Origin: Lysinibacillus xylanilyticus
GTDB taxonomy: Bacteria > Bacillota > Bacilli > Bacillales_A > Planococcaceae
Direction: 5' to 3'
NCBI RefSeq assembly: GCF_001708185.1
Contig: NZ_MDDN01000004.1
Span: 62,001 to 126,000, forward strand
DNA length: 64,000 nucleotides
The position numbers and the translations under genes are program-made. Position 1 is the stretch's first letter, and each line of letters begins with the position of its first letter. Of this stretch, positions 1 through 64,000 are shown piece by piece. The notes below the pieces were generated by a model. That model was not told the origin of the DNA. It worked only from the letters and a program-made list of their open reading frames with translations, and did not search any database.

Positions 1-2
1 TA

Positions 3-155
3 TTAACAATCCTATGTTTTTTCTTAACACTTATTGGAATGAAAGATGTTAACAATATAACGTCTATGATTAGAAGCTTAATCTCAATCGTTATCACATT
101 GCTTCTAGCTAGCATCATATCCTTTATATTATTTTTTGGAAGCTTGTTCAATTAG
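3..155 (+). CDS. membrane protein, C-terminal end (partial)
   Basis: An open frame runs in from the left edge and stops with TAG at 153-155. The visible 50 residues are strongly hydrophobic and contain two predicted membrane segments, ending in FFGSLFN. The start lies outside the window, so the family cannot be named. No terminator is obvious before the next gene at 271. Confidence 0.5.
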   Translation, partial: LTILCFFLTLIGMKDVNNITSMIRSLISIVITLLLASIISFILFFGSLFN

Positions 156-270
156 CGGTACTATGTGAAGATCGGCATTGCCTTTATACGAATTTAGTTA
201 GGATTTATCTTATGTACATTGACGAACATGTGTTCCTTTTGTTAAAATATTAAAAAAGGAGGAAATTTTT

Positions 271-747
271 ATGCAAAAAACTAACACCATTGAATTAGTA
301 CATTTCTCAGAAGACTTTGTGGATGTTTTGAATGACTTTGAACTTCCGGAAGAACAATGTCAATTTACTGCCCTTCCAAAAGAGATTTCGATCGACATGG
401 TTGGACAGTATCCGATTGTTATTTTGAGCGATAATGTACCTGTAGGATTTTTTGTCCTGCACGCAACAGAAAGAGTAAAAGAGTACACTAGCAATCCAAA
501 TGCTATGCTGCTAACGGCATTATCTATTGATCATAAACAGCAAGGCAACGGCTATGCTAAAAAAGGGATGCTGGCATTATCTGAATTTATTAAGAAAGTA
601 TTTAAAGAATGTAATGAAGTGGTTTTAGTGGTCAACCATAAAAATATTCCCGCTCAAAATTTATATTTAAAAGTTGGCTTTGTCGATAACGGGGAAAGAA
701 GAATGGGACCTATTGGCGAGCAAATTGTTATGAACCTAAACTTCTAA
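271..747 (+). CDS. GNAT family N-acetyltransferase
   Basis: A 158-residue single-domain GNAT protein, predicted to transfer an acetyl group from acetyl-CoA to an unknown amine. The acetyl-CoA-binding motif A is seen around residues 82-105 (LSIDHKQQGNGYAKKG), followed by the NIPAQNLYLKVGF segment typical of motif B. A strong ribosome-binding site (AAAGGAGG) sits upstream of the ATG. It is monocistronic, ending in a hairpin terminator at 757-790. The substrate cannot be told from sequence. Confidence 0.85.
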   Translation: MQKTNTIELVHFSEDFVDVLNDFELPEEQCQFTALPKEISIDMVGQYPIVILSDNVPVGFFVLHATERVKEYTSNPNAMLLTALSIDHKQQGNGYAKKGMLALSEFIKKVFKECNEVVLVVNHKNIPAQNLYLKVGFVDNGERRMGPIGEQIVMNLNF

Positions 748-756
748 TAGATTTTC

Positions 757-790
757 AAAAATCACTCGTCATGACATGAGTGATTTTTTT
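757..790 (+). terminator. Rho-independent terminator of the GNAT gene
   Basis: The inverted repeat AAAATCACTC / GAGTGATTTT is followed by a run of T, about 10 bases after the stop codon of the acetyltransferase gene. Confidence 0.85.
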
Positions 791-964
791 CTGTTTGCCC
801 CTTACTGACGGGCATCAGGATATAAGGAATTTGAACCTACACATATGATTGTCATTGCTGATATATTGTTTTGATAATCAGCTATTTAAAGAAGAAAATG
901 TCAATGACATGTGTATGGATTACATACTCTTTTGAATGTTTTAATTGAATTATTCCACTTCATT

Positions 965-998
965 TCAAACCTTTAAGTTCTTTCTAATAGTTTACATA
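965..998. repeat. 34-bp direct repeat, copy 1
   Basis: This 34-bp sequence (TCAAACCTTTAAGTTCTTTC plus 14 more bases) recurs without a mismatch and in the same orientation at 8374-8407. The two copies bracket the whole agr and ABC-transporter block. It could be a recombination scar of an inserted segment or a pair of regulatory sites. The rest of 791-1065 shows no gene. Confidence 0.8.
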
Positions 999-1065
999 CT
1001 ATCGAGTTGTTGCGCATGCCAGGCGCACAAAAAATAGACATCCACAGAAAATGGTGAATGTCTAA

Positions 1066-1773
1066 TTATTTTAAACCCTTTATAAGTCGTGCAGAGGCAA
1101 AGCAAGTTTCGCCATTTTTGAAATATACAACTCGTTCCTTGTGGTCTACAAATTCAATGTTTTGTCGATTCACAATAAAAGCCTTATGACATTGATACAT
1201 CGATACATGTGCTTCCTTAAAATCCTTTAAGCGACCATAAAACTCAATATGCTCATTTTCCAAATGTAAAATAATTTTATGTAATGTGGGGGATGCTGCA
1301 AAAAAATAAATATCCTGAATAGCAATATTTCTCGTGTAACCATTGGCTCTAATTTGAATCTGTGAAGGTGCTTGTTGTTGACCAATTTGAAGATACTTTT
1401 CATATGCAACTTTTAGTGTTGTTAATACTTTTTGCTGTAACATACCTGTGTGATCCTTAATAATAAAATCTAACGCAGCAATTTTATACATAAACGTTAA
1501 ATAGGTCATTTCGGCATGTGTTGTGACAAATATAATATTGCACAATGGGTCACGTTTACGAATCATATCACCTAACATAAGCCCTGTCATTTCATGGTTC
1601 AAATCGATATCCAAAAAATAACAATCTGCTTTTTCATATGCAATGACCTCATTAGGGTTTGTGGTCGTGAGTACAATTTCAATCCCATTTCCCTCCATCA
1701 AGGCATAGTTCTCAATGGTTTTTTTTATATGCTCTAACTGAACAACATTATCTTCACAAATAATCACTTTCAT
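1066..1773 (-). CDS. agrA: AgrA-type response regulator (receiver + LytTR)
   Basis: A 235-residue cytoplasmic response regulator. The N-terminal receiver (residues 1-125) has the acidic DN pair near residue 8 and the phospho-acceptor Asp in ADCYFLDIDL near residue 55. The C-terminal LytTR DNA-binding domain (about 140-235) contains the MYQCHKAFIVNRQNIE segment seen in AgrA/ComE-like regulators. The ATG follows the agrC stop by two bases, with GAGGAGAGGG inside the agrC end as ribosome-binding site, so the two are co-translated. It is the expected partner of the AgrC kinase and would activate peptide-signal target promoters. Confidence 0.88.
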   Translation of the reverse strand: MKVIICEDNVVQLEHIKKTIENYALMEGNGIEIVLTTTNPNEVIAYEKADCYFLDIDLNHEMTGLMLGDMIRKRDPLCNIIFVTTHAEMTYLTFMYKIAALDFIIKDHTGMLQQKVLTTLKVAYEKYLQIGQQQAPSQIQIRANGYTRNIAIQDIYFFAASPTLHKIILHLENEHIEFYGRLKDFKEAHVSMYQCHKAFIVNRQNIEFVDHKERVVYFKNGETCFASARLIKGLK

Positions 1774-1775
1774 AT

Positions 1776-3083
1776 TTACACCCTCTCCTCATCAATAAAC
1801 AACTCTTGTATAAATAGATTGCCATTAATTTTTGTATTCAATCGAAGTTTTGGAGAAGCGTCCACCATTTGGCGTAAAATAGATAAACCCAGACCTCGCT
1901 CCTCTCCTTTTGTCGAGAAGCCTTCTTTAAAAATTTCATGCACTTTTAACTCATGACTTTGATTGGATGAAAATGTATTCACACATGCAATTAACACAAC
2001 ACCATCCATTCGAATAAAGGCTAATCGAATCCAAGGTTCGGTAGCATTCTTACTGGCTTCAAGTGCATTATCCAATAGTATTCCACACATACGATTTAAT
2101 TGAATCTCATCCAATGCTATTCTGTCGATATCTTCAACAATCTCAACGTGCATTGGTACGTGAAGAGTCTGCGCTTGGATAAGTTTTGTTGTTAATAGTC
2201 CTTTTAAACTGGCTATATGTAAACAATTAAGCATCGAGAAAGCCATTTCATGCGCTTGCTCATTCTCTTCTGTTTGTAAAATATGTCGATAAAAATAGGT
2301 TTCTAATTCCGAGTAATTTTTAGAATCTATAAAATGACGCATTGATGTTAAAATATTCATATAATCATGTTTAAATTTACGCATATCACGATTGATATCC
2401 TCAAGCGACTCCACATACGAATTAAATTCTTTCAATTGCATTTCCTTTTGTTTAATATGTATGTTCTTAATAACTAAGTAAACAAAGAAACCAATAATAA
2501 TGATAAAGAGCATCAAATAAATCACAAAAAAGAATACATTATGTTGGACACTTTTGATGAACGATAGATCATCCATCAACACAATATCGGTATACATAAA
2601 GACAATCGTCATAAGTAACAGAGGAATCATTGCAGGTATAATATATTGCTCAAACATATACCATCCTGCAAAATAACTAAATAACCTTTTGTAGACAATC
2701 ACCAAAATAAATAAGATACTCATCGAAACAACGAGTTGTACCAATGGAGAAGTGATGATAGCCTCCATGCCATTCGATAAATGATACACGACAAGCGAAG
2801 AAATATGGTCTGCCATAACAGCTAAAACTATCGTAAACAGTACGTGGACGATATTCCGCCATCGCTTTGTTTGCTGATAGATGAGGAAACTTACCACTAA
2901 TATGACATACGCCACAGCATAGACACCTATAAAAGCAAACAACACTACTGGTGGTGCTACTATCAATAAAGAAACCTTCAAAACCAAATTTTTTGTTATT
3001 GTAATTTTGCTAAAATATAACGGTAAAATACTTAATACCAAAAATTGATAAGTAATTAAGGATAAATAGGATATACTCCACAT
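1776..3083 (-). CDS. agrC: AgrC-type sensor histidine kinase
   Basis: A 435-residue membrane kinase of the HPK10 class. Six to seven hydrophobic segments fill residues 1-215 and form the presumed peptide-signal receptor. The cytoplasmic part has the H-box FKHDYMNILTSM (His near residue 240), the N-box GILLDNALEAS and the glycine-rich GLGLSIL motif. HPK10 kinases sense cyclic autoinducing peptides and phosphorylate a LytTR regulator, which here is the next gene. It starts 55 bases after agrD ends. All catalytic motifs look intact. Confidence 0.88.
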   Translation of the reverse strand: MWSISYLSLITYQFLVLSILPLYFSKITITKNLVLKVSLLIVAPPVVLFAFIGVYAVAYVILVVSFLIYQQTKRWRNIVHVLFTIVLAVMADHISSLVVYHLSNGMEAIITSPLVQLVVSMSILFILVIVYKRLFSYFAGWYMFEQYIIPAMIPLLLMTIVFMYTDIVLMDDLSFIKSVQHNVFFFVIYLMLFIIIIGFFVYLVIKNIHIKQKEMQLKEFNSYVESLEDINRDMRKFKHDYMNILTSMRHFIDSKNYSELETYFYRHILQTEENEQAHEMAFSMLNCLHIASLKGLLTTKLIQAQTLHVPMHVEIVEDIDRIALDEIQLNRMCGILLDNALEASKNATEPWIRLAFIRMDGVVLIACVNTFSSNQSHELKVHEIFKEGFSTKGEERGLGLSILRQMVDASPKLRLNTKINGNLFIQELFIDEERV

Positions 3084-3138
3084 ACGAATAACAAAATCCC
3101 CCTAAAGCAACATCTACTTATTACCTATTTTAGAATAT

Positions 3139-3291
3139 TTATAGCAATTTTTCAAATTTATTAAAATTCAATTCTTGTGGCAACTCCTCTTCTCTTATAG
3201 CACCCCAACACATATAAACAGAGCCAAAGTCAGCTAATTTAATAAGTAAGTCACATAAACTTTCAACCACTTTGTCAATAATAAATTTCAT
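3139..3291 (-). CDS. agrD: AgrD-like autoinducing-peptide precursor
   Basis: This 50-codon gene lies between agrB and agrC. The protein has an amphipathic N-terminal part (residues 1-22), a core SVYMCWGAI with Cys28, and an acidic C-terminal recognition segment REEELPQELNF. In AgrD proteins Cys28 and the four following residues form the thiolactone ring, and AgrB cuts after the last ring residue. By that rule the ring is C-W-G-A-I, cut before Arg33. The start ATG overlaps the agrB stop in the sequence TGATG and follows an AGGAGG site, so translation is coupled. The mature peptide and its N-terminal trimming are predictions. Confidence 0.88.
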   Translation of the reverse strand: MKFIIDKVVESLCDLLIKLADFGSVYMCWGAIREEELPQELNFNKFEKLL

Positions 3292-3855
3292 CAATGATAT
3301 CCTCCTAATTTTGCAATAACCACTAAAACAACCGCCTTCAAAGCGCCCGCTACGAAAAATACGCTTATAGATGTTGGAAAAATAACGAGCAGTACGCCCA
3401 ACACAATAAGTCTGCTATACAATTTTTTAAACAATAATGTTCGATGAGCTTCGCCTCGTACTTTTGTTTTTTTAGAACTCACTGGACCAATAAACAACAA
3501 GATGACAGCTCCTAGCAAAAATGCTCCCCCAACAACGAGTGAAGTGATAGGTAATGCTACAGCTAAGCCATGTGATGAACGGGAATGAAATGCTACTAAC
3601 AACAAGACACGTTCTAAATGATGAACAATGCGCACCATATGCTACTTGACGCACCAGTAAAAATCCAGTTTGAACCAGTAACATTTTCCAAAATAAACCG
3701 AACGCTATAGCTATACAGTAAATAACCAAAAATTTTTTCAACTCGCTTGTAACAACACGAAATCCATATACTAATTTAATTTTATCTACCTGTGTTAATG
3801 GTCTTCTATGTTCAAAATAATCTACTAGCATTTCCTCTTTTGCAGTAAATTCCAA
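3291..3855 (-). pseudogene. agrB: AgrB-like peptide-processing protease, frameshifted
   Basis: Frame 1 starts at a TTG (3855) behind GAGGAGGT and encodes an AgrB N-terminal half with RQVAYGAHCSSFRTC. Its His76 and Cys83 match the spacing of the AgrB catalytic His/Cys pair. Hydrophobic AgrB-like sequence (GLAVALPITS, FIGPVSSKKTKV) then continues in the +1 frame and ends in TGATG at the agrD start. Going from one frame to the other needs the removal of one base (or addition of two) in about 3560-3610. Full length would be about 188 residues, normal for AgrB. It may be a true lesion or a sequencing error. Confidence 0.8.
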
Positions 3856-3930
3856 ATTATTACCTCCTCGATAACCAGTATAAAATATCCAGTAAACAAA
3901 TAGTAAAACAATACATAAGAGGTATATTTA

Positions 3931-4139
3931 TGGCTCATCACCAAAAGTTGTGGATGACATTTGTTAAAACATATACTATGTAAATAAGTTGATTGGAGTG
4001 GAGGCTGGGTGACTCCTTGGGGATCAGCGTCACAGATGAGACCCTGGAGCGAGCAACGCGAGTGAAGCGGCTCATCGGACGCCCCCAGGAAAGCGCCCAG
4101 TCGGAACGGAAATCAACCACACGTTTTGGTGATGAACCA
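3931..4139 (+). repeat. dispersed palindromic repeat, copy A
   Basis: This 209-bp element has terminal inverted repeats (TGGCTCATCACCAAAA at the left, TTTTGGTGATGAACCA at the right) and inner GTTGATT/AATCAAC arms. The GC-rich middle contains GCGAGCAACGCGAGTGAAGC. The same unit recurs at 31599-31843 (opposite strand) and 56137-56405, with shorter relatives at 16046, 22745 and 61031. The apparent reading frame inside it is not a gene. Confidence 0.88.
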
Positions 4140-4191
4140 TATTTATATAGTTAAATGCTCATTTTCAATCTTCCCCCTTACATAAACGTTC

Positions 4192-4231
4192 AAAAAAAAG
4201 AACGTAAGCGTAAAACACCACTTAACGTTCC
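4192..4231 (-). terminator. terminator of the ABC/LuxR-like operon
   Basis: Read on the minus strand, GAACGTTAAG pairs with CTTACGTTC and is followed by eight T. It lies directly after the stop codon at 4233. Confidence 0.8.
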
Positions 4232-4232
4232 C

Positions 4233-4829
4233 TTAAATAAGTTTTTCCGTATATGCCTTATATACTGCTTCTAAATAATGAGATGTTCCAAAATATTCAT
4301 TAATATGCCGAATCGCTTGCTCTACCTCTATATTTGTGAATTTTTGCGAGTTGCAGGTATAGTCAATAGAGTGCCCCTTTGCCAATTCCGTGAGCACTTT
4401 CATTTCTAACATATTCAATTCTCCAACTCGTCTTATGTCAACTATTTCTATTGAGTCTCCTTCAATGATATGAACTAATTGTTCTATCGTCATACTTTTA
4501 TTTATTACCATACAATTCGAGATATTACTTGTGTAGTAATGAAGCTCTCCAATATTTTCATCTGTCATAAAAATAATTTGGCATTTCATTGTTTCGAGAT
4601 TTTTTAAATATGGTATATAGTGAACAAAATGCTTATAAGATGTGTCAATTAACACAACATCATATTTTTTATTGGCATTTCCCCTTATGACAATCTCACT
4701 CGGCAAGTTAATGGTATCAATTGCCCAAGATGGTCTATACATAGTAAACATATTTTTTAAAAGCTCTTGAATAAGCGTGTAATTTGAATGTACTAAGATA
4801 TACATTATTCTATTATCTGACACGAACAT
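4233..4829 (-). CDS. atypical response-regulator-like protein with LuxR-like C-terminus
   Basis: This protein of about 198 residues starts at ATG 4829, three bases past the permease stop and behind CGGAGTG. The N-terminal part has a receiver-like fold (YDVVLIDTSYKHF with a candidate Asp), but the usual acidic pair and conserved Lys are not clear. The C-terminal part (LNMLEMKVLTELAKGHS ... SHYLEAVYKAY) resembles a degenerate LuxR/NarL helix-turn-helix. It is probably a phosphorylation-independent regulator made with the ABC transporter. Its target is unknown. Confidence 0.6.
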   Translation of the reverse strand: MFVSDNRIMYILVHSNYTLIQELLKNMFTMYRPSWAIDTINLPSEIVIRGNANKKYDVVLIDTSYKHFVHYIPYLKNLETMKCQIIFMTDENIGELHYYTSNISNCMVINKSMTIEQLVHIIEGDSIEIVDIRRVGELNMLEMKVLTELAKGHSIDYTCNSQKFTNIEVEQAIRHINEYFGTSHYLEAVYKAYTEKLI

Positions 4830-4831
4830 TT

Positions 4832-7213
4832 CTAAATAACACTCCGTTTTACAAATCGAGCAATATATAGACGACAACATACTAAAATAATCATCGCTGT
4901 ACCTATACCTGAACTAAATATAAACAAGAAATCCCATTCTATTGGCCCGCCTGCATCAATTTGCATGATTAACTTGGTTAAAAACATACCACATGTTAAA
5001 CCAAGTAATAAGCCGATAGTGACAATAAAGAGAACTTCAGACCAAATAACCTGTTTTAATTCTTTTGGGGAAAGCCCGATTAAACGTTGTGTATTGTATT
5101 GGTCTTTCCTTTTAAAGATAATATGAACAATTGTTTGCACTAGACCAGTACAACTCGCTACTACTAAAGCAGTCAAAACGACCATAAACATTGCCCATCG
5201 TTGATAAAACCATTCTGAGGCTTGCTCTAAAAGAACAGCTCGCTCCACAATTTTTAACGTTGGCCAATCACGAATCACCTGTTGGAGATCTTCTAATGTT
5301 GTGCCATTATCTAAAGTTAGATGGATTTTATCAATGGTTACAACATCTTTAATCAAAGGGGAATTCCAGTCAACAAAAAGGTGTTTATATTTGTTTTCTG
5401 TTGGAACGATTCCAGTAATTCTCAAACGGATGGCTTTTTCATTCGACTTTCTGTCAAAGTAATAGCCTTCTAAAACATCTCCTATTTTTAAACCATACTT
5501 ATCAGCTGCATCATCTGTAATTTCAACTCTATCGGCTCCACCAAAATCTTTCGCAAAATAATTCAGATTAACACCATTATTAGTGAGAAAAGAACTACCC
5601 TTACTATCTAATTGAATTTCTTTTATTGAGATTTTTTTTCGCAATAACTCTATATCATTATACGAAATATTCTCAAAATAAGGATTATCAATCGCTACTT
5701 CATACGGATAGGTTTTTTCAATCATTGTTTCCTCGGATTGAACAATAGATTTCAAAAATGTATCATTAAACGTAATAATCATAATCAAAATCGCTAATAT
5801 ACAAACAACAGGAAAATAGCTATTTAAATTAGGAATGAATTGAATTTTTACATAGTGTGCTTTGTTTCCTAAATAGCGATGAATCCAGGAAGAGCATTTG
5901 TTCAACGTGTATACCATCACATATGGCAATAAAAAGAATAGACAACCTATGATACATACACTTCCAGTAAAAATTAAAATAATCGACTGAATTGCATCAT
6001 TTTGCATAATACCTTGTACAAGAATGAGTAATGACATCACACCAACTATAAAAGTAAGTACGGTCTTCCATTTCGTCCAATGATACGATTTAAACTCATA
6101 ATTTCTTTTCAATGCTAAAGGTAATATTTTAGTTACCCTCGCTACTTGAACGAACACAAACATGTAGAGTAAGAAATAAATAGCAAGTAAAATTGCTGAA
6201 AAATAGACAACAGGAATGTTAAAATGGGCTTGCGGTAAGCCGACCATCTCAACTAAAGATGGGACAATGAATTTTAGCAACAAAAGGCTACTGATTGCTC
6301 CTGCCCCTATACCTATTAGTAATATGATAGTCGATTGATAGTTGACAATCTTTTTTAGTTGCCCTGTCTTTGCTCCCATTGTTCTTAAAACGAAAAATTG
6401 GACTTGTAAACGACTAAACAATAATGAAAAAGTAGACTTCAATAATAGACCACTAATAATGATAATACTAACCACTAACATGATGATGAAAACGAGTAAG
6501 GAAATTAAATTTGCTTGTACCCAGTCCGTTTCTTTCGTTATATCAACACGTATATTTTGGAAAAGTTGATGTAATACAGTAGCTGTCTGCTCCACATCCG
6601 TTGTTTTAATCATTACAAACAAGCCCTCTACATCCGATGGAATACTACTTACACTTTTCAAAGAATCAATGTCCATATAGAGAATGGGCGCATCTTCTCC
6701 ATATTCATTAGGAGATAGCACTTCTTTTATTAGAAACTGCTTACCATTTACCACGATTGAATCTGCAACAGATTTATTTAAAGTTTCTGATAAAGAATGT
6801 GAAATAATAACTTCATTATCTTTCGGTATGTCGTTCAAATGGTAAAATCCTTTTGTTAAATGCCCATTCGTAACACCTAATGTATAGGCTCCTTCAATCT
6901 TATCTATAGATGTAAATTGTAGTAAAATCGGTTCCACAAGCTCGACTTCTTCTAAAGTTTTAATCTGATTAAAACTTTCTTTCGTAATCCATTGACTAGA
7001 TTCTTGACTAGATGAAAGGTTATAACCAGCAGAAATATCCACATCCCCATACAAGTTACGAATATTGTCTTCCATTTCTGTTCGTGCATTTTCAACATAG
7101 ACCAACATTGTTGTAATTAAACAAACAGCGAGTGCTACAACTTGAATGGCAATGATTACTTGTATTTTAGCAGCCCTACAAAGTTTCCAAGCAATATTCT
7201 TTAAATCATACAT
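4832..7213 (-). CDS. ABC transporter permease, FtsX/MacB-like
   Basis: A membrane protein of about 793 residues with two FtsX-like domains. A first membrane helix (about 10-32) is followed by a large extracytoplasmic domain, a three-helix block (about 240-370), further helices, a second extracellular domain (about 490-650) and a final three-helix block ending in RLYIARFVKRSVI. Start 7213 is chosen because AGAGGAGC lies just upstream, and the gene overlaps the ATPase gene by 8 bases. FtsX-type permeases with such domains usually export peptides or give resistance to antimicrobial peptides. The nearby agr system makes a peptide-related role possible but unproven. Confidence 0.8.
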   Translation of the reverse strand: MYDLKNIAWKLCRAAKIQVIIAIQVVALAVCLITTMLVYVENARTEMEDNIRNLYGDVDISAGYNLSSSQESSQWITKESFNQIKTLEEVELVEPILLQFTSIDKIEGAYTLGVTNGHLTKGFYHLNDIPKDNEVIISHSLSETLNKSVADSIVVNGKQFLIKEVLSPNEYGEDAPILYMDIDSLKSVSSIPSDVEGLFVMIKTTDVEQTATVLHQLFQNIRVDITKETDWVQANLISLLVFIIMLVVSIIIISGLLLKSTFSLLFSRLQVQFFVLRTMGAKTGQLKKIVNYQSTIILLIGIGAGAISSLLLLKFIVPSLVEMVGLPQAHFNIPVVYFSAILLAIYFLLYMFVFVQVARVTKILPLALKRNYEFKSYHWTKWKTVLTFIVGVMSLLILVQGIMQNDAIQSIILIFTGSVCIIGCLFFLLPYVMVYTLNKCSSWIHRYLGNKAHYVKIQFIPNLNSYFPVVCILAILIMIITFNDTFLKSIVQSEETMIEKTYPYEVAIDNPYFENISYNDIELLRKKISIKEIQLDSKGSSFLTNNGVNLNYFAKDFGGADRVEITDDAADKYGLKIGDVLEGYYFDRKSNEKAIRLRITGIVPTENKYKHLFVDWNSPLIKDVVTIDKIHLTLDNGTTLEDLQQVIRDWPTLKIVERAVLLEQASEWFYQRWAMFMVVLTALVVASCTGLVQTIVHIIFKRKDQYNTQRLIGLSPKELKQVIWSEVLFIVTIGLLLGLTCGMFLTKLIMQIDAGGPIEWDFLFIFSSGIGTAMIILVCCRLYIARFVKRSVI

Positions 7214-8006
7214 CGAGATAGCTCCTCTGTATGTTTTTAAATTTGTCAAAAATCATCGTTAAATTATCACTATTCTCTTGGTTAATATAATTATCTACTA
7301 ATTTCCCTTTATGAAAGAATAGTACACGATCAGCATAAGTCGATACATGTGGATCATGTGTTACCAATATAATTGTTTGATTCGTTAGATTTTTCAATTG
7401 AACAAGTGTTGTTAGAATATCGTTTGTCGTATTGACATCTAGTGCCCCTGTTGGCTCGTCTGCCAGTAATAATAGCGGATTGGCAATAATCGCTCTTGCT
7501 ATAGCCACTCGTTGTTTTTGCCCACCAGATAATTCATGTGGTTTCTTGACAGCTAAATCACTAATTGACAATTTTGTTAATACATCTTTCACCTTTTGCG
7601 CAATTTTTTTAGAGTCCTCATCTAGCAAAATTAATGGTAGTGCCACATTATCTGATACCGTCAATTCATCTAACAAGTTGAAATTTTGAAATATAAAGCC
7701 TATATTTCGTTTTCTAAATTCCGATGCTATCGGTTCTTGAAATTGCTCAATCATCGGTACACCTTGAAAAATTAATTCCCCATGTGTAGGTTTGTCTAAA
7801 GCAGCTAAAATATTAAGTAATGTACTTTTCCCTGAACCACTCGTACCCATTATTGCAACGATTTCATTTTGATAAATTTCACAATTGATTGTATCTAGTG
7901 CTTGTATTGTAAAATCTTTCGACTTAAATTCTTTTGACACATTTTTCATTACTACTAATGAGGTTTTTTTCACATTTTGTGTCTCATCTAGTTTTAACTG
8001 TTTCAT
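7206..8006 (-). CDS. ABC transporter ATP-binding protein, LolD/MacB class
   Basis: A 266-residue nucleotide-binding subunit. It has Walker A GTSGSGKSTLLNIL, signature LSGGQKQRVAIARAI and Walker B LLLADEPTGALD, the class-typical form for MacB/LolD-type partners of FtsX permeases. Start 8006 is preferred because AAAAGGAGC precedes it. It powers the permease encoded immediately downstream with an 8-base overlap. These are the first two genes of a three-gene operon. Confidence 0.88.
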   Translation of the reverse strand: MKQLKLDETQNVKKTSLVVMKNVSKEFKSKDFTIQALDTINCEIYQNEIVAIMGTSGSGKSTLLNILAALDKPTHGELIFQGVPMIEQFQEPIASEFRKRNIGFIFQNFNLLDELTVSDNVALPLILLDEDSKKIAQKVKDVLTKLSISDLAVKKPHELSGGQKQRVAIARAIIANPLLLLADEPTGALDVNTTNDILTTLVQLKNLTNQTIILVTHDPHVSTYADRVLFFHKGKLVDNYINQENSDNLTMIFDKFKNIQRSYLDV

Positions 8007-8273
8007 GGAAATGCTCCTTTTGCTCATACCATTTGGATTGGGCTTGATGCATACGATAATATAATACTTTATTATTTATCGAAAGTACCAATTTCTCCCA
8101 TTTTCCCTTTATCCAAGATAAATAAGTATCTAAGCCAACATTATGGACTGAAAATTTACCACTTCCTACAATTTTTAATACTGTTCTTGATTACTACTAT
8201 ACAAAGTCATAAGCCCTAACAGTCTCTTTACTCTTAACATCTTCTTTCTTCCACATAACCGTATTTTTTTCAC

Positions 8274-8315
8274 TTACTCCATTACGTTTATGATGACATA
8301 AACGTAATGGAGTAA
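8274..8315. repeat. perfect inverted repeat, 19-bp arms
   Basis: The arms TTACTCCATTACGTTTATG and CATAAACGTAATGGAGTAA are exact complements separated by ATGA. No T-run follows on either strand, so it is not a standard terminator. Its place about 270 bp upstream of the ABC operon suggests an operator, an RNA hairpin or a mobile-element remnant. Confidence 0.85.
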
Positions 8316-8373
8316 AATGATAACTCTTGTGCTTATTGATTTCATCCACATCAAGTCCATCAACCTATACATA

Positions 8374-8407
8374 TCAAACCTTTAAGTTCTTTCTAATAGT
8401 TTACATA
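8374..8407. repeat. 34-bp direct repeat, copy 2
   Basis: Identical over 34 bases to 965-998 and in the same orientation. The two copies enclose about 7.4 kb holding agr and the ABC operon. Confidence 0.8.
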
Positions 8408-8726
8408 ATATTTTTATTCAATGAATAAAGTGTTCCTCTATTTGGTAAATTCTCATAGTAGCTCTTCTTGCTTCCATACTGCAAGATGTTTAAACTTATG
8501 GGGAACATTGCTGTCCCCCACCGTCATCAGCAGCTATACCTTCTACTAACCCCATAAGTTCAATATGTTCCACAAACTAATAAACGAATTCCAATAATAG
8601 GAATCCGTTCTATATCAATTTTTATACTAACTCCAACAATGGCTATGTAGGAAGTTCCTATAAGAAGCACGCAATTCATCATACGATAGAACTTTCATTT
8701 TGTTTATATCCAAAGTCAATCCTTCT

Positions 8727-9140
8727 TTACTCAATACTGTTTAATCTTTCAAGCCATTTCAATATGCAGCCACTCTTAAAGAAATCTAATAACGCACCTT
8801 CGCAAAAGCGCTCAGCTCTAACAGCACCCATAATAAGTGCAAGCACACACTGTGCATTCAAATTTGAAACGTCCGCATTCTTCATAGAATCCGTATCCCA
8901 CTCAAGATCGTTATCTTTGAGAATATCTCCATAGCGGGTAAGCTCCATATTTTTATTACTTTCTTCAAAGGTGTAAACATCGTTGATGAAGTTATGCACC
9001 ATTTCGGAATAGCCTACAAAAGGCATATGTATCGGATGTTCTGACGTTCCATCGTTTTCTTTATCAATAATCCATTCACCAATGCTCGCCGTCTGGATCA
9101 TAGGTATGTATTTTACCAAAATATCGAATTTACTCATCAT
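8727..9140 (-). CDS. DUF6508-like protein
   Basis: A 137-residue soluble protein with no membrane segment or signal. The C-terminal stretch ALIMGAVRAERFCEGALLDF followed by FKSGCILKWLERL resembles the DUF6508 family, whose function is unknown. A GAGGACGATG-type site precedes the ATG. It stands alone between gene-free regions, which suggests accessory DNA. Confidence 0.6.
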   Translation of the reverse strand: MMSKFDILVKYIPMIQTASIGEWIIDKENDGTSEHPIHMPFVGYSEMVHNFINDVYTFEESNKNMELTRYGDILKDNDLEWDTDSMKNADVSNLNAQCVLALIMGAVRAERFCEGALLDFFKSGCILKWLERLNSIE

Positions 9141-9442
9141 CGTCCTCCTCAGTATCGTCTATGCCTAATAACTTCTTGAACAACACTCCACTAGATTCTA
9201 GTTTGAAATTGAGTCTTTTTTAGTTTTTCTAGAGTTTTCTACTATTCCGCAATAGAGGTTGCTTTTTGATTTGCAACCTCTATTCTTTGAGTGGATTCTA
9301 TTAGTTCTATTTCTAGTAAATTCTCCAATATATAGCCTTCTTCTTTTTAGTCTTAAAAAGTTGTTGAAACATATCGCAAATCCCTGGTAAATGCCAAATC
9401 TAAAGAAACCGTCTTGACGTAAAGCCCCCGTTAATATAATAC
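9141..9442. other. 302-bp gene-free stretch
   Basis: AT-rich sequence with no supported gene. A hairpin-like pair (GAGGTTGC ... GCAACCTC) near 9256-9282 may be a terminator for DUF6508-side transcription. Confidence 0.35.
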
Positions 9443-9841
9443 TTAAACTTCCTCTTTTCTCATAATAGCTTTTATCCGTGCTTGTTCTTCAGTCTTATCT
9501 AAGTATTCAAAAAACCCAAGACGATTTCCCCAAGGGTCAGTAAATGTTCCCCATTTAGCTGAAACTTCTGGTCTTGAGTAAATTTCAAAGTTATCAATGT
9601 TAAGTTCTTTTATTAGTCTTTCTCTTTCCGCTTCGATATTTGTAACCCCTAAACGTAAAGGACCATTTCCTTCAGTAAGATTACCCTCTGCTACTTGTAA
9701 CCAACAACCAGGTATGAGTTCCCACTCTACAAAACCATCATGTGGTATGAAATCTGGTTTCTTATCTAACAGTGTTTCATACCACTTATACCCTTCTTCG
9801 ATATTAGATACTCGTACTTGAGTAGTCATTTCAAAAATCAT
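9443..9841 (-). CDS. VOC (glyoxalase/bleomycin-resistance) family protein
   Basis: A 132-residue protein with the paired beta-alpha-beta-beta-beta layout of the vicinal-oxygen-chelate superfamily. MTTQVRVSNIEEGYKWYETL opens the first module and FTDPWGNRLGFFEYL closes the second. These proteins are metal-dependent isomerases or dioxygenases, or sequester drugs. The substrate is not readable here. GGAGGGGG precedes the ATG. Confidence 0.8.
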   Translation of the reverse strand: MIFEMTTQVRVSNIEEGYKWYETLLDKKPDFIPHDGFVEWELIPGCWLQVAEGNLTEGNGPLRLGVTNIEAERERLIKELNIDNFEIYSRPEVSAKWGTFTDPWGNRLGFFEYLDKTEEQARIKAIMRKEEV

Positions 9842-10062
9842 TTTACCCCCTCCAGATTATGGTATATATATTTTTCAATACAGTTGATTAAAAACCCTTT
9901 ATTAAACGTAATTTTGGATTATAACTTTTTTCTTTGGTTCGACAACTTTAACTGTATCAGTAAATGTGATAAGAAGGTTTTAAAAATGTTGCGTATTTAG
10001 TTAGACCAGTTTTGTATATCCCCTATTCCCATAGGGTCGTTTTCTGCGATTTCAAACTATCT

Positions 10063-10165
10063 CTACACACATTTGTTTAAACGGCTATGAATGAGTTCCT
10101 CTACCTGTGCTTTTAGTACTTGATTAGCATAACGTAGCACTTCATCCTCGCCGGCTGTTTTGATG
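10063..10165 (-). pseudogene. fragment of the small protein that follows YolD
   Basis: The minus strand reads VLRYANQVLKAQVEELIHSR and ends in TAG. This closely matches the C-terminus of the intact protein at 12373-12723 (VLRYANQALKSQVEKLLINH). Only about 30 codons remain, so this is the decayed tail of a second UvrX/YolD cassette. Confidence 0.65.
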
Positions 10166-10246
10166 CCATGTTTCCATCACTTTCCGAAACCTTCCTGGGC
10201 CTGGACACGTTTCGGAGATGGACTAAAATATTAAACGGCAACTGAC

Positions 10247-10560
10247 GAAGGCAGGATCTGGGGATTGATGAGCGAGATATTTTTGTGGACCGTGCGAGTG
10301 GGAAGGATTTTAATTGTCCGCAATATCAGGCAATGAGAAAGTGTGATTCGTAATGGGGATTTTATTTATATTGATGCGTTGGATCAGTTAGGGCTAGGGC
10401 GTAATTATGATGAAATTATTCGTGTATGGAGGATATTACGCGTGCTGTTGGTGCAGACATTGTGGTGCTGGAGAATGGAACTCTGTTTGATAGTTGCAAG
10501 TTTAATGACATGAATACAGAGGATGACAAGCTTGGGTCGTTAATGGAGGAGAATGTATCT
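10247..10560 (+). pseudogene. serine recombinase (resolvase) remnant
   Basis: Pieces in shifting frames match the catalytic domain of Tn3-type resolvases: GIDERDIFVDRASGKDF, then VIRNGDFIYIDALDQLG, NYDEIIR, and ITRAVGADIVVLENGTLFDS. Several frameshifts and a stop break it, and the N-terminal catalytic Ser region is missing. It runs straight into an IS3-type remnant at about 10560, marking an old insertion or deletion junction. Confidence 0.7.
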
Positions 10561-10985
10561 TTCAAGTATTCTAGATGTCTATATCAGAGAAATTGTAGCG
10601 CAAACAATTAATTCTACACAAGATATGTCATTCGTTTTGTATACTTTATATCAATTACCTGATTTACCGCAAGGCTGTATCTTGCATAGCGATCAAGGTT
10701 CTGTGTACACATCATATGCGTATCAAAAATCAGTCAAAGAAAAAGGAATTACCGTAAGCATGTCCCGCAAAGGCACGCCCACTGATAATTCCAATTGAAA
10801 CGTTCTATCTCGACGGAATCTACCGCACGACAAATGCGCATATGATTCAAATCGTCGAAGACTACATTACCTATAATAACAATATCCGTATTCAAACAAA
10901 ATTAAACAGCCAGTCCCACATACCTGAATGAAAACACGGCTATCATTCAAAAAATAACGTTACACCCGCCAGTTTACTTAAGCTA
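10560..10985 (+). pseudogene. IS3-family transposase (OrfB) remnant
   Basis: The reading LSSILDVYIREIVAQTINS, then LPQGCILHSDQGSVYTSYAY and SMSRKGTPTDN, is the DDE integrase core of IS150-type OrfB, including the second Asp in HSDQG. After a frameshift, ETFYLDGIYRTTN and VEDYITYNNNIRIQTKLN continue the C-terminal part. Start, first Asp region and clean ends are missing, so it is inactive. Confidence 0.75.
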
Positions 10986-11068
10986 AAATGCTCTCTGACT
11001 GTATAATAGTTGGTTTATAGGAATTTCGCAACTTCACGTACCTACAATAATTTAGATTACAATTATGT

Positions 11069-11965
11069 TTATATAGTAACTAATTCAGCTTTCTTTTTCT
11101 TAAGTGGTGCAAGCTCTGCTAGACGTACCCAACTTAAACCAAGCGTTCCTTCACCTGCATGAACCGCTACACAAGCACTTAGTGGTAATACGGAGAAGTT
11201 TATGAGCGGATATTCGTTCTCTAAAGCTTTTTTCCAAGCGGTTGCGCCTTCTTCATCATTACAATGAATAATTGCAACTTCAGTGACAATACTTTTTTCT
11301 AGATCTGTATTTAAAACATTTTGTACATATGTTTTAGCTCTAGTCGTAGCGCGTACTTTTTCTTTCATAACGGGCTTCCCATCTTCAAATGATATGACAA
11401 CTTTAATATTCAACAAGTTACTTAAAAATGCTTGAGTCCCTGAAACTCGACCACTTTTATGTAATTGTGATAAGTTAGCCGGAATAAATGAAAGCTCACT
11501 GTTATCTGCCATCTCATTGATTCTTTCAACAATATAGCCAGGTTCAAAACCTTCACGCTCTAACTGCTGACCGAGTTCAATCATTTTCATCATCGGAAAT
11601 GACCCGATTTTTGAATCCACTGGATATACTTCAAATTCAGCTTGATCAGCTGCTGTGAAAGCGCTTTGATAAGTGCCCGAAAGATGTTGAGAGGTATGAA
11701 TTGCAATTGCACATGTATACCCTTGTTCTTTTAATGATTTATATAAGTCTACAACTTCACCAATAGCAGGTTGTGATGTCTTTGGATTTTTTTTAGCATT
11801 TCGTAGTTTTTCGTAAAACTGATCATGTGTCATATCAACAGTTTCGCGTAAAGCCCCTTCTTCGAACACTATATTAAGTGGTAATACGTGAATTTGATTG
11901 TCCTGTATGAACTTTTCATCTAACAATGCTGCTGTATCTGTAACCCATGCAATTTTCTTTCCCAT
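11069..11965 (-). CDS. DegV family fatty-acid-binding protein
   Basis: A 298-residue protein of the DegV fold. It opens with KIAWVTDTAALL, has the KTSQPAIGEV loop that contacts the bound fatty acid, and ends with VHAGEGTLGLSWV. DegV/FakB proteins bind fatty acids and, with a FakA kinase, feed them into phospholipid synthesis. No kinase gene is next to it, and whether this member is a FakB subunit cannot be decided. AGGGGA precedes the start. Confidence 0.88.
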   Translation of the reverse strand: MGKKIAWVTDTAALLDEKFIQDNQIHVLPLNIVFEEGALRETVDMTHDQFYEKLRNAKKNPKTSQPAIGEVVDLYKSLKEQGYTCAIAIHTSQHLSGTYQSAFTAADQAEFEVYPVDSKIGSFPMMKMIELGQQLEREGFEPGYIVERINEMADNSELSFIPANLSQLHKSGRVSGTQAFLSNLLNIKVVISFEDGKPVMKEKVRATTRAKTYVQNVLNTDLEKSIVTEVAIIHCNDEEGATAWKKALENEYPLINFSVLPLSACVAVHAGEGTLGLSWVRLAELAPLKKKKAELVTI

Positions 11966-12125
11966 TTAAAAGTAATCCCCTTCATTTATCGTAGAATATA
12001 TTCATTTTATAACTTATGTAACTATACACAGATAAGATCATCATGAGTAGTGACATTTATAATACTGTATTTATTTTTTTGCAATCTTCGACATTATTTC
12101 GACAATAATTGCGATAAAAAAGTAA

Positions 12126-12220
12126 GCCCGAAATATAAAAAAAGCGCACCTTTTCGGTACACACGACAAATGGCCATCTATCTGATTTTTTTCGGATAGA
12201 TGGCTAATGGGGTGCTTTAG
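12126..12220. repeat. long nested hairpin region
   Basis: An outer stem (AAAGCGCACC with GGGGTGCTTT) encloses an inner perfect stem (GCCATCTATC with GATAGATGGC). An A-run precedes it on the plus strand, giving a T-run after it on the minus strand. It could act as a terminator for minus-strand transcription from the 12.4-14.5 kb operon, or be a mobile-element end since a dispersed repeat abuts it. Confidence 0.6.
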
Positions 12221-12221
12221 T

Positions 12222-12345
12222 TGAAGAAGACTCATTTAATTAATCAAATTTTTTATGAAAATCTCATACTTAGTTAGAAAGATTAACTCCATCTTGAACA
12301 ATCTCTTTTCAAAATGGAGTGTTTTTGCATTTGCTGATAAATAAA
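12222..12345 (+). repeat. dispersed repeat, copy 1 (inverted partner at 41426)
   Basis: This stretch, including CTCATACTTAGTTAGAAAGA and the arms ACTCCATCTTG / CAAAATGGAGT, is matched with few differences by the reverse complement of 41426-41540. The internal arms form a hairpin. It lies 3' of the UvrX operon. It may be the shared end of an unidentified mobile element. Confidence 0.75.
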
Positions 12346-12372
12346 GGTTGAAGAAAATTTTTTAGTCAATCT

Positions 12373-12723
12373 TTATTCTAAAGCTACACGTATATGATTA
12401 ATCAACAACTTTTCCACCTGTGATTTAAGAGCTTGATTTGCATAACGGAGTACTACATCATTACCTGCAGTGGCAACTTGCACGTCACTAAAGTATTCAT
12501 CAACTGGTTGCCAACCTACTACTCGTATACGTTTTTGTGCAAGTTCTCGTTTGAGGTTAAAATATTCTTGTCTTAGATCCTTTAGCAATGAATCCATCAT
12601 TGGAAGAAATACCGTTTTCATTTTAAACTGCTCTAATTTACAGTAGTCAACCTGCAATGATTTAACTGCTAGTTCTAACAAAAGGTACTTATGAAGTAAC
12701 TGTCTTTCGTCGGCTTTAATCAT
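12373..12723 (-). CDS. small protein of the UvrX/YolD cassette
   Basis: A 116-residue soluble protein, last gene of a four-gene SOS-type operon. ATG 12723 is chosen because it overlaps the yolD stop (ATGATTAA), which implies translational coupling. Longer upstream starts would run deep into yolD. The helix-rich sequence ends with DVVLRYANQALKSQVEKLL, and a decayed relative lies at 10063-10165. I do not recognise a named domain, and function is unknown. Confidence 0.65.
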   Translation of the reverse strand: MIKADERQLLHKYLLLELAVKSLQVDYCKLEQFKMKTVFLPMMDSLLKDLRQEYFNLKRELAQKRIRVVGWQPVDEYFSDVQVATAGNDVVLRYANQALKSQVEKLLINHIRVALE

Positions 12724-13048
12724 AATAATCAGCATCCAATTGAGCTGATTGAATACTTTGGATTGGAATACTTTTCGTTTTAAGTAGTGTTTCAAGTATG
12801 AGTTCATGAGTATTAATCGATTTAATTATTCCAGTCCACTGTGTGATTTTGTAGTCTTTCCACACTTCTAATTTTATGTCCAATTGCTGATTAAAAGCTT
12901 GATTGATTGTATTCTGTAGTTCTTCCAGTTCCCACTCAGTCAATTCTCTTGGCTGTTCTGTGCGCTCTTGTTTGTACTCTCTAAGAAGCTCCAAATGCTC
13001 CGGCAACATCATCGATGCCCATTTAATATTACCTCTGTCTTGTATCAT
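12716..13048 (-). CDS. yolD: YolD-like protein
   Basis: A 110-residue YolD-like protein with the family hallmark DRGNIKWASMMLPEHLELL at residues 4-22. YolD proteins are encoded beside UvrX/DinB-type polymerases on phages, plasmids and chromosomes, and are thought to be accessory or regulatory factors of error-prone repair. A good AGGAGTGA site precedes the ATG, which lies 13 bases after the uvrX stop. The gene overlaps the next by 8 bases. Confidence 0.88.
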   Translation of the reverse strand: MIQDRGNIKWASMMLPEHLELLREYKQERTEQPRELTEWELEELQNTINQAFNQQLDIKLEVWKDYKITQWTGIIKSINTHELILETLLKTKSIPIQSIQSAQLDADYYD

Positions 13049-13060
13049 AATAAATCACTC

Positions 13061-14320
13061 CTATGCCAAATGACCACCAACTAAGCGATCTCGATTAATA
13101 GCTGTACCAGCTTTTGTGAAAGAAACTGCTCTTAATATTGAGGTAGCTCCAAACCTGTTGCGTATTGCATCCATTGTAGGACCGATTATTTGACGCTGTG
13201 GCTTACGTTCATCAAATAAATCCAATTGAATGCTATGCTCTCTCTCTAAGTTGGATATTCGGACAGATAACTGCCGAGCTGGTTCACCTGCAAAATGTTT
13301 ATCCAGTAATTCAATACAAGTTTTATACATCACAAGTGTTTCGCTTGTTGGTACTGCAATCGTTTTCGATCGATGGAACCCTTTGGTCATAGCATTTCGA
13401 CTATAAGAAAGACCAATACTAATTGTACGGCCAACATACCCTGCATCCCGTGTTCGCTTCATTACGTCCTCACACATTTCAAGGAGCACTACAGAGATTT
13501 CTTTTCGTGTGTGGTAATCTCTCATCAGCATTTGGCCCTTCCCAAAACTTAAAGCTCCGTTTGTTATTAACGGCTCCCCTAATGTAGATAAATCGATTCC
13601 CCATGCATGGTAATAGAGTTGATTGCCCATTACACCAAAGCGCTTTTCTAATTCCTTTAGATCTGTATTAGCCAAACCACCGACTGTTTGTATCCCCATA
13701 GCATTTAGATTTGCTTCCATCTGTTTACCGATTCCCCACATTTCAGAAAGAGGTCGAACTGGCCATAATTTTTTAGGAATATCCTCATACGTCCATTTAG
13801 CAAAGCCTGTTTTCTTTGCTTCAAGGTCTAAAGCTAATTTGGCTATTAACATATTTGGTCCCATACCTACTGCACTAGGTATATTAAATTGGTCAAGAAT
13901 AGCCCTTTGTATTTCCTTAGCCGTTTCTTCAGGTGAGCCCCAAAGCTTTTCAGTGCCGGTTAAATCTACAAAACTTTCGTCTACACTATACACATGTATA
14001 GCATCAACTGGGACGTAATTAGAGATCAATTTTGTAATCGTCATCGACATTTGAATAAAGAAACTCATTTTAGGCTCAAACAATCTAATGTCAGGATGTT
14101 TAGGTATTTCATAACGACGACTACCTGTTTTGATATTAAATTTTTCTTTCATTAAGGGGGATGCAGCAAGCACTACGCTACCTGGTTGGTCAAAATTTGC
14201 TACTACTGCAACTGGAGTTCTTAAAACATCTAGCCCATGTAACATCGCTACGATGCTGGCGTAAAAGCATTTCATATCGATACACATAATAGGTCTATTT
14301 GGCATACCCTCGTAGTTCAT
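13061..14320 (-). CDS. uvrX: UvrX-type Y-family DNA polymerase
   Basis: A 419-residue translesion polymerase. Palm motifs are intact: CIDMKCFYASI (first metal-binding Asp with MKCFYAS) and VYSVDESFVDL (catalytic Asp-Glu). A fingers segment, helix-hairpin-helix region (MWGIGKQMEANLNAMGIQTV) and little-finger domain follow. It would copy damaged DNA after SOS induction. The ATG overlaps the upstream stop as ATGA. Its operon starts with LexA-like boxes at 14627 and 14654. Such cassettes are often phage- or plasmid-borne, and remnants of two others lie in this window. Confidence 0.92.
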   Translation of the reverse strand: MNYEGMPNRPIMCIDMKCFYASIVAMLHGLDVLRTPVAVVANFDQPGSVVLAASPLMKEKFNIKTGSRRYEIPKHPDIRLFEPKMSFFIQMSMTITKLISNYVPVDAIHVYSVDESFVDLTGTEKLWGSPEETAKEIQRAILDQFNIPSAVGMGPNMLIAKLALDLEAKKTGFAKWTYEDIPKKLWPVRPLSEMWGIGKQMEANLNAMGIQTVGGLANTDLKELEKRFGVMGNQLYYHAWGIDLSTLGEPLITNGALSFGKGQMLMRDYHTRKEISVVLLEMCEDVMKRTRDAGYVGRTISIGLSYSRNAMTKGFHRSKTIAVPTSETLVMYKTCIELLDKHFAGEPARQLSVRISNLEREHSIQLDLFDERKPQRQIIGPTMDAIRNRFGATSILRAVSFTKAGTAINRDRLVGGHLA

Positions 14321-14538
14321 ACATTTTCACTCTCTTTTCGGTAAACAGGAGTAACAGCGAGAACATTATTAATGATAAAGGAACGCTTTGCCTGCCTCGT
14401 AAAGCAAAATGCTGTAAAGGAATCACCAACAATCTTCATGATTTTCACACGCCTTTTCGTAATGGCACCCGACTTGGCTACATACATCATGCGAACTACT
14501 TGTTGACGCTGCATTGCTTTTATTAACTGTTCTTTCAT
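14317..14538 (-). CDS. small WYL-like protein, first gene of the UvrX cassette
   Basis: A 73-residue protein with a beta-rich sequence (VVRMMYVAKSGAITKRRVKI, then GDSFTAFCFTRQAKRSFIIN) resembling an isolated WYL fold. It could bind nucleic acid or ligand, which is inferred from the fold only. AAAGGAGC precedes the ATG, and the stop overlaps the uvrX start. As first gene it sits directly behind the SOS promoter. Confidence 0.75.
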   Translation of the reverse strand: MKEQLIKAMQRQQVVRMMYVAKSGAITKRRVKIMKIVGDSFTAFCFTRQAKRSFIINNVLAVTPVYRKESENV

Positions 14539-14626
14539 CTTAGTTGCTCCTTTTCACTAGCTCTGTTAGATCTTTACTTCCCTCCCCCAAAAAACAAGTA
14601 AATATAACAGAGCTGTTTTTCATTAC

Positions 14627-14640
14627 AGAACAAATGTTTG
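14627..14640. promoter_or_regulatory. LexA (SOS) box
   Basis: AGAACAAATGTTTG fits the Bacillus LexA pattern GAAC-N4-GTTY. With the second box it flanks a TATAAT -10 element (minus strand, 14648-14653) upstream of the UvrX operon. Damage-inducible control by LexA is inferred. Confidence 0.75.
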
Positions 14641-14653
14641 TATATCCATTATA

Positions 14654-14667
14654 CGCACATACGTTCT
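14654..14667. promoter_or_regulatory. second, degenerate LexA-like box
   Basis: CGCACATACGTTCT differs from the consensus CGAAC-N4-GTTCG at few positions. It is 27 bases from the first box, on the other side of the -10 element. Confidence 0.5.
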
Positions 14668-14761
14668 TAATTAGAAGTGGTAATTTAAACTAATTTTTAA
14701 AGAGGATGATGTACCCTTAGAGGACAAATCAATTTCGCCTTGGCGTAATTGCGTTCGGAGG

Positions 14762-14870
14762 CTTTATTTTCATTCAGTAGGTGTTTGGATACCTACTGAA
14801 AAGAAACCACATCCCCATTCAACTCTCCACCTTCAAAGATAGGAGTCTTCTCTGAATGAAAATAAAATGG
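14762..14870. repeat. structured gene-free segment with long inverted repeat
   Basis: TTTATTTTCATTCAG and CTGAATGAAAATAAAA are inverted arms about 80 bases apart. Inside them CAGTAGGT/ACCTACTG forms a second, perfect hairpin. The segment fills the gap between the SOS operon and the cupin gene. It may be a dispersed structured repeat. No T-run makes it a simple terminator. Confidence 0.6.
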
Positions 14871-14950
14871 GCGTTCATGTAAGCCTAAACTAACATTGGT
14901 ACATATTCTGTGCTGATGACAAGTATTGAAGATTAATTAGAAAGGATGTA

Positions 14951-15643
14951 ATTATTAGCTCAAATATTGATTATACTTCTCCGTCAACACAGTTCACTTT
15001 TGATGTAAATGACAGTACTCTTTTTAAAAAAGATCAACAGAATTATATTAATATCTTAGGTGTAGAACAATTAAATACATTAGAAAATACGTCCTTGCTT
15101 GATATTTTCCTAAGTAAGGACAATGTGGTAGAACCTCACTATCATCAAAATGCAGCCGAACTTGTTTATTGTATTTCGGGTGCTGCTATCGTATCTATAC
15201 TTAATCCCTTTACAAAAAAAATTGAGAACTACCCTATAAAGCCTGGTCAAGTTGCAAATGTACCGCAAGGCTGGTGGCATTATGAAGTAGCTACTGAGGA
15301 TGACACGCATTTACTAGCTATTTTTGATGCTCCAACTCCTGAAGTCATTTTAGGTTCAGATATATTAACATTTACACCTGCCAATATTATGGCTCACACT
15401 TATTGTTTAGATGAAAAACAGTGGAAGAAAACCATTGCGCCAATTGTACCGTCAACATATATTGGTCCACCTAAAAACTGCAATCGTGTAAAATCGGCTT
15501 CTGAAAAACAAAAAGAATCTGATTGTAAATGTAAACATAAACCTAAACATAAACATAAGCCTAAACAGCCAAATTATATGAACCCATATCCATATCAATA
15601 CCCCTATGTGTATCCTTATGGCTCCTATGGCTCCTATTATTAA
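14951..15643 (+). CDS. cupin-domain protein, spore oxalate-decarboxylase-like
   Basis: A single-cupin protein of about 230 residues. The cupin metal motif is visible as EPHYHQNAAELVYCISG, with PGQVANVPQGWWHYEV as the second motif. The C-terminus carries a Lys/His-rich run (KCKHKPKHKHKPKQ) and a Pro/Tyr-rich tail ending GSYGSYY, typical of spore surface proteins. Coding continues well upstream of the first conventional start (TTG 15095). The frame opens just after AGAAAGGA with ATT codons at 14951 and 14954, so it either uses a rare ATT start or has lost its ATG. Confidence 0.7.
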   Translation: MISSNIDYTSPSTQFTFDVNDSTLFKKDQQNYINILGVEQLNTLENTSLLDIFLSKDNVVEPHYHQNAAELVYCISGAAIVSILNPFTKKIENYPIKPGQVANVPQGWWHYEVATEDDTHLLAIFDAPTPEVILGSDILTFTPANIMAHTYCLDEKQWKKTIAPIVPSTYIGPPKNCNRVKSASEKQKESDCKCKHKPKHKHKPKQPNYMNPYPYQYPYVYPYGSYGSYY

Positions 15644-15755
15644 TTGCTAAACAATATCGCTTAACGGCTACACCTTCATCGAATAAAAATAAGTAAACAG
15701 GAAAATCTATAACTTAAAGTCATAGCTTTGTTACTACTTAAAAGAGGTGTAGAAA

Positions 15756-16043
15756 ATGGAATTATTTCCAGTGATCCATACAAATTTTTGGGATGCCGTA
15801 ATAGCCGTTCCAGCTGTGTTAATTATTACACAGCTCATTAAGGTATTTATGCATGTTCAGCCTAAATATGTTCCAACAATCGCTCTGGCTATTGGCTTGC
15901 TTATTTCTATCTTCATTAGCCATAGACACGATCTTATTGCAGGAATATTTATGGGCTTTTTTTATGGGTACGCAGCTATCGGAAACTTTGCCGCATTAAA
16001 AACAACCATTAATAGCTTTAAAAATAAGAAACGAAAGGAATAA
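15756..16043 (+). CDS. small holin-like membrane protein
   Basis: A 95-residue protein with three predicted membrane segments (about 14-33, 40-55, 61-80) and a basic tail (NSFKNKKRKE), the general layout of small phage holins. It opens ELFPVIHTNFWDAVIAVPAV. A good site (AGAGGTG) precedes the ATG. A holin role is only a suggestion, since no lysin gene is adjacent. Confidence 0.6.
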   Translation: MELFPVIHTNFWDAVIAVPAVLIITQLIKVFMHVQPKYVPTIALAIGLLISIFISHRHDLIAGIFMGFFYGYAAIGNFAALKTTINSFKNKKRKE

Positions 16044-16045
16044 TT

Positions 16046-16145
16046 GTTGATTGGAGTGTTTGGGGATTAGCTTCACAGGTGGACCCTGCAGCGAAGAGAC
16101 TCAGTCGGAACGGAAATCAACTTCACGTTATTGTGGTGAATTCAT
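16046..16145 (+). repeat. dispersed palindromic repeat, copy D (short, degenerate)
   Basis: It starts GTTGATTGGAGTG, has TGGGGATTAGC and ends TCGGAACGGAAATCAAC followed by a weakened outer arm, so it is a shortened member of the family at 3931. Pieces of the usual centre (CAGCTCATCGGACGCCCC) reappear displaced at 16236-16254, after a tandem repeat. Confidence 0.7.
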
Positions 16146-16167
16146 TTTTATAGGAATACTTTTAAGA

Positions 16168-16230
16168 TTTATCGGAACAAAATCTCATTTTATCGGAACA
16201 TTTTCTTGTTTTATCGGAACAATTTTAGTT
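16168..16230 (+). repeat. tandem repeat, three 21-bp units
   Basis: TTTATCGGAACA recurs at 16168, 16189 and 16210, exactly 21 bases apart, with variable AT-rich ends to each unit. It is embedded within the degenerate palindromic repeat. Confidence 0.8.
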
Positions 16231-16353
16231 TTTACGCAGCTCATCGGACGCCCCTGCCAGAACCTTTTATTGTAAAATACGATTAGAATTCCATTTATTA
16301 GCACATCCTAATCTCAAATAAATGAACGAAAAGATGAGTTAGGAAGTGTCACT

Positions 16354-16839
16354 ATGGAATTGATAAATGGAAATTTAGAATCATTACGCTTTAAGGAGAT
16401 TTTTAAGATTTGGACACAGCTCGGTGTTAATAATGGCTATATCGCTTCAAATCATGCATTTTTCAAACACGCTGTTGATAAAAATTTGAAGGCTATCATC
16501 GTAGAATTTATTCAATGTTTAAAAGAGGAAAATAAACAACTAACAGCGTTATTAAAGGACAACGGCGTGCTGGCCCCGCCTACAGCAATCGAATACGGAA
16601 AGTTGAAGATGGGAGATATTCGAGGAAAAACAGCTATTAATGATACAGAAATCAGCGCCATTGTATCAATGAATATTGCTTCTTCTGTTATTACAGTCAG
16701 CCAGGCTTTAGAAGTATCTGTTAAGAAGAAACATACTATAAAATATGGAGAGCTTCATATGAGGTATGCCATACTCGGTGCTAAACTAATACAGCTAAGT
16801 AAAGATAAAGGGTGGTTACTGGCCCCTGCTATAACTTAA
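16354..16839 (+). CDS. DUF3231 family protein
   Basis: A 161-residue helical protein of the DUF3231 type, matching one half of the usual double-domain proteins. It begins MELINGNLESLRFKEIFKIW and has the long amphipathic helices and LAPPTAIEYGKL loop of this ferritin-like family. Members are common in spore formers, without an assigned function. AGGAAGTG precedes the ATG. Confidence 0.75.
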   Translation: MELINGNLESLRFKEIFKIWTQLGVNNGYIASNHAFFKHAVDKNLKAIIVEFIQCLKEENKQLTALLKDNGVLAPPTAIEYGKLKMGDIRGKTAINDTEISAIVSMNIASSVITVSQALEVSVKKKHTIKYGELHMRYAILGAKLIQLSKDKGWLLAPAIT

Positions 16840-16882
16840 TGTAAAAGAGCTCTCGTTTTCACAAAGAGAGCTCTTTTACATA
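16839..16882. terminator. bidirectional terminator
   Basis: ATGTAAAAGAGCTCTC and GAGAGCTCTTTTACAT are perfect inverted arms around an 11-base loop. It serves the two convergent genes (DUF3231 and the Ca2+ ATPase). Confidence 0.9.
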
Positions 16883-19489
16883 TTATCTTCTTCTCACAAA
16901 CAACAGCTTATACCACTGATTCACTAGGAATGGCAACACAGACAAACTATAAATAAAACCTAATTGCGCAGGGCTTAAGATAGCAACTTCAAACACACCT
17001 GTCAGCATTGGAATAAATAATACTGCGTGTAAGCTAAATAAACCGATTAAGAATGCAAGCCAAGTATATTTGTTTGAAAATATTCCAATGGCGAAGATGG
17101 ATTCTTTAGCTCTGGAGTTGAAGCCATGCACTAATCGTGACAAGCATAATGTTGTAAATGCCATAGTACTCGCCGTTAACGTATCTCCCGTTGACAATCC
17201 GATCTGAAAAGCAATAATTGTAGAGATAGCAATTAATAAACCTTCGAGTACCACTTGAGTAGTAAATGCTTTATTTAATAATGGTGTATGAATATTTCGA
17301 GGCTTGTCCTTCATTGTTTTTTTATTATTCGGCTCTAGACCGATTGCAATCGCTGGCAGACTATCGGTTAGTAAGTTAATAAACAAAAGATGTACAGGTG
17401 CGAAAGGAACTGGCAAGCCTAATATTGTTGCATATAAAACAACAAAAATGGCACCAGCATTCCCAGATAATAAGAACAAAATAGCATTTTTAATGTTCGT
17501 ATAGATGCTTCTGCCGTTTGCAATAGCCTTGACGATCGTTGAAAAATTATCATCCGTTAAGATCATAGAAGACGCATCTTTTGCCACCTCTGTGCCGGTG
17601 ATGCCCATCGCCACACCAATATCGGCTTGTTTTAAGGCAGGGCCATCATTCACACCATCTCCTGTCATGGCAACGACCTTGCCGGTTTCCTGCCATGCTT
17701 TAACGATACGAATTTTTTGCTCCGGTGTGACTCGGGCATAAACAGAGAAATCTTTCACCTTTTCTTGTAATTGTTGATCCGTTAATCCTGCAATTTCATG
17801 ACCTTCAATCGCTTCTGAGGGATCATTCAAAATACCGATTTGATGAGCTATAGCCATTGCTGTAATTTTATGGTCACCAGTAATCATCACCGGTTTGATG
17901 CCTGCTTTTATACAATTTTCAACCGCATCTTTGGATTCTTTTCTTGGAGGATCCATCATGGCCACTAAGCCAAGAAAGATTAAATCTTTTTCCGATCTTA
18001 CATCAATTGCTTGATTTCCCTTTACCTCTTTGTAGGCAATTGCTAGCACCCTTAACCCATTCATAGAGAAATCGCGATTCACTGCTTCGATTTTTTGACG
18101 CTGTTGTTTTGTAATATTAACAATGCCATTTGAAGTTTCGATTTTCACAATTTTAGGTAAAAGGACATCTAATGCTCCTTTTGTAATCATGATAGATTGC
18201 TGATTGAAAGTATTTACCGTACTCATAAGCTTTCTATCTGAATCAAATGGGATTTCGGCCGTTCTTGGATAATGATCTCTTACAAGTAATTCGTCCAAGT
18301 CATATTGCTTCCCTAATTTAACAAGAGCAATTTCAGTAGGGTCACCGATTTCTTTACGGTCCCTTTCTACAGCATCATTACATAATATTGCCTTTACCAT
18401 CAGATTTTTCTCAACTGCATTTCTAGTGTTTAAACGATCATATGGAATAATTTTTTCGTCCACATATACTTCTTGCACGACCATTTTATTTTCAGTTAAT
18501 GTTCCTGTTTTATCTGAACAGATGACAGATACACTTCCAAGACTTTCAACGGCATAGAGCTTTCGTATAATGGCACTTTCCTTGGCCATTTTTTGTGTCC
18601 CAAAAGCTAGTACGATCGTAACAATCGAACTTAATGCTTCTGGAATAGCTGCAACAGCAAGTGAAACGGCGAACATAAACGATTCTACTAATGCACGTCC
18701 TCGAATAAGGTCAATTGTGAAAATAGCTAAACAGATTAGCGTAATACCTAAAGCTAATTTTTCGCCAAATTGATCCAAACTTATTTGTAAAGGCGTTTTC
18801 TTCTCTTTCGCCGTATCTAGTAAATTGGCAATTTTACCGATTTCAGTTTGCATTCCGATAGCTGTAACCATGACGATACCGCGACCATTTGTCACAAAAC
18901 TTCCGGAGTATACCATATTCTTTTTATCAGCAACAGTTATATTGCTTTCTTTGATGGGGTCTATAATTTTCGCGACAGCAATTGATTCACCTGTTAGTGA
19001 GCTTTCATTAATATGCAAATTATAACTTTCTAATAATCTCCCATCCGCATTTATATAATCGCCAGCCTCCAAATAAAGAAGATCTCCTACAACTATATCT
19101 TCCGAAGAAACCTCTATTAGATGATTATTTCGCATGACTTTTGCAATTGGAGAAGTTAAGGCTTTTAAATTATCCAAAGACTGTTCTGCCTTGACATGTT
19201 GTACAGTACCTAGAATAGCATTTAAAATAACGACAATCATAATTACAATCGTGCTTTCTACTTCCCCTAATAGAAATGAAACGAAAGCAGCAATAATTAA
19301 AATAATAACTAATAAATCTTTAAACTGTCCAAAGAAAACGGCAAATGTACTTGTTTTTTTGCCTTCCTCTAATACATTATAACCGTATACTTCTTGTCTC
19401 TTTTGAACGTCATAATCACTCAATCCTTGATCTGTCACGTTCAAAGTTTTCATAACTTCAGCTGACGATTGTTGATGATATTCTGACAT
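16883..19489 (-). CDS. calcium-translocating P-type ATPase (P2A)
   Basis: A membrane pump of about 868 residues that exports Ca2+ at the cost of ATP. In order: actuator TGES (LTGESIAVAK), M4 motif AAIPEAL typical of calcium pumps, phosphorylation site SDKTGTLTENK, hinge MTGDGVNDGPALKQ, and M6 NLLTDSLPAIAIG. Ten membrane segments are expected. Start 19489 is chosen because GGAGGGGG lies just upstream. It resembles B. subtilis YloB. Calcium specificity is inferred from the M4/M6 motifs. Confidence 0.92.
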   Translation of the reverse strand: MSEYHQQSSAEVMKTLNVTDQGLSDYDVQKRQEVYGYNVLEEGKKTSTFAVFFGQFKDLLVIILIIAAFVSFLLGEVESTIVIMIVVILNAILGTVQHVKAEQSLDNLKALTSPIAKVMRNNHLIEVSSEDIVVGDLLYLEAGDYINADGRLLESYNLHINESSLTGESIAVAKIIDPIKESNITVADKKNMVYSGSFVTNGRGIVMVTAIGMQTEIGKIANLLDTAKEKKTPLQISLDQFGEKLALGITLICLAIFTIDLIRGRALVESFMFAVSLAVAAIPEALSSIVTIVLAFGTQKMAKESAIIRKLYAVESLGSVSVICSDKTGTLTENKMVVQEVYVDEKIIPYDRLNTRNAVEKNLMVKAILCNDAVERDRKEIGDPTEIALVKLGKQYDLDELLVRDHYPRTAEIPFDSDRKLMSTVNTFNQQSIMITKGALDVLLPKIVKIETSNGIVNITKQQRQKIEAVNRDFSMNGLRVLAIAYKEVKGNQAIDVRSEKDLIFLGLVAMMDPPRKESKDAVENCIKAGIKPVMITGDHKITAMAIAHQIGILNDPSEAIEGHEIAGLTDQQLQEKVKDFSVYARVTPEQKIRIVKAWQETGKVVAMTGDGVNDGPALKQADIGVAMGITGTEVAKDASSMILTDDNFSTIVKAIANGRSIYTNIKNAILFLLSGNAGAIFVVLYATILGLPVPFAPVHLLFINLLTDSLPAIAIGLEPNNKKTMKDKPRNIHTPLLNKAFTTQVVLEGLLIAISTIIAFQIGLSTGDTLTASTMAFTTLCLSRLVHGFNSRAKESIFAIGIFSNKYTWLAFLIGLFSLHAVLFIPMLTGVFEVAILSPAQLGFIYSLSVLPFLVNQWYKLLFVRRR

Positions 19490-19780
19490 TCGATTCCCCC
19501 TCCATTTGAAATGATTAGATGATCCTGCCAATTAAAGAAACTCTCAGTATCCACCCTATTCTGAACTCTTAGGGAGAGTATAAATTCACTTGAATATACA
19601 TCCTAAAAATAGTCATCAATCATCAGAATCTCTATCTACTTGGCCTCTAAAATACTGTAACTACAACAATCTATTCCTTGTCCTATTCCAGTATGATAAT
19701 AATCGATAGGGAAATTAATTATTTGTCAGATAGATGAAAATATGACGTAAATTCAATCTACTCTTGCTAGCTATAACACT
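19490..19780. other. gene-free stretch upstream of the Ca2+ ATPase
   Basis: AT-rich, no supported coding frame. It should hold the ATPase promoter, but I cannot place its elements reliably. Confidence 0.4.
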
Positions 19781-19821
19781 AAAAAAAGACATTTGGAATA
19801 TGGCTATTCCAAATGCCTTTG
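19781..19821 (-). terminator. terminator of the 96-residue protein gene
   Basis: On the minus strand CATTTGGAATA pairs with TATTCCAAATG and is followed by a T-run (TCTTTTTTT). It lies about 45 bases past the stop at 19867. Confidence 0.85.
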
Positions 19822-19866
19822 TCACATGCATAGACTCCCTATTAGACCAGTCTTGCAATTACTTTA

Positions 19867-20157
19867 TTATTTTACTTGTTTTTCTTTATTCGCTACTAAT
19901 AAATAATCAAGTGCACTCATTCTAGTAAGTTTATGCGTGAACTTTATAGCATCTGCTTGAGAGTCAAACATGAAGTTTTCGAGTTCGTCTGTTGGTATAT
20001 ATTGATCAGCGATTTTACGTTTTAGTTTTCGTACAGATAAAGTGTGGGAGTCTTCTTCATATAAAATAATAGCACCCACATTGCGGTAAAGCGTCTGGTC
20101 AATCGTGGCGACAACTTTCACATTTGAACTTTTAAATTCTGTTAAATCTATTTGCAT
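19867..20157 (-). CDS. hypothetical protein, 96 residues
   Basis: A small soluble protein without recognised family (begins MQIDLTEFKSSNVKVVATID). It has no signal peptide or membrane segment. A strong AGAGGAGG site precedes the ATG and a terminator follows, so it is probably a real single gene. Function unknown. Confidence 0.65.
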   Translation of the reverse strand: MQIDLTEFKSSNVKVVATIDQTLYRNVGAIILYEEDSHTLSVRKLKRKIADQYIPTDELENFMFDSQADAIKFTHKLTRMSALDYLLVANKEKQVK

Positions 20158-20262
20158 GTATTTACCAACCTCCTCTAAACTTACATTCTATCTCTAGCTA
20201 TCATTGCCCTTCTTTTTCCGCAGTATTTTTGGATATTCCATCCAAATTTTCTACTCTAACAT

Positions 20263-21453
20263 CTATGAGTTGTTGTGAGCGGAGTTCAACCCTAGCTCAG
20301 TGTCATGTGAAACTGGTGCTCTTTTTAGAGAGAAAATAGCACAGCCTAAAGCACATAAAGCTAAAATGGCACCGAAGCTAGCTAAGTGCATAACAGACCC
20401 AGTAATAGTAAACATAGCTCCACCAACAGCTGAACCTATGGATATACCGATTTGTAACGCAGCTGTATTTAAGCTTTGTTGAATATCCGATGTTTTTGGA
20501 TCAATTTGTATTAGATAATTTTGTAATGGAGGTGTAAGTGCCCAGCTAAGTGCACCCCATAAAACCGTCACGATTAAAAAGAGTGGTAAAGCGACAATCG
20601 TATAAGGAATACTAAATAATACAAGGGCAAATGTTGAAACAACAATTAAAATTGCTTTTCCAGTACCAATTGTATCACTTAACCAACCACCGAGAGCATT
20701 TCCACTGACAGAAGAGATCCCGAAGATCAAATAGCAAATACTAATCCAAGAGGCGTTCATATCAAATGCTTCTACTAAAAATGGTGTTAAATAAGCATAT
20801 AGCATATAATGACCAGCTAGCATAAACATTGTTGTTAATTGCGCACTTAGGATTTTTAAATTTGCTAGTGATTTAATTTGTGCCTTTAATGGAACAACTT
20901 CTACAACTGGCATTTTTTCAAGTAGTAACGCAATAAGAATCATGGATATAGCTGAAAGAAGAGCGATCCCTAAGAACACAGCTCGCCAACCAAATGCCTC
21001 TGTCACAAATATCCCTACTGGGACACCGATGACAAGTGCCGAACTTACACCTACGAAAACAAGACCTAGAGCTTTTGCACGATGTCTTGGCTCAACAATT
21101 TTTGTTGTAATCGTTAAGGATAACACAATGACCAACGCTGTACTCATCGCGGTAAAAATTCTAGCAATCATAACTGTCATAAATGTCGTACTAAAATAAG
21201 TCATCACATTTCCTAAAGTAAAAATGAATAAAGAAATAAGATAAAGGCGCTTCCTTTCCACTTTTGCCGTTAATGATAAAAGGACAGGAGCAGAGATTGC
21301 ATAGACGAGAGCAAAAATAGTAATCAATTGTCCTGCTGTTGCTAAGGACACATTTAAATCCTCTGCAATTTTTGGTAATATACCTCCAACAATCAATTCC
21401 ACCAGTCCTACTGTAAAGGTAGTAACGGCAAGAATATAAACTCTCCAATTCAT
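20263..21453 (-). CDS. pbuE: purine efflux pump, MFS family (PbuE-like)
   Basis: A 12-helix major-facilitator transporter of about 396 residues. It shares with B. subtilis PbuE (YdhL) the opening VGLVELIVGGILP, TAKVERKRLYLI in the loop 2-3 region, AGHYMLYAYLTPFL and SDIQQSLNTAALQ. PbuE exports purine bases such as hypoxanthine and adenine. Start 21453 (MNWRVYILAV) is preferred. The clearest support is the purine riboswitch directly upstream (21526-21635), as in B. subtilis. Confidence 0.9.
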   Translation of the reverse strand: MNWRVYILAVTTFTVGLVELIVGGILPKIAEDLNVSLATAGQLITIFALVYAISAPVLLSLTAKVERKRLYLISLFIFTLGNVMTYFSTTFMTVMIARIFTAMSTALVIVLSLTITTKIVEPRHRAKALGLVFVGVSSALVIGVPVGIFVTEAFGWRAVFLGIALLSAISMILIALLLEKMPVVEVVPLKAQIKSLANLKILSAQLTTMFMLAGHYMLYAYLTPFLVEAFDMNASWISICYLIFGISSVSGNALGGWLSDTIGTGKAILIVVSTFALVLFSIPYTIVALPLFLIVTVLWGALSWALTPPLQNYLIQIDPKTSDIQQSLNTAALQIGISIGSAVGGAMFTITGSVMHLASFGAILALCALGCAIFSLKRAPVSHDTELGLNSAHNNS

Positions 21454-21525
21454 AATAATCACCCTTCTAACCTTCATTTTTGTAGAGAGGGTTTTCTATA
21501 TGTCTAAACACCTACCGAATAAAGA

Positions 21526-21635
21526 CAAAAAAAATCCTGACTACAAAAATGAAGCAAAATTTTTGTAGTCAGGATTTTATGGTTCCTGGTAGAGACCCTC
21601 AATCCATATCATTGAGGTTATACAGTTCAAATATT
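21526..21635 (-). ncRNA. purine riboswitch, guanine-type, with terminator
   Basis: On the minus strand the aptamer reads GTATAACCTCAATGATATGG, then GGGTCTCTACCAGGAACC and CCTGACTAC: all conserved junction and loop sequences of the purine class. The specificity-setting base in the 3' strand (TGA-C-TAC) is C, which predicts guanine/hypoxanthine rather than adenine. The 3' aptamer strand can instead pair downstream (AATCCTGACTACAAAAAT with its complement) into a terminator with eight T. Ligand binding should free the terminator or block it depending on P1, and B. subtilis pbuE switches ON with ligand. Confidence 0.9.
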
Positions 21636-21833
21636 TACTTTAGCTATAGTAGCATATTGAATTTTACATGACAACAATTTTTTATTGTGATTCTTCTCTC
21701 TTCTTTGTCATCCATAAACTCCAGTCATTCCGTAAAAAAAGTCCATGCAAAAGAGAGAAATTTTAGATTTTACTTATATTTTTTTAAGTTTGACCATACA
21801 TAATAATAGAACGGAAAATTGCGAGGTGATTGT

Positions 21834-22040
21834 TTGCGTATATTAGGTTTAGTATGCTATTTTCTGATGTTGTTTTATGGCGTAGAACTAGTAGTAGAAG
21901 AGCTCACAATTGATGAGCCAACAATCATTTCCCCTAGTCTGAGCAAACAGCAAATCCCCCTAAAAGAAACTGTTGAAAATTCAACAGTTTGTGTTCATTA
22001 TCCCGACTATAAAGTTTGTACGGCATTATCCGCTAACTAA
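21834..22040 (+). CDS. small secreted or membrane-anchored protein
   Basis: A 68-residue protein starting at TTG 21834, placed by GAGGTGAT seven bases upstream. It begins RILGLVCYFLMLFYGVELV, one hydrophobic N-terminal segment, followed by an acidic stretch and a tail with two Cys (VCVHYPDYKVC). A terminator follows at once, supporting a real gene. No family recognised. Confidence 0.5.
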   Translation: MRILGLVCYFLMLFYGVELVVEELTIDEPTIISPSLSKQQIPLKETVENSTVCVHYPDYKVCTALSAN

Positions 22041-22046
22041 AAAATC

Positions 22047-22082
22047 AAAGAAAGAGGCCACTCATGCGTAGCCTCTTTCTTA
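22047..22082. terminator. terminator between the small-protein gene and sipS-like gene
   Basis: AAAGAAAGAGGC pairs with GCCTCTTTCTT around CACTCATGCGTA. It can serve both convergent genes. Confidence 0.85.
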
Positions 22083-22095
22083 CTGAACGTCTTTA

Positions 22096-22653
22096 TTATT
22101 TTGAGCCAAGATGGAAGTTACTAAACGGATATAGTGTTACTTTCGCTTCACCATAAATGGCATCCTCAGAAATTAAACCATAATGGCGGCTATCGTAACT
22201 TTTTAGTCGATTGTCCCCAAGTACAAAATACATACCTTCAGGCACTTTTTTCTCTTTCAATAATTGCTCTAATGTGAAATTTTCTGTAATACGTAATTGA
22301 TTAGGATCATCTGTTTGACGATTCACATAATCTTCTTTATAGGCTTTACCATTTACATACAAAACATCGTCCTTCATTTCAACTGTATCACCTGGTAGGC
22401 CAATTACTCGTTTAATATATAGTTCATCTTCTGTTGGTGATTGGAAAACAATTTGATCAAAGCGATCAATTTTACTCATTTTACTTACAATAATAATATC
22501 CTTATCATGATAAGTCGGGTACATAGAAGCCCCTTGCACTTTAATCGGTGCAAATAAAAATTGCTTACAGCCTAAAACAACTATAGCTGTAATGACGATA
22601 ATTTTAAGATAGGATAGTAATTCTTTTTTAAAACTTGTTTTCTCTTCTTGCAT
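22096..22653 (-). CDS. sipS: type I signal peptidase
   Basis: A 185-residue membrane-bound protease that removes Sec/Tat signal peptides. One N-terminal membrane anchor (about 17-37) is followed by the catalytic Ser in GASMYPTY, catalytic Lys in YIKRVIGLPGD and box E GDNRLKSYDSRHYG. Start 22653 (MQEEKTSF) is chosen since GGGG lies seven bases upstream. Length matches SipS/SipT of Bacillus. Which paralogue it is cannot be decided. Confidence 0.92.
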   Translation of the reverse strand: MQEEKTSFKKELLSYLKIIVITAIVVLGCKQFLFAPIKVQGASMYPTYHDKDIIIVSKMSKIDRFDQIVFQSPTEDELYIKRVIGLPGDTVEMKDDVLYVNGKAYKEDYVNRQTDDPNQLRITENFTLEQLLKEKKVPEGMYFVLGDNRLKSYDSRHYGLISEDAIYGEAKVTLYPFSNFHLGSK

Positions 22654-22744
22654 GTTCATTCCCCGATACTGTTTTTTTATAGTATAACATTTTATACAGT
22701 GTATTGACGAATGAATCACATAAATAGTTTCGAGTTCACAAAAA

Positions 22745-22919
22745 TGGTTCTTCACCATATTGTGAAGTTGATTTCCGTTCCGACTGGGCGCTTTGTAGCT
22801 GTCGCTTCGCTTTCGCGCAGAGCAGAGCTTCATGGGGGCGTCCAGTCTTCACGCCAATCTACTAATATACAACGCATATATTTTAAAAAATGTCATCCTC
22901 AATTTTTCCTGATGAGCCA
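22745..22919 (-). repeat. dispersed palindromic repeat, copy E
   Basis: The outer arms TGGTTCTTCACC and GATGAGCCA are present. It carries GTTGATTTCCGTTCCGACTG, and the 36-bp module GCTTCGCTTTCGCGCAGAGC seen also in copy B. It lacks the CGCGTTGCTCGCTCC centre, so it is a module-deleted member. Confidence 0.8.
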
Positions 22920-22920
22920 C

Positions 22921-22977
22921 AAAAAAAATAGACAAAGCTACATGATCACTTTGCCTAGATGTCTTCTATTTTTTTGT
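22921..22977 (-). terminator. probable terminator
   Basis: AAAAAATAGA and TCTATTTTTTT form the outer stem and AAAG/CTTT an inner pair. It lies just past the stop of the small gene at 22986. Confidence 0.5.
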
Positions 22978-22985
22978 TTTCACGA

Positions 22986-23093
22986 TTAATGGTTACTTTG
23001 CGTAGTAGAGTGATGCTGCTCATTCAATAAATCTACTGCTAAAACAATCCCTGCGTGTAATGCAACTGCTAATAAAATTGTGCCTATAATCAT
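22986..23093 (-). CDS. small single-helix membrane peptide, 35 residues
   Basis: ATG 23093 follows GAGGGAG at good spacing. The peptide MIIGTILLAVALHAGIVLAV plus a hydrophilic His/Gln-rich tail is one membrane helix. The position in front of a terminator supports expression. It is short, with no family recognised. Confidence 0.4.
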   Translation of the reverse strand: MIIGTILLAVALHAGIVLAVDLLNEQHHSTTQSNH

Positions 23094-23421
23094 CACAATC
23101 ACTCCCTCAACCATTTCTAATATTATTATACACCAAATTTTCTGATATTTCAAATAAAATAAAAAAATCATTCAACTAGGCATGCACACTACCTGAATGA
23201 TTTTTTATGTTTCACATGAAAATTTTTAAGCACAATAGTTGTAAATGTCGAATAGCTGAGCTGACTGGAATTTTTTGAACTTTACGTTTAGGCACATAGC
23301 TTTGCATGCAATTATTGAGAGCTGTATACCTAAGCACCTGGGTCCTCCCATTCATTCATCTCCCTCCCTTCTTTGCCAAAAAATTCACAGCTATGATACC
23401 GAATTGATTCATTCTTATACT
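23094..23421. other. gene-free stretch with one hairpin
   Basis: A hairpin at 23160-23207 (AAATCATTCA/TGAATGATTT flanked by A- and T-runs) could terminate transcription from either side. No gene is supported in the rest. Confidence 0.5.
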
Positions 23422-24354
23422 TTATTTCAAATGAGCTTTTAATTCCGATTGGATTTTACCTAGCTCCGTCTCATCAGGGATGTAATACCATATGTGATTA
23501 ATTCTTTGGCCACCCTCAGCTTCAAATGACAGCTGATCGATATTGCCATCCATTTTTTTATAAATACTTTGTAGCTGGATTAAATCCTTCATCGTAAAAT
23601 TCATGCGGACATTATCGCCTACTACATCAAGCATATCTGTAGCCTTTAATAAGATAGATGGTGTCGTTGAAGCTTTTTTCAGAACCGCCTCAATAATTTG
23701 TCTTTGGCGAATTTGACGACCAAAATCACCGCGAGGATCTTCATAACGAATACGTGAAAAAATTAGTGCCTCTTCACCGTTTAAAGTAATCTCTCCCTTT
23801 GGATAATGATGCTTATCATAGGTTAAATCCATGTCATTTTCAATTGTTATCCCACCAATCGTGTCGATAATTTGTAGGAAGCCATCCATATTGATATACA
23901 CATAATAATCAATAGGAATATCTAAAAAATGCTCCACCGTATCGACCGCCATTGGGACACCACCAAATGCATAAGCATGATTAATTTTATCGACGGAATC
24001 ATGGCCAATAATTTCTGTACGAGTATCTCGAGGGATACTAAGCATCTTCATCGTTTGTTTTTCAGGGTTTACCGTAACGACAATCATCGTGTCTGAACGT
24101 CCACTATCATCTTTACGTTCGTCCACGCCAAGCATTAACACAGAAAATGGCTCTTTTTTTGTCACTGTTTTTTGTTCTTTTTCTCCACTATCTGTCGTTT
24201 CTAATGGTGTATTTATTTTATTCATCGTTTTTTGGATCGAATAATAAGCAGTACCTATAAAAATTAAAAAAATTGCTATTAAGCTACCTACTATCCAAAG
24301 CCAGATTTTTTTCTTGCTCTTTTTTTCCTTAGAGCGCTTCATTTTTTTTTCCAT
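23422..24354 (-). CDS. LytR-CpsA-Psr (LCP) family cell-wall ligase
   Basis: A 310-residue type II membrane protein: basic N-terminus, one membrane helix (about 18-38) and an extracellular LCP domain. Conserved residues are visible in GVDERKDDSGRSDTMIVVTV, SIPRDTRTEI and RIRYEDPRGDFGRQIRQRQ. LCP enzymes attach teichoic acids and similar polymers to peptidoglycan. AAAGGAC precedes the ATG. It lies near other envelope genes (signal peptidase, PBP4). Confidence 0.92.
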   Translation of the reverse strand: MEKKMKRSKEKKSKKKIWLWIVGSLIAIFLIFIGTAYYSIQKTMNKINTPLETTDSGEKEQKTVTKKEPFSVLMLGVDERKDDSGRSDTMIVVTVNPEKQTMKMLSIPRDTRTEIIGHDSVDKINHAYAFGGVPMAVDTVEHFLDIPIDYYVYINMDGFLQIIDTIGGITIENDMDLTYDKHHYPKGEITLNGEEALIFSRIRYEDPRGDFGRQIRQRQIIEAVLKKASTTPSILLKATDMLDVVGDNVRMNFTMKDLIQLQSIYKKMDGNIDQLSFEAEGGQRINHIWYYIPDETELGKIQSELKAHLK

Positions 24355-24615
24355 ACATAAGTCCTTTCTTGCTTACCAAATTTACCCCTCTTTTTGACGT
24401 TTTAAGTTGAAAAAAAGTTTATCTGGTCTATTTATATGCATACTAGACGAAAAAAAGACGTACACTAGTATTTACTAAATGTACGACAGACTTCCTCTAT
24501 TTGCAAATTATCCCTCATTCAACTACATTGATCATAACCCGATAAACAAGTAATGAGGAATAAACCATCATAATCCATTACTTGTCTTTAATGTTACTGA
24601 GTAAAACTTCTTTTT

Positions 24616-25050
24616 CTATAAGCTTTTGTCTTGTATTCCTTGCACTAATTTTTCTTGAATCAGCAAATATTGCGCAATTTCTTCATCATTCAATACATCA
24701 AAAAGCTGCATAAAAACCTCTTGACCAATTGATTGGGCTTTCGCTAAGGCTTTTTCACCTTCATCCGTTATTTGTAATCGAATAATACGACGGTCAGATG
24801 GGTCATACAGTCTTTCCGCTAAACCGAGCTTTACTAATTTTTCAGCAATACTCGTCATTGCCCCTTTTGTATAGCCGAGCGTCCCTGCTAACTCAGCCTG
24901 CTTTTGCGGACCTTTCGCGTGTAACTCACTTAATACTAAAATTGGTGAGATCCCCAACGGATACGGAAACGCTTTTGTAAAACGTATAATATTGGCATTA
25001 TTCATCTGTTCAACCATATGGATAAGCTTAAAAATATTTGTTTCTTTCAA
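24616..25050 (-). CDS. MarR family transcriptional regulator
   Basis: A 144-residue winged-helix protein. The recognition region is QAELAGTLGYTKGAMTSIAEKL and the wing LYDPSDRRIIRLQITDEGE, both typical of MarR. TTG 25050 is the likely start, because AGGAGG lies seven bases upstream and the track's earlier TTG is part of that site. MarR proteins usually repress nearby drug- or stress-related genes, and no operator could be identified. Confidence 0.9.
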   Translation of the reverse strand: MKETNIFKLIHMVEQMNNANIIRFTKAFPYPLGISPILVLSELHAKGPQKQAELAGTLGYTKGAMTSIAEKLVKLGLAERLYDPSDRRIIRLQITDEGEKALAKAQSIGQEVFMQLFDVLNDEEIAQYLLIQEKLVQGIQDKSL

Positions 25051-25335
25051 AAAAATCCTCCTCAAACACCTGAGAAATTAATGAAGCTTACTGACTTCCT
25101 GTCCACAATAATTGAGTGATATATTGAGAATTATCTGGAGCTAAGAAAACAGCTGCACATCTAATTTTATTGACTATCACCAAAAGCAACTAAAGGGATC
25201 TTATTTTTAGCCACTTCGTAATACTCAATGTCTGTTTTTTCAACCCTTGTACACCTGATCAATTAGCAAGTAACTAATTTCATCATTTAGTTTAACATTA
25301 AACTAAATGTAATGAAACTACGTTGTTAAACATCC

Positions 25336-26769
25336 TTACATTTCATTTGCAATCTGCTTGACAATCTCATCAATAGTTGGGATTGCTGAAGTTTTATTGC
25401 CCTGTGTTAAAATACTAAAAATATACCATTTGCCACTTTTTCCTTTTACATAACCACTTAAAGCATATGTACCAGAAATATAGCCTGTTTTTGCAGATAC
25501 ACTATAGCCCTTCATACGGTTTTCTAAAGTTGCACCAACAAGCTTACCCTTTCTCCCTGCATGCGGTAATGCATCTAAATATGAGTAATACCAGGATTTA
25601 CTTCGAACTTTATATAATAATAAACTTTCTTGCATACTACTTGCTCGATTTTGATGACTTAAACCTGAACCATCTTCAAAAACCCATTGATCCATATTTA
25701 GCCCAATATCATTACCGTATGTACGAATTGCTTGAATGCCAGCAGACCAGCTTCCTTCTCCAAGTAGTTCTCGTCCGAGTTGTTTTGTAAACATATCACC
25801 CATACCATTATTGCTTACCTTCAAAAATTTAAAGTTAATATCTTTTAATGGCTTGGAATAAGAAATACCTACTTGCTGAGCATTTTCAGGTACTTGTCCC
25901 ATATTAAGAGGCATTGTTTGAATACCTTTTGCCACTAATTTTTCCCGAAATACATCGAGTGTATACAAGGTTGGGTCATAGACCGTGACATATGTACTTT
26001 TCTCTGAACCTGCGGGTAAATTCCCTGTCACAACAATTCGATCTTTACCATATTCTCGTGTAATCTTTACAGTACTTTTCTCGCCCTTTTTAACAACTTT
26101 TGTTTTGTTAACAATGGGAATTGTACTAGCAAACGGTACAAGCTGAACAGTCGCTGTAGAGCCGACCTTTGAACCAGTCACTTTAACTTGGACAGTCGCA
26201 ATATCGTATTGCTCATTTGGCGAAATCGTTAATGCAGAAATACGGGAAGCATAAGGTAATGCTTCTTCTTGCGGTACAATTCCCTTCGGTAAGCGATCTG
26301 TATCAAACCACGTATCATCCGCAATTAAGGAACCTGTAATTTTCGATATACCCATTTTTTTCAATCCACTGGCAAAAGAATCTAAATGAGAAGGCAACAG
26401 CGTTGGATCTCCCCCACCCTGTAAATAAATATTACCTTGAAGTACACCATTTTCAATTGGACCATCGACATAGACCTTCGTTTCAAAGCGATAATCAGGT
26501 CCAAGTAAATCTAATGCAGCAGCACTGACCAAAAGCTTATGAGAAGAAGCAGGACGTATCATTTTTTCACCGTTTTTATTGTAAAGTACATCCCCGGTTT
26601 CCATATCTCGTACGGTAATGCTGTACTCATTATTCTTCCAATTTTTCGCAAGAACACTATCCACCTTTGTTGTCATGGTTTGCTCGCTTGCTTCAGCCTT
26701 TTCAAGAAAGGTTATAGGTAAGCAGCAAACCGTCAAAATCATTGTTAATAAAATTATTTTCTTTTTCAT
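25336..26769 (-). CDS. dacB: D-alanyl-D-alanine carboxypeptidase/endopeptidase (PBP4 type, S13)
   Basis: A protein of about 477 residues with a cleavable signal peptide (KKKIILLTMILTVCCLPITF, cut near AEASE). Peptidase S13 motifs are SxxK in RPASSHKLL, SxN in VSNNGMGD, and KTG in SAKTGYISG. It trims peptidoglycan cross-links outside the membrane. Start 26769 follows AGGAGGTACT. The symbol could equally be dacC. Family assignment is firm. Confidence 0.88.
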   Translation of the reverse strand: MKKKIILLTMILTVCCLPITFLEKAEASEQTMTTKVDSVLAKNWKNNEYSITVRDMETGDVLYNKNGEKMIRPASSHKLLVSAAALDLLGPDYRFETKVYVDGPIENGVLQGNIYLQGGGDPTLLPSHLDSFASGLKKMGISKITGSLIADDTWFDTDRLPKGIVPQEEALPYASRISALTISPNEQYDIATVQVKVTGSKVGSTATVQLVPFASTIPIVNKTKVVKKGEKSTVKITREYGKDRIVVTGNLPAGSEKSTYVTVYDPTLYTLDVFREKLVAKGIQTMPLNMGQVPENAQQVGISYSKPLKDINFKFLKVSNNGMGDMFTKQLGRELLGEGSWSAGIQAIRTYGNDIGLNMDQWVFEDGSGLSHQNRASSMQESLLLYKVRSKSWYYSYLDALPHAGRKGKLVGATLENRMKGYSVSAKTGYISGTYALSGYVKGKSGKWYIFSILTQGNKTSAIPTIDEIVKQIANEM

Positions 26770-26942
26770 AGTACCTCCTAATAACAAATTTCTCCTTTTC
26801 ACGCTTCTATTCTACGGAAAAATTTAGTAATTTACAATTAAACACTTTTTAATTTTTCAGAGAATAATATGTCATCTTTTTTATTCGACAGAATAAACTG
26901 TAGTAGCTAGCTAAATCACTTTCGAGAAAGGAGTTGGTTACG

Positions 26943-27311
26943 ATGGGTGCTAAATGGATAAAAATTTCAGTCATGTATTTGATGCTTGTTTTCGCTTTTG
27001 GACTATTTATGCATTATACAATTCAACTTCAATGGACGGCTACACATGCCCACATTGGTGTAGTAGGTTGGCTGACAACTGGATTTATCGGTTTAATTTA
27101 TTCAATTTATAAAGATGCAGCGGAAACGGGGCTGGCCAAAGCACAATTTTGGTTTTACAATCTCGGTTTGCCGTTCCTCTTAATCGGTATGATGATGGTT
27201 CATATGGATGTGCCACACTGGTTATTTGAGTTGTTCGTATCTGGTGGCGGGATCGCTGTAGCAATTTCAGTGTTATTCTTTTTTGTCAATGTCTTTAAAC
27301 ATGTAAAATAA
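26943..27311 (+). CDS. small heme-copper-oxidase-like membrane protein
   Basis: A 122-residue protein with four predicted membrane helices. THAHIGVVGWLTTGFIGL resembles the His-containing helix of cytochrome-oxidase subunit I-like proteins, and similar stand-alone proteins are common in Bacillaceae. It is far too short to be an oxidase. Heme binding is possible. ATG 26943 is preferred, behind GAAAGGAG. Confidence 0.65.
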   Translation: MGAKWIKISVMYLMLVFAFGLFMHYTIQLQWTATHAHIGVVGWLTTGFIGLIYSIYKDAAETGLAKAQFWFYNLGLPFLLIGMMMVHMDVPHWLFELFVSGGGIAVAISVLFFFVNVFKHVK

Positions 27312-27328
27312 TGTACATCTTAAATAGA

Positions 27329-27358
27329 AAGCCCCACTTTTTTTGTAAAGTGGGGCTT
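27329..27358. terminator. bidirectional terminator
   Basis: AAGCCCCACTTT and AAAGTGGGGCTT flank a T-rich loop between convergent genes. Confidence 0.88.
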
Positions 27359-27398
27359 CATTTATGCCATTTTATAGGCACAAGCATTCAAAATATTA

Positions 27399-29132
27399 TT
27401 ATTGCAATGAATTCGCCTGCATTTGATACATCTTTTCGTAAATGCCGCCCTGTGCTAAAAGCTCATCGTGTGTGCCACGCTCAACAATTTTCCCTCGATC
27501 TAAGACAAGAATACGATCTGCATTTTTAATAGTAGAAAGTCGGTGAGCGATAATAAATGTTGTACGTCCTTTTTTCAGCACATCCATCGCATGCTGAATA
27601 ATCTCCTCTGTTTCCGTATCAATATTAGAAGTAGCTTCATCTAATATTAATATAGCCGGGTCAAAGGCAAGAGCACGTGCAAAGGAAATTAACTGACGCT
27701 GCCCAGACGACAACGTGCTCCCCTTCTCTATAACAGGCTCATCATAACCATCTGGCAAATTCGCTAGGACACTTTCCCCACCTACAGCCTTTAACGAAGC
27801 TTCTATCTTTTCACGTGAAATTTTAGGGTTGTTTAGGCTGACGTTAGAAGCAATAGTACCTGTAAATAAGTATGGGTCCTGAAGTACAATGCCCATATGT
27901 TCACGCATTGTTTGACGAGGAGCCGAAGTAATATCAATTCCATCAATCGTGATTTTCCCTTTAGATGGGTCATAGAAGCGGAACAATAAGTTCATAATCG
28001 AACTTTTCCCAGATCCTGTATGACCTACTAAGGCAATTGTTTCGCCTTGGTGTGCTTCAAATGATAGGTTTTTCAATACATATTCATCATTTTTATAAGC
28101 AAAGGAAACATCTTCGAATACTACATTTCCTTTATAACGAGGTAAACTTTTTTCAGATACAGGTTCCCCATTAATATCTAACACCTCAAACACACGCTTC
28201 CCTGCAACAAGCGAGCGCTCAAGCTGAGAAAATTGATTGACAATATTCGTTATTGGATTAAATAATTTCGTTAAATAATCAACAAAGGCATATAATGTCC
28301 CCGCAGAAATAACTTCCGTTGCCGTAAATGACTGTGTACCAAAGTAGAGAATAAAGATCGTAAACATAATAAGTCTTAATGTATTAACAAGGTTGAAGGA
28401 AGTTGCAGAATCAAGGAAAAGTAGCTTACGCTCATATGCATAATGCTCATTATTCATGTCATCAAATTCCTTCGTCATTTGCTGCTCACGGCGGAATGCC
28501 TGAATAATCGTCATCCCCTGAATGGATTCATTAATCATGGCGTTAATATCAGCAATTTTCGTTCTGATCACATCATTATATTTCGAAGCAACTTTACGAT
28601 ATAAAATCATCCATAAATAAACGACTGGTACCATCGTTAATGCTAGGAATGCCATTTTCCAGTTTAAAATGAAAAGTGCGATATAAACACCCACAATTGA
28701 AATTAAGCTCGTAACGAAGTTTGAAAGTACCTGTACATATAAATTACGAACAGCCTCCGTATCATTCGTTACACGTGCTACAATTTTCCCCGCTGGTAAA
28801 TTATCGAAGTATTGAATTGGCAATGTTTGAATATGCTCAAAAACATCCTTACGTAATTTTTGCACAACACGGTTGGCACCCATTTGTAAATAGATATACA
28901 TAAAATAGCGTAAAACAGCTGTAGCTATTGCTAAAATTAAATAGACAAGTAATAGCCAAGTAATTGGTTTTAGTTCGATGTGGCCAATTGTCATATAATT
29001 ATCAATGATGTGCTTTGCAATAAATGGCCCAACAAGCTCCGTAAAGACAGCGATTGTTAAGAAAAATAATCCAAGTAATATCGGTTTTTTAAAATACATT
29101 GCATAGCGCATTAAACGTTGACTCGTACTCAT
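27399..29132 (-). CDS. multidrug ABC exporter half-transporter, BmrD/YheH-like
   Basis: A 577-residue fusion of six membrane helices (1-310) and an ATPase domain. Walker A GHTGSGKSSIMNLLF and Walker B ILILDEATSNID with the catalytic Glu are canonical. The signature is altered (LSSGQRQL for LSGGQ). Together with the upstream gene this gives one consensus and one degenerate ATP site, the arrangement of heterodimeric exporters such as BmrCD. The start overlaps the upstream stop by four bases, so the two are coupled. Confidence 0.88.
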   Translation of the reverse strand: MSTSQRLMRYAMYFKKPILLGLFFLTIAVFTELVGPFIAKHIIDNYMTIGHIELKPITWLLLVYLILAIATAVLRYFMYIYLQMGANRVVQKLRKDVFEHIQTLPIQYFDNLPAGKIVARVTNDTEAVRNLYVQVLSNFVTSLISIVGVYIALFILNWKMAFLALTMVPVVYLWMILYRKVASKYNDVIRTKIADINAMINESIQGMTIIQAFRREQQMTKEFDDMNNEHYAYERKLLFLDSATSFNLVNTLRLIMFTIFILYFGTQSFTATEVISAGTLYAFVDYLTKLFNPITNIVNQFSQLERSLVAGKRVFEVLDINGEPVSEKSLPRYKGNVVFEDVSFAYKNDEYVLKNLSFEAHQGETIALVGHTGSGKSSIMNLLFRFYDPSKGKITIDGIDITSAPRQTMREHMGIVLQDPYLFTGTIASNVSLNNPKISREKIEASLKAVGGESVLANLPDGYDEPVIEKGSTLSSGQRQLISFARALAFDPAILILDEATSNIDTETEEIIQHAMDVLKKGRTTFIIAHRLSTIKNADRILVLDRGKIVERGTHDELLAQGGIYEKMYQMQANSLQ

Positions 29133-30871
29133 GAGGCACCTCCTTCAAGCTGCTGACGGTCAAATTGCTCTTTATACCATCCTTGTTGTGAAAGAAGTTG
29201 CTCATGTGTTCCCTGCTCTACAATTTGGCCTTCATCTAGCACGATAATTAAGTCAGCATGCTGAATTCCTGATAAACGGTGTGTTGTAATAATCGTCGTT
29301 TTGTCTTGTCGTTCTCGCTGTATATTTTCAATAATTTTTGCCTCTGTCTTGGCGTCTACGGCCGAAAGTGAGTCATCAAGCATTAAAATTTCAGGGTCTT
29401 TAATAAGAGCACGCGCTATTGACACGCGTTGTTTTTGACCACCCGAAAGTGATACACCCTTTTCACCGACAAGTGTCTCAAGTCCCATCGGTAAATTTTC
29501 CAAATCCTTTTCAAAGTATGCTGCACGAATCGCCTGCTGCAAATCAGCCTGTGTCGCATCTTCTTTCCCAAATAAAACATTTTCACGAATAGTACGTGAG
29601 AATAGAACATGATCCTGTGGGACATAACCAATCCAATCGAGTAACTGCTCCTTCGTCTGTGCCGTAATATCGACTCCATCAATCGTTAGCTGCCCCTCGC
29701 CCATTGGATACTCACGTAATAATTGTCGTAGGAAGGTCGTTTTCCCCGCTCCTGTTTTACCAACAATCCCAAGTGTTTGCCCCTTTTCCAACGACAACGA
29801 AATTCGCTGGAGGTTTTTCACCTGACTCATTGGATATTGGAATGTTAAATCATCAAAGCCAATCGCATTTGGTGTCGCAATTATTTGCGGATTCGCAATA
29901 TTTTGAACATCCGCCTCGTAGTTTAGCGTTTCCTGTACACGATCAAGAGAAGCACTTCCTTGCTGCATGACATTGATAAGTTCTCCAATTGCAAATATCG
30001 GCCAAACTGCTAGCCCCAAGTAAACATTAAACGTTACAAGCTGCCCAACTGTCATAGCCTCAGTCGCTACTAAATGAGCACCATAGCCAAGCGCTACTAC
30101 ATAACTGATCCCAGTACCGACTTTTGTAATCGGTCCAAATAAGGCGTTAATTTTTGCAGTGTGCATATTTTTTTCATAGACACTTTCGCTCATCTCTGCA
30201 AAATTTGCCTCATCCTTTTTTTCTTGTACATATGCACGTACTACTCGCACACCTGCAACGGACTCAAGAACACTATCATTCAGCTCTCCAAAAGCATCTT
30301 GTGCCTTCATATAACGCTCATGCACAATTTTCCCTAAATATTGAATAAGGATGGCCATGATCGGCACGGGCAACATTGCAAAAAATGTAAGCTTCCACGA
30401 AATCAAGTAACCCATGGCGAAAATAATACAGCCCATATAGATCGTGGAATCAATCAGTGTCATAATCCCGAAGCCAGCAGTTAGTGACACTGCGTTTAAA
30501 TCGTTCGTCGCACGTGCCATTAAATCTCCTGTGCGATTTTTTTCATAAAACGTTGGCGTCATGCGTAGAAAATGCTGCATAAGATTCCGACGTAAAATTT
30601 TCTCTAGGTTAATAGCTCCTTCAAATAATCTGAATTGCCACACAAAATTAAGGACATAACCACCAATAATGATGCCAACAAAAATCAAAATATACTTTGA
30701 TAATATAGCTGGTGTCATTTCTCCCGCAGTCAATATATCAATAATTGACCCTAGTAAATACGGTGGAACAACTTCCAAGCAACTGGCAATTATTAAAAGT
30801 ACAATTGCTACTGTATATTGCTTCCAGTATTTCTTAAAAAACCAACTTAATTTACTTAAAACATCAAACAT
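29129..30871 (-). CDS. multidrug ABC exporter half-transporter, BmrC/YheI-like
   Basis: A 580-residue half-transporter with Walker A GIVGKTGAGKTTFLRQLL and canonical signature SLSGGQKQRVSIARAL. Its Walker B reads ILMLDDSLSAVD: the catalytic Glu is replaced by Asp, as in the degenerate-site subunit of BmrCD. Its signature completes the active site of the partner at 27399. A leader peptide and attenuator lie upstream (31011-31170), the layout known for bmrCD. Substrates are probably antibiotics or dyes (inference). Confidence 0.88.
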   Translation of the reverse strand: MFDVLSKLSWFFKKYWKQYTVAIVLLIIASCLEVVPPYLLGSIIDILTAGEMTPAILSKYILIFVGIIIGGYVLNFVWQFRLFEGAINLEKILRRNLMQHFLRMTPTFYEKNRTGDLMARATNDLNAVSLTAGFGIMTLIDSTIYMGCIIFAMGYLISWKLTFFAMLPVPIMAILIQYLGKIVHERYMKAQDAFGELNDSVLESVAGVRVVRAYVQEKKDEANFAEMSESVYEKNMHTAKINALFGPITKVGTGISYVVALGYGAHLVATEAMTVGQLVTFNVYLGLAVWPIFAIGELINVMQQGSASLDRVQETLNYEADVQNIANPQIIATPNAIGFDDLTFQYPMSQVKNLQRISLSLEKGQTLGIVGKTGAGKTTFLRQLLREYPMGEGQLTIDGVDITAQTKEQLLDWIGYVPQDHVLFSRTIRENVLFGKEDATQADLQQAIRAAYFEKDLENLPMGLETLVGEKGVSLSGGQKQRVSIARALIKDPEILMLDDSLSAVDAKTEAKIIENIQRERQDKTTIITTHRLSGIQHADLIIVLDEGQIVEQGTHEQLLSQQGWYKEQFDRQQLEGGAS

Positions 30872-31010
30872 ACATTATAACCTTCTTTCTCCAGTGCTGT
30901 TGAGGCTTACTACCCACTATCTAGACATTCCTTTTTGAAAATCATTTTTAGTACTGTGTTTCGCATACTGCATACACTCCTTTTTTGTTATCACTACAAC
31001 CTTTTTTACA

Positions 31011-31084
31011 ACAAAAAAGACACATACCCCTAAAAAAGAGCATGTGTCTCTTAATAAAAGGCAAGATGTAACCCATGCCTTTTG
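31011..31084 (-). promoter_or_regulatory. transcription attenuator of the BmrCD-like operon
   Basis: On the minus strand a hairpin AAAAGGCA...TGCCTTTT (31056-31084) is followed by a terminator AGACACATGC...GTATGTGTCT with six T (31011-31050). The 5' arm of the first (AAAAGGCATG) can also pair imperfectly with the 5' part of the second (CATGCTCTTTT), which would prevent the terminator. Together with the leader peptide just upstream, this looks like ribosome-mediated attenuation. A second small frame starts after the terminator behind AAAAAAGGAG. Confidence 0.7.
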
Positions 31085-31104
31085 CTGCAATGTAAAATAC
31101 AAAG

Positions 31105-31170
31105 CTAGAAGACATGGACAATGTATGCAGTTGTGTGTTGATATGATACTGGTAAAACTAACATTGCCAT
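31105..31170 (-). CDS. leader peptide of the BmrCD-like operon (21 residues)
   Basis: ATG 31170 follows a strong GAAGGAGG site. The peptide MAMLVLPVSYQHTTAYIVHV plus Phe ends in TAG 20 bases before the attenuator stems. BmrB plays this part in B. subtilis, where stalled ribosomes allow bmrCD expression. The sequence is not that of BmrB, so the analogy rests on layout. Confidence 0.65.
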   Translation of the reverse strand: MAMLVLPVSYQHTTAYIVHVF

Positions 31171-31205
31171 GACCTCCTTCGCTTAATTTGTTATAGTGTT
31201 CTTGA

Positions 31206-31235
31206 AGGTTATCATACTTTAGAAATATTTGTCAA
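31206..31235 (-). promoter_or_regulatory. probable sigma-A promoter of the BmrCD-like operon
   Basis: A perfect -35 TTGACA (31230-31235) lies 18 bases from a TAACCT -10-like box, upstream of the leader peptide. Confidence 0.5.
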
Positions 31236-31598
31236 CAACTCCACTGTTATTTTTTACTTTTTTCAGAAAATTATTAGCACTTTAAAGCAATGAATTATTA
31301 CAGTCATAATCTTACCTTTAGCATTTTAATTCTTCAAAACAACATCAGGTATCAGATGAATTATTTAACCATACCGATCCACTTTTATTAATTAGAAACT
31401 GCTAATTTTCGCTATGGGCTGCTCACTTTCCTAGTTGAGCATCGGGCAGCTTCTTTCGTAGCAGGATGTGCTAATTATGTGCCATTACTTTAACTAATTA
31501 CTCTTTCAACCTTCAACACTCTTTAAACAAGAACATATATTTCGTTTACACAAAAACATGCGTTTATTATTTAGCAAGGAAACTAATTGGAGTTTTTA
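31236..31598. other. gene-free stretch
   Basis: AT-rich sequence with a weak inverted pair GGGCTGCTCA / GAGCATCGGGCAGC near 31415-31452. No gene supported. Confidence 0.4.
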
Positions 31599-31843
31599 TG
31601 GTTCATCACCAAAACGTGTGGTTGATTTCCGTTCCGACTGGGCGCTTTGCCGCTGACGCTTCGCTTTCGCGCAGAGCAGAGCTTCCTGGGGGCGTCCGAT
31701 GAGCCGCTTCACTCGCGTTGCTCGCTCCAGGGTCTCATCTGTGACGCTGATCCCCAAGGAGTCACCCAGCCTCCACTCCAATCAACTTATTTACATAGTA
31801 TATGTTTTAACAAATGTCATCCACAACTTTTGGTGATGAGCCA
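31599..31843 (-). repeat. dispersed palindromic repeat, copy B
   Basis: The reverse complement of copy A (3931-4139) with near identity, but 36 bases longer: the module GCCGCTGACGCTTCGCTTTC plus GCGCAGAGCAGAGCTT is inserted between the GGGCGCTTT and CCTGGGGGCG arms. The terminal arms TGGTTCATCACCAAAA / TTTTGGTGATGAGCCA are intact. Confidence 0.88.
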
Positions 31844-31931
31844 TTTTTATAAAAAATGCTTAAAAACTTCCTATGTTCAAGTTATATTATTAATAACAAA
31901 AGCGACAGTCCGCATAGGGAGGAGAATACAA

Positions 31932-32171
31932 ATGGGAATGATCGGCTACTACACGGCTTTGCCAGAGTAAGAAATCCAGCAACTTGTATCCATTGAAGCC
32001 ATGACACGAGACGAGATGCTTGAGGAGGCCATTTCCCCTCTCTACGGCGACGCGGAAGATGGGGAAGCAGAACAGTTTTTCGACTATCTATACAGTTATT
32101 TTAACGACATTCGCAAGTACAATTCTAAAACCATTGTTGAAGGAAAAGGACTTGTATTCTATATTTCATAA
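31932..32171 (+). pseudogene. DUF1877-like protein, truncated with internal stop
   Basis: ATG behind GGGAGGAGAA begins MGMIGYYTALPE, a DUF1877-type opening. It is cut by TAA at codon 13, after which the same frame continues (EIQQLVSIEAMTRDEMLEEA ... FFDYLYSY) to codon 80. The C-terminal half of the family is missing. Function unknown. Confidence 0.65.
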
Positions 32172-32237
32172 TACTATGCATAATACAAAGTCTGGCACAC
32201 GTACTTGTTTAATCCGAATTTGTTGAAACGTAATATA

Positions 32238-32375
32238 CTACCCTACCAAACGATCAGTTGTCATTGTCCCATTTTGTAAATCCTTCAGATGTGAAGCAGC
32301 TTGTACAATAAAATTTTCTGTTTTAATTTTCAAAGCTGGTGAATCGGGATTCCAATTTGTATTTGTCACTTTCAT
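32238..32375 (-). CDS. hypothetical 45-residue protein
   Basis: ATG 32375 behind AAAGGGCGGA reads MKVTNTNWNPDSPALKIKTE and ends with TDRLVG. It is hydrophilic, with no family recognised. It could be a fragment of a larger gene. Confidence 0.35.
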   Translation of the reverse strand: MKVTNTNWNPDSPALKIKTENFIVQAASHLKDLQNGTMTTDRLVG

Positions 32376-32498
32376 TTCCGCCCTTTTGTCTTCCCTAATG
32401 AATTGACTTGCATTTTACTGTTACTAAGAACGATTACTTGTCCTGATAAATTATAATTCCCTTTTAGTTCCAAATGTTGTCGCTCTCTATCTATGCCA

Positions 32499-32716
32499 AT
32501 TCATGTGCTTCACTAAATTATTTCTTCAGATTTTATTATGTTTCCAAGTACCGCCCTTCTTATCATCATCATTATTTTTAGTAATTTATTAATTAGTAAT
32601 TTATTAATTAGTAGTGGTGGATTTTCCGTTATCGGGTTTTCCGTTGACGGGTTTTCCGCTTCCGGTATAACCGTACACGGGTTTTCCGTTAACGGATATT
32701 TAGTAGACGGTGGAAC
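32499..32716 (-). pseudogene. remnant with ENPSTENP-type repeats, replisome-organizer-like linker
   Basis: The minus strand reads KYPLTENPCTVIPEAENPST then ENPITENPPLLINKLLINKL. The repeating TENP units with a following INK-rich part resemble the linker of phage or plasmid replication-initiator/DnaD-type proteins. No start or conserved domain is left. The 15-base DNA repeat (AACCCGTCAACGGAA type) explains the pattern. The attribution is tentative. Confidence 0.35.
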
Positions 32717-32784
32717 GTGAGATCATAATCACCCCTCCCTTTTATAAGTTATATACATATCAAACTATGAAATGGGGACAATAA

Positions 32785-32904
32785 TTGCGAATTACGTGGC
32801 AGAATATTCGTATAGTTGAAGGGGTTTATGGCAGTCAATATGACATGCACCGGAGCTACTCTGTAAACTCTAAAAAGAGGTTGCTAAACACTTTATCAAG
32901 ATAA
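32785..32904 (+). CDS. hypothetical 39-residue protein or gene fragment
   Basis: A TTG start behind GGGGACAATAA opens a frame LRITWQNIRIVEGVYGSQYD plus MHRSYSVNSKKRLLNTLSR. Codon use looks protein-like, but no family is recognised. It may be the tail of a decayed gene. Confidence 0.3.
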   Translation: MRITWQNIRIVEGVYGSQYDMHRSYSVNSKKRLLNTLSR

Positions 32905-33068
32905 TTATTACACTTAGTTTGTAGCACGTAATAGGGACCGACCCAAACTCTAAAAATGCCACTACATCCTTTGAAATATTTGGATTCATATAACGATCGA
33001 AATATATCTAAAATTCATTTCTCATGATACACTTTTCTATATAGACAATTTAGTAAGGAGTCTTAAAT

Positions 33069-33431
33069 TTGAAATCATTTTTAGCTGTTGGGATTGGCGG
33101 ATTTTTGGGCGCCATCTGTCGATATAGCCTTAGTATTGTACTCCCAAATACAGGAAGTTTTCCATTTACAACACTTTGTATAAACTTAATTGGCTGCTTT
33201 TGTTTAGCATGGCTTTTTACTACTTTTACAACACGTACACCTGTTGTTTTAGGAATTGGTACTGGCTTTTTTGGTGCCTTTACAACCTTTTCTACATTTT
33301 CTCTAGAAACATTATTACTTTTGCAAGATAGTAAATGGCTACAAGCTGTACTTTATACGTTAGTGAGTGTTTTTGGCGGTTTAGCTTGTGCATGGCTAGG
33401 ATTTAAACTAGCAAAGGGGCGCATCGTATGA
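33069..33431 (+). CDS. crcB: fluoride channel subunit FluC/CrcB (first of pair)
   Basis: A 120-residue protein with four membrane helices. Family motifs are GGFLGAICRYSL, TLCINLIGCF and FFGAFTTFSTFSLE. Fluc channels are dual-topology dimers letting fluoride leave the cell. Paired genes usually form an antiparallel heterodimer. TTG start behind AAGGAGTC. The downstream gene overlaps by four bases. I found no fluoride riboswitch upstream. Confidence 0.92.
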   Translation: MKSFLAVGIGGFLGAICRYSLSIVLPNTGSFPFTTLCINLIGCFCLAWLFTTFTTRTPVVLGIGTGFFGAFTTFSTFSLETLLLLQDSKWLQAVLYTLVSVFGGLACAWLGFKLAKGRIV

Positions 33432-33757
33432 TCATGGTTGGAATTGGTGGATTTTTGGGTGCATTAGCCAGGTTTTATTTAGGAAAATGGCATGCCCATA
33501 CATATCCATGGGCAACGTTTTTGATTAATATAACGGGTTCTTTTGCACTGGGCTTACTATTTGCTTTACAGCTAAGTGATTGGCTTTGGCATTTTATAGG
33601 GATTGGTTTTTTAGGAGCCTATACAACATTTTCAACATTCGGTTTTGAATGCTTGCAGCTCTTAGAACAGAAAAAATGGAGACAAGTAATTGTTTATATA
33701 TTCACTACAGTTTTATTCGGTATACTTTTCGCAGCTCTTGGTTTTCTACTCGTATAA
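33428..33757 (+). CDS. crcB: fluoride channel subunit FluC/CrcB (second of pair)
   Basis: A 109-residue partner of the preceding CrcB. It has GGFLGALARFYLG, TFLINITGSFALG and FLGAYTTFSTFGFE with four membrane helices. Its ATG overlaps the first gene's stop, ensuring equal expression of the two halves. Confidence 0.92.
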   Translation: MIMVGIGGFLGALARFYLGKWHAHTYPWATFLINITGSFALGLLFALQLSDWLWHFIGIGFLGAYTTFSTFGFECLQLLEQKKWRQVIVYIFTTVLFGILFAALGFLLV

Positions 33758-33778
33758 CAGCATTTATGAGGTGATTAT

Positions 33779-34126
33779 TTGACACAACCATCAATCGAAC
33801 AATTACAAGCACTCGAAGCTGAAATTGAACAAACATTATATAGATTAATCGACCTAGAATTAGAAGAAAACTTTCCAGAAATGAATACTCGCTTTGCACA
33901 ATTACTGGCAAAGGTTCAGGCTGCTCAGTTAATTGATTACAAGCTTGACGTCCTCGTTGAGCCTCAAGCATTGCCAACAGAAACATGTATTCTGCTACAA
34001 AGTTTAATAGAGGCAAAGGCTAGACCACATAAAAGACAACGACTTCTCACGCATCGTATGATTTTGAAAATATGGCTACGTAAAAATCAACGTTTTATGA
34101 ATGAATTTTTACCACAAATATTTTAG
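33779..34126 (+). CDS. hypothetical helical protein, 115 residues
   Basis: TTG start behind GAGGTGAT, 22 bases past crcB2, so probably in its operon. The sequence is helical and charged (IEQLQALEAEIEQTLYRLID), with a basic C-terminus. No family recognised and no membrane segment. A weak hairpin (GCCTCTTGA/TCAAGGGC) at 34128-34157 may end the transcript. Confidence 0.6.
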   Translation: MTQPSIEQLQALEAEIEQTLYRLIDLELEENFPEMNTRFAQLLAKVQAAQLIDYKLDVLVEPQALPTETCILLQSLIEAKARPHKRQRLLTHRMILKIWLRKNQRFMNEFLPQIF

Positions 34127-34276
34127 ACGCCTCTTGATCCTCTCAAGGGCGCCTCCTTATATTTCCGATTGATATTACATTCGATTTTCTTATTTTATCA
34201 GGTGTGTTAATTAACATTTTTACCCACTTTTATTTATTAGAAGAAACACTGGTTTTCTCTAGGAACCGTTCTTTCT

Positions 34277-34822
34277 TCATTCATATTTGGACCTTAATCG
34301 TAGGTTTTTCCACATATGATAGTAGACCCCACAAGAAGTCATCACGGCTGGAACTGTAAAAATAAATGAATATGTAAGTCCTTGCTGTGCAATGTATTGA
34401 ATTGTCCCAGAGGTAAATGTCATAAATATCCACAAAAATATAGTGATAGCAAGAGCAACTGATGCTACTAAATTAACAGGCTTCGCAAGACGATTTAATT
34501 TATCTAAAGAAGATTCAGCATCACTATAAATAGGTGTAGTGCCTGGAGCGGCTTTAAAAATATGCATATCAGTACTTGAACAAACATGTGTCCAGCCACC
34601 GTAAGCAAAAAGTTCAAAATACTCCTCTTCTTCAGTAGCTCGTAATTTACGATAGTCGATATTGTAAATTACTTCTTCTGAATCGCCTTTCTCTAGCTCA
34701 TAGCATGCAAATCGAAATCTTTTTAGATGCCAGCCCTTTGCCGCTTTTTTACTTAATTTTTTCATATCGCGTTCCTCAAAAAAAGCTAAACCATCTGATA
34801 TCATATATCTCTTATCAAGCAC
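34277..34822 (-). CDS. DUF2812 membrane protein
   Basis: A 181-residue protein: a soluble N-terminal part (KAAKGWHLKRFRFACYELEK typical of DUF2812) and two membrane helices (about 118-138 and 149-168). DUF2812 genes are regularly paired with a PadR regulator, as here, where stop and start share one base. It probably senses or answers envelope stress, but no activity is known. Confidence 0.8.
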   Translation of the reverse strand: MLDKRYMISDGLAFFEERDMKKLSKKAAKGWHLKRFRFACYELEKGDSEEVIYNIDYRKLRATEEEEYFELFAYGGWTHVCSSTDMHIFKAAPGTTPIYSDAESSLDKLNRLAKPVNLVASVALAITIFLWIFMTFTSGTIQYIAQQGLTYSFIFTVPAVMTSCGVYYHMWKNLRLRSKYE

Positions 34823-35139
34823 TATATATTCCCCCTTTGTAATCCCTGCTCTGCTAAATGAATCATGACCTTTCTTCTTTCAATATCTTCAAGTAATATT
34901 TCTCGACCTTTATCCGTTAAGACATAGACTTTTCTACGAGAATCTGAATCATCGTGTAGCTGAATAAGCTGTTCTGCTACTAGTTTTTTTATAATTGTAT
35001 AAAGGGATGCTGGTCCAACTACAAAAGTACCCTTTGTCGTCTCCTCTATTAAACTCATGACAGCATAGCCATGTCGAGGCTCCGTTAAGGCCGCCATAAT
35101 ATAAAAAACAGAATCTGTTAACTGCTCTAATGATTTCAT
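34822..35139 (-). CDS. PadR family transcriptional regulator
   Basis: A 105-residue winged-helix repressor. HGYAVMSLIEETTKGTFVVG and PASLYTIIKKLVAEQLIQL form the helix-turn-helix, and SRRKVYVLTDKGRE the wing. It is the first gene of the padR-DUF2812 operon and most likely binds the palindrome at 35156-35204 to repress itself. Confidence 0.9.
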   Translation of the reverse strand: MKSLEQLTDSVFYIMAALTEPRHGYAVMSLIEETTKGTFVVGPASLYTIIKKLVAEQLIQLHDDSDSRRKVYVLTDKGREILLEDIERRKVMIHLAEQGLQRGNI

Positions 35140-35155
35140 TGCCTACACCTCCAAC

Positions 35156-35204
35156 ATATCACAAAATGATATATCATAAAACAATATATCATTTTGTGAT
35201 ATAT
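35156..35204. promoter_or_regulatory. palindromic PadR operator (candidate)
   Basis: ATATCACAAAATGATAT and ATATCATTTTGTGATAT are exact inverted arms separated by a short AT-rich spacer, 17 bases before the padR start. Each arm contains ATG-type PadR half sites. The binding is inferred from position and symmetry. Confidence 0.7.
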
Positions 35205-35237
35205 CAAGCAACTCTTTAAAGCATTTACTCCAAAATA

Positions 35238-35272
35238 TTAAAAATCCCCACCTAGCTTTGGAGGGGATAATT
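35238..35272 (-). terminator. terminator downstream of cbrC-like gene
   Basis: On the minus strand TATCCCC pairs with GGGGATT followed by TTTT. Confidence 0.65.
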
Positions 35273-35391
35273 ATAACGCTCTTTAATTTTCACGAACTGG
35301 ACGATTCAACGTAGCTGATATCTGACCGTTTCTTTTCTCGTGTTTTAATCTAACAACAGAAAGTCATCTCCCGCTTTAATAATATATTCAT

Positions 35392-36228
35392 TTAACTAAA
35401 ATCAGAATAAAGGACATAGAGACCACATTCCAAACATTGAAATAAATACCCTTGATGATGCCCATTATTCATGAGGGATTCTGACAACTCTTCATTAGAA
35501 AATCCAGTATAATTCTCAAATTGATCTGTAATGCCTAGCTCCACTAACTCACTCCAGCCAACATAGCCAATAAATGCACAATAATCTGAGCAATGAGCCA
35601 TCCAATTATTACCTTGCCAACTAACAAAACCTGGCGTTCTACACATAACTTCCTCAGTAAAATTTGCATTTACAACATTCTTATCGTTTATTAGATCTTG
35701 CTGGAAAGTACCGTCGTATTTTTTAGCAGCTGCACCAATATGTATACATGTAGGACAGAGATATTCAACCTCTTCAATAGCGTAAATACCCCCAGTATAA
35801 TAAACATCTACTTCCTGTTCACAGCAATCACAGGTAACAACTGCTTCTGCTTCAAAGATTTTGGATTGCAATGGATTTGGTAAATATTTAAATTCAGGTA
35901 TTACCGTTTTAGTTGTTTGATCCTCTCTAATTTTACAAGGATACAATGGCTTCACAAAATTCGGATTATCTATGTAATATTTTATTGATCCGAGTTTTTT
36001 CCGATCTTTCTTGTTCCCTAAATCTATAACTGAAGTGAAAATTTTATAAGCATCAGCATACATTCTAAGCATGCAGTAGACGTCTACAAGTATCCTTAGA
36101 TTTTCCTCCGTTTGTTCTTCAAGTTTCAATTTTCCCTTGAACTCATGCATTTGATTAATTCTATCTGGATTTGAAGGATTGAAATTTTTCCTTTGTTCAT
36201 GCCATTCTTCTAAAATAGATGTAGTCAT
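35392..36228 (-). CDS. CbrC (UPF0167) family protein with N-terminal extension
   Basis: A 278-residue protein. Residues about 110-278 match CbrC/UPF0167: FKYLPNPLQSKIFEAEA, VTCDCCEQEVDVYYTG, YLCPTCIHIGAAAKKYDG. The paired Cys motifs suggest zinc binding. The first 100 residues are helical and extra to the short family members. E. coli CbrC affects colicin E2 tolerance, but its mechanism is unknown. GAGGGAG precedes the ATG. Confidence 0.82.
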   Translation of the reverse strand: MTTSILEEWHEQRKNFNPSNPDRINQMHEFKGKLKLEEQTEENLRILVDVYCMLRMYADAYKIFTSVIDLGNKKDRKKLGSIKYYIDNPNFVKPLYPCKIREDQTTKTVIPEFKYLPNPLQSKIFEAEAVVTCDCCEQEVDVYYTGGIYAIEEVEYLCPTCIHIGAAAKKYDGTFQQDLINDKNVVNANFTEEVMCRTPGFVSWQGNNWMAHCSDYCAFIGYVGWSELVELGITDQFENYTGFSNEELSESLMNNGHHQGYLFQCLECGLYVLYSDFS

Positions 36229-36266
36229 ATATTAACTCCCTCTAGAAGGATTTGACGTTCCTCAAT

Positions 36267-36578
36267 TTAATTCATTGTAAAAGAATAATCTTTTATGACT
36301 TTACAAATTTCCACGTTATATTGTGTATACCATTTTTCTTTGCCAAATTGCTGTGCAACTAGATGTTTTGAATTCTCTTTCCAAGCCTGGATTGCCTCTA
36401 GTGATTCCCAATAGGATACAGTAATCCCCTTCCCTTCAACACTTCTAGCACTTTCTACACGGAGAAAACCAGGCTGTTTTTGTGCTAGTTCATCCATTAC
36501 TTCTGCCATTTTGGCATAGCCCTCTCCATCCTTATCTGTTCTTTGTGATGTGAAAATTACGGCATAATATGTTTCCAT
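36267..36578 (-). CDS. antibiotic-biosynthesis-monooxygenase (ABM) domain protein
   Basis: A 103-residue ferredoxin-like ABM fold: YYAVIFTSQRTDKDGEGYAK at the first strand, QPGFLRVESARS and ITVSYWESLEAIQAWKENSK. Members are small monooxygenases, heme-degrading enzymes or unknown. AGGTGGGGG precedes the ATG. The substrate is not readable. Confidence 0.8.
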   Translation of the reverse strand: METYYAVIFTSQRTDKDGEGYAKMAEVMDELAQKQPGFLRVESARSVEGKGITVSYWESLEAIQAWKENSKHLVAQQFGKEKWYTQYNVEICKVIKDYSFTMN

Positions 36579-36744
36579 AGCTATTTACCCCCACCTCTTT
36601 ATGTATTATTGTAAACGATAAATACTTGTAAGAAAATCGAAATATGGAATACATCATTTATTGATAGTGAATGGAACTTTTTCAGTTTCATTTCATTATT
36701 TATGCGTATATTTAGCTGAATATAGTAAACAGGAGGAAGCTGCC

Positions 36745-37416
36745 TTGAAAATATTATTAGCAGAAGATGATGTACGACTGAGAAGAAATATCGTTCATAT
36801 TTTAAAGAAAGAATTTCACAATGTGACAGAGGCGGGAAATGGGCAGGATGCGTTAGACCATACTCTTACAGAAAAATATGATCTTGTTATTTTAGATTGG
36901 ATGATGCCGCAGCTTAGTGGAATTGATGTATGTCAGCAGTTAAGAGACACTGGATTCAATGGTAGTATTTTAATGCTAACAGCAAAAGACGACACAGAAG
37001 ACATCATTAGGGGGCTTGATAGTGGTGCAGATGATTACATAGTAAAGCCATTTAAAATAGAGGAACTGTTAGCAAGAGTTCGCGCATTACTACGTAGAAA
37101 AGATAAAGTAATTGAACAGGTTATCCAAATAAATCATTTACAACTAAATATAGATTCCCGAGTATTTTTGTACAATAATGAAGAAATTGACCTAACTAAA
37201 AATGAATTTTTACTTTTAGAATATTTATTTATCAATAAGGGTCGTGTACTTACAAGGGAACAGATTTGTATTTATATATGGGGCTACGATTATGATGTTT
37301 CAAATAATTCCCTAGATGCTTTAGTGAAGCTTGTGCGAAAAAAAATTGATGATGGTCAATCCAAATCACGTATTCAAAATATCAGAGGTATTGGCTACAA
37401 ACTGAGGGAAAACTAA
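36745..37416 (+). CDS. OmpR-family response regulator
   Basis: A 223-residue regulator: receiver (1-120) with AEDDVRLRR, phospho-Asp in YDLVILDWMMPQLSGID and Lys in ADDYIVKPF. A winged-helix DNA-binding domain ends in RIQNIRGIGYKLREN. TTG 36745 is the start, behind CAGGAGGAAGC. The kinase gene overlaps at the stop. The pair converges on the flavin-transfer operon at 38.7-41 kb, possibly its target. Confidence 0.9.
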   Translation: MKILLAEDDVRLRRNIVHILKKEFHNVTEAGNGQDALDHTLTEKYDLVILDWMMPQLSGIDVCQQLRDTGFNGSILMLTAKDDTEDIIRGLDSGADDYIVKPFKIEELLARVRALLRRKDKVIEQVIQINHLQLNIDSRVFLYNNEEIDLTKNEFLLLEYLFINKGRVLTREQICIYIWGYDYDVSNNSLDALVKLVRKKIDDGQSKSRIQNIRGIGYKLREN

Positions 37417-38651
37417 TGTTTCATAAAACGAGAAAAAAATTATCCTTTTTGTATGCAACGCTTTACTTTTTATTATTTTCATTATTCGTTATTGTTCTAT
37501 ACTTTTCACTCGTTAAATTAATGGAAAATCAACAAATAAACGAATTAGAAGACTTTTATGGTAAGCAAGAGCACGATTTTTTTGAACACGTCTATGCAAA
37601 CACAAAAACTTTAAATTATAATCCTAATCGCAATTTTTTTTACTATATTTACACAAAGGATCATCAGTTTGTTCATGGCGACGAATCTTACAAAGGGCTG
37701 AAGAAACAGATTGAAAAAGTATTTGGCAATAGCGACCCAAGTGAAGAACTTATAAAACATTATGAATGGCAAGAAGAGCATTTTCTTCTTCTAAAAAAGC
37801 CAATTGTAGACAACGATACAGTAGTCGGGTATATTTTCGTTGGTAAATCAGTAACGTCACAGCATCACTTTTTCCAAAATGCAAAGTATTTACTAATACT
37901 ATTAACTTGTATCTCGACAGTCTTAATCGGACTTCTGAGCTATTATATGGCAGGTAAAGCGATGATACCTATTCAATGGTCTTTCGATAAACAAAAAAAG
38001 TTTGTATCCGATGCCTCCCATGAATTACGAACACCACTCAGTATTTTTTATAGTTCACTTGAAATTTTAGAAGTTGAGGAAGCAAAACAGTTAAGCCCCT
38101 TTGGAAAAGAATTAATTGCGGATTTAAAAGATGAAGCTGAAATAATGAAAGATCTCATAGAAAAACTGCTGTTCTTAGCGAGACACGATCAGCATCAGGC
38201 TTCCATTCATAAAGAAATAATACCATTATCTACTTTACTCAATAAAATAAGCTCGAAATTTCAAAAGATTATGCCTCCTGACATACAGTTTTCCTCTGAA
38301 ATTCAAGAGAACATCGAGCTACTTGGAGATCCTTCAAAAATACAAGAGCTGCTTTATATATTATTAGATAATGCGATAAGATATACAAATAGTGGAAAAA
38401 TCACACTTACACTTTTTAAAAATCAAGGCTTTGTAAAAATTACTGTTGCTGATAGTGGAATTGGTATGACTGTACAGGAATTGCCTTTAGTGTTTGAGCG
38501 ATTTTACCGGAGTGACTCCGCTCGTCAACGAAATGGAACTGGTTTAGGTCTTGCCATAGCAAAAGCAATAGTAGAGCAGCATGACGGAAAAATTTATGCA
38601 ACAAGTAAAGTAGGTAAAGGCACTACATTTCATATTGAACTTCCTAGTTAA
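37416..38651 (+). CDS. sensor histidine kinase
   Basis: A 411-residue kinase with two membrane helices (about 10-33 and 155-176) around an extracellular sensor of 120 residues. The H-box is DASHELRTPLSIF, N-box LLDNAIRYT, then ADSGIGM and GTGLGLAIAKAIVEQHDG. It pairs with the regulator just upstream. The signal is unknown, and the sensor region has no recognised domain. Confidence 0.9.
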   Translation: MFHKTRKKLSFLYATLYFLLFSLFVIVLYFSLVKLMENQQINELEDFYGKQEHDFFEHVYANTKTLNYNPNRNFFYYIYTKDHQFVHGDESYKGLKKQIEKVFGNSDPSEELIKHYEWQEEHFLLLKKPIVDNDTVVGYIFVGKSVTSQHHFFQNAKYLLILLTCISTVLIGLLSYYMAGKAMIPIQWSFDKQKKFVSDASHELRTPLSIFYSSLEILEVEEAKQLSPFGKELIADLKDEAEIMKDLIEKLLFLARHDQHQASIHKEIIPLSTLLNKISSKFQKIMPPDIQFSSEIQENIELLGDPSKIQELLYILLDNAIRYTNSGKITLTLFKNQGFVKITVADSGIGMTVQELPLVFERFYRSDSARQRNGTGLGLAIAKAIVEQHDGKIYATSKVGKGTTFHIELPS

Positions 38652-38668
38652 CTTTATTGATCATCATA

Positions 38669-38706
38669 AAAGAATCGGGGCTTTTTAGGGCAGCCCCGAT
38701 TCTCTT
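38669..38706. terminator. bidirectional terminator
   Basis: AGAATCGGGGCT and AGCCCCGATTCT flank a short loop between the kinase gene and the convergent operon. Confidence 0.9.
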
Positions 38707-39260
38707 TAATGATTGTGCGATGTTGAAATATTTCCTTTATTCTTGAGCTTGCTTATTGTTCTTGCCATCAGTATTAACAAGGTAACCGCTCCAGAAGCTA
38801 CATATAACATGATAACGAAAGCATTTTCTGAATCAGTTCCAATAAGTACTCCATGGGCAAGTGATAATACCCATGCTGGTAACACAAGAAAGTGAAGTTT
38901 TTTCCATAAGGAGCGATTCATCGTTCGCATCCATAAATCCGATGTCATGATTACCATTAGAAATAAATAGAATGCTATTGTTCCAAGTGCCGATAGTATA
39001 GACTCATATTCTGCCGAGAAAGGGACTAACGCCTCAACTAAACTATACGGCTTATAGTGATCAATTAAAAGCACTAACATATGCCCTATCACAGTGACTA
39101 ACCCGAGCCATCCCGCATTTTGATGTATATGATAAATTAAATTCTTATGTGATTTTACAAATGATGATTTTCTCAATAAACCAAAAATAATAGAAATTGT
39201 AAAGTAAAAATACGCTAAAAACCCTAATAATCGAATCCATTCCCATGTACTTATTAGCAT
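38706..39260 (-). CDS. ferric-reductase-like transmembrane protein
   Basis: A 184-residue protein with five to six helices. His residues in IYHIHQNAGWLG and VIGHMLVLLIDH, then KKLHFLVLPAWVLSLAHG, are spaced as in heme-binding ferric reductase-like domains. It lacks FAD/NAD domains, so it would only pass electrons through the membrane. It is the last gene of a four-gene operon with ApbE, whose stop touches its start region. Confidence 0.8.
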   Translation of the reverse strand: MLISTWEWIRLLGFLAYFYFTISIIFGLLRKSSFVKSHKNLIYHIHQNAGWLGLVTVIGHMLVLLIDHYKPYSLVEALVPFSAEYESILSALGTIAFYLFLMVIMTSDLWMRTMNRSLWKKLHFLVLPAWVLSLAHGVLIGTDSENAFVIMLYVASGAVTLLILMARTISKLKNKGNISTSHNH

Positions 39261-40160
39261 TTATTTCACTCCTGTCATCCTCCAACTTGCTGTTTGCCCT
39301 TCTTTCACAATAAAGCGGGCACTTTGCCGACAATTTTTTTCGAACCATTGCTGCAGCTCATCTTCCTTCATAAGGAAGCAAAGTTTTGCACCAACCTCTG
39401 CATCACATAAAGAGGACGTTACGACTGAAGCCTGTAATACTTCTGTATTTGCGATTTCACCTGTTTGTCCGTTCAATAAATGATGCTTCTTCTTTGTTCC
39501 TTGTATCCAACTTCGATAAACTTGATTGGATGTAGCAATGGCACCTGTTTTTATCTTAATTGAGCTAATTTCCTTGTCGATATTCCATGCATCTGCAACA
39601 CCGATTGTCCAAGTCTTTTCTCCAGAAGACCACATTTTCATATCCCCTCCTCCGTCTATTAGTCCGAAATCAGAAGATACCTCATGCTCAAGCCAATTAG
39701 CCATTTTTTCAATGGCAAACCCTTTGGCAAACCCGCCTAAATCAATTTCCTGCTGTGCCATCTTCATTACTTGCCCATCACCTAGAAATTGAAATGGTTG
39801 AACTGTAACTAGAGATTTGTTTTGAAATGACTTGCTTTTAGCTGTTAAAAACGGGAAAGATTGATTGTAGCCATGCTGTTCTAATTGCAATTTAAGATAT
39901 GGTGAAAATAAACCATTAGAAAGTTGATAATAATGATCTGCTTGCACTAAACATTCATATAATAATGAACTAATGTGTAGCGTTTCTCCCATTTTCAAAT
40001 CATTAAGTTGTGATAATTCGTTGTTTGGTTGAAACCTTGACCACTCTTTTGCTACGTATTGTAGCCATTTCTCTGCTTTTTCTTTCCATGTGATATGCAC
40101 ACCTCTTGGCATAGCTATATAAAATTCTGTATTCATTATTTGTAAAGTGAGTGTATCCAC
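39261..40160 (-). CDS. apbE: FAD:protein FMN transferase (ApbE)
   Basis: A 299-residue ApbE-type enzyme that links FMN covalently to proteins. Visible family motifs: IDLGGFAKGFAIEKM, GLIDGGGDMKMW, HHLLNGQTGE and the metal-binding SSLCDAEVGAKL. It begins at a GTG behind GGAGTT and has no clear signal peptide. It lies in an operon with a ferric-reductase-like protein and a secreted copper-amine-oxidase-N-like protein. The flavinylated target is not evident among the neighbours. Confidence 0.85.
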   Translation of the reverse strand: MDTLTLQIMNTEFYIAMPRGVHITWKEKAEKWLQYVAKEWSRFQPNNELSQLNDLKMGETLHISSLLYECLVQADHYYQLSNGLFSPYLKLQLEQHGYNQSFPFLTAKSKSFQNKSLVTVQPFQFLGDGQVMKMAQQEIDLGGFAKGFAIEKMANWLEHEVSSDFGLIDGGGDMKMWSSGEKTWTIGVADAWNIDKEISSIKIKTGAIATSNQVYRSWIQGTKKKHHLLNGQTGEIANTEVLQASVVTSSLCDAEVGAKLCFLMKEDELQQWFEKNCRQSARFIVKEGQTASWRMTGVK

Positions 40161-40173
40161 ACGACCAACTCCA

Positions 40174-40416
40174 TTAAGTTCTTTTCGTTTTTCGCTCGCT
40201 TTTAACAGCGGGTTGACTTGTCATTTCAAAGTTCGTCCAATCAAGCTGTACTAGCTCTTTTTCTCTTTTTGTCATATTGTCCTGATCTACATCCTGACTA
40301 TTATTTGTGCGTGTTGTTTCGGCTTGTGTTGGGCTGTTAATTTGGGTGATGATCGCTGCAGATAAAAGTATCCCTGACGCTCCTAATACCCACTTTGCCT
40401 TTTTCGGATCTTTCAT
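40174..40416 (-). CDS. small membrane-anchored protein of the ApbE operon
   Basis: An 80-residue protein: basic start, one hydrophobic helix (WVLGASGILLSAAIITQ) and a hydrophilic exported tail. ATG 40416 follows GGAGGAAGC. It lies 12 bases upstream of the ApbE start region. Unknown function, probably part of the same redox module. Confidence 0.6.
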   Translation of the reverse strand: MKDPKKAKWVLGASGILLSAAIITQINSPTQAETTRTNNSQDVDQDNMTKREKELVQLDWTNFEMTSQPAVKSERKTKRT

Positions 40417-40427
40417 AACGCTTCCTC

Positions 40428-41069
40428 CTAATTCGTAATTGGCTGGCATACAAACGTTTGATTACTTTCTTGCCATTCCGCTAAATAGCCTAAGCCGTTC
40501 GTTATTGCACTAATAGGTACATATAATTCTTCATTTACATAAAATGCTTGTGCTGGAGATGGTGTTTTCACGTTATTATCATAGACAACGTTTGTACCAG
40601 CACGGAAAAGTAATTCATTCGCTTGATATTGGATAGCTAAAATTTTACTTTCTTTGTAAAAGATCGCCTTTGCTCCTAAAACCTGTGCTACTGTTTTTCC
40701 CGGCACAAAAAATTCTCCGTCTTTTGGTATCACCGAAAAGTTCTGCTCCTTATTCGTACCTTCTACCTTTAATGTGACCTTTTGAGAGTTCGTGAAAGGT
40801 AATACGTCTTTATCTGCGACAACTGTTCGTGTCCAAATATTCCAAGTACCCTTTTCACTTACCGCATCTTGAAAATAGTAAGTTTCTTCCCCTTCTTCAT
40901 CCTCATCATAATATTCCTCATCGTGCTCGTAATCGTCATCATCGTAGTCTTCATACTCTTCATGTTCTTTATATTCATGTTCATCATCATCTGCATATAT
41001 GACTACGCCATTTGATATAACACCTGCCAATACTAGAACTAAAATAAGACCAATTTTTTTCATCTTCAT
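40428..41069 (-). CDS. secreted acidic protein with copper-amine-oxidase N-like domain
   Basis: A 213-residue exported protein with a signal peptide (GLILVLVLAGVISNGVVIYA). A very acidic His/Tyr/Asp/Glu stretch follows (about 28-65), then a C-terminal copper amine oxidase N-type domain (FVPGKTVAQVLGAKAIFYKE, ... YVPISAITNGLGY). This domain often binds the cell wall. The acidic run may bind metal. First gene of the redox operon. Confidence 0.78.
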   Translation of the reverse strand: MKMKKIGLILVLVLAGVISNGVVIYADDDEHEYKEHEEYEDYDDDDYEHDEEYYDEDEEGEETYYFQDAVSEKGTWNIWTRTVVADKDVLPFTNSQKVTLKVEGTNKEQNFSVIPKDGEFFVPGKTVAQVLGAKAIFYKESKILAIQYQANELLFRAGTNVVYDNNVKTPSPAQAFYVNEELYVPISAITNGLGYLAEWQESNQTFVCQPITN

Positions 41070-41425
41070 CTACAACACACCTCGTTCCTTTGACTTCATT
41101 TTAGGTTTTAAAAATGAAAGGAGACTGAATTTTTCAAACAAATTTAGTCATACAAAAAGCCATTCCTATGGACAGATTTCTCTGCACCTAGCAATAGCTT
41201 GGTTTATCAGTTTATTATTCTTTGGATTTTCTCTTATTTCTGATCAACTTTGTTATTAATTGGGCCGCTTTTCTTTAAATATGAAGCAATTTCTGTGGGT
41301 ATCTTTTGGTGCTAATCTTAAAGGAACAGACCAGACATATGCGGATGAAGCATATTATGAAAATCAAGATAAATAAAAATAGCTATCTACTAATTTGGAC
41401 CTGAGTACAGCCCCAAGTTTATTTA
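41070..41425. other. gene-free stretch with a coding fragment
   Basis: Upstream of the redox operon. At 41291-41376 the plus strand reads FLWVSFGANLKGTDQTYADE then AYYENQDK and stops, probably the tail of a decayed gene of unknown family. No promoter could be fixed. Confidence 0.35.
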
Positions 41426-41540
41426 TCACCAAATACAAAAACTCCATTTTGAAAAAAGATTGATCAAAATGGAGTTAATTTTTCTAACTAAGTATGAGAT
41501 GTTTATAAAAAAGTTTGGTTAATTAAATGAGCCTTATTCA
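41426..41540 (-). repeat. dispersed repeat, copy 2 (inverted partner of 12222)
   Basis: Its reverse complement matches 12222-12345 over about 115 bases with scattered differences. AACTCCATTTTGA / TCAAAATGGAGTT forms a hairpin, followed by a T-rich stretch on the plus strand. Confidence 0.75.
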
Positions 41541-41681
41541 GCTAAGAATGAATTGAAGCCTTTTCGCAGGTGATCCGTTCTCAAATTTAAATGTAGCTGT
41601 CAATGCAACAATTTAGACCCTTAGTGAGCCACGGAAACCCCTTGCAGCATAATAGGATTCTGCTCCATTGTGGTACATAAC

Positions 41682-42152
41682 TCAATCTTTTTCTCTTGCT
41701 CTCTGTGTATCTCTTATATTCTTTTGAACCGTTATAGCTGCAAATAAACTAAGAACAAATGCCATACCATAAAATCCTTTTTCGCTTAAAACAATACTCC
41801 CTGCATTGTATAAACCGATGGCAATTAATGAAATAGATACAATTAGTGCGAACCAACTAATACCATAATAAATACTCGTAACTGGTATTCCCTCATCTTT
41901 ATCTCTAACTGCTTTTTGTAAAGATATCGCCGAATAGAGTCCGAATACTAAAACTGCAAAGTAAAATCCTTTTTCGTTCAATAGCATATTTGCATTAAAC
42001 AAACCTATAAGATAAGACGAAACACCTACTAATAACGCTGCCCACGATGCCCCTTTGAAGGCTTGAGTCGGTTCTCCCTCTTTTCTTTCTTCTTTCACTT
42101 TTAATTCATTTCGTTTTCCTTTATCTAACAAAACTTCATTTTCATTGGTCAT
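41682..42152 (-). CDS. YiaA/YiaB two-helix-domain membrane protein
   Basis: A 156-residue protein with a charged N-terminus and two tandem copies of the two-helix YiaAB unit, each containing a LNEKGFYF or LSEKGFYG turn. Both halves show the motif order SWxAL ... GLYN/GLFN ... EKGFY. Inner-membrane location is expected. Function is unknown. GGAGGCGG precedes the ATG. Confidence 0.85.
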
Positions 42153-42325
42153 TCAATCTTCCGCCTCCATCTTTTCATCTAATAAAAATGGGGCACTAGA
42201 GACACTGTAGTGCACCTACATCTATTATATAGAAATCACTTGCAAATAATATATAACTTTATTATTATTTTCCATTCAGGATTTCTAGACTCATGACTTG
42301 CTACACTATCCTGTCATTAAGTTGA

Positions 42326-42366
42326 ACAAAAAGTCTTGAGGTCATTAAAGACACAAGACTTTTCCC
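42326..42366 (-). terminator. terminator in the 42153-42498 gap
   Basis: On the minus strand AAAAGTCTTGTG pairs with CAAGACTTTTTG. It is downstream of nothing intact on that strand but the broken phosphoesterase gene at 42499. The gap holds nothing else I can support. Confidence 0.7.
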
Positions 42367-42498
42367 TTAATAATTGGTTTCCTCCTTTTATATGAAAATG
42401 TGTTCCGATCAACGCTAGAAATCGGTTACCCGTTAGCCATCGTTTAATCATTTTCTGCCTGAGTTACTCAACAATCACGCCCGATTATAAAAACGCCT

Positions 42499-43218
42499 CT
42501 AAGCGTTTCGATAATTTGCTAACATAATTTCATCATAATATTTATCTAATTGAGGCAAACCCAACTCTTCTGCGATCATAAGCTCAACCTGCCTGTCATA
42601 ATCTACTCTAATAAATTGAATGGCATTGTTTGAATGTGTTCCATCTAAGATTGCATATGAAGCTGAAGTTAAGTCAAGTGAATTCCCGACACTGCCAACG
42701 TTACAAAGAATACCCTTTTTATATGTCTGTAAAAAAGTTGTATGTATGTCGCCGTAGAATACAATATCAGGAAGTTTATTGTAATGGAGTGAATTTGTTA
42801 TTTCACTATTCTCAAACATCGATAAACGCTTTTCAATTGAATGTCTAACCGAGATACGTTCAAATTCACTTCTTGGAGAAGCATGGAAAAATCTAATTAA
42901 TTGTCCGTTTTATTCAAGATCAATATTGAATGGTAACAAACTTAGATACTGATAATCTTTTTCTGTTAATCTATCTTTGAACCACTGTATAAATTCATTA
43001 TCAGTAGGTGATTGAATAAATACGTCCCAGTTACCTCGAACTACTCTTTCGCAGTTCTTTTGGATGAGTTCTATACATTCAGATCCTCGGGGACCTTTGC
43101 CGATTAAATCTCCTAAACAAAAAATTCTTTCAATCTTTCTTAATCGAATGTCTTTTAAAACTGCTTCTAATGCCGTTTTATTCCCGTGGATATCAGAAAT
43201 AATTGCAATTTTCGTCAC
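42499..43218 (-). pseudogene. metallophosphoesterase, interrupted by one stop codon
   Basis: A YfcE/PrpE-like phosphoesterase with IAIISDIHGNKTALEAVL, IFCLGDLIGKGP and RVVRGNWDVF, the metal-binding motifs of the calcineurin fold. A GTG start (43218) follows GAGGGGAAGC. A single in-frame TAA at 42910-42912 splits it, and reading continues in the same frame (NGQLIRFFHASPRSEFERIS). Without the stop it would be a 239-residue protein. It is either a recent mutation or a sequence error. Confidence 0.85.
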
Positions 43219-43314
43219 AAAGCTTCCCCTCATAAATTCCATCTATTCCCTATAGTTGTTTCTCCATGTTATTCGACAAAATGCCTTTTAATCCCTTTAA
43301 AAACTAGATGGACC

Positions 43315-43351
43315 GAAAAAAAGACGTACATATTTCTGAAGTGCGTCTTTA
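43315..43351 (-). terminator. terminator upstream of the phosphoesterase gene
   Basis: On the minus strand AAAGACGCAC pairs with GTACGTCTTT and is followed by T residues. It would end transcription from the 43.5 kb remnants. The rest of 43219-43545 shows no gene. Confidence 0.7.
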
Positions 43352-43545
43352 ACATAATGAAAAAGCACAGAACCCCCTTTAATGTACTTTGTCATTTTTC
43401 GCACTTATACCCTTACAAAAAAGTCGTTTTAAAAAGTAAAGTTGTTTAAAGAATGCGAGTGATTCTATTCAATAAGCGGGCTATGATGCAATCTCTCATA
43501 AATGACACCGTGAAACTGCATTCTAAAAATAAACAATGTACCATA

Positions 43546-43710
43546 ATATTAGTGCAATCTATCATCAAACATTAATTGTATTTGAATACCAAACGGGTCT
43601 TCAATTATTCCGTATGCTTTGCTAAAAAGATTAGTAGCTAACGGAACAATAATTCTTACTCTCTTATCTGCTGTCAGACTTCTATAAAAATGTTTGATTT
43701 CTTCTAAGTC
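43546..43710 (-). pseudogene. VOC family protein, C-terminal fragment
   Basis: The minus strand reads DLEEIKHFYRSLTADKRVRI, then KAYGIIEDPFGIQIQLMFDD and stops. This is the second half of a PhnB-type VOC protein. It starts abruptly at the junction with the next fragment. Confidence 0.7.
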
Positions 43711-43717
43711 CGGTCAT

Positions 43718-43989
43718 TAGAAATTTATAAATCGGAGGAGAGTATTGACTTTGAAGTTGAGATTTCAGCACAGGCAAAGGATATTTTTTATAAAGAACAT
43801 TACCCTTCTATGAAATTAGAAATTGGTAGTAAAACAGTCGTGAAGGGATTTTATAATCCTCGAGAAGAGGAATTTATTGCTAATTACTTTCTGAAATACG
43901 GTCATGTTCTAACAGTGAAGCCTGATTCATTAAAGCATGTTATCCAAGATGCCATACAAAACCTTTTCAATCACTATCAAAAATTATAA
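43718..43989 (+). pseudogene. WYL-domain transcriptional regulator, C-terminal fragment
   Basis: The plus strand reads EIYKSEESIDFEVEISAQAK, GFYNPREEEFIANYFLKYG and ends NLFNHYQKL. This is the C-terminal part of a YafY-like WYL regulator; such genes are often next to VOC genes. The N-terminal half is gone, with a head-to-head join to the VOC fragment, so one deletion probably removed both starts. Confidence 0.65.
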
Positions 43990-44177
43990 ATCAGCTTGCG
44001 GGTCACAATATAAAAAGTTTGCCCTCACGTTGCTAAAAAAACTCTAGAAGACAGAAAAGGAGCCATACAAAAGATAAATGGACCCGCAAACTCCGGCACA
44101 CCAATAGAAACAGCAAACATTTGCTGAAAGAAGTTAAAAACCTCCAAAAAGAGACTGGGATAAAACAGGTTAAAACC

Positions 44178-44227
44178 TTAAAAAGCGCGAGAAATCAATG
44201 TTAGAACGTTGATCTCTCGCGCTTTTC
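44178..44227. terminator. strong bidirectional hairpin
   Basis: AAAAGCGCGAGA and TCTCGCGCTTTT flank a loop. The inner ATCAATGTT/AACGTTGAT extends the stem. It lies downstream of ltaS (minus strand). Confidence 0.85.
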
Positions 44228-44312
44228 TGATGTGAAATTTCCCAATCTTGCTTTAAAAATAAACTCTTTGATATCAAACACTCTTCTTGAACTGCCCAGC
44301 AAATTGCAACAG

Positions 44313-46265
44313 TTAATTAGATTCTCCATTTGCATCTTTGGAGTAATTATACTGAGAAGGATCAACTGGAGTATAACCTGTTGGCGTATAGAATCTCAAT
44401 AAGTCACCATTCACGACTTTATCAGATAATTCCAATTTGTGATCGACTTCATCTTTAATAGTTTTCGCAAACTCTAATTGACTATCATCTAGTAGTAAAC
44501 CTGTTTTATTATCATAATATTTCCCATTAACCGAATAAATAGTTGGACTGACAAAACCGCCATTTCTAAATGGTACAACTTCATCATGCTCTTTTGATAA
44601 TAAGTCGGAACCGAATTGAACAAATTTTTGTGTATCTACTCCTAGTAAATGTAAAACAGTTGGAAGAAGGTCTGTTTGGCCACCATAAGTATGGTTGGTT
44701 TCACCTTGCATTCCTGGAACATGTATTAATAATGGTACGCGTTGTAAATTAGCACTTTCAAATGGTGTAATTTCTTTTCCAATGACTTGTTCCATCGCAT
44801 CATTATGATTATCTGAAATACCGTAATGGTCACCATAAAGAACGATCATCGAGTTATCATATAATCCTGATTCTTTTAATTGATTGAACATCTGTTCGAT
44901 TGCTTCATCTGCATAACGTGCTGTTTGGAAATAACTATCTACACTTACATCTCCAGTAGCCGCTTTATCAATTGTTACTAAATCTTGATTCATTTGATAT
45001 GGGAAGTGGTTCCCTACCGTAATAAATTTCGTATAAAAAGGTTGTGGTAACGAACTTAAAAGACTTTCAGATTGTTCAAAGAATGGTTTATCTAACAAAC
45101 CATATTCAGCCATGTTTTCTGAAGAACTCGTATCATAATAACTAGCATCAAAGAAGTAATCGAAACCAAATGATTTATAAATCTCATTTCGATTCCAGAA
45201 GCTTCCGTTATTACCATGGAATACGGCTGATGTATAACCATAATCTTTTAAAATACTTGGAGCCGCTTGGTACGTATTTTGTGCTTTTGTAATATAAGCA
45301 GATCCTTGTGGTAACCCAAACAAAGAATTTTCCAACATAAATTCTGCATCGGAAGTTTTACCTTGACCTGTTTGATGGAAGAAATTATCAAAATACATTG
45401 TATTCTTATCTTTTGCTAATGAATTTAAAAATGGTGTAACTTCTTCACCGTTTAATTTATAGTCGATCATAAAGTTTTGGAATGATTCTAAATGTAAATA
45501 GATGACGTTCATTCCTTTTGCTGCACCAAAATATTCTGCATTAGGTTTGGCGTAATTAGATTTTGTATAGTTTATCACTTCTGTAACATCACTACTATCC
45601 GCCAAAGCTCTCTGTGAAGATGCTTTTATCGTTTCTACTGAATCATAAATCGTATAGTTATAAATACCTAGATATTTCACAATATAGTTTCTATCAAAAC
45701 CTCGAGATAATAGTTGCGGGCGATCAGCTTCAGCTAGTCCTAAATTTAGGAATGATACTACTAATGCACACGCAATGATTGTCATTGCTTTTTTATATCC
45801 AAAACGATTGGTTTCTTTTTGTATTTTTTTTGAGAATCGTAGGTAAAACATTACAAATACATCCACAAAGAACAAGATATCATAAGGCTTTATCAAAGAA
45901 AGAACACTACTACCTAAATCTCCAAAGTTCTGCGATTGGAAAACTGTAGGTAATGTAATGAAATCACTAAAAAATCGGTAATAAACTACATTTGAATATA
46001 AAAGAATAGACATCAGCGTGTAAACTACAACTAGTGATGTATATTTTCTCTTCCCTCTAAATAAAAAGGAAATTCCTAGGAATAGCAATGCTGAACCTAG
46101 TGGATTTATTAGTAAAAGGAATTGTTGAAGGAATCCTTCTACTCCTAGGTCAAATTGTGTTGTTTGAGTGAGGTATGTTTTAATCCATAACATTAAAACA
46201 GCTAATAAATAGACCCCTAAAAAATTGTTTAATAGGCTATCTTTTTTACTTAATAAATTTTTCAT
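44313..46265 (-). CDS. ltaS: lipoteichoic acid synthase (LtaS family)
   Basis: A 650-residue enzyme with five N-terminal membrane helices (about 1-200) and an extracellular sulfatase-like domain. The catalytic Thr is seen in GQGKTSDAEFMLENSLFG, and metal ligands in LHLESFQNF, MIVLYGDHYGISD and VGNHFPY. It polymerises glycerol phosphate from phosphatidylglycerol to make lipoteichoic acid. GGTAGGG precedes the ATG and a promoter lies at 46382-46411. Bacilli have several paralogues, so ltaS or yfnI/yqgS cannot be separated. Confidence 0.9.
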   Translation of the reverse strand: MKNLLSKKDSLLNNFLGVYLLAVLMLWIKTYLTQTTQFDLGVEGFLQQFLLLINPLGSALLFLGISFLFRGKRKYTSLVVVYTLMSILLYSNVVYYRFFSDFITLPTVFQSQNFGDLGSSVLSLIKPYDILFFVDVFVMFYLRFSKKIQKETNRFGYKKAMTIIACALVVSFLNLGLAEADRPQLLSRGFDRNYIVKYLGIYNYTIYDSVETIKASSQRALADSSDVTEVINYTKSNYAKPNAEYFGAAKGMNVIYLHLESFQNFMIDYKLNGEEVTPFLNSLAKDKNTMYFDNFFHQTGQGKTSDAEFMLENSLFGLPQGSAYITKAQNTYQAAPSILKDYGYTSAVFHGNNGSFWNRNEIYKSFGFDYFFDASYYDTSSSENMAEYGLLDKPFFEQSESLLSSLPQPFYTKFITVGNHFPYQMNQDLVTIDKAATGDVSVDSYFQTARYADEAIEQMFNQLKESGLYDNSMIVLYGDHYGISDNHNDAMEQVIGKEITPFESANLQRVPLLIHVPGMQGETNHTYGGQTDLLPTVLHLLGVDTQKFVQFGSDLLSKEHDEVVPFRNGGFVSPTIYSVNGKYYDNKTGLLLDDSQLEFAKTIKDEVDHKLELSDKVVNGDLLRFYTPTGYTPVDPSQYNYSKDANGESN

Positions 46266-46381
46266 TTTTTCCCTACCTTTTACTTACTTAAATTTAAATC
46301 TAGATATATATTAACTAAGATTATAAGTATATATTGCATTAAAAAAATGTTATTTCACAGTAGCTTTTTCGCAGCTATTGT

Positions 46382-46411
46382 ATACTACTCCCCCATATAG
46401 ACTTCTGTCAA
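46382..46411 (-). promoter_or_regulatory. sigma-A type promoter of ltaS
   Basis: TTGACA (46406-46411) and TAGTAT (46382-46387) with an 18-base spacer on the minus strand, giving a leader of about 110 bases to the ltaS start. Confidence 0.6.
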
Positions 46412-47044
46412 GTTGTTAAATATAATTGAAGGCAGTTAGCACATTTCTTCCTATTATTGTAAACCCCTTTCATAAAACCCCACGCATATGTTAGTTTTAT
46501 ACCTAACATTTACTTACGGGTCACTTTAGGCCGAGTGATCTTTAATATAGTTTTCAACAATAGCAATTTTAAAACACAATTTTAGTTTTAACAATTAAAT
46601 TTAGTGACATGAAACTTATAATTTTGTAAGGTTTTAATTTCAGAATATTTTATTCAAATATAGTAATTTGGTTTCGTGTTAGTTTATTAAAAAGTCAATA
46701 AACGGTTAATATAGCACAACCTAAATATCTTATGACAAAAGCATATTTTGTCCCAGCCACTTCTTTAATAATAAATATAAATTTCTGAATATATAATGGA
46801 GTCCTCCTTGTTTGATGATGGTTCAAATGGTCGTTGACACTCATGCGTCATACAAGAGGGCTTCTTTTCTATCAAGACCTCGAACATCCTTCAAATAGGA
46901 ATGCTGCTCCGTTAGTTCAATAAAGAAAAAAAGAGCTGCATATGCAACTCAAAGTTCTTCAAGTAAAGCCTCTGTTACTCCAATAAGTACCCCTGAATAT
47001 AAAAAAGCAAATATCGTAACAATAATACACGAATAAACTCATTC
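46412..47044. other. gene-free stretch with a terminator
   Basis: No supported gene. GAGTTGCATATGCAGCTC followed by a T-run (minus strand, about 46919-46950) is a likely terminator for the acetyltransferase gene at 47045. Short in-frame pieces elsewhere are not convincing. Confidence 0.45.
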
Positions 47045-47764
47045 CTAAATAGAATATTGTAAAGAAATTACTGTATTTTTATTTTGAATGCATTCGTTTG
47101 AAACCATAATATTTCTCATTGGAATATTGTTAACTTGAGTCATCCCTAAATAAGACATAGCTTTAAATTCATTTTTCAATCTGTATAATCCTATTGAATG
47201 TAAGCTCTTTCCCAACCCTGTCCCCAGAAAATTAGGATGCATGCCTATCCAAAAAATGCGTCCTTCATTATCTGTATTTGGTTCTATATGAGGAAAAACT
47301 ACACCAACAGGTTCATCGTTAACTATATATACTGTAAACATTTCATTCACTTGTGACGGAAGTTCGGTCTTCATTCCAGCTAAAAACTTCTCTGCATCAT
47401 TAAAACTTGTACCCATCACTTCAGATAAAAATAAGATAGAGTTATTCTCAGAAAATGACCATACTTCATAATCTGGTATTGCAACATTTAATGGTGTCGT
47501 TAAAGATCTTATATATATAACCCTTTCACCAATAACTTCCATTTTAGCCTTGGTACAATTTAAGCTATCTAAAAGAATTTTAGGACACTCAAACCTAACT
47601 TTTTTCAGTCTACTACTTTGTAATTTATCTAGAAGCTCATTTATAAGCACATCTATTTCAGAAGCAAGATGAAGTTTATTCTCTAAAATTTCTAACATAA
47701 TTACACGATCACTTTTTATGTAATGTACGCCAACCCTTTGTAAATGTTGAAGCAGTTTATCCAC
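47045..47764 (-). CDS. GNAT family N-acetyltransferase, 239 residues
   Basis: A C-terminal GNAT domain follows about 110 extra residues. Motif A is IGMHPNFLGTGLGKSLHSIG, with MTQVNNIPMRNIMVSNECI after it. GTG start behind AGAGGTGA. Substrate unknown. The N-terminal half may be a second, degenerate GNAT-like fold. Confidence 0.8.
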   Translation of the reverse strand: MDKLLQHLQRVGVHYIKSDRVIMLEILENKLHLASEIDVLINELLDKLQSSRLKKVRFECPKILLDSLNCTKAKMEVIGERVIYIRSLTTPLNVAIPDYEVWSFSENNSILFLSEVMGTSFNDAEKFLAGMKTELPSQVNEMFTVYIVNDEPVGVVFPHIEPNTDNEGRIFWIGMHPNFLGTGLGKSLHSIGLYRLKNEFKAMSYLGMTQVNNIPMRNIMVSNECIQNKNTVISLQYSI

Positions 47765-47844
47765 GAATTTTCACCTCTTTTTATTTATAAAATTCTTCTC
47801 TTTTCATCAATTTCCTTCTTCCACTATCTTGAGCCGTTAAATCA

Positions 47845-47893
47845 ATAAAGCCCGGAAAACTTTACTGTTCGTAAAATTTCCGGGCTTTTTACT
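47845..47893. terminator. terminator
   Basis: AAAGCCCGGAAA and TTTCCGGGCTTT flank a 17-base loop with T-runs. It is downstream of the lipoprotein pseudogene. The rest of 47765-48098 shows no gene. Confidence 0.85.
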
Positions 47894-48098
47894 ATATTTT
47901 ATTGAAGTATTGTCCCAGCAATTTCTTTTCAACCATAAACCATCCGCTATTTCGAACTGTCATGTTATTAACAGTAAGAGCTGGCTCCTTATATACATGC
48001 CGAATAACAGGGAGTATCCTGCTTGTTAGAGTACATCTCTGAGGTTGTTTCTAAAATACTAACTATGTAATTTTTGCGAAATTTAAGATAGTTATTCT

Positions 48099-48484
48099 TC
48101 ATTTACTTTCTAAGATAATCTCCTCTTCATTATCATTCCTACTAATTGTGAAAACTGGTTTGTCCTTTTCGGTTAATACTCCTTTAAATTTTGCGGAATC
48201 AGAGCTTGTATATAGTCCATTTTCATCTAATTCAATAATACTTTGTCCCCATTTACCAAGTTTCGTTTGTACTGCAAATTCGAATTCTCCAATATTGCTT
48301 ACATCTGAACCCCGATATTCCAATTCTATAGAACGTCGCACTTCTTCTTTACCTATATTATTGAGTGTATATTCAACTTTCCAATTTTAATTTTCCCCTT
48401 CATAAGTGATCTTTTCATCACATCCACTTTGTCCAAATAGAAAATAACTCCCAATGCCTAAAATTCCTACTAAAATTTTTTCAT
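48099..48484 (-). pseudogene. small lipoprotein gene with two lesions
   Basis: The frame KILVGILGIGSYFLFGQSGC carries a lipobox-like Cys followed by DEKITYEGEN, NWKVEYTLNNIGKEEVRRSI and so on to IILESK, about 127 residues. The presumed ATG (48484) is one base out of frame at an A-run (ATGAAAAAATTTT), and a TAA interrupts at 48387-48389. One further base in the A-run and one substitution would restore it. Family not recognised. Confidence 0.7.
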
Positions 48485-48614
48485 TTATTCAATCCCCCAC
48501 TCTCACGAAAATCACATAGAAATCATAGAGTAACAATCACAGGCTAAATAAGAAAAAAAGCTTACTTTTGAAGACTGCATCCTTATGTTTCCTGTGAGGA
48601 TATCCATTTATTAA

Positions 48615-50588
48615 TCATAAAACCCTAAAATCTTTCATACTTTCTCCAAGAATATAGTGTGAAAACCACATCAAATTCTGCTTCATAATAGCCACATTAA
48701 TTCCTGGCTGGTCAGAACTATATGCCATTCCTTTAAATATAATTAATTCTGTATCAACTTCCATATCCCTTAATCCTTGATATAGCTCATATGCATTTGG
48801 AGTTGGGACTCTTATATCCTTTTCGCCATGTTGGATTAGAGTAGGCGTACAGGCTGATTTAATATATGTCATTGGTGATGTTTTGTTATAGATCTCTGGA
48901 TCATTCCATGGATCATCTCCTAGATACATCCTAATAAAGTAAGGTATATCTGTATTTACGTAATGGGTACTCCAATTAGTAATTCCACCCCCAACTGAAA
49001 TAGCTTTAAATCTACTACTAAATGTAGAACAGAAAGCTGATATATATCCCCCGTTGCTCCATCCCATAACCCCTACTCTATCTTGATCTGCAATCCCTTT
49101 TTCAACTAGTTTATCCACTCCAGATATAACATCATCGTAGTTAGCAATTCCCAGTTTTCTATAGTTTGCTTTTAAGAATTCATTACCATAACCCGAACTT
49201 CCCCTGTAGTTTGGTTCTAAAACGATAAAACCTTTTTCGATAAACTGTTCAATAGGATATTTCTCATTAAAACAGTCTGAAAATATTGGAAAAGATGCCC
49301 AAGCTGGACCACCATGGATTACTACTAATAAGGGATATTTTTTATTTGCGTCAAAGTCGACTGGGGTTGATAAAACGCCCTCTATTTCAAGACCATCACT
49401 ACTTTGCCATGAGATTATTTCCCTGGTACTTTTAAGCTTTCCTTTGAAAAAGCTATTTTCATTCGTTATTTTTTTATCGTCTAAATAGATTTCAAAGGAT
49501 TCATTTGTTATTGCCTTATTAAAGGCTAAATGATTTCCGTTCCTTGTTATAGAAGCATCCATTATAAAACCATTTTCTTTATCGCTTAATATTTCTACAG
49601 TGCCATTCTCAGATAACAATCCAATAAGATAATTCGTTTTATTCTGCCATCTAATTAATATTCCTTTAGCTGTCCACTGTAATGGAATAACCGTACTATC
49701 AAAATCTGTTAAAGGTTGAATTAGCTCCCCATTATTAATATCATATATTTCTAGCGTACTGTCTTGAATATGGGTCTTATAGTAATCCTTCTCCCTTATG
49801 CTTGCTGAGTAACATATTTTGCTGCCTTCAGGAGAAAAGCAAACACTCCCTCCCAACAACTTATCAATATACAACTTTTTCAGCTCTCTAGCTTCAATAT
49901 CTAGTATGTATAGATCTCCATTAATAGTATCTCCCATATTTGGGCTTGGTGTAGCAATTAATACAATCTTTTTCCCACAATTTGAAATATCAAATTCATG
50001 GACATGAAAATCCTTACCATCAGTTAGTTGATCAACAACGCTATTTTCGTGTTCATCTTTATCATTTTGTATCATTTTTTCTATTTCAATGTAATATAAA
50101 CAATTATTCTGGTATTCCTTACCTATATGATGGAAATCTCCATATAGTTCCTTACGTTTCTTTATCGTCTCAGATTCTTTTGACTGTGCAACATAATAAA
50201 AACCCTTGCCAGTAGGCGCCCATTTGAATTTACTGACCCCTTCTTTCTCATCAGTAATTTGAACCCCACTATTACCACCTATGCACTTAACAAAGATCTG
50301 ATTTTTCTTATTATCCCCATCACCAACTGGGCTAAGGTATGCAATACTTCTAGAATCCGGAGACCATAATGGGTATGTACTATCTATATCCATAGTTGTT
50401 AATGGGTAACACTGCCCCTTTTCTTTTTCATATATCCACACATCATTCCTATATTTATTGTCTTTCCAGTTAGCTGTCTTCTTGACAAATGCTACGTTTT
50501 TTCCATCATCACTTATGTTTGGATCTGATAAGGTTGGTAATGAAATAATCTCTTCTATACTTAGATATGTTTTTTCATTCATTTTCAT
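48615..50588 (-). CDS. S9 family (acylaminoacyl/prolyl-oligopeptidase-like) peptidase
   Basis: A 657-residue cytoplasmic protein: a beta-propeller part (about 1-390) and an alpha/beta-hydrolase domain with the nucleophile GVMGWSNGGYIS and the acid in IQHGEKDIRVP. Where the catalytic His normally stands in a GHGxxxP context, the sequence reads KGMAYSSDQPG. Activity is therefore uncertain. ATG behind GAGGGGGGG. It overlaps the DinB gene by 14 bases. Confidence 0.85.
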   Translation of the reverse strand: MKMNEKTYLSIEEIISLPTLSDPNISDDGKNVAFVKKTANWKDNKYRNDVWIYEKEKGQCYPLTTMDIDSTYPLWSPDSRSIAYLSPVGDGDNKKNQIFVKCIGGNSGVQITDEKEGVSKFKWAPTGKGFYYVAQSKESETIKKRKELYGDFHHIGKEYQNNCLYYIEIEKMIQNDKDEHENSVVDQLTDGKDFHVHEFDISNCGKKIVLIATPSPNMGDTINGDLYILDIEARELKKLYIDKLLGGSVCFSPEGSKICYSASIREKDYYKTHIQDSTLEIYDINNGELIQPLTDFDSTVIPLQWTAKGILIRWQNKTNYLIGLLSENGTVEILSDKENGFIMDASITRNGNHLAFNKAITNESFEIYLDDKKITNENSFFKGKLKSTREIISWQSSDGLEIEGVLSTPVDFDANKKYPLLVVIHGGPAWASFPIFSDCFNEKYPIEQFIEKGFIVLEPNYRGSSGYGNEFLKANYRKLGIANYDDVISGVDKLVEKGIADQDRVGVMGWSNGGYISAFCSTFSSRFKAISVGGGITNWSTHYVNTDIPYFIRMYLGDDPWNDPEIYNKTSPMTYIKSACTPTLIQHGEKDIRVPTPNAYELYQGLRDMEVDTELIIFKGMAYSSDQPGINVAIMKQNLMWFSHYILGESMKDFRVL

Positions 50589-51060
50589 TAATACCCCCCC
50601 TCGTTAACTCTCTTCCAATAAAGTTAGCAGGTACAGGGCTTAGTTCTAATTCTCTTGCCCAAACAGAAAGTTGACCTATGTGGTGAATTTCGTGAGCAAT
50701 AATATGATGTAATATATCATTAAAAGTGTATTTATCTTCATCCCAAGAAACACTAACTAGTTTTTCATTTAAACCTTCCACATTTGTTTTTAAAAATTCA
50801 GCTATTTCATTTCGTGAATTATCTGAAAGTGATTTAACCTTTTCAAGTGTATTATAATCAGCAAACTGAAATACTACATCTTCTTTGCCTTGAATACCAC
50901 GAATCCAACTATATTCCACATCAATTATGTGAAAAAGTGTAAATAATATATTTCCCACTCGACCCCTACGGTCTTTTAACAACTCTTTAATTGTCAGTTG
51001 ATTGCACCAGTCAAACCATTCATCTCTAACCTGCCAGTTGTATTCAAAGAATTTAATCAT
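50575..51060 (-). CDS. DinB family protein
   Basis: A 161-residue four-helix bundle of the DinB/YfiT type. Metal-binding His residues are in TLFHIIDVEYSWIRG and HHIIAHEIHHIGQL. These are thiol-transferase-like metalloenzymes or damage-induced proteins. ATG 51060 is preferred because of GGAGTG upstream. It overlaps the S9 peptidase gene, so the two form an operon. Confidence 0.85.
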   Translation of the reverse strand: MIKFFEYNWQVRDEWFDWCNQLTIKELLKDRRGRVGNILFTLFHIIDVEYSWIRGIQGKEDVVFQFADYNTLEKVKSLSDNSRNEIAEFLKTNVEGLNEKLVSVSWDEDKYTFNDILHHIIAHEIHHIGQLSVWARELELSPVPANFIGRELTRGGINENE

Positions 51061-51267
51061 TGTAAGCACTCCAATCTAGCTTATTACATTATATTTCGAT
51101 GTAAATGCAGCCATTTCCTTCTTCATACAGATAGGTAAGTATTCGGTATTATCGCGACTTTTCACCGCATACGGCATTCCAACTAACCCAATTTATTCTT
51201 TCTATGTCTAAGCAGACGAGTGCTTTTCTTTCATCATTAGATTATTTAGCAGGAGTAGGGTTACAGG

Positions 51268-51430
51268 AATGATTGAGAAAGCATAACAAAAGGACTTGCA
51301 GATTTGAGTAATATTCATAGTCAAGCCCCTAGATTAAGCCATTTGTGGGGCAATAGGAGCGATTGAGGAAGCATAACAAAAAAGACTTGCGTATATGAAG
51401 ATTAATCATAAACACAAGTCCTACCCTTAT
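51268..51430 (-). repeat. tandem duplicated hairpins (two terminators)
   Basis: ATTGAGAAAGCATAACAAAA at 51273 recurs as ATTGAGGAAGCATAACAAAA near 51363. Each copy on the minus strand is preceded by a GACTTG/CAAGTC hairpin and a T-run. They sit downstream of the adenosine deaminase gene and upstream of DinB. The rest of 51061-51560 shows no gene. Confidence 0.65.
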
Positions 51431-51560
51431 TAAATTATAGCACCCCTTACTCTAAGTACATTTCTTTCCAATCTGCTAATATTACAAAAGATTAGTTTTA
51501 TGGTAGTTAAAAAATATTTTCGAGTTCGGGGACTGTTTTTGTTGCTAAGTCTAATTCCCT

Positions 51561-52553
51561 TTAATATTGTGCCAAGCACCATTCTTTAGTTTCTTGGTCG
51601 GCAAAGGATGCTTCTACACTATTTAAATAAATTTGGCGATAATCTTCTTCGCTTAAATTAAATTCATTGTTAACTAAATGGATTTCTTTTGCCATTGTAG
51701 TATCTGATACTGTTCTGTTATCTGTATTAAATGTCACTTTTATTCCATCTTTATGAAACTTATAAATCGGATGTTCAGAATAATGATGAACAGCTTTCGT
51801 TTGAACATTACTTGTTGGACACATTTCAAGCACTACCTGTCTTTCTTTCACAATCTTATAAGCCTCGGCGCAATCTTTAATAAATACTCCGTGTCCTATT
51901 CTTTCTGCACCCAACAGTTCAACAGCCTCTAGAACGTTTTTACCAATTCCCGTTTCACCTGCATGAATAGTGACTCTGTAGCCATATTCTTTGGCTAATG
52001 CGATTGGATCTACAAATTTTTCACAAAAGCCTTCTTCTTCAGATGCACATAGATCAATTGCCACCACACCTTTTCCAAGGAACTTTTTCCCCTTTTCAAC
52101 CACTTCAAATGCGCTTTCTACAGACATCGTCCTCATGCAAGACAGGATTATATTTCCCTTTATTTCGTAACAGCTTTCAGCGTCCCTCATCCCCTCTATA
52201 ACCGATTGAATAACTTCTTCAACACCAAGACCTTGTAATGTGTGCAGTAACGGGGCAAATCTGACTTCTAAATATTTCACATTTTCTCTTGTTGCATTCT
52301 CAAATAGCTCGAAAGTAATTCTTCTTAAGTTCTCCTTGGACTGCATGACCATATTAGGAAGAGAAAATCTTTTTAAATACTCATCAAGGGATTCACATTC
52401 TAACGGAGCAATCAACTCCTTTTGCAGTTCATCCTTATCAAAAGAAGGTAACTGAATACCTTCCTTCTGTGCAATATCGATAATAGTTTCAGCTCTAAGG
52501 CTTCCGTCCAAATGACAGTGAAGTTCAATTTTTGGCAATGTTAAAAAGTTCAT
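51561..52553 (-). CDS. add: adenosine deaminase
   Basis: A 330-residue TIM-barrel enzyme converting adenosine to inosine. Zinc ligands are visible in KIELHCHLDGSL and VTIHAGETG, with RIGHGVFI and TFNTDNRTVSD carrying the later His/Asp residues. Start 52553 follows CAGGAGA. It is controlled by the adenine-type riboswitch immediately upstream, a logical pairing of substrate base and enzyme. Confidence 0.93.
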   Translation of the reverse strand: MNFLTLPKIELHCHLDGSLRAETIIDIAQKEGIQLPSFDKDELQKELIAPLECESLDEYLKRFSLPNMVMQSKENLRRITFELFENATRENVKYLEVRFAPLLHTLQGLGVEEVIQSVIEGMRDAESCYEIKGNIILSCMRTMSVESAFEVVEKGKKFLGKGVVAIDLCASEEEGFCEKFVDPIALAKEYGYRVTIHAGETGIGKNVLEAVELLGAERIGHGVFIKDCAEAYKIVKERQVVLEMCPTSNVQTKAVHHYSEHPIYKFHKDGIKVTFNTDNRTVSDTTMAKEIHLVNNEFNLSEEDYRQIYLNSVEASFADQETKEWCLAQY

Positions 52554-52590
52554 TTTTGATCTCCTGAAATAAATTTTTTGATTAAAACAC

Positions 52591-52705
52591 AAAAAAATTC
52601 CTGACTACAAAGAAAATACAAGTTTTGTACTTGTACTTTCTTCGTAATCAGGAATTTCGGTTCCTGGTAGAGACCCCCAAACCATATTATTGGGGTTATA
52701 CGGAA
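52591..52705 (-). ncRNA. purine riboswitch, adenine-type, with terminator
   Basis: The minus strand reads CGTATAACCCCAATAATATG, then GGGTCTCTACCAGGAACC and CCTGATTACG. The specificity base is U (TGA-T-TAC), predicting adenine. The 3' strand then competes with a long terminator (AATTCCTGATTACGAAGAAA with its complement, followed by seven T). Ligand binding in the aptamer would prevent the terminator. Aptamer about 52638-52705, terminator 52591-52657. Confidence 0.9.
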
Positions 52706-53296
52706 TTTTATTGAATTCATTAATGTTTTTTTACATGATAATAAAAAAATTTCGGATTGTCAACATGGTCCCTAACTCCGATAAATCATTTGTGGTAATC
52801 AGTCTATCGGAATATCACAAACAAAAATGGTAGGGATTCCGGTATTTGATAGCATATCTGATATTCACCATATATGTTTTTAACTAATTTAGCAGCAATT
52901 GCGGCAAGGTATTCACTCCCCCCAACATAAATAGTGTCCGCTTCCTGAGAGGTTCTTTCTTGAACAAACTGAAATAGACATACTTGGAATCGGAAGCTTG
53001 CAATGCAGAGTCGTTAAATTAGGAGAACCTGATCTGTTAAGGTTCACCGTTATTTCGAGGGTTCGTCCTAATAATGCGAATCTACAACGCTAAGAAATAT
53101 ACGTGATTTTATGCAAAAGGAAGAACAAGTCTATCGAGTGAAAATATTGGTATATCTGTGATTTACACTATTTGTATAAATGTTGTATAAACAGTTTTCA
53201 AAAGAAATACCGAGAAACACTGATTTAACAGCATTTCTCGGGATTTAATGTGCATCCAAACTTTCATTTGGGAACGTTATTTTGAATAGGTATGTA
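52706..53296. other. gene-free stretch with a coding fragment
   Basis: Near 52970-53092 the plus strand reads EIDILGIGSLQCRVVKLGEP, continuing DLLRFTVISRVRPNNANLQR before a stop. This looks like a decayed gene tail of unknown family. CCGAGAAA...TTTCTCGG at 53208-53243 is a terminator-like hairpin after the Nudix gene. CAAACTTTCATTTGGGAACG at 53259 recurs at 62513. Confidence 0.4.
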
Positions 53297-53770
53297 TTAT
53301 TTACTAATCAAAATTCCTTTTTCACGAGTCTCTAAAAACGCCTTAATTACTAAGTAATCTGGGGGACTAATTCGAGAAGGTAAGTCTGTTAAATCGAAAA
53401 ATCGTATATCTATTGCTTCGCTTTCATCGAATTTTAAAGAGCCATTATAATTTTTACAAATAAATGCAGTGACTACGTTATAAACTTCATCACCATTAGG
53501 ATATTTATAATAAAAATCTTTACCTGAAAATGTTTTTAATAAATCTAAACTTATTGGAATTAATCCAGTTTCTTCTACCATTTCTCTTTCTGCAACTTCT
53601 TCCAAACTTTCTCCTAATTCCATAGACCCACCAGCAAGTCCCCAACATTGATTGTCTTTTCTATGTTGTAAAAGTAATTGATTTTTTTCATTCAGTATTA
53701 AAACACAAGCACCAACCATGATAATGGGAGCTGTACCAATCTTCTTTCGTAAATCCATTATATAATTCAT
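53297..53770 (-). CDS. Nudix hydrolase
   Basis: A 157-residue Nudix protein. The full box is present from residue about 46: GGSMELGESLEEVAEREMVE followed by ETGLI, including the REVxEExG-type catalytic Glu pairs. These enzymes hydrolyse nucleotide diphosphate derivatives; the exact substrate is unknown. Start 53770 is preferred because of AGTAGGTGA. Confidence 0.9.
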   Translation of the reverse strand: MNYIMDLRKKIGTAPIIMVGACVLILNEKNQLLLQHRKDNQCWGLAGGSMELGESLEEVAEREMVEETGLIPISLDLLKTFSGKDFYYKYPNGDEVYNVVTAFICKNYNGSLKFDESEAIDIRFFDLTDLPSRISPPDYLVIKAFLETREKGILISK

Positions 53771-53871
53771 TAAAATCACCTACTGTTAGTTTAATAAATC
53801 TTACGTTTTGGGATTCTTAAGGTTCCCAAAGCGTCCTTTTCTATGAGATTCTATTTATATGTTATCGCCAT

Positions 53872-54012
53872 TCAGAACAAGTGGATCGAACAGTCTTCTT
53901 TAAAATTGAAGTACCAACAAACCACACACAAAAATACTAATGTTAATAAACCCGTCCATAAAGCACGAATAAATTTTTCCTTGTTGTCTAATTCCCAAAA
54001 GAGAAATTTCAT
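53872..54012 (-). CDS. small membrane protein, 46 residues
   Basis: ATG 54012 behind GGTGGT. The peptide MKFLFWELDNKEKFIRALWT continues into one membrane helix (GLLTLVFLCVVCWYF) and a short tail. Its layout resembles the 51-residue peptide at 62646. No family recognised. Confidence 0.45.
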   Translation of the reverse strand: MKFLFWELDNKEKFIRALWTGLLTLVFLCVVCWYFNFKEDCSIHLF

Positions 54013-54027
54013 AGTACCACCAACCTT

Positions 54028-54246
54028 TTAGTAAATTTTATTTCCATAGTGTATGTTCATCTTAACTTTGTTCAACTCTTTATCAATTTTGGAAATTAAC
54101 ATATGTAACTCTTCATTTTCTGAAGCCGTAAAGGTTTTACCTCTTTGTTTGCTTAAAATTACAGTTTGATTAATCAGCCTCAAACAAGATTTAATCAATG
54201 CCAAATCAACATTTATTGCTTCTTTGCTTGTGTCTAATCCATACAT
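54028..54246 (-). CDS. small helical protein, 72 residues
   Basis: ATG behind AGAGGTGG. A charged two-helix sequence (SKEAINVDLALIKSCLRLIN; ELHMLISKIDKELNKVKMNI) resembling small regulatory or Spo0E-sized proteins, but the SxxxD signature of Spo0E is not seen. It ends 15 bases before the 46-residue gene and may be co-transcribed with it. Confidence 0.5.
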   Translation of the reverse strand: MYGLDTSKEAINVDLALIKSCLRLINQTVILSKQRGKTFTASENEELHMLISKIDKELNKVKMNIHYGNKIY

Positions 54247-54421
54247 TTATACCACCTCTTATCATAAATTATATGACAGCAGCATTTACTTTTCTACCAA
54301 ATAATAGGAATGTTTAACTAAATGAAAAAATGCACTAGCGTCAGACTACAATGAGACCTATAGAATAAGTACTTGAAAAAGGTCATCTTATAGGGTTATT
54401 TTTTAGTTGATAGTAAACAAG

Positions 54422-54814
54422 TTACCAAACCCTCGTTTGGTAACTTTCATTCCAGTTAAAACAGTCCAATCCCGTTCCCAAAATCGTATTTGTGTACTTT
54501 TCTATCCTTGACATTGTAAATCCGCATAAATCTGACGGAAAGTCACCGTAAATGACACTATTTTCCGTAAAATCTCTAATAGTTAAATAAGCATTACACG
54601 TTGAATTTCGATCACCGTAAACTTCGATAGGTTTTGTCATTTCAAAAACAAAGGACGTCAAAAGAAATTCTTTAATATTATGTTTTGTGCTTTCATTACT
54701 ATAACTATCTACAAATAAAAACCAAGCAAGGTACTCGTCTGATTTAATGCGGTAGTGTTCTATCCTTTTTTCATTTGCATACGTTTTATAGGCTCTCCAA
54801 GCTTCTGTTACAAG
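54422..54814 (-). pseudogene. gene lacking its start, about 130 residues
   Basis: An open frame reads VTEAWRAYKTYANEKRIEHY, then DEYLAWFLFVDSYSNESTKH and so on to NESYQTRVW. It has no start codon after the in-frame TAA at 54815, which directly follows an ATG. Only an internal TTG (54661) could start a shorter form. Probably N-terminally truncated. Family not recognised. Confidence 0.5.
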
Positions 54815-54961
54815 TTACATTATTAGATGTCAATTTAGTGCCTATAATACCGTCAATTTTCGTCTTCACAACAAGCCCCAAACAAGCTACATTAACCTTT
54901 AACAGAGCAAAAAAATAAGAAAGTAACAAAGAGTCGTACTTTCTTTTCAAGTTAACATTAC

Positions 54962-55399
54962 TTATTTGATTTCCTCAGCCAACTCCAAAATAATTCCTTC
55001 TGGACCACGAACGTAGCATAATTTATAACTTTCTTCATATTGCTGTATCTCGCTAAAGATTTCCGTATCCTTCTTTTTCAATTTAGCAACAACAGCTTCA
55101 ATATCTTCAACAGTAAATGCAATATGTCGGATACCCAGTGTATTTGCAAAGGGTTGCTGAATATCTTTTTCATCTGCCGGAGTATAAAATTTGATTAGCT
55201 CTATCCATGTCTGACCGTCTGTCGTTCCCAAACCTACACACGCTACTTTAACGTCATTAAGCCCAGCTGCATATCCCATTAAATCTCCTTCCATTTCCCA
55301 TTCCCCTTTCACCTCAAGTCCAAAATCGAGAAAAAACTCTTTAGCTGCAGAGAGATCATTTACGATTACACCCACATGATCTATTCTTTGGATCTTCAA
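54962..55399 (-). CDS. VOC family protein, methylmalonyl-CoA-epimerase-like
   Basis: A 145-residue VOC protein. RIDHVGVIVNDLSAAKEFF opens the first module, and GIRHIAFTVEDIEAVVAKL and GPEGIILELAEE the second; the His and Glu residues fit the metal site. TTG start behind GGAGGT. Substrate uncertain: it could be an epimerase or a lactoylglutathione-type lyase. Confidence 0.82.
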   Translation of the reverse strand: MKIQRIDHVGVIVNDLSAAKEFFLDFGLEVKGEWEMEGDLMGYAAGLNDVKVACVGLGTTDGQTWIELIKFYTPADEKDIQQPFANTLGIRHIAFTVEDIEAVVAKLKKKDTEIFSEIQQYEESYKLCYVRGPEGIILELAEEIK

Positions 55400-55756
55400 A
55401 TTTCATACCTCCATTGTTTTTGTTTTTTTGCAATATCCTGTATTCAAATTCTAGTATTAACTAAATCTGTTTGTTTGTATTAACAGCTACATAAAACAGA
55501 AAACTCGATAATTATCTAGGCCTCTTTATTTCTCATGTCGCAGTGATATGGAATCTTCCTTGTGTAGTTTTAATTTCAAAGTAATATTTTTCATTATTAG
55601 CGTGATTTGTGATCTCCTTATTCCACAAAACGCTATGTTATATCAGTTAATCTTTGTCATTTCCCCGATGCTTTTTGTTCTGCGCTATTAATCTCACCGC
55701 TTCCTTAATCCCAGTTATTTATCTTTTTATTCTAAAATATAAATGTCCTTCTTCAA
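55400..55756. other. gene-free stretch
   Basis: No intact gene. Around 55538-55620 the minus strand reads KEITNHANNEKYYFEIKTTQ then GRFHITAT and stops, a possible fragment without recognisable family. Confidence 0.35.
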
Positions 55757-56065
55757 CTAAACGGCTTCTGCTTTATTTGGTAAATGGCCCCAAATCATTC
55801 TCCCTAATCCTTTACCGATATAATTAGGATCTATAAACAATGCATATAATTTCCGTTCACTAATTGTAAAGCTATAAAAAGCTACTATCTTGTTATCACT
55901 CTCCATTAAATAAACGGGATTTTCTTCTATGTATTCTTTAGTTACAGTCAAATCATCTTTACATTGTTGTAGAAAATCTTCTGTATATCCCCAGTAGGCT
56001 TTTGATTTATAGGCTAAGTTTGTTAGAAAATTGCAATCTTTTATTTTTGCTCTCCTAATTAACAT
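55757..56065 (-). CDS. GNAT family acetyltransferase, C-terminally truncated
   Basis: A 102-residue protein starting at ATG 56065 behind CAGGGGGA. It has the GNAT N-terminal half (IRRAKIKDCNFLTNLAYKSK) and motif A (FIDPNYIGKGLGRMIWGH), then ends with an unrelated tail (LPNKAEAV). The motif B half is missing, so it is probably inactive. Palindromic repeat copy C lies just beyond its start. Confidence 0.65.
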   Translation of the reverse strand: MLIRRAKIKDCNFLTNLAYKSKAYWGYTEDFLQQCKDDLTVTKEYIEENPVYLMESDNKIVAFYSFTISERKLYALFIDPNYIGKGLGRMIWGHLPNKAEAV

Positions 56066-56136
56066 TATAATTCCCCCTGAACTAATTTTTCCACACCACT
56101 TCACTTGGAAAATTTAATTTAAAGTTCCACAATATA

Positions 56137-56405
56137 GGCTCATCACCAAAAGTTGTGGATGACATTTGTTAAGACGTATGCTTTGTATATTAGTTGATTG
56201 GAGTGGAGACTGGGCGACTCCTTGGGGATTAGCGCTAGAGGAACGAAGGCTAAGAGCATCACGTCCTGTGATAACGCCTTCGTGACCTACATCGTGTAGA
56301 CCCGAGACCCTGGAGCGAGCAACGCGAGTGAAGCGGCTCATCGGACGCCCCCAGGAAAGCGCCCAGTCGGAACGGAAATCAACCACACGTTATGGTGATG
56401 ATCCA
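56137..56405 (+). repeat. dispersed palindromic repeat, copy C
   Basis: Outer arms GGCTCATCACCAAAA and TATGGTGATGATCC are intact, with GTTGATTGGAGTGGAG and CGGAACGGAAATCAACC inside. Relative to copy A a different module of about 65 bases (with AACGCCTTCGTGACCTACAT) is inserted before GAGACCCTGGAGCGAGC. A predicted protein in this element is spurious. Confidence 0.88.
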
Positions 56406-56424
56406 CAATATAACTATACCTCGA

Positions 56425-56480
56425 TACTTAAAGCTAAAAAGTTGATCTTGCCATTGCTGCTGTTTCTGGTGAAGGAAAAA
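56425..56480 (+). pseudogene. P-loop kinase fragment
   Basis: The plus strand reads DLAIAAVSGEGKTKRTRE before a stop, resembling the Walker A start of uridine-kinase-like P-loop proteins (AVSGGGKTT). Only this piece is left beside repeat C. Confidence 0.35.
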
Positions 56481-56754
56481 CGAAGAGGACCCGAGAGTAA
56501 TAGTGGGTATCATGCAGTCGTTGATGAGTTTACGCCTACACAAAAAATAAAATGGGGATTATATATTCCCAATTGTGAAGGATAAGATAATTGAATTTGT
56601 CATAGAAGGTTTATTAAAAGAATAGAATTAGTGAGTTATCGAAATTCGATTACATACTTGGTGAAAAAAAATAATATAGAGATAAAAATATGTAGATACA
56701 AGTATTAAAGTGTGTTATTTTAAATGGTAATAATAGTTAAAGGAGGAGTTTACT

Positions 56755-56811
56755 GTGAGCAAACGAATGTTAGCAAAGGGCAAATTTTTCAAGGGGAAAA
56801 CGCATAGCTAG
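56755..56811 (+). CDS. leader peptide upstream of the GNAT gene (18 residues)
   Basis: GTG start behind a perfect AAAGGAGG. The peptide MSKRMLAKGKFFKGKTHS is strongly basic. It ends 44 bases before the acetyltransferase start, whose ribosome-binding site lies in a hairpin. The layout is that of translational attenuation leaders of antibiotic-resistance genes. Confidence 0.6.
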   Translation: MSKRMLAKGKFFKGKTHS

Positions 56812-56826
56812 CCCTCTAAACTGCGA

Positions 56827-56849
56827 ACCCCCCTACTATTGAGAGGGGT
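56827..56849 (+). promoter_or_regulatory. hairpin sequestering the GNAT ribosome-binding site
   Basis: ACCCCCCT (56827-56834) pairs with AGAGGGGT (56842-56849) with one mismatch around a seven-base loop. AGAGGGG is the ribosome-binding site for the TTG at 56856. AAGGGG inside the leader gene could pair with the same C-run. Confidence 0.6.
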
Positions 56850-56855
56850 ATTATT

Positions 56856-57779
56856 TTGAGCCAATCATCAACAGAGTTTTTCATTCGTAACTTCAAACAT
56901 GGGGATATGCCTTTACTTGGTGAGTTGTACCAATCAGTAACAGCAAAAGACAACGCGACATTTTGGTGGGTCGGGGACGAAGATAATTGGAGTAACGTTT
57001 ATTGCGCATTTGAAGATGGGAAAATGGTCGCTAAGGGGCAAGTTAGCATCATTAACGTTGTTCCTCCTGGTCGTTCAAAAGAGAACAATCACTCTATATA
57101 TATTAATCTGAAAACCATTTCTGAAAGAGAACAGGACATTACTCTGCTCGACAAAGTCTATCAATATCTTTTCACAAGAGCAAAGCAATTAAAGGTAACT
57201 TTACCTCAAGAATATGGAACAATACTTTGTGTTGGTAACGATTCGAAAGAAACAGCAAACAATCAGTTTTTTATCCAAAAAGGATATCTCCCTCTGAATA
57301 GTTTGTATAGCATGAATAGAGATTTGACTGAACCGATTCTTGAGTTAAAACTTCAGGAGGAGTTGCAATTCTCACACTGGAGCATGGAGACATCTAGCGA
57401 GGAAAGAGATTACCTTGATATTGAAGCTGAAATTTGGCCAGACGCTCCACTTGGTCTTAATAGGTTATCTGAATACAAAAATAACAAGTTATGGACATCC
57501 ATGGTCATACGTCAAATAGACACTATTGTCGGCGGACTAATGACATGGCAGGAAGAAGACTATGGTGTAATTGAGGACGTTTTTGTCCGTGAACCATGGA
57601 GAAAGCGTGGGATTGCAAAGTTTACGCTTACACAGGCTTTGAAATATCTTCAATCTCATAAGCTACAAAAAGCTACTCTCATGGTACTAACGACAAATAA
57701 ATCAGCCTTATCTCTATACGAATCAGTTGGATTTTATACGGATAAAGAAGAAATAAGATACTTCACAAAACTCAATTAG
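56856..57779 (+). CDS. GNAT family N-acetyltransferase, 307 residues
   Basis: A two-part GNAT protein: an N-terminal degenerate domain (about 1-150) and a C-terminal active domain. Motif A is FVREPWRKRGIAKFTLTQAL and motif B LTTNKSALSLYESVGFYTD. TTG start behind GAGAGGGG. A leader peptide and RBS hairpin lie upstream, which in known cases regulate drug-modifying enzymes. An antibiotic or similar small molecule is a possible substrate (inference). Confidence 0.85.
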   Translation: MSQSSTEFFIRNFKHGDMPLLGELYQSVTAKDNATFWWVGDEDNWSNVYCAFEDGKMVAKGQVSIINVVPPGRSKENNHSIYINLKTISEREQDITLLDKVYQYLFTRAKQLKVTLPQEYGTILCVGNDSKETANNQFFIQKGYLPLNSLYSMNRDLTEPILELKLQEELQFSHWSMETSSEERDYLDIEAEIWPDAPLGLNRLSEYKNNKLWTSMVIRQIDTIVGGLMTWQEEDYGVIEDVFVREPWRKRGIAKFTLTQALKYLQSHKLQKATLMVLTTNKSALSLYESVGFYTDKEEIRYFTKLN

Positions 57780-57784
57780 GTAAC

Positions 57785-57812
57785 AAAAAGAGGGGTGGAC
57801 TGCCCCTCTTTA
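57785..57812 (+). terminator. terminator of the GNAT gene
   Basis: AAAGAGGGG and CCCCTCTTT pair around TGGACTG, directly after the stop. Confidence 0.88.
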
Positions 57813-57839
57813 CTATTTCCCTCAATACATTACCGATTT

Positions 57840-57955
57840 AATTATCCATCCGAGCCAACAGTGAATAATACATGTATGTATAAACAGCATCTGGCTAGTG
57901 TTCGTAAGGAGCATCATTGCTGTCCACTTAATATTATTACCACTATCATTTCCAC
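57840..57955 (-). pseudogene. YolD-like gene remnant
   Basis: Behind AGGTGGAA the minus strand reads, after a frameshift near the start, DSGNNIKWTAMMLLTNTSQM. This matches the YolD hallmark (DRGNIKWASMMLPEH in the intact copy at 12716). It is directly downstream of two LexA boxes, so it is the stub of a third SOS cassette. Confidence 0.6.
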
Positions 57956-57964
57956 CTATCATCA

Positions 57965-58002
57965 AGAACGTTTGTTTGTGTATATTATTGAACTAACGTT
58001 CT
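57965..58002. promoter_or_regulatory. two LexA (SOS) boxes, orphan promoter
   Basis: AGAACGTTTGTTTG (57965-57978) and TGAACTAACGTTCT (57989-58002) both fit GAAC-N4-GTTY, the second as a perfect palindrome. An AT-rich -10-like region lies between them, as at 14627-14667. Confidence 0.7.
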
Positions 58003-58061
58003 GTTTATAAAAAATTGACCAGTATCACAAAATAATGTGAATATCTAGTCATAGTTATTCG

Positions 58062-58340
58062 TTATAACGTACGTTGTACAACAGAAATTAATAAGCTCAA
58101 TGCCTCTTCATCTGTCATAAGCCTAATTTTTCGCTATGGTCAACCTTTATAACCCCTTTTTGAAATGTCGTTTTTAATAATGATTTTAAATCCTCTTTTG
58201 CGGTTGAAGTTAATGAGTTTGCCATATTAGTTTCCTCCTTTGGTTGTGCTGGTGTATATTGTTTTAAAGATTTCCCTAAATACTTTGCTAGTTCAGATGC
58301 TATCGCAAAGCATATTTTTTCGAAGTCGCGTCTATAAACA
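58062..58340 (-). pseudogene. N-acetylmuramoyl-L-alanine amidase (phage lysin) C-terminal remnant
   Basis: ELAKYLGKSLKQYTPAQPKE, NMANSLTSTAKEDLKSLLKT and KVDHSEKLGL are followed, after a one-base frameshift, by MTDEEALSLLISVVQRTL. This resembles the C-terminal binding domain and linker of phage-type amidases. The catalytic domain is gone; the left part is replaced by a PPOX-gene fragment. Confidence 0.55.
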
Positions 58341-58342
58341 AC

Positions 58343-58450
58343 TTTCCTGAAGTCTATCAGCAATTATATCAACACTGAGTTTGGAATCTTAGCGTGTTCA
58401 AATAAAATTTCAGCTGCAAATGGGGATGTTTTCTTATTAACCCAAGAGGA
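58343..58450 (-). pseudogene. duplicated 3' end of a PPOX gene
   Basis: About 110 bases including AATTATATCAACACTGAGTT match the C-terminal end of the intact gene at 61710-62348 (around 61731-61850) with a few changes. It is fused to the lysin remnant. Confidence 0.7.
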
Positions 58451-58507
58451 CTGAGCCATTTAGAATACGTGAGCATTGAAAAGCTTGCCTTTTTTAATGT
58501 GATGTAC

Positions 58508-58625
58508 TAGGTCGAGTGACGGTTGATAGTTTAAATATCCGCCAAGAAGCTAACGCTACTTCTGCAGTAGTAAGTAAGCTAAAAAAGGGCGAATATGTTC
58601 AAGTAAAAAGTGTTAAAAGAAGCAA
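58508..58625 (+). pseudogene. SH3b domain fragment
   Basis: The plus strand reads GRVTVDSLNIRQEANATSAV, then SKLKKGEYVQVKSVKRSKK. This is a bacterial SH3 (cell-wall binding) unit without its start or neighbours. It probably came from an autolysin or spore-wall protein. Confidence 0.65.
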
Positions 58626-58662
58626 GAAACCCTACATACTTAACTCTGTAGGGTTTCTTGTT
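58621..58662. terminator. terminator
   Basis: CAAGAAACCCTACA and TGTAGGGTTTCTTG are perfect arms around TACTTAACTC. A minus-strand frame (NIIGHSHTMGWISTNTQLEV, 58640-58790) runs into it and may be another fragment. Confidence 0.85.
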
Positions 58663-58882
58663 CATGAATTATATCAACATGACAAGTAAGTAAACCTTCA
58701 TGAATTGTAACTTCAAGTTGTGTATTTGTAGAAATCCAACCCATAGTATGGGAATGTCCAATAATGTTGAATATTATTTTCGCGAATTATAACAAAGTCT
58801 AAAAAACAATCAGGTTGAGTACCAGTGAAAAATCAATAGCATTCTTCATTATTTTCCCCTGCTTCAAGAATTAGAACAGACG

Positions 58883-58990
58883 TTATTTATCATTTTTCAA
58901 TGTTTTAGCCATAACAGCACCAGCAGGTCCGGTTTCGACAATAATATAATCAAATTGTTGGTGATAAGAACTTGACTCACTCATCGCCAT
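58883..58990 (-). pseudogene. GMC oxidoreductase, N-terminal stub
   Basis: ATG overlapping the cotA end reads MAMSESSSYHQQFDYIIVET then GPAGAVMAKTLKNDK and stops. It is the FAD-binding start of a GMC (choline-dehydrogenase-like) enzyme whose GxGxxG is already changed (ETGPAG). The rest is missing. Confidence 0.65.
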
Positions 58991-60653
58991 GATACTTTTT
59001 ACAGTCACAATGTTTGAGTTCTTGGTCGCAGCACTGGGTAAATGAATCGTCCCGGCATACGCCTGGAATAGGGATGCATGGATCAAAATCATGATTTTGA
59101 AGTACTTGGTAAGGGCGCATCATATCATGATCCTCATGTTCAATGATATGACAATGCCATACATAAGTTCCGGTAAACGGCCCAAAACGTGCAATGATAC
59201 GGGTAACTTCTCCAGGGTTTGCACGTACGGTATCTTTCCAACCCATTTCATTCAGATCCGGTTTCTTTGCTTTCCCTACTTTAATTATATTCCCATTTTC
59301 ATCCACGGTAATTGGTGCTCTATTGAGAATCTGAAATTGAACTAGATGCAAATGTATTGGATGGGTATCGGGGGTTAAATTATAAAGTTCCCAAATTTCT
59401 ATTGTTCCATTATATGGTGTTTCTGTAATAGGATCGACCCACATCTTGTTATTGAGTTCAAACAACGGTCGGCCATATTCATCAGTAGTTTCAACTAAAA
59501 AGTTTTTTCTTACATATATAGCATCTTTAGGTTCGAGTTTTTCTAAGCAACTTAATCTTTCAGGTACTGTACTTGTATCCGGCTTGGAAGATTTTTGTTT
59601 AACTTTAAATTCCATAATTTGCGAAAGATCTGGAGAAGGAGGAACTCCATCAGGAAAAGGTGCCGGAGCATCATTTGTCAGTATGATATTTTGCCCTCTA
59701 TGTTTTGAAAAATCAATGATTACATCTGCTCGTTCTGCCGGAGCCAGTATGATTTCAGAAACCAGTACAGGTTTTTCTAATAATCCGCCATCCGTACCGA
59801 TTTGAACGAAATCTTGACCAGAACTCAATCGCATACGGTAAAAGCGGGCATTAGAACCATTGAGGATTCGAAATCGGTATTTTCTCGGTTCAACTCTAAG
59901 GTAGGGCCATATTTTTCCATTTACTAAAATTGTATCTCCAACAAAACTCGGAACAATCGATGGATTCGGAAGATCAGGATCTATTGGAGGTGGTGGTTGT
60001 GGTGCAGGTGGTGGTTTTTGTCCGGGCTGAGAAGGATAGAACAGTTGACCGTCATCATAGAAGGAACGATCCTGGATAACTAATGGAATTTCAAATTCAC
60101 CTTTGGGCAGATTTAGTTTTTCTTCTTCTTTGTCTCGAATAAGGTAAAACCCTGCTAACCCGGCATAAACATTTAATCGAGTGATTCCAAGGGCATGGTC
60201 GTGATACCAGAGAGTTGTCGGACGCTGACAATTCGGATAGTAGTAAACTTCATGCACGAATTTGCTGCCAAAGTTTTCAAAGTTTTTGGTAAACCATGCT
60301 TCTGGATATCCATCATTTTCAGGGCGAACACGTCCCCCATGCAAGTGAACTACCGTTCTCACAGGAGGTTGACTAGGTTCAGCACCGTGAATAGTAGTAT
60401 CTACTGGCAGAAGGTGTGTAAAAGGTAGTTTATTTTCCCACTTCACAAGAATTGGAAGGTCCCTGAGAACATCAAATGTCGGCCCAGGATACATACCATT
60501 ATATCCCCAAACTGTTGTCGGTGGTAAGGCCCGATGTAGCTTTTGTTTTATCTGCTGCATCAACACCTCATAGTAAGGGATTCCATCATGTATTCCAGCT
60601 GGTTTAATAGTAGGTGGAATCGGTAATGCATCAATAAACTTTTTTAATTTCAA
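58977..60653 (-). CDS. cotA: multicopper oxidase, CotA-like spore-coat laccase
   Basis: A protein of about 558 residues with three cupredoxin domains. Copper ligands are seen in VHLHGGRV, WYHDHALGITRLNVYAG, HPIHLHLVQFQ and VWHCHIIEHEDHDMM. A Pro-rich insert (about 220-245) and a Cys-rich tail (CRDDSFTQCCDQELKHCDC) are extra to B. subtilis CotA. It oxidises phenols or bilirubin-like compounds and sits in the outer spore coat. TTG 60653 follows AAGGAGGG. Confidence 0.9.
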   Translation of the reverse strand: MKLKKFIDALPIPPTIKPAGIHDGIPYYEVLMQQIKQKLHRALPPTTVWGYNGMYPGPTFDVLRDLPILVKWENKLPFTHLLPVDTTIHGAEPSQPPVRTVVHLHGGRVRPENDGYPEAWFTKNFENFGSKFVHEVYYYPNCQRPTTLWYHDHALGITRLNVYAGLAGFYLIRDKEEEKLNLPKGEFEIPLVIQDRSFYDDGQLFYPSQPGQKPPPAPQPPPPIDPDLPNPSIVPSFVGDTILVNGKIWPYLRVEPRKYRFRILNGSNARFYRMRLSSGQDFVQIGTDGGLLEKPVLVSEIILAPAERADVIIDFSKHRGQNIILTNDAPAPFPDGVPPSPDLSQIMEFKVKQKSSKPDTSTVPERLSCLEKLEPKDAIYVRKNFLVETTDEYGRPLFELNNKMWVDPITETPYNGTIEIWELYNLTPDTHPIHLHLVQFQILNRAPITVDENGNIIKVGKAKKPDLNEMGWKDTVRANPGEVTRIIARFGPFTGTYVWHCHIIEHEDHDMMRPYQVLQNHDFDPCIPIPGVCRDDSFTQCCDQELKHCDCKKYHGDE

Positions 60654-61030
60654 ATTAATTCCCTCCTTAATCAATAATTTATCCCATAGTCATTGTTAGT
60701 CATAGAATCAACATGACTTACTTTATTAAATGTATAAGCAGATAAAAATGTTTAGGTAAAGGAGGAAGGACAACATAAAATCTCAGAATTTTTCTACTAA
60801 GACGCCGTTAGTTGCGTTAAAGGTATTTATTTTTATTGAGATAAATGTTTGTAATCAAATATTTCAATTTTGAAACCGAGAGTACATTTATCCATATCAC
60901 CTGTTAGCCATCTATGTAGCGCAAAAAGCAGCACCTCATCACAGAAAGATAATTAAATTCTTTCATGGGAGTTGAATAAGAACATTGACACATTAAACAA
61001 TCGCAACCGATTCTTGAACAGTGTAAAACC
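60654..61030. other. gene-free stretch upstream of cotA
   Basis: It should carry a mother-cell sigma promoter for cotA, but I cannot place one. Part of it belongs to a spurious frame over repeat F. Confidence 0.4.
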
Positions 61031-61159
61031 GTTGATTTCCGTTCCAGACGGACACGTTCCGGAGGGCGTGCTGTGAACCAACCCGTTTGCTTCGCTTTCG
61101 TTGTTTGTTTCACCTGTCCCCTCGCCCTCCCATAGTCGCCGTCTTCCACTTCAATCAAC
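61031..61159 (-). repeat. dispersed palindromic repeat, copy F (diverged)
   Basis: GTTGATTTCCGTTCCAGACG at the left and AATCAAC at the right are the family's inner arms. The centre differs strongly (CACGTTCCGGAGGGCGTGCT), and the outer arms are absent. It is a distant or different-subtype member. Confidence 0.6.
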
Positions 61160-61174
61160 TTTGAATCTGCTCCT

Positions 61175-61522
61175 TCATTTTGTTGGATATTCATATTCTT
61201 TTGGTTGCCTGCAAGACTTCTTTAACATGGGCAATATTGCCCCAAAACTTTGATAATTTTTTCTTGCTTCAGTCAATGTTAAGCCATTGTTTTGGTCACT
61301 TGCCTCAACATTACTTTGAATAAACAAATCCATCTCCCAAAAACATACGGGGCAAATGTAAGCAGGGGCATCGCCATTATTCGGAATTGTAATAAACTCG
61401 CAGCAAGGGCATGGTGAATTTCCAACTACTATATCAGATTCAATGTCATGTTCGCAGTTAGTTGTATCATCGTAGTTTATTTTTGGCACGTATTTTTTTG
61501 TCTTATTTTCTTCGTTTTTCAT
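61175..61522 (-). CDS. CPCC family cysteine-rich protein
   Basis: A 115-residue protein with the CPCC motif in GNSPCPCCEFITI and a second pair in YICPVCFWEMD, likely zinc ligands. The LTLTEARKNYQSFGAI segment is typical of the CPCC family. Function unknown. GGAGGTC precedes the ATG. Confidence 0.85.
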   Translation of the reverse strand: MKNEENKTKKYVPKINYDDTTNCEHDIESDIVVGNSPCPCCEFITIPNNGDAPAYICPVCFWEMDLFIQSNVEASDQNNGLTLTEARKNYQSFGAILPMLKKSCRQPKEYEYPTK

Positions 61523-61709
61523 TTTTCATAGACCTCCAACATACCCGTCAACTTTATCCTCATTAATTTATCAAAAATTGTGGTAAAACCCTTCAAATTC
61601 TCTTTACCTAAGTTCTGGAACAACAATCTTTATGAAAAGCACTTTCCTTATTCCAGAAAAGCGAACGTTTGAAGATCATTGCTGAGCATTGATTAAGAAA
61701 AACACCTTT

Positions 61710-62348
61710 TCAATAAAGTCTTTTTGTATAACTTTCCTGAAGTCTTTCAGCAATTATATCAACACTAGAGTTTGGAATCTTAGCGTGTTCAAATAAAATT
61801 TTAGCAGCAGATGGTAATGTTTCTTTATTAGCCCAAGTAGACGGTTCCCATAATTTTGACCTCTTAAAAGCTTTTGCACAATGTATGAAACATTCCTCTA
61901 CTTCCACTCCAATACCTACAATAGGTTTTTGTCCTTTAACAGCCATCTTTTCAAGTAGTTCATCATCTTTTACCAAATAAGCCTTACCGTTAACTCTGAG
62001 TGTTTCCCCTAATCCCGGAATAAAAAATAAAAGACCCACTTTCGGATTTAATATAATATTACGCATAGAATCTATTCTTTTGTTTCCTGGTCTTTCTGGA
62101 ATAATTAAATGCTTATTATCTAGTACACGAACAAAGCCAGGCATATCCCCTCTTGGTGAAACATCACAGAAACCTAAATTATCAGAAGTTGAAATCACCA
62201 AAAAAGGTGACTTAGAAATAAAATCATAACAATGATGGTCTAAATCTGTAATCACCTTTCTTATTACTAAATCACTCGGAAATCCAATAATTGAACGTAA
62301 TTCTTCTTCAGTTTCAATAGTATTTTTAAATTTTATATTTTGTTTCAA
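61710..62348 (-). CDS. pyridoxamine-5'-phosphate-oxidase-like (PPOX) flavoprotein
   Basis: A protein of about 212 residues with the split-barrel FMN-binding fold of the MSMEG_1061 type. SPFLVISTSDNLGFCDVSPR and RPGNKRIDSMRNIILNPKVG are characteristic. It probably reduces or oxidises small molecules with flavin or F420. TTG 62348 is the preferred start behind GAAGGAGC. Its 3' end is duplicated at 58343-58450. Confidence 0.82.
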   Translation of the reverse strand: MKQNIKFKNTIETEEELRSIIGFPSDLVIRKVITDLDHHCYDFISKSPFLVISTSDNLGFCDVSPRGDMPGFVRVLDNKHLIIPERPGNKRIDSMRNIILNPKVGLLFFIPGLGETLRVNGKAYLVKDDELLEKMAVKGQKPIVGIGVEVEECFIHCAKAFKRSKLWEPSTWANKETLPSAAKILFEHAKIPNSSVDIIAERLQESYTKRLY

Positions 62349-62645
62349 ACAGACTTCGCTCCTTCGATTTAAGACTAACATATGAACTGATAAAACCATT
62401 CTTCTTAAATTAAATGAACCTTAAAAGCAAAAAGGGAGCAATTCTTATTCCATGAAAGCGCCCTTTTACGGAATAACTAAACTTCATTTTGTTGACTTTA
62501 AGTGTGTTTTCAAACTTTCATTTGGGAACGTTTATTGAATTTATAATGTATTTAGTATTTATTATTCAAGAATAGACATTACAGTAACACTTCAGACAAT
62601 TAATACTAAAGTACCTGTTTTTTTAAGCACATTTGAAGCCAACAG

Positions 62646-62801
62646 TTATCCAAAGTAATTATGAAAACACCAAACAACAAGAAAAATACTTACTATCCCC
62701 CAAGCAGTGGTACTCCATATCCACCAAATTACGGATTTAGCTTTTGATGGATTTTCCTCTTCTTCCATATTTGCTTTTATAAAAGCGACCTTACTTTCCA
62801 T
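62646..62801 (-). CDS. small membrane protein or fragment, 51 residues
   Basis: ATG 62801 opens MESKVAFIKANMEEEENPSK, then one helix (VIWWIWSTTAWGIVSIFLVV) and a tail. Coding-like sequence extends further upstream (AGFVVLTSIKKG), so it may be the end of a longer, broken gene. Its ribosome-binding site is poor. Confidence 0.35.
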   Translation of the reverse strand: MESKVAFIKANMEEEENPSKAKSVIWWIWSTTAWGIVSIFLVVWCFHNYFG

Positions 62802-62923
62802 ACCTTTTTTTATAGAAGTGAGAACAACAAATCCAGCGAGAAGTCGCTACCATATACAGCACGTTGGAGAGGTAGTAAATTTATCAACATAAATCGCAAT
62901 GTTTAAAATGCTTTATTCAACCA

Positions 62924-63487
62924 CTAATCCAACCTTTTTCTTTTATATAAAATGAAAAACACAACAATGCCAATAGCTACTGCCACTGCAGCCCAAATAT
63001 ATATATGATTTCTATTATGTTTACCACTTAAATTAACTTCTTCAATCGGGGGCTGTCCTTCTCCAAGTACCTCCAAATCCTCCTGTGAAGAACTCAACAC
63101 ACCGGTACGATCACACATGGTTGATACAAGCGATTTTGCCTCGTACATAATTGATTCGTTAGCATAAACCAAATATTCTTCTCCCTTTATAAAATTATAT
63201 CCACAATCGCCTCCACCTTGACCAGTAGTAATGATAATTTGTGATTGTTCAATACCCTTCCAGGTGTTCGTTACCTCAAAAAGAACTGATTTAGTTGTAT
63301 ATCCTTTTAAACTTAGTTTCTCTTTTATATCAACAACTTTCCCACTAAATACGGCTTTTGAACGTTCATATTCTTCTTCTACACTTGGTAAATCTGCACA
63401 CGAACAAGCACTTGTAATCGAAGGAAAAGAGCCTATCATAAAAATGCCAATAAAAATGAAAGCCAGAAGTGTCATCGCTTTCTTCAA
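62924..63487 (-). CDS. exported NTR/TIMP-like-domain protein with C-terminal anchor
   Basis: A protein of about 187 residues: a signal peptide, then an NTR-like domain beginning ACSCADLPSVEEEYERSKAV with further Cys (GGDCGYNF, STMCDRTG). A C-terminal membrane helix (IWAAVAVAIGIVVFFILY) and basic tail follow. The fold is that of tissue-inhibitor-of-metalloprotease-like domains; the bacterial role is unknown. TTG 63487 follows GAGGTGA. Confidence 0.75.
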   Translation of the reverse strand: MKKAMTLLAFIFIGIFMIGSFPSITSACSCADLPSVEEEYERSKAVFSGKVVDIKEKLSLKGYTTKSVLFEVTNTWKGIEQSQIIITTGQGGGDCGYNFIKGEEYLVYANESIMYEAKSLVSTMCDRTGVLSSSQEDLEVLGEGQPPIEEVNLSGKHNRNHIYIWAAVAVAIGIVVFFILYKRKRLD

Positions 63488-63589
63488 ATAAATCACCTCA
63501 ATCTCTCCTACTATCACCCGGGTTTAGTATTTTTTATAATCTAATACTAATATTAACATAGAGATCTAGTTTTGCTTGGTAATATTATT

Positions 63590-63745
63590 CCATTAAATGG
63601 CCCGATTGTTGGACACCTATTAAACAATGGTGCACCCATTGAAGTAATTCAAAGTTTAATGGGGCATAAAAAAAGTGAAACTACTCGGATTTATGCACAA
63701 CTAAGTGGAAAGCTTAGGAAGGAATTTAACAGAAATATTTTTAGT
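63590..63745 (+). pseudogene. tyrosine recombinase (integrase), C-terminal fragment
   Basis: HLLNNGAPIEVIQSLMGHKK then SETTRIYAQLSGKLRKEF is the end of a phage-type integrase (His-x-x-Arg box region and the helix before the catalytic Tyr in RIYAQ). Upstream catalytic parts are missing, so it is a fragment. Confidence 0.75.
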
Positions 63746-63905
63746 TTATTTAAAACAGAGAAACACCTTAATAAATATCTCTCTGTTCAATTAACGCACC
63801 AGTTAGTTGAAGTAAAAATCTTCATAGTCTTTTTTTACCTCAACAAAATTTTATCCCTCAATGTATAGGGCATATTTTTTCGCTGTAAAGTACCATCTCA
63901 CTTCT

Positions 63906-64000
63906 TTAGTTATTTATTTCGGGACCGATACCTAGCAGTCTTCTACCCATTAACCATATTGCCCGACCAGTTCTCCACAAGATTAGGGCAGAGCCAAAGC
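63906..64000 (-). CDS. C-terminal end of an unidentified protein (partial)
   Basis: A minus-strand frame enters from the right edge and ends in TAA at 63906: FGSALILWRTGRAIWLMGRR followed by LLGIGPEINN. It may be real coding, but it is too short to name. Confidence 0.35.
   Translation of the reverse strand, partial: FGSALILWRTGRAIWLMGRRLLGIGPEINN

Follow-up and report, generated by a model that had tools for sequence, protein, structure and literature searches.

The agr genes of Staphylococcus aureus stand in the order B-D-C-A, and the same order is found in the Lysinibacillus window analysed here, by which we mean the whole stretch of 64,000 nucleotides. The S. aureus AgrD also shares E36, P38, E40 and L41 with the AgrD of this window. 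For AgrD-I, the precursor of AIP-I, an excerpt of PMC10196373 describes a cysteine at position 28, a cut after residue 32 and E34, which is matched by the predicted anatomy of our propeptide. The agr operon of Listeria monocytogenes resembles that of S. aureus, as stated in a passage of PMC4916163, and according to part of PMC11297923 its signal has a five-residue ring like the one predicted here. Furthermore, agr and cyclic-lactone genes were placed in Brevibacillus strains in a section of PMC9867215, and lasso genes were reported in L. irui in a section of PMC11166776. The main text of the latter paper contains neither "agrD" nor "autoinducer", and PMC5100339 does not contain "agr" as a whole word. 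Within the open-licence PMC literature we found no experimental agr work on Lysinibacillus and no paper on Planococcaceae with AgrD and AgrB; the accessible portions of this literature, those of PMC9020862, PMC5454873 and PMC9867215 included, yielded no description of an agr-linked lasso cluster.

The window genome belongs to Lysinibacillus as judged by its relatives, and the AgrC of L. mangiferihumi M-GX18 is 88% identical to its own. The agrBDCA locus lies on the minus strand and consists of the following features:

1066 to 1773, minus strand: agrA, response regulator with a LytTR domain, 235 aa, intact.
1776 to 3083, minus strand: agrC, sensor histidine kinase, 435 aa, intact.
3139 to 3291, minus strand: agrD, 50-aa propeptide with the ATG at 3291 and the stop codon ending at 3139.
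3291 to 3638, minus strand: agrB C-terminal frame, 115-aa open frame whose last 91 residues match intact AgrB.
3472 to 3855, minus strand: agrB N-terminal frame, 127-aa open frame of which about the first 97 residues are colinear with intact relatives.

Both AgrC and AgrA match solved domains of S. aureus. By sequence, the kinase half of AgrC aligns with PDB 6e52, the S. aureus AgrC kinase module (E 5e-45), and AgrA with PDB 3bs1, the S. aureus AgrA (E 7e-25). AgrC is a GHKL histidine kinase with HATPase_c_5 over its cut-off, and its best full-length model is the staphylococcal AgrC NF046015 (243.9 bits, under the cut-off of 500). The best model for AgrA is NF046049 (233.4 bits, under the cut-off of 400), with LytTR and Response_reg over their cut-offs. 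However, the locus differs from that of S. aureus in that the ring reads CWGAI, the residue following it is Arg instead of Asp33, agrB is broken and the whole is left over from a lasso-peptide island.

The agrD product, MKFIIDKVVESLCDLLIKLADFGSVYMCWGAIREEELPQELNFNKFEKLL, is read from a minus-strand open frame of 50 residues. Its ATG at 3291 begins on the final base of the C-terminal agrB frame, and a gap of 55 nt separates agrD from agrC. The original prediction had named 3139-3291 as agrD, and this is confirmed by its position between agrB and agrC, the motif, a leave-out profile and conservation. Translation puts the cysteine at residue 28 and REEELPQEL at residues 33-41, as had been stated. 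Residues 2-22 form an N-terminal stretch that is possibly amphipathic (hydrophobic moment 0.42, equalled by 731 of 20,000 shuffles; 493 to 1645 of 20,000 in relatives), followed by the predicted ring C28-W-G-A-I32 and by the acidic tail R33EEELPQEL, which AgrB would recognise. The predicted five-residue ring CWGAI is supported, because across the family no gaps fall between Cys and the tail residues E and P and because the ring residues vary among the three nearest relatives; closure would be by a thiolactone from Cys28 to residue 32. The core differs from that of L. monocytogenes, and the conserved VYM before the cysteine suggests an N-terminal tail on the signal peptide, for which any length is putative.

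Among 409 six-frame window ORFs of 30-75 aa the pattern C-x5-E-x3-P was found solely in agrD, while a looser ring/tail pattern occurred in four of them; the stricter motif form arose in 96 of 100,000 shuffles of the residues of AgrD itself. A leave-out profile of 25 other family AgrDs (24 distinct, none of the window's type) recovered the agrD frame with E = 1e-5, and no further frame among 919 reached E < 0.5; a second significant line in this search was the same agrD frame in the decoy set. The AgrD set was taken from 29 AgrB loci (L032-L060) scanned by the ring pattern, with a candidate at 27 and none at L041 and L043, and its start codons were picked by eye. The AgrB places of the window genome (G000) and of G013:C83 were looked at, and G254:C16, G059:C8 and weak AgrB places were left out. 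In an alignment of 28 distinct family AgrDs, C28, P38 and L41 were invariant and E34 was present in at least 90%, where the likeness among members, such as the invariance of C and P, is partly a product of selection by the ring pattern. In the search of AgrD family profiles, which had been proposed as a check, TIGR04223 (NCBIfam) gave the window AgrD 13.1 bits at a cut-off of 19, and there was no Pfam match, PF05931 (staphylococcal AgrD) included. At E<=0.1, TIGR04223 matched 28 of the 28 AgrDs of the set and PF05931 matched 12. Therefore, it is plausible that agrD was missed by annotation, given its score below the TIGR04223 cut-off and the lack of a Pfam match.

Strong hits to this agrD type, all at E 3.4e-21 or better, were obtained in four of 32 genus genomes, namely the window genome and the relatives labelled G013, G010 and G026, in all of which frame, position and motif are conserved. 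Seven more of the 32 gave weak hits, two of which (G012 and G017) are AgrDs of another type. The rings read CWGAI in the window and G013, CWGAL in G010 and CWNFS in G026, flanked in all four by SVYM before the ring and by EEELPQEL one residue past it; residue 33 is Arg in the window AgrD versus Gly in the three nearest relatives. The suggestion of a new signal type is better put as one allele, also present in L. mangiferihumi, within a small agr type of Lysinibacillus that comprises at least three different rings. A search for the core strings CWGAI, YMCWG, VYMCW and CWNFS matched no on-topic title among open-licence PMC full texts. In the staphylococcal agr groups, ring and sensor vary together. 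Here, the start of the agrC sensor diverges most in G026, the genome with the most different ring: DNA identity over window positions 2853-3152, which include the gap before agrC, was 0.67 for G026, 0.86 for G010 and 0.83 for G013, and of AgrC residues 1-205, 152 were identical to the window in G026, 168 in G010 and 167 in G013. The locus of L. mangiferihumi M-GX18 (L016, matching G013) has the core CWGAI and the gene order in common with the window and has lost its lasso genes too. It differs from the window in its neighbour genes, in a split orf215 and in the way agrB is broken, which in G013 is an in-frame TAG together with loss of the conserved Arg.

In G010 and G026 the agr genes form one end of a lasso-peptide island of about 14 kb, counted from agrA to the lasso upstream region. 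The window retains these further parts of it:

4233 to 4880, minus strand: orf215, 215 aa, conserved in the island and response-regulator-like by eye only.
4832 to 7249, minus strand: ABC transporter permease of FtsX/MacB type, 805 aa from the earliest start.
7206 to 8027, minus strand: ABC transporter ATPase, 273 aa.
8000 to 8177, minus strand: 3'-end remnant of the lasso exporter, overlapping the ATPase start, in two stretches separated by an internal deletion that falls between 8115 and 8116.
8168 to 8404, minus strand: remnant of the lasso-operon upstream region, which in G010 lies upstream of the PqqD-type gene.

The permease reached 58.8 bits for FtsX and 58.5 bits for MacB_PCD, both over the cut-offs, and the ATPase 124.2 bits for ABC_tran, its best NCBIfam model being TIGR03608 (215 bits, under its cut-off). 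No Pfam or NCBIfam family matched orf215 over cut-off, and its structure predicted without an alignment was too poor to use (mean pLDDT 46.6). This frame adjoins agr in G010 and G026 (omega to the window 0.34 and 0.42) and is split in G013.

Beyond the ABC ATPase, G010 and G026 carry a 617-aa ABC exporter, a thioredoxin-like gene, two MauE-like genes and a gene for a 122-140-aa protein, followed by the lasso core genes in the order small precursor, Asn-synthase-type cyclase, B2 protease and PqqD-type protein (B1). Lasso clusters of Firmicutes comprise A, B1, B2, C and an exporter, and G010 and G026 resemble them in having a PqqD-type B1, B2, cyclase, precursor and ABC exporter together in one island. 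For G010, B2 scored 56.4 bits with NF033537 (cut-off 33), and PqqD, Transglut_core3 and Asn_synthase were over their Pfam cut-offs, as was MauE for one of the two MauE-like proteins. Its cyclase matched best the lasso cyclase NF033535 (186 bits, under the cut-off of 525), and both the NCBIfam lasso PqqD model and the thioredoxin match stayed under cut-off. G026 has a cyclase of 87% identity and a B2 of 53.3 bits, and its other lasso genes were assigned by order and by eye.

The precursors of G010 and G026 show the YxxP leader and the G1...E8 core start of Firmicutes lasso precursors. In contrast to those clusters, however, their presumed cores are nearly 60 residues long with a conserved Cys near the end, and MauE-like genes, thioredoxin-like genes and agrBDCA lie in the same island. 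Six precursors (from G010, G026, G012, G136 and G014) have in common Y-x2-P, I at -2 and G1, G4, G6 and E8 of the presumed core, together with long Cys-bearing tails. Besides, lasso-type precursors with a YxxP leader, invariant G1/E8 and a presumed core that contains Cys and is unusually long, at about 40-60 residues, were noted at L067 3313-3570 (minus), L068 16581-16820 (plus), L106 14600-14824 (plus), L108 8689-8907 (minus) and L109 5232-5426 and 5491-5682 (both minus), in clusters that hold MauE-like or thioredoxin-like frames. Possibly these represent a group of long lasso peptides with disulfides in Lysinibacillus and its kin.

Aligned with G010, the window runs continuously to 8115, continues as an exporter scrap to 8177 and then jumps to the PqqD upstream region at 8168-8404. 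The two stretches of exporter match L064 11378-11501 and 11737-11801 (blastn), and the upstream-region remnant is 85% identical to L067 6062-6301. This alignment indicates a deletion of the lasso genes from the window that left the ABC transporter, agrDCA and scraps, and neither a B2 (E<=0.001) nor a cyclase (E<=1e-30) was found in the window genome (G000). In G013 the deletion is similar, with a right end near-identical to that of the window and a different left end, and G019 holds scraps of the island only, without an AgrB hit. Upstream of the lasso operon start in relatives, a perfect inverted repeat of 19 nt around a 4-nt loop was seen, which lies at 8274-8315 of the window and is nearly kept in G010, G013 and G019; it may be an operator, an attenuator or a terminator. 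Rfam gave no match at the gathering threshold within window positions 1-9900, RNAIII-like RNA included.

The island is framed by direct repeats, and a further repeat lies inside it:

961 to 1002, plus strand: left 42-nt direct repeat.
8370 to 8411, plus strand: right 42-nt direct repeat, 95% identical to the left copy.
3932 to 4138, no strand assigned: MITE-like repeat element between agrB and orf215.

The empty site was found in four of the four relatives examined (G025, G018, G031 and G023, the best left-flank matches of 25 other genomes with some match), where the flanks are joined and hold one more diverged 42-nt copy, with gaps in G025 and G031. We also considered the 42-nt repeat as an AgrA-binding or promoter repeat and rejected this, since the island-less relatives carry one copy at the joined flanks and G010, G013 and G026 contain no match with up to three mismatches. 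At the island ends of G010 no comparable repeat was found and at those of G026 only a 9-nt match, and by eye no integrase or recombinase was seen among the island frames. The left neighbours of the island, judged by eye, are the same in G010 and G013 and different in G026 and in the window; therefore, the island has moved between places in the genome. Within 1053-8115 the window looks like a mosaic: from 4861 on, its blocks resemble G010 most closely (0.91-0.97 versus 0.82-0.90 to G013), and over 1053-3752 seven of nine blocks stand slightly closer to G013, a pattern that suggests recombination within the island.

The MITE-like element is bounded by an 8-bp direct duplication, ATATTTAT, at 3924-3931 and 4139-4146. 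It is missing at the same place in G010, G013 and G026 and has 67 matching pieces genome-wide, itself included, which identifies it at the level of the alignment as an insertion upstream of agrB. Taken together, the loss of the lasso genes and the entry of this element into the agrB upstream region mark a decaying locus.

The agrB gene is broken as well. Together, the two overlapping frames make up the 187-residue AgrB of G010 and G026, in which agrB is intact, and the reading frame is broken between the halves. The N-terminal frame scored 64.2 bits with PF04647, over the cut-off, and the C-terminal frame 16.7 bits, under it; residues 25-115 of the latter are 90% identical to G010. This split gene is the sole AgrB hit of the window genome, which has intact AgrC and AgrA and no intact AgrB.

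Based on these comparisons, we propose with a probability of roughly 70% that agr quorum sensing once controlled a mobile lasso-peptide cluster and that the window is a decayed remnant of this arrangement, which perhaps keeps immunity and listening. The identity of agrBDCA, the variability of the ring, the lasso genes of the relatives, the deletion, the agrB break, the repeat insertion and the empty site can be read from the DNA itself. In the intact form, as in G010 and G026, AgrB would cut AgrD after residue 32 and close the thiolactone between Cys28 and residue 32, while trimming of the N-terminal part of AgrD would fall to another protease. AgrC, bound by the released cyclic peptide, would then phosphorylate AgrA, which in turn would activate the agr operon itself and, most probably, also the lasso-peptide operon at the island's opposite end. 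Situated between these two operons, the FtsX-type ABC transporter may protect the producer or help in export. In the window, the intact AgrC, AgrA and ABC transporter may persist as listening and immunity functions. The original prediction had also implied that this strain makes the signal, which is not supported, given a sole AgrB hit split into two frames with a repeat element just upstream; the damage to the neighbouring agrB had gone unmentioned in it. With the lasso genes deleted, agrB frame-broken and the repeat element upstream of it, the signal is probably no longer made in the window strain; the predicted autoinducing peptide holds for the anatomy of the gene and probably not for the present chemistry of the strain.

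It could also be that the window strain is a selected non-producer, in which AgrC/AgrA and the ABC transporter are maintained to sense the peptide of neighbours and to induce immunity. We regard this as a possibility to be kept in mind, though on the unlikely side. The window and G013 are both lasso-deleted with a broken agrB, and in both the frames of agrC, agrA, ATPase and permease have stayed open; between the two, omega is 0.27 for agrC, 0.14 for agrA, 0.18 for the ATPase and 0.31 for the permease. These values would fit either recent breakage or continued use, and omega averages over the time preceding the losses. Moreover, G019 retains no more than its scraps of the island, and G013 has a second AgrB of another type and without a stop; therefore, G013 is not altogether signal-mute.

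Whether the agr module and the lasso cluster are mere neighbours, with agr regulating something else as in Listeria and staphylococci, was judged from 261 genomes of the family (an order-level sample gave the same 261), with AgrB at E<=1e-6 and B2 over its cut-off. B2 occurred in 11 genomes, AgrB in 30 and both in three (G010, G026 and G012), so that 27 of the 30 AgrB genomes lack a B2 and eight of the 11 B2 genomes lack an AgrB by these thresholds, which speaks for mere neighbourhood. Since the co-occurrence itself is not above chance (hypergeometric P = 0.12), the case for a link rests on adjacency: agr and B2 lie within 10 kb in three of the three genomes having both, at a chance of such closeness of 0.1-0.5% per genome. 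As G010 and G026 share a single island, two independent and different arrangements are left. In the second one, in G012, agrBDCA with the ring CRAFA lies 2.1 kb from the lasso B2 and divergent from the lasso genes. On this balance we consider mere neighbourhood unlikely. Neither partner needs the other, however, because the lasso clusters of G136 and G014 occur in genomes without an AgrB hit and G017, whose agr is of the G012 type, lacks both cyclase and B2. By eye, the lasso cluster of G012 (L106 7194-18911) is crowded with transposase-like frames, which split the cyclase and separate the redox genes from one another, and a similar gene pair lies beside the agr of G017 (L107 11726-13686, plus) and beside the lasso cluster of G136 (L108 15062-17244, plus).

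A working agr in the window strain would require that the agrB break is an assembly or sequencing error, which it could be in a draft of 48 contigs, and that the CWGAI thiolactone controls the ABC transporter or genes elsewhere. This reading would be in line with intact agrD, agrC and agrA of low omega, with the intact agrB of G010 and G026 and with the motif R-x4-G-x-H-x6-C, whose presumed catalytic residues are kept in the N-terminal agrB frame. In S. aureus AgrB, R70, G75, H77 and C84, which have the same spacing, are needed for activity according to an extract of PMC10196373. The agrB omegas for the N-terminal piece over 95 codons (0.37 to G010, 0.08 to G026 and 0.45 to G013) likewise give no sign of long decay. 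The longest homopolymer within 40 nt around the break is only 3, though, which is not a typical error site, and the lasso deletion and the element upstream of agrB mark the locus as decaying. The lasso-less G013 also carries damage in agrB, its stop and its lost Arg. The C-terminal piece carries a lysine-rich stretch, and it is unlikely that the product of the first frame alone makes the peptide; a sequence search retrieved no solved AgrB structure (a single hit, E 0.99). We hold a functional system in this strain to be unlikely. Finally, a chance origin of the agrD frame, for which its score under the NCBIfam cut-off and the missing Pfam match might speak, can be dismissed as the frame is the sole profile hit among 919 and is refuted by conservation of frame, position and motif in three relatives, with omega of 0.19-0.27 to them over 46-48 codons.

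Returning to the proposed decayed remnant of an agr-controlled lasso island, the agrD of the window is, as a precursor of an autoinducing peptide, one more allele of a well-known kind. Its value comes from the context, which points to a lasso peptide as the likely target of an agr system, and this in a genus on which our searches showed no experimental agr work. The linkage of agr and lasso genes, although lost from the window, is of more interest than a new signal core, and the two intact relatives G010 and G026 allow this link to be tested. Taken further, and with considerable doubt, one might speculate that agr controls an unusually long, cysteine-rich lasso peptide in a mobile island and that lasso losses repeatedly leave immune, sensing and signal-mute remnants, the window included, in which AgrC/AgrA and the FtsX-type transporter are kept for eavesdropping and immunity. 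The natural ring variants CWGAI, CWGAL and CWNFS come paired with diverging AgrC sensors, and the natural loss variants separate signal production from reception and immunity.
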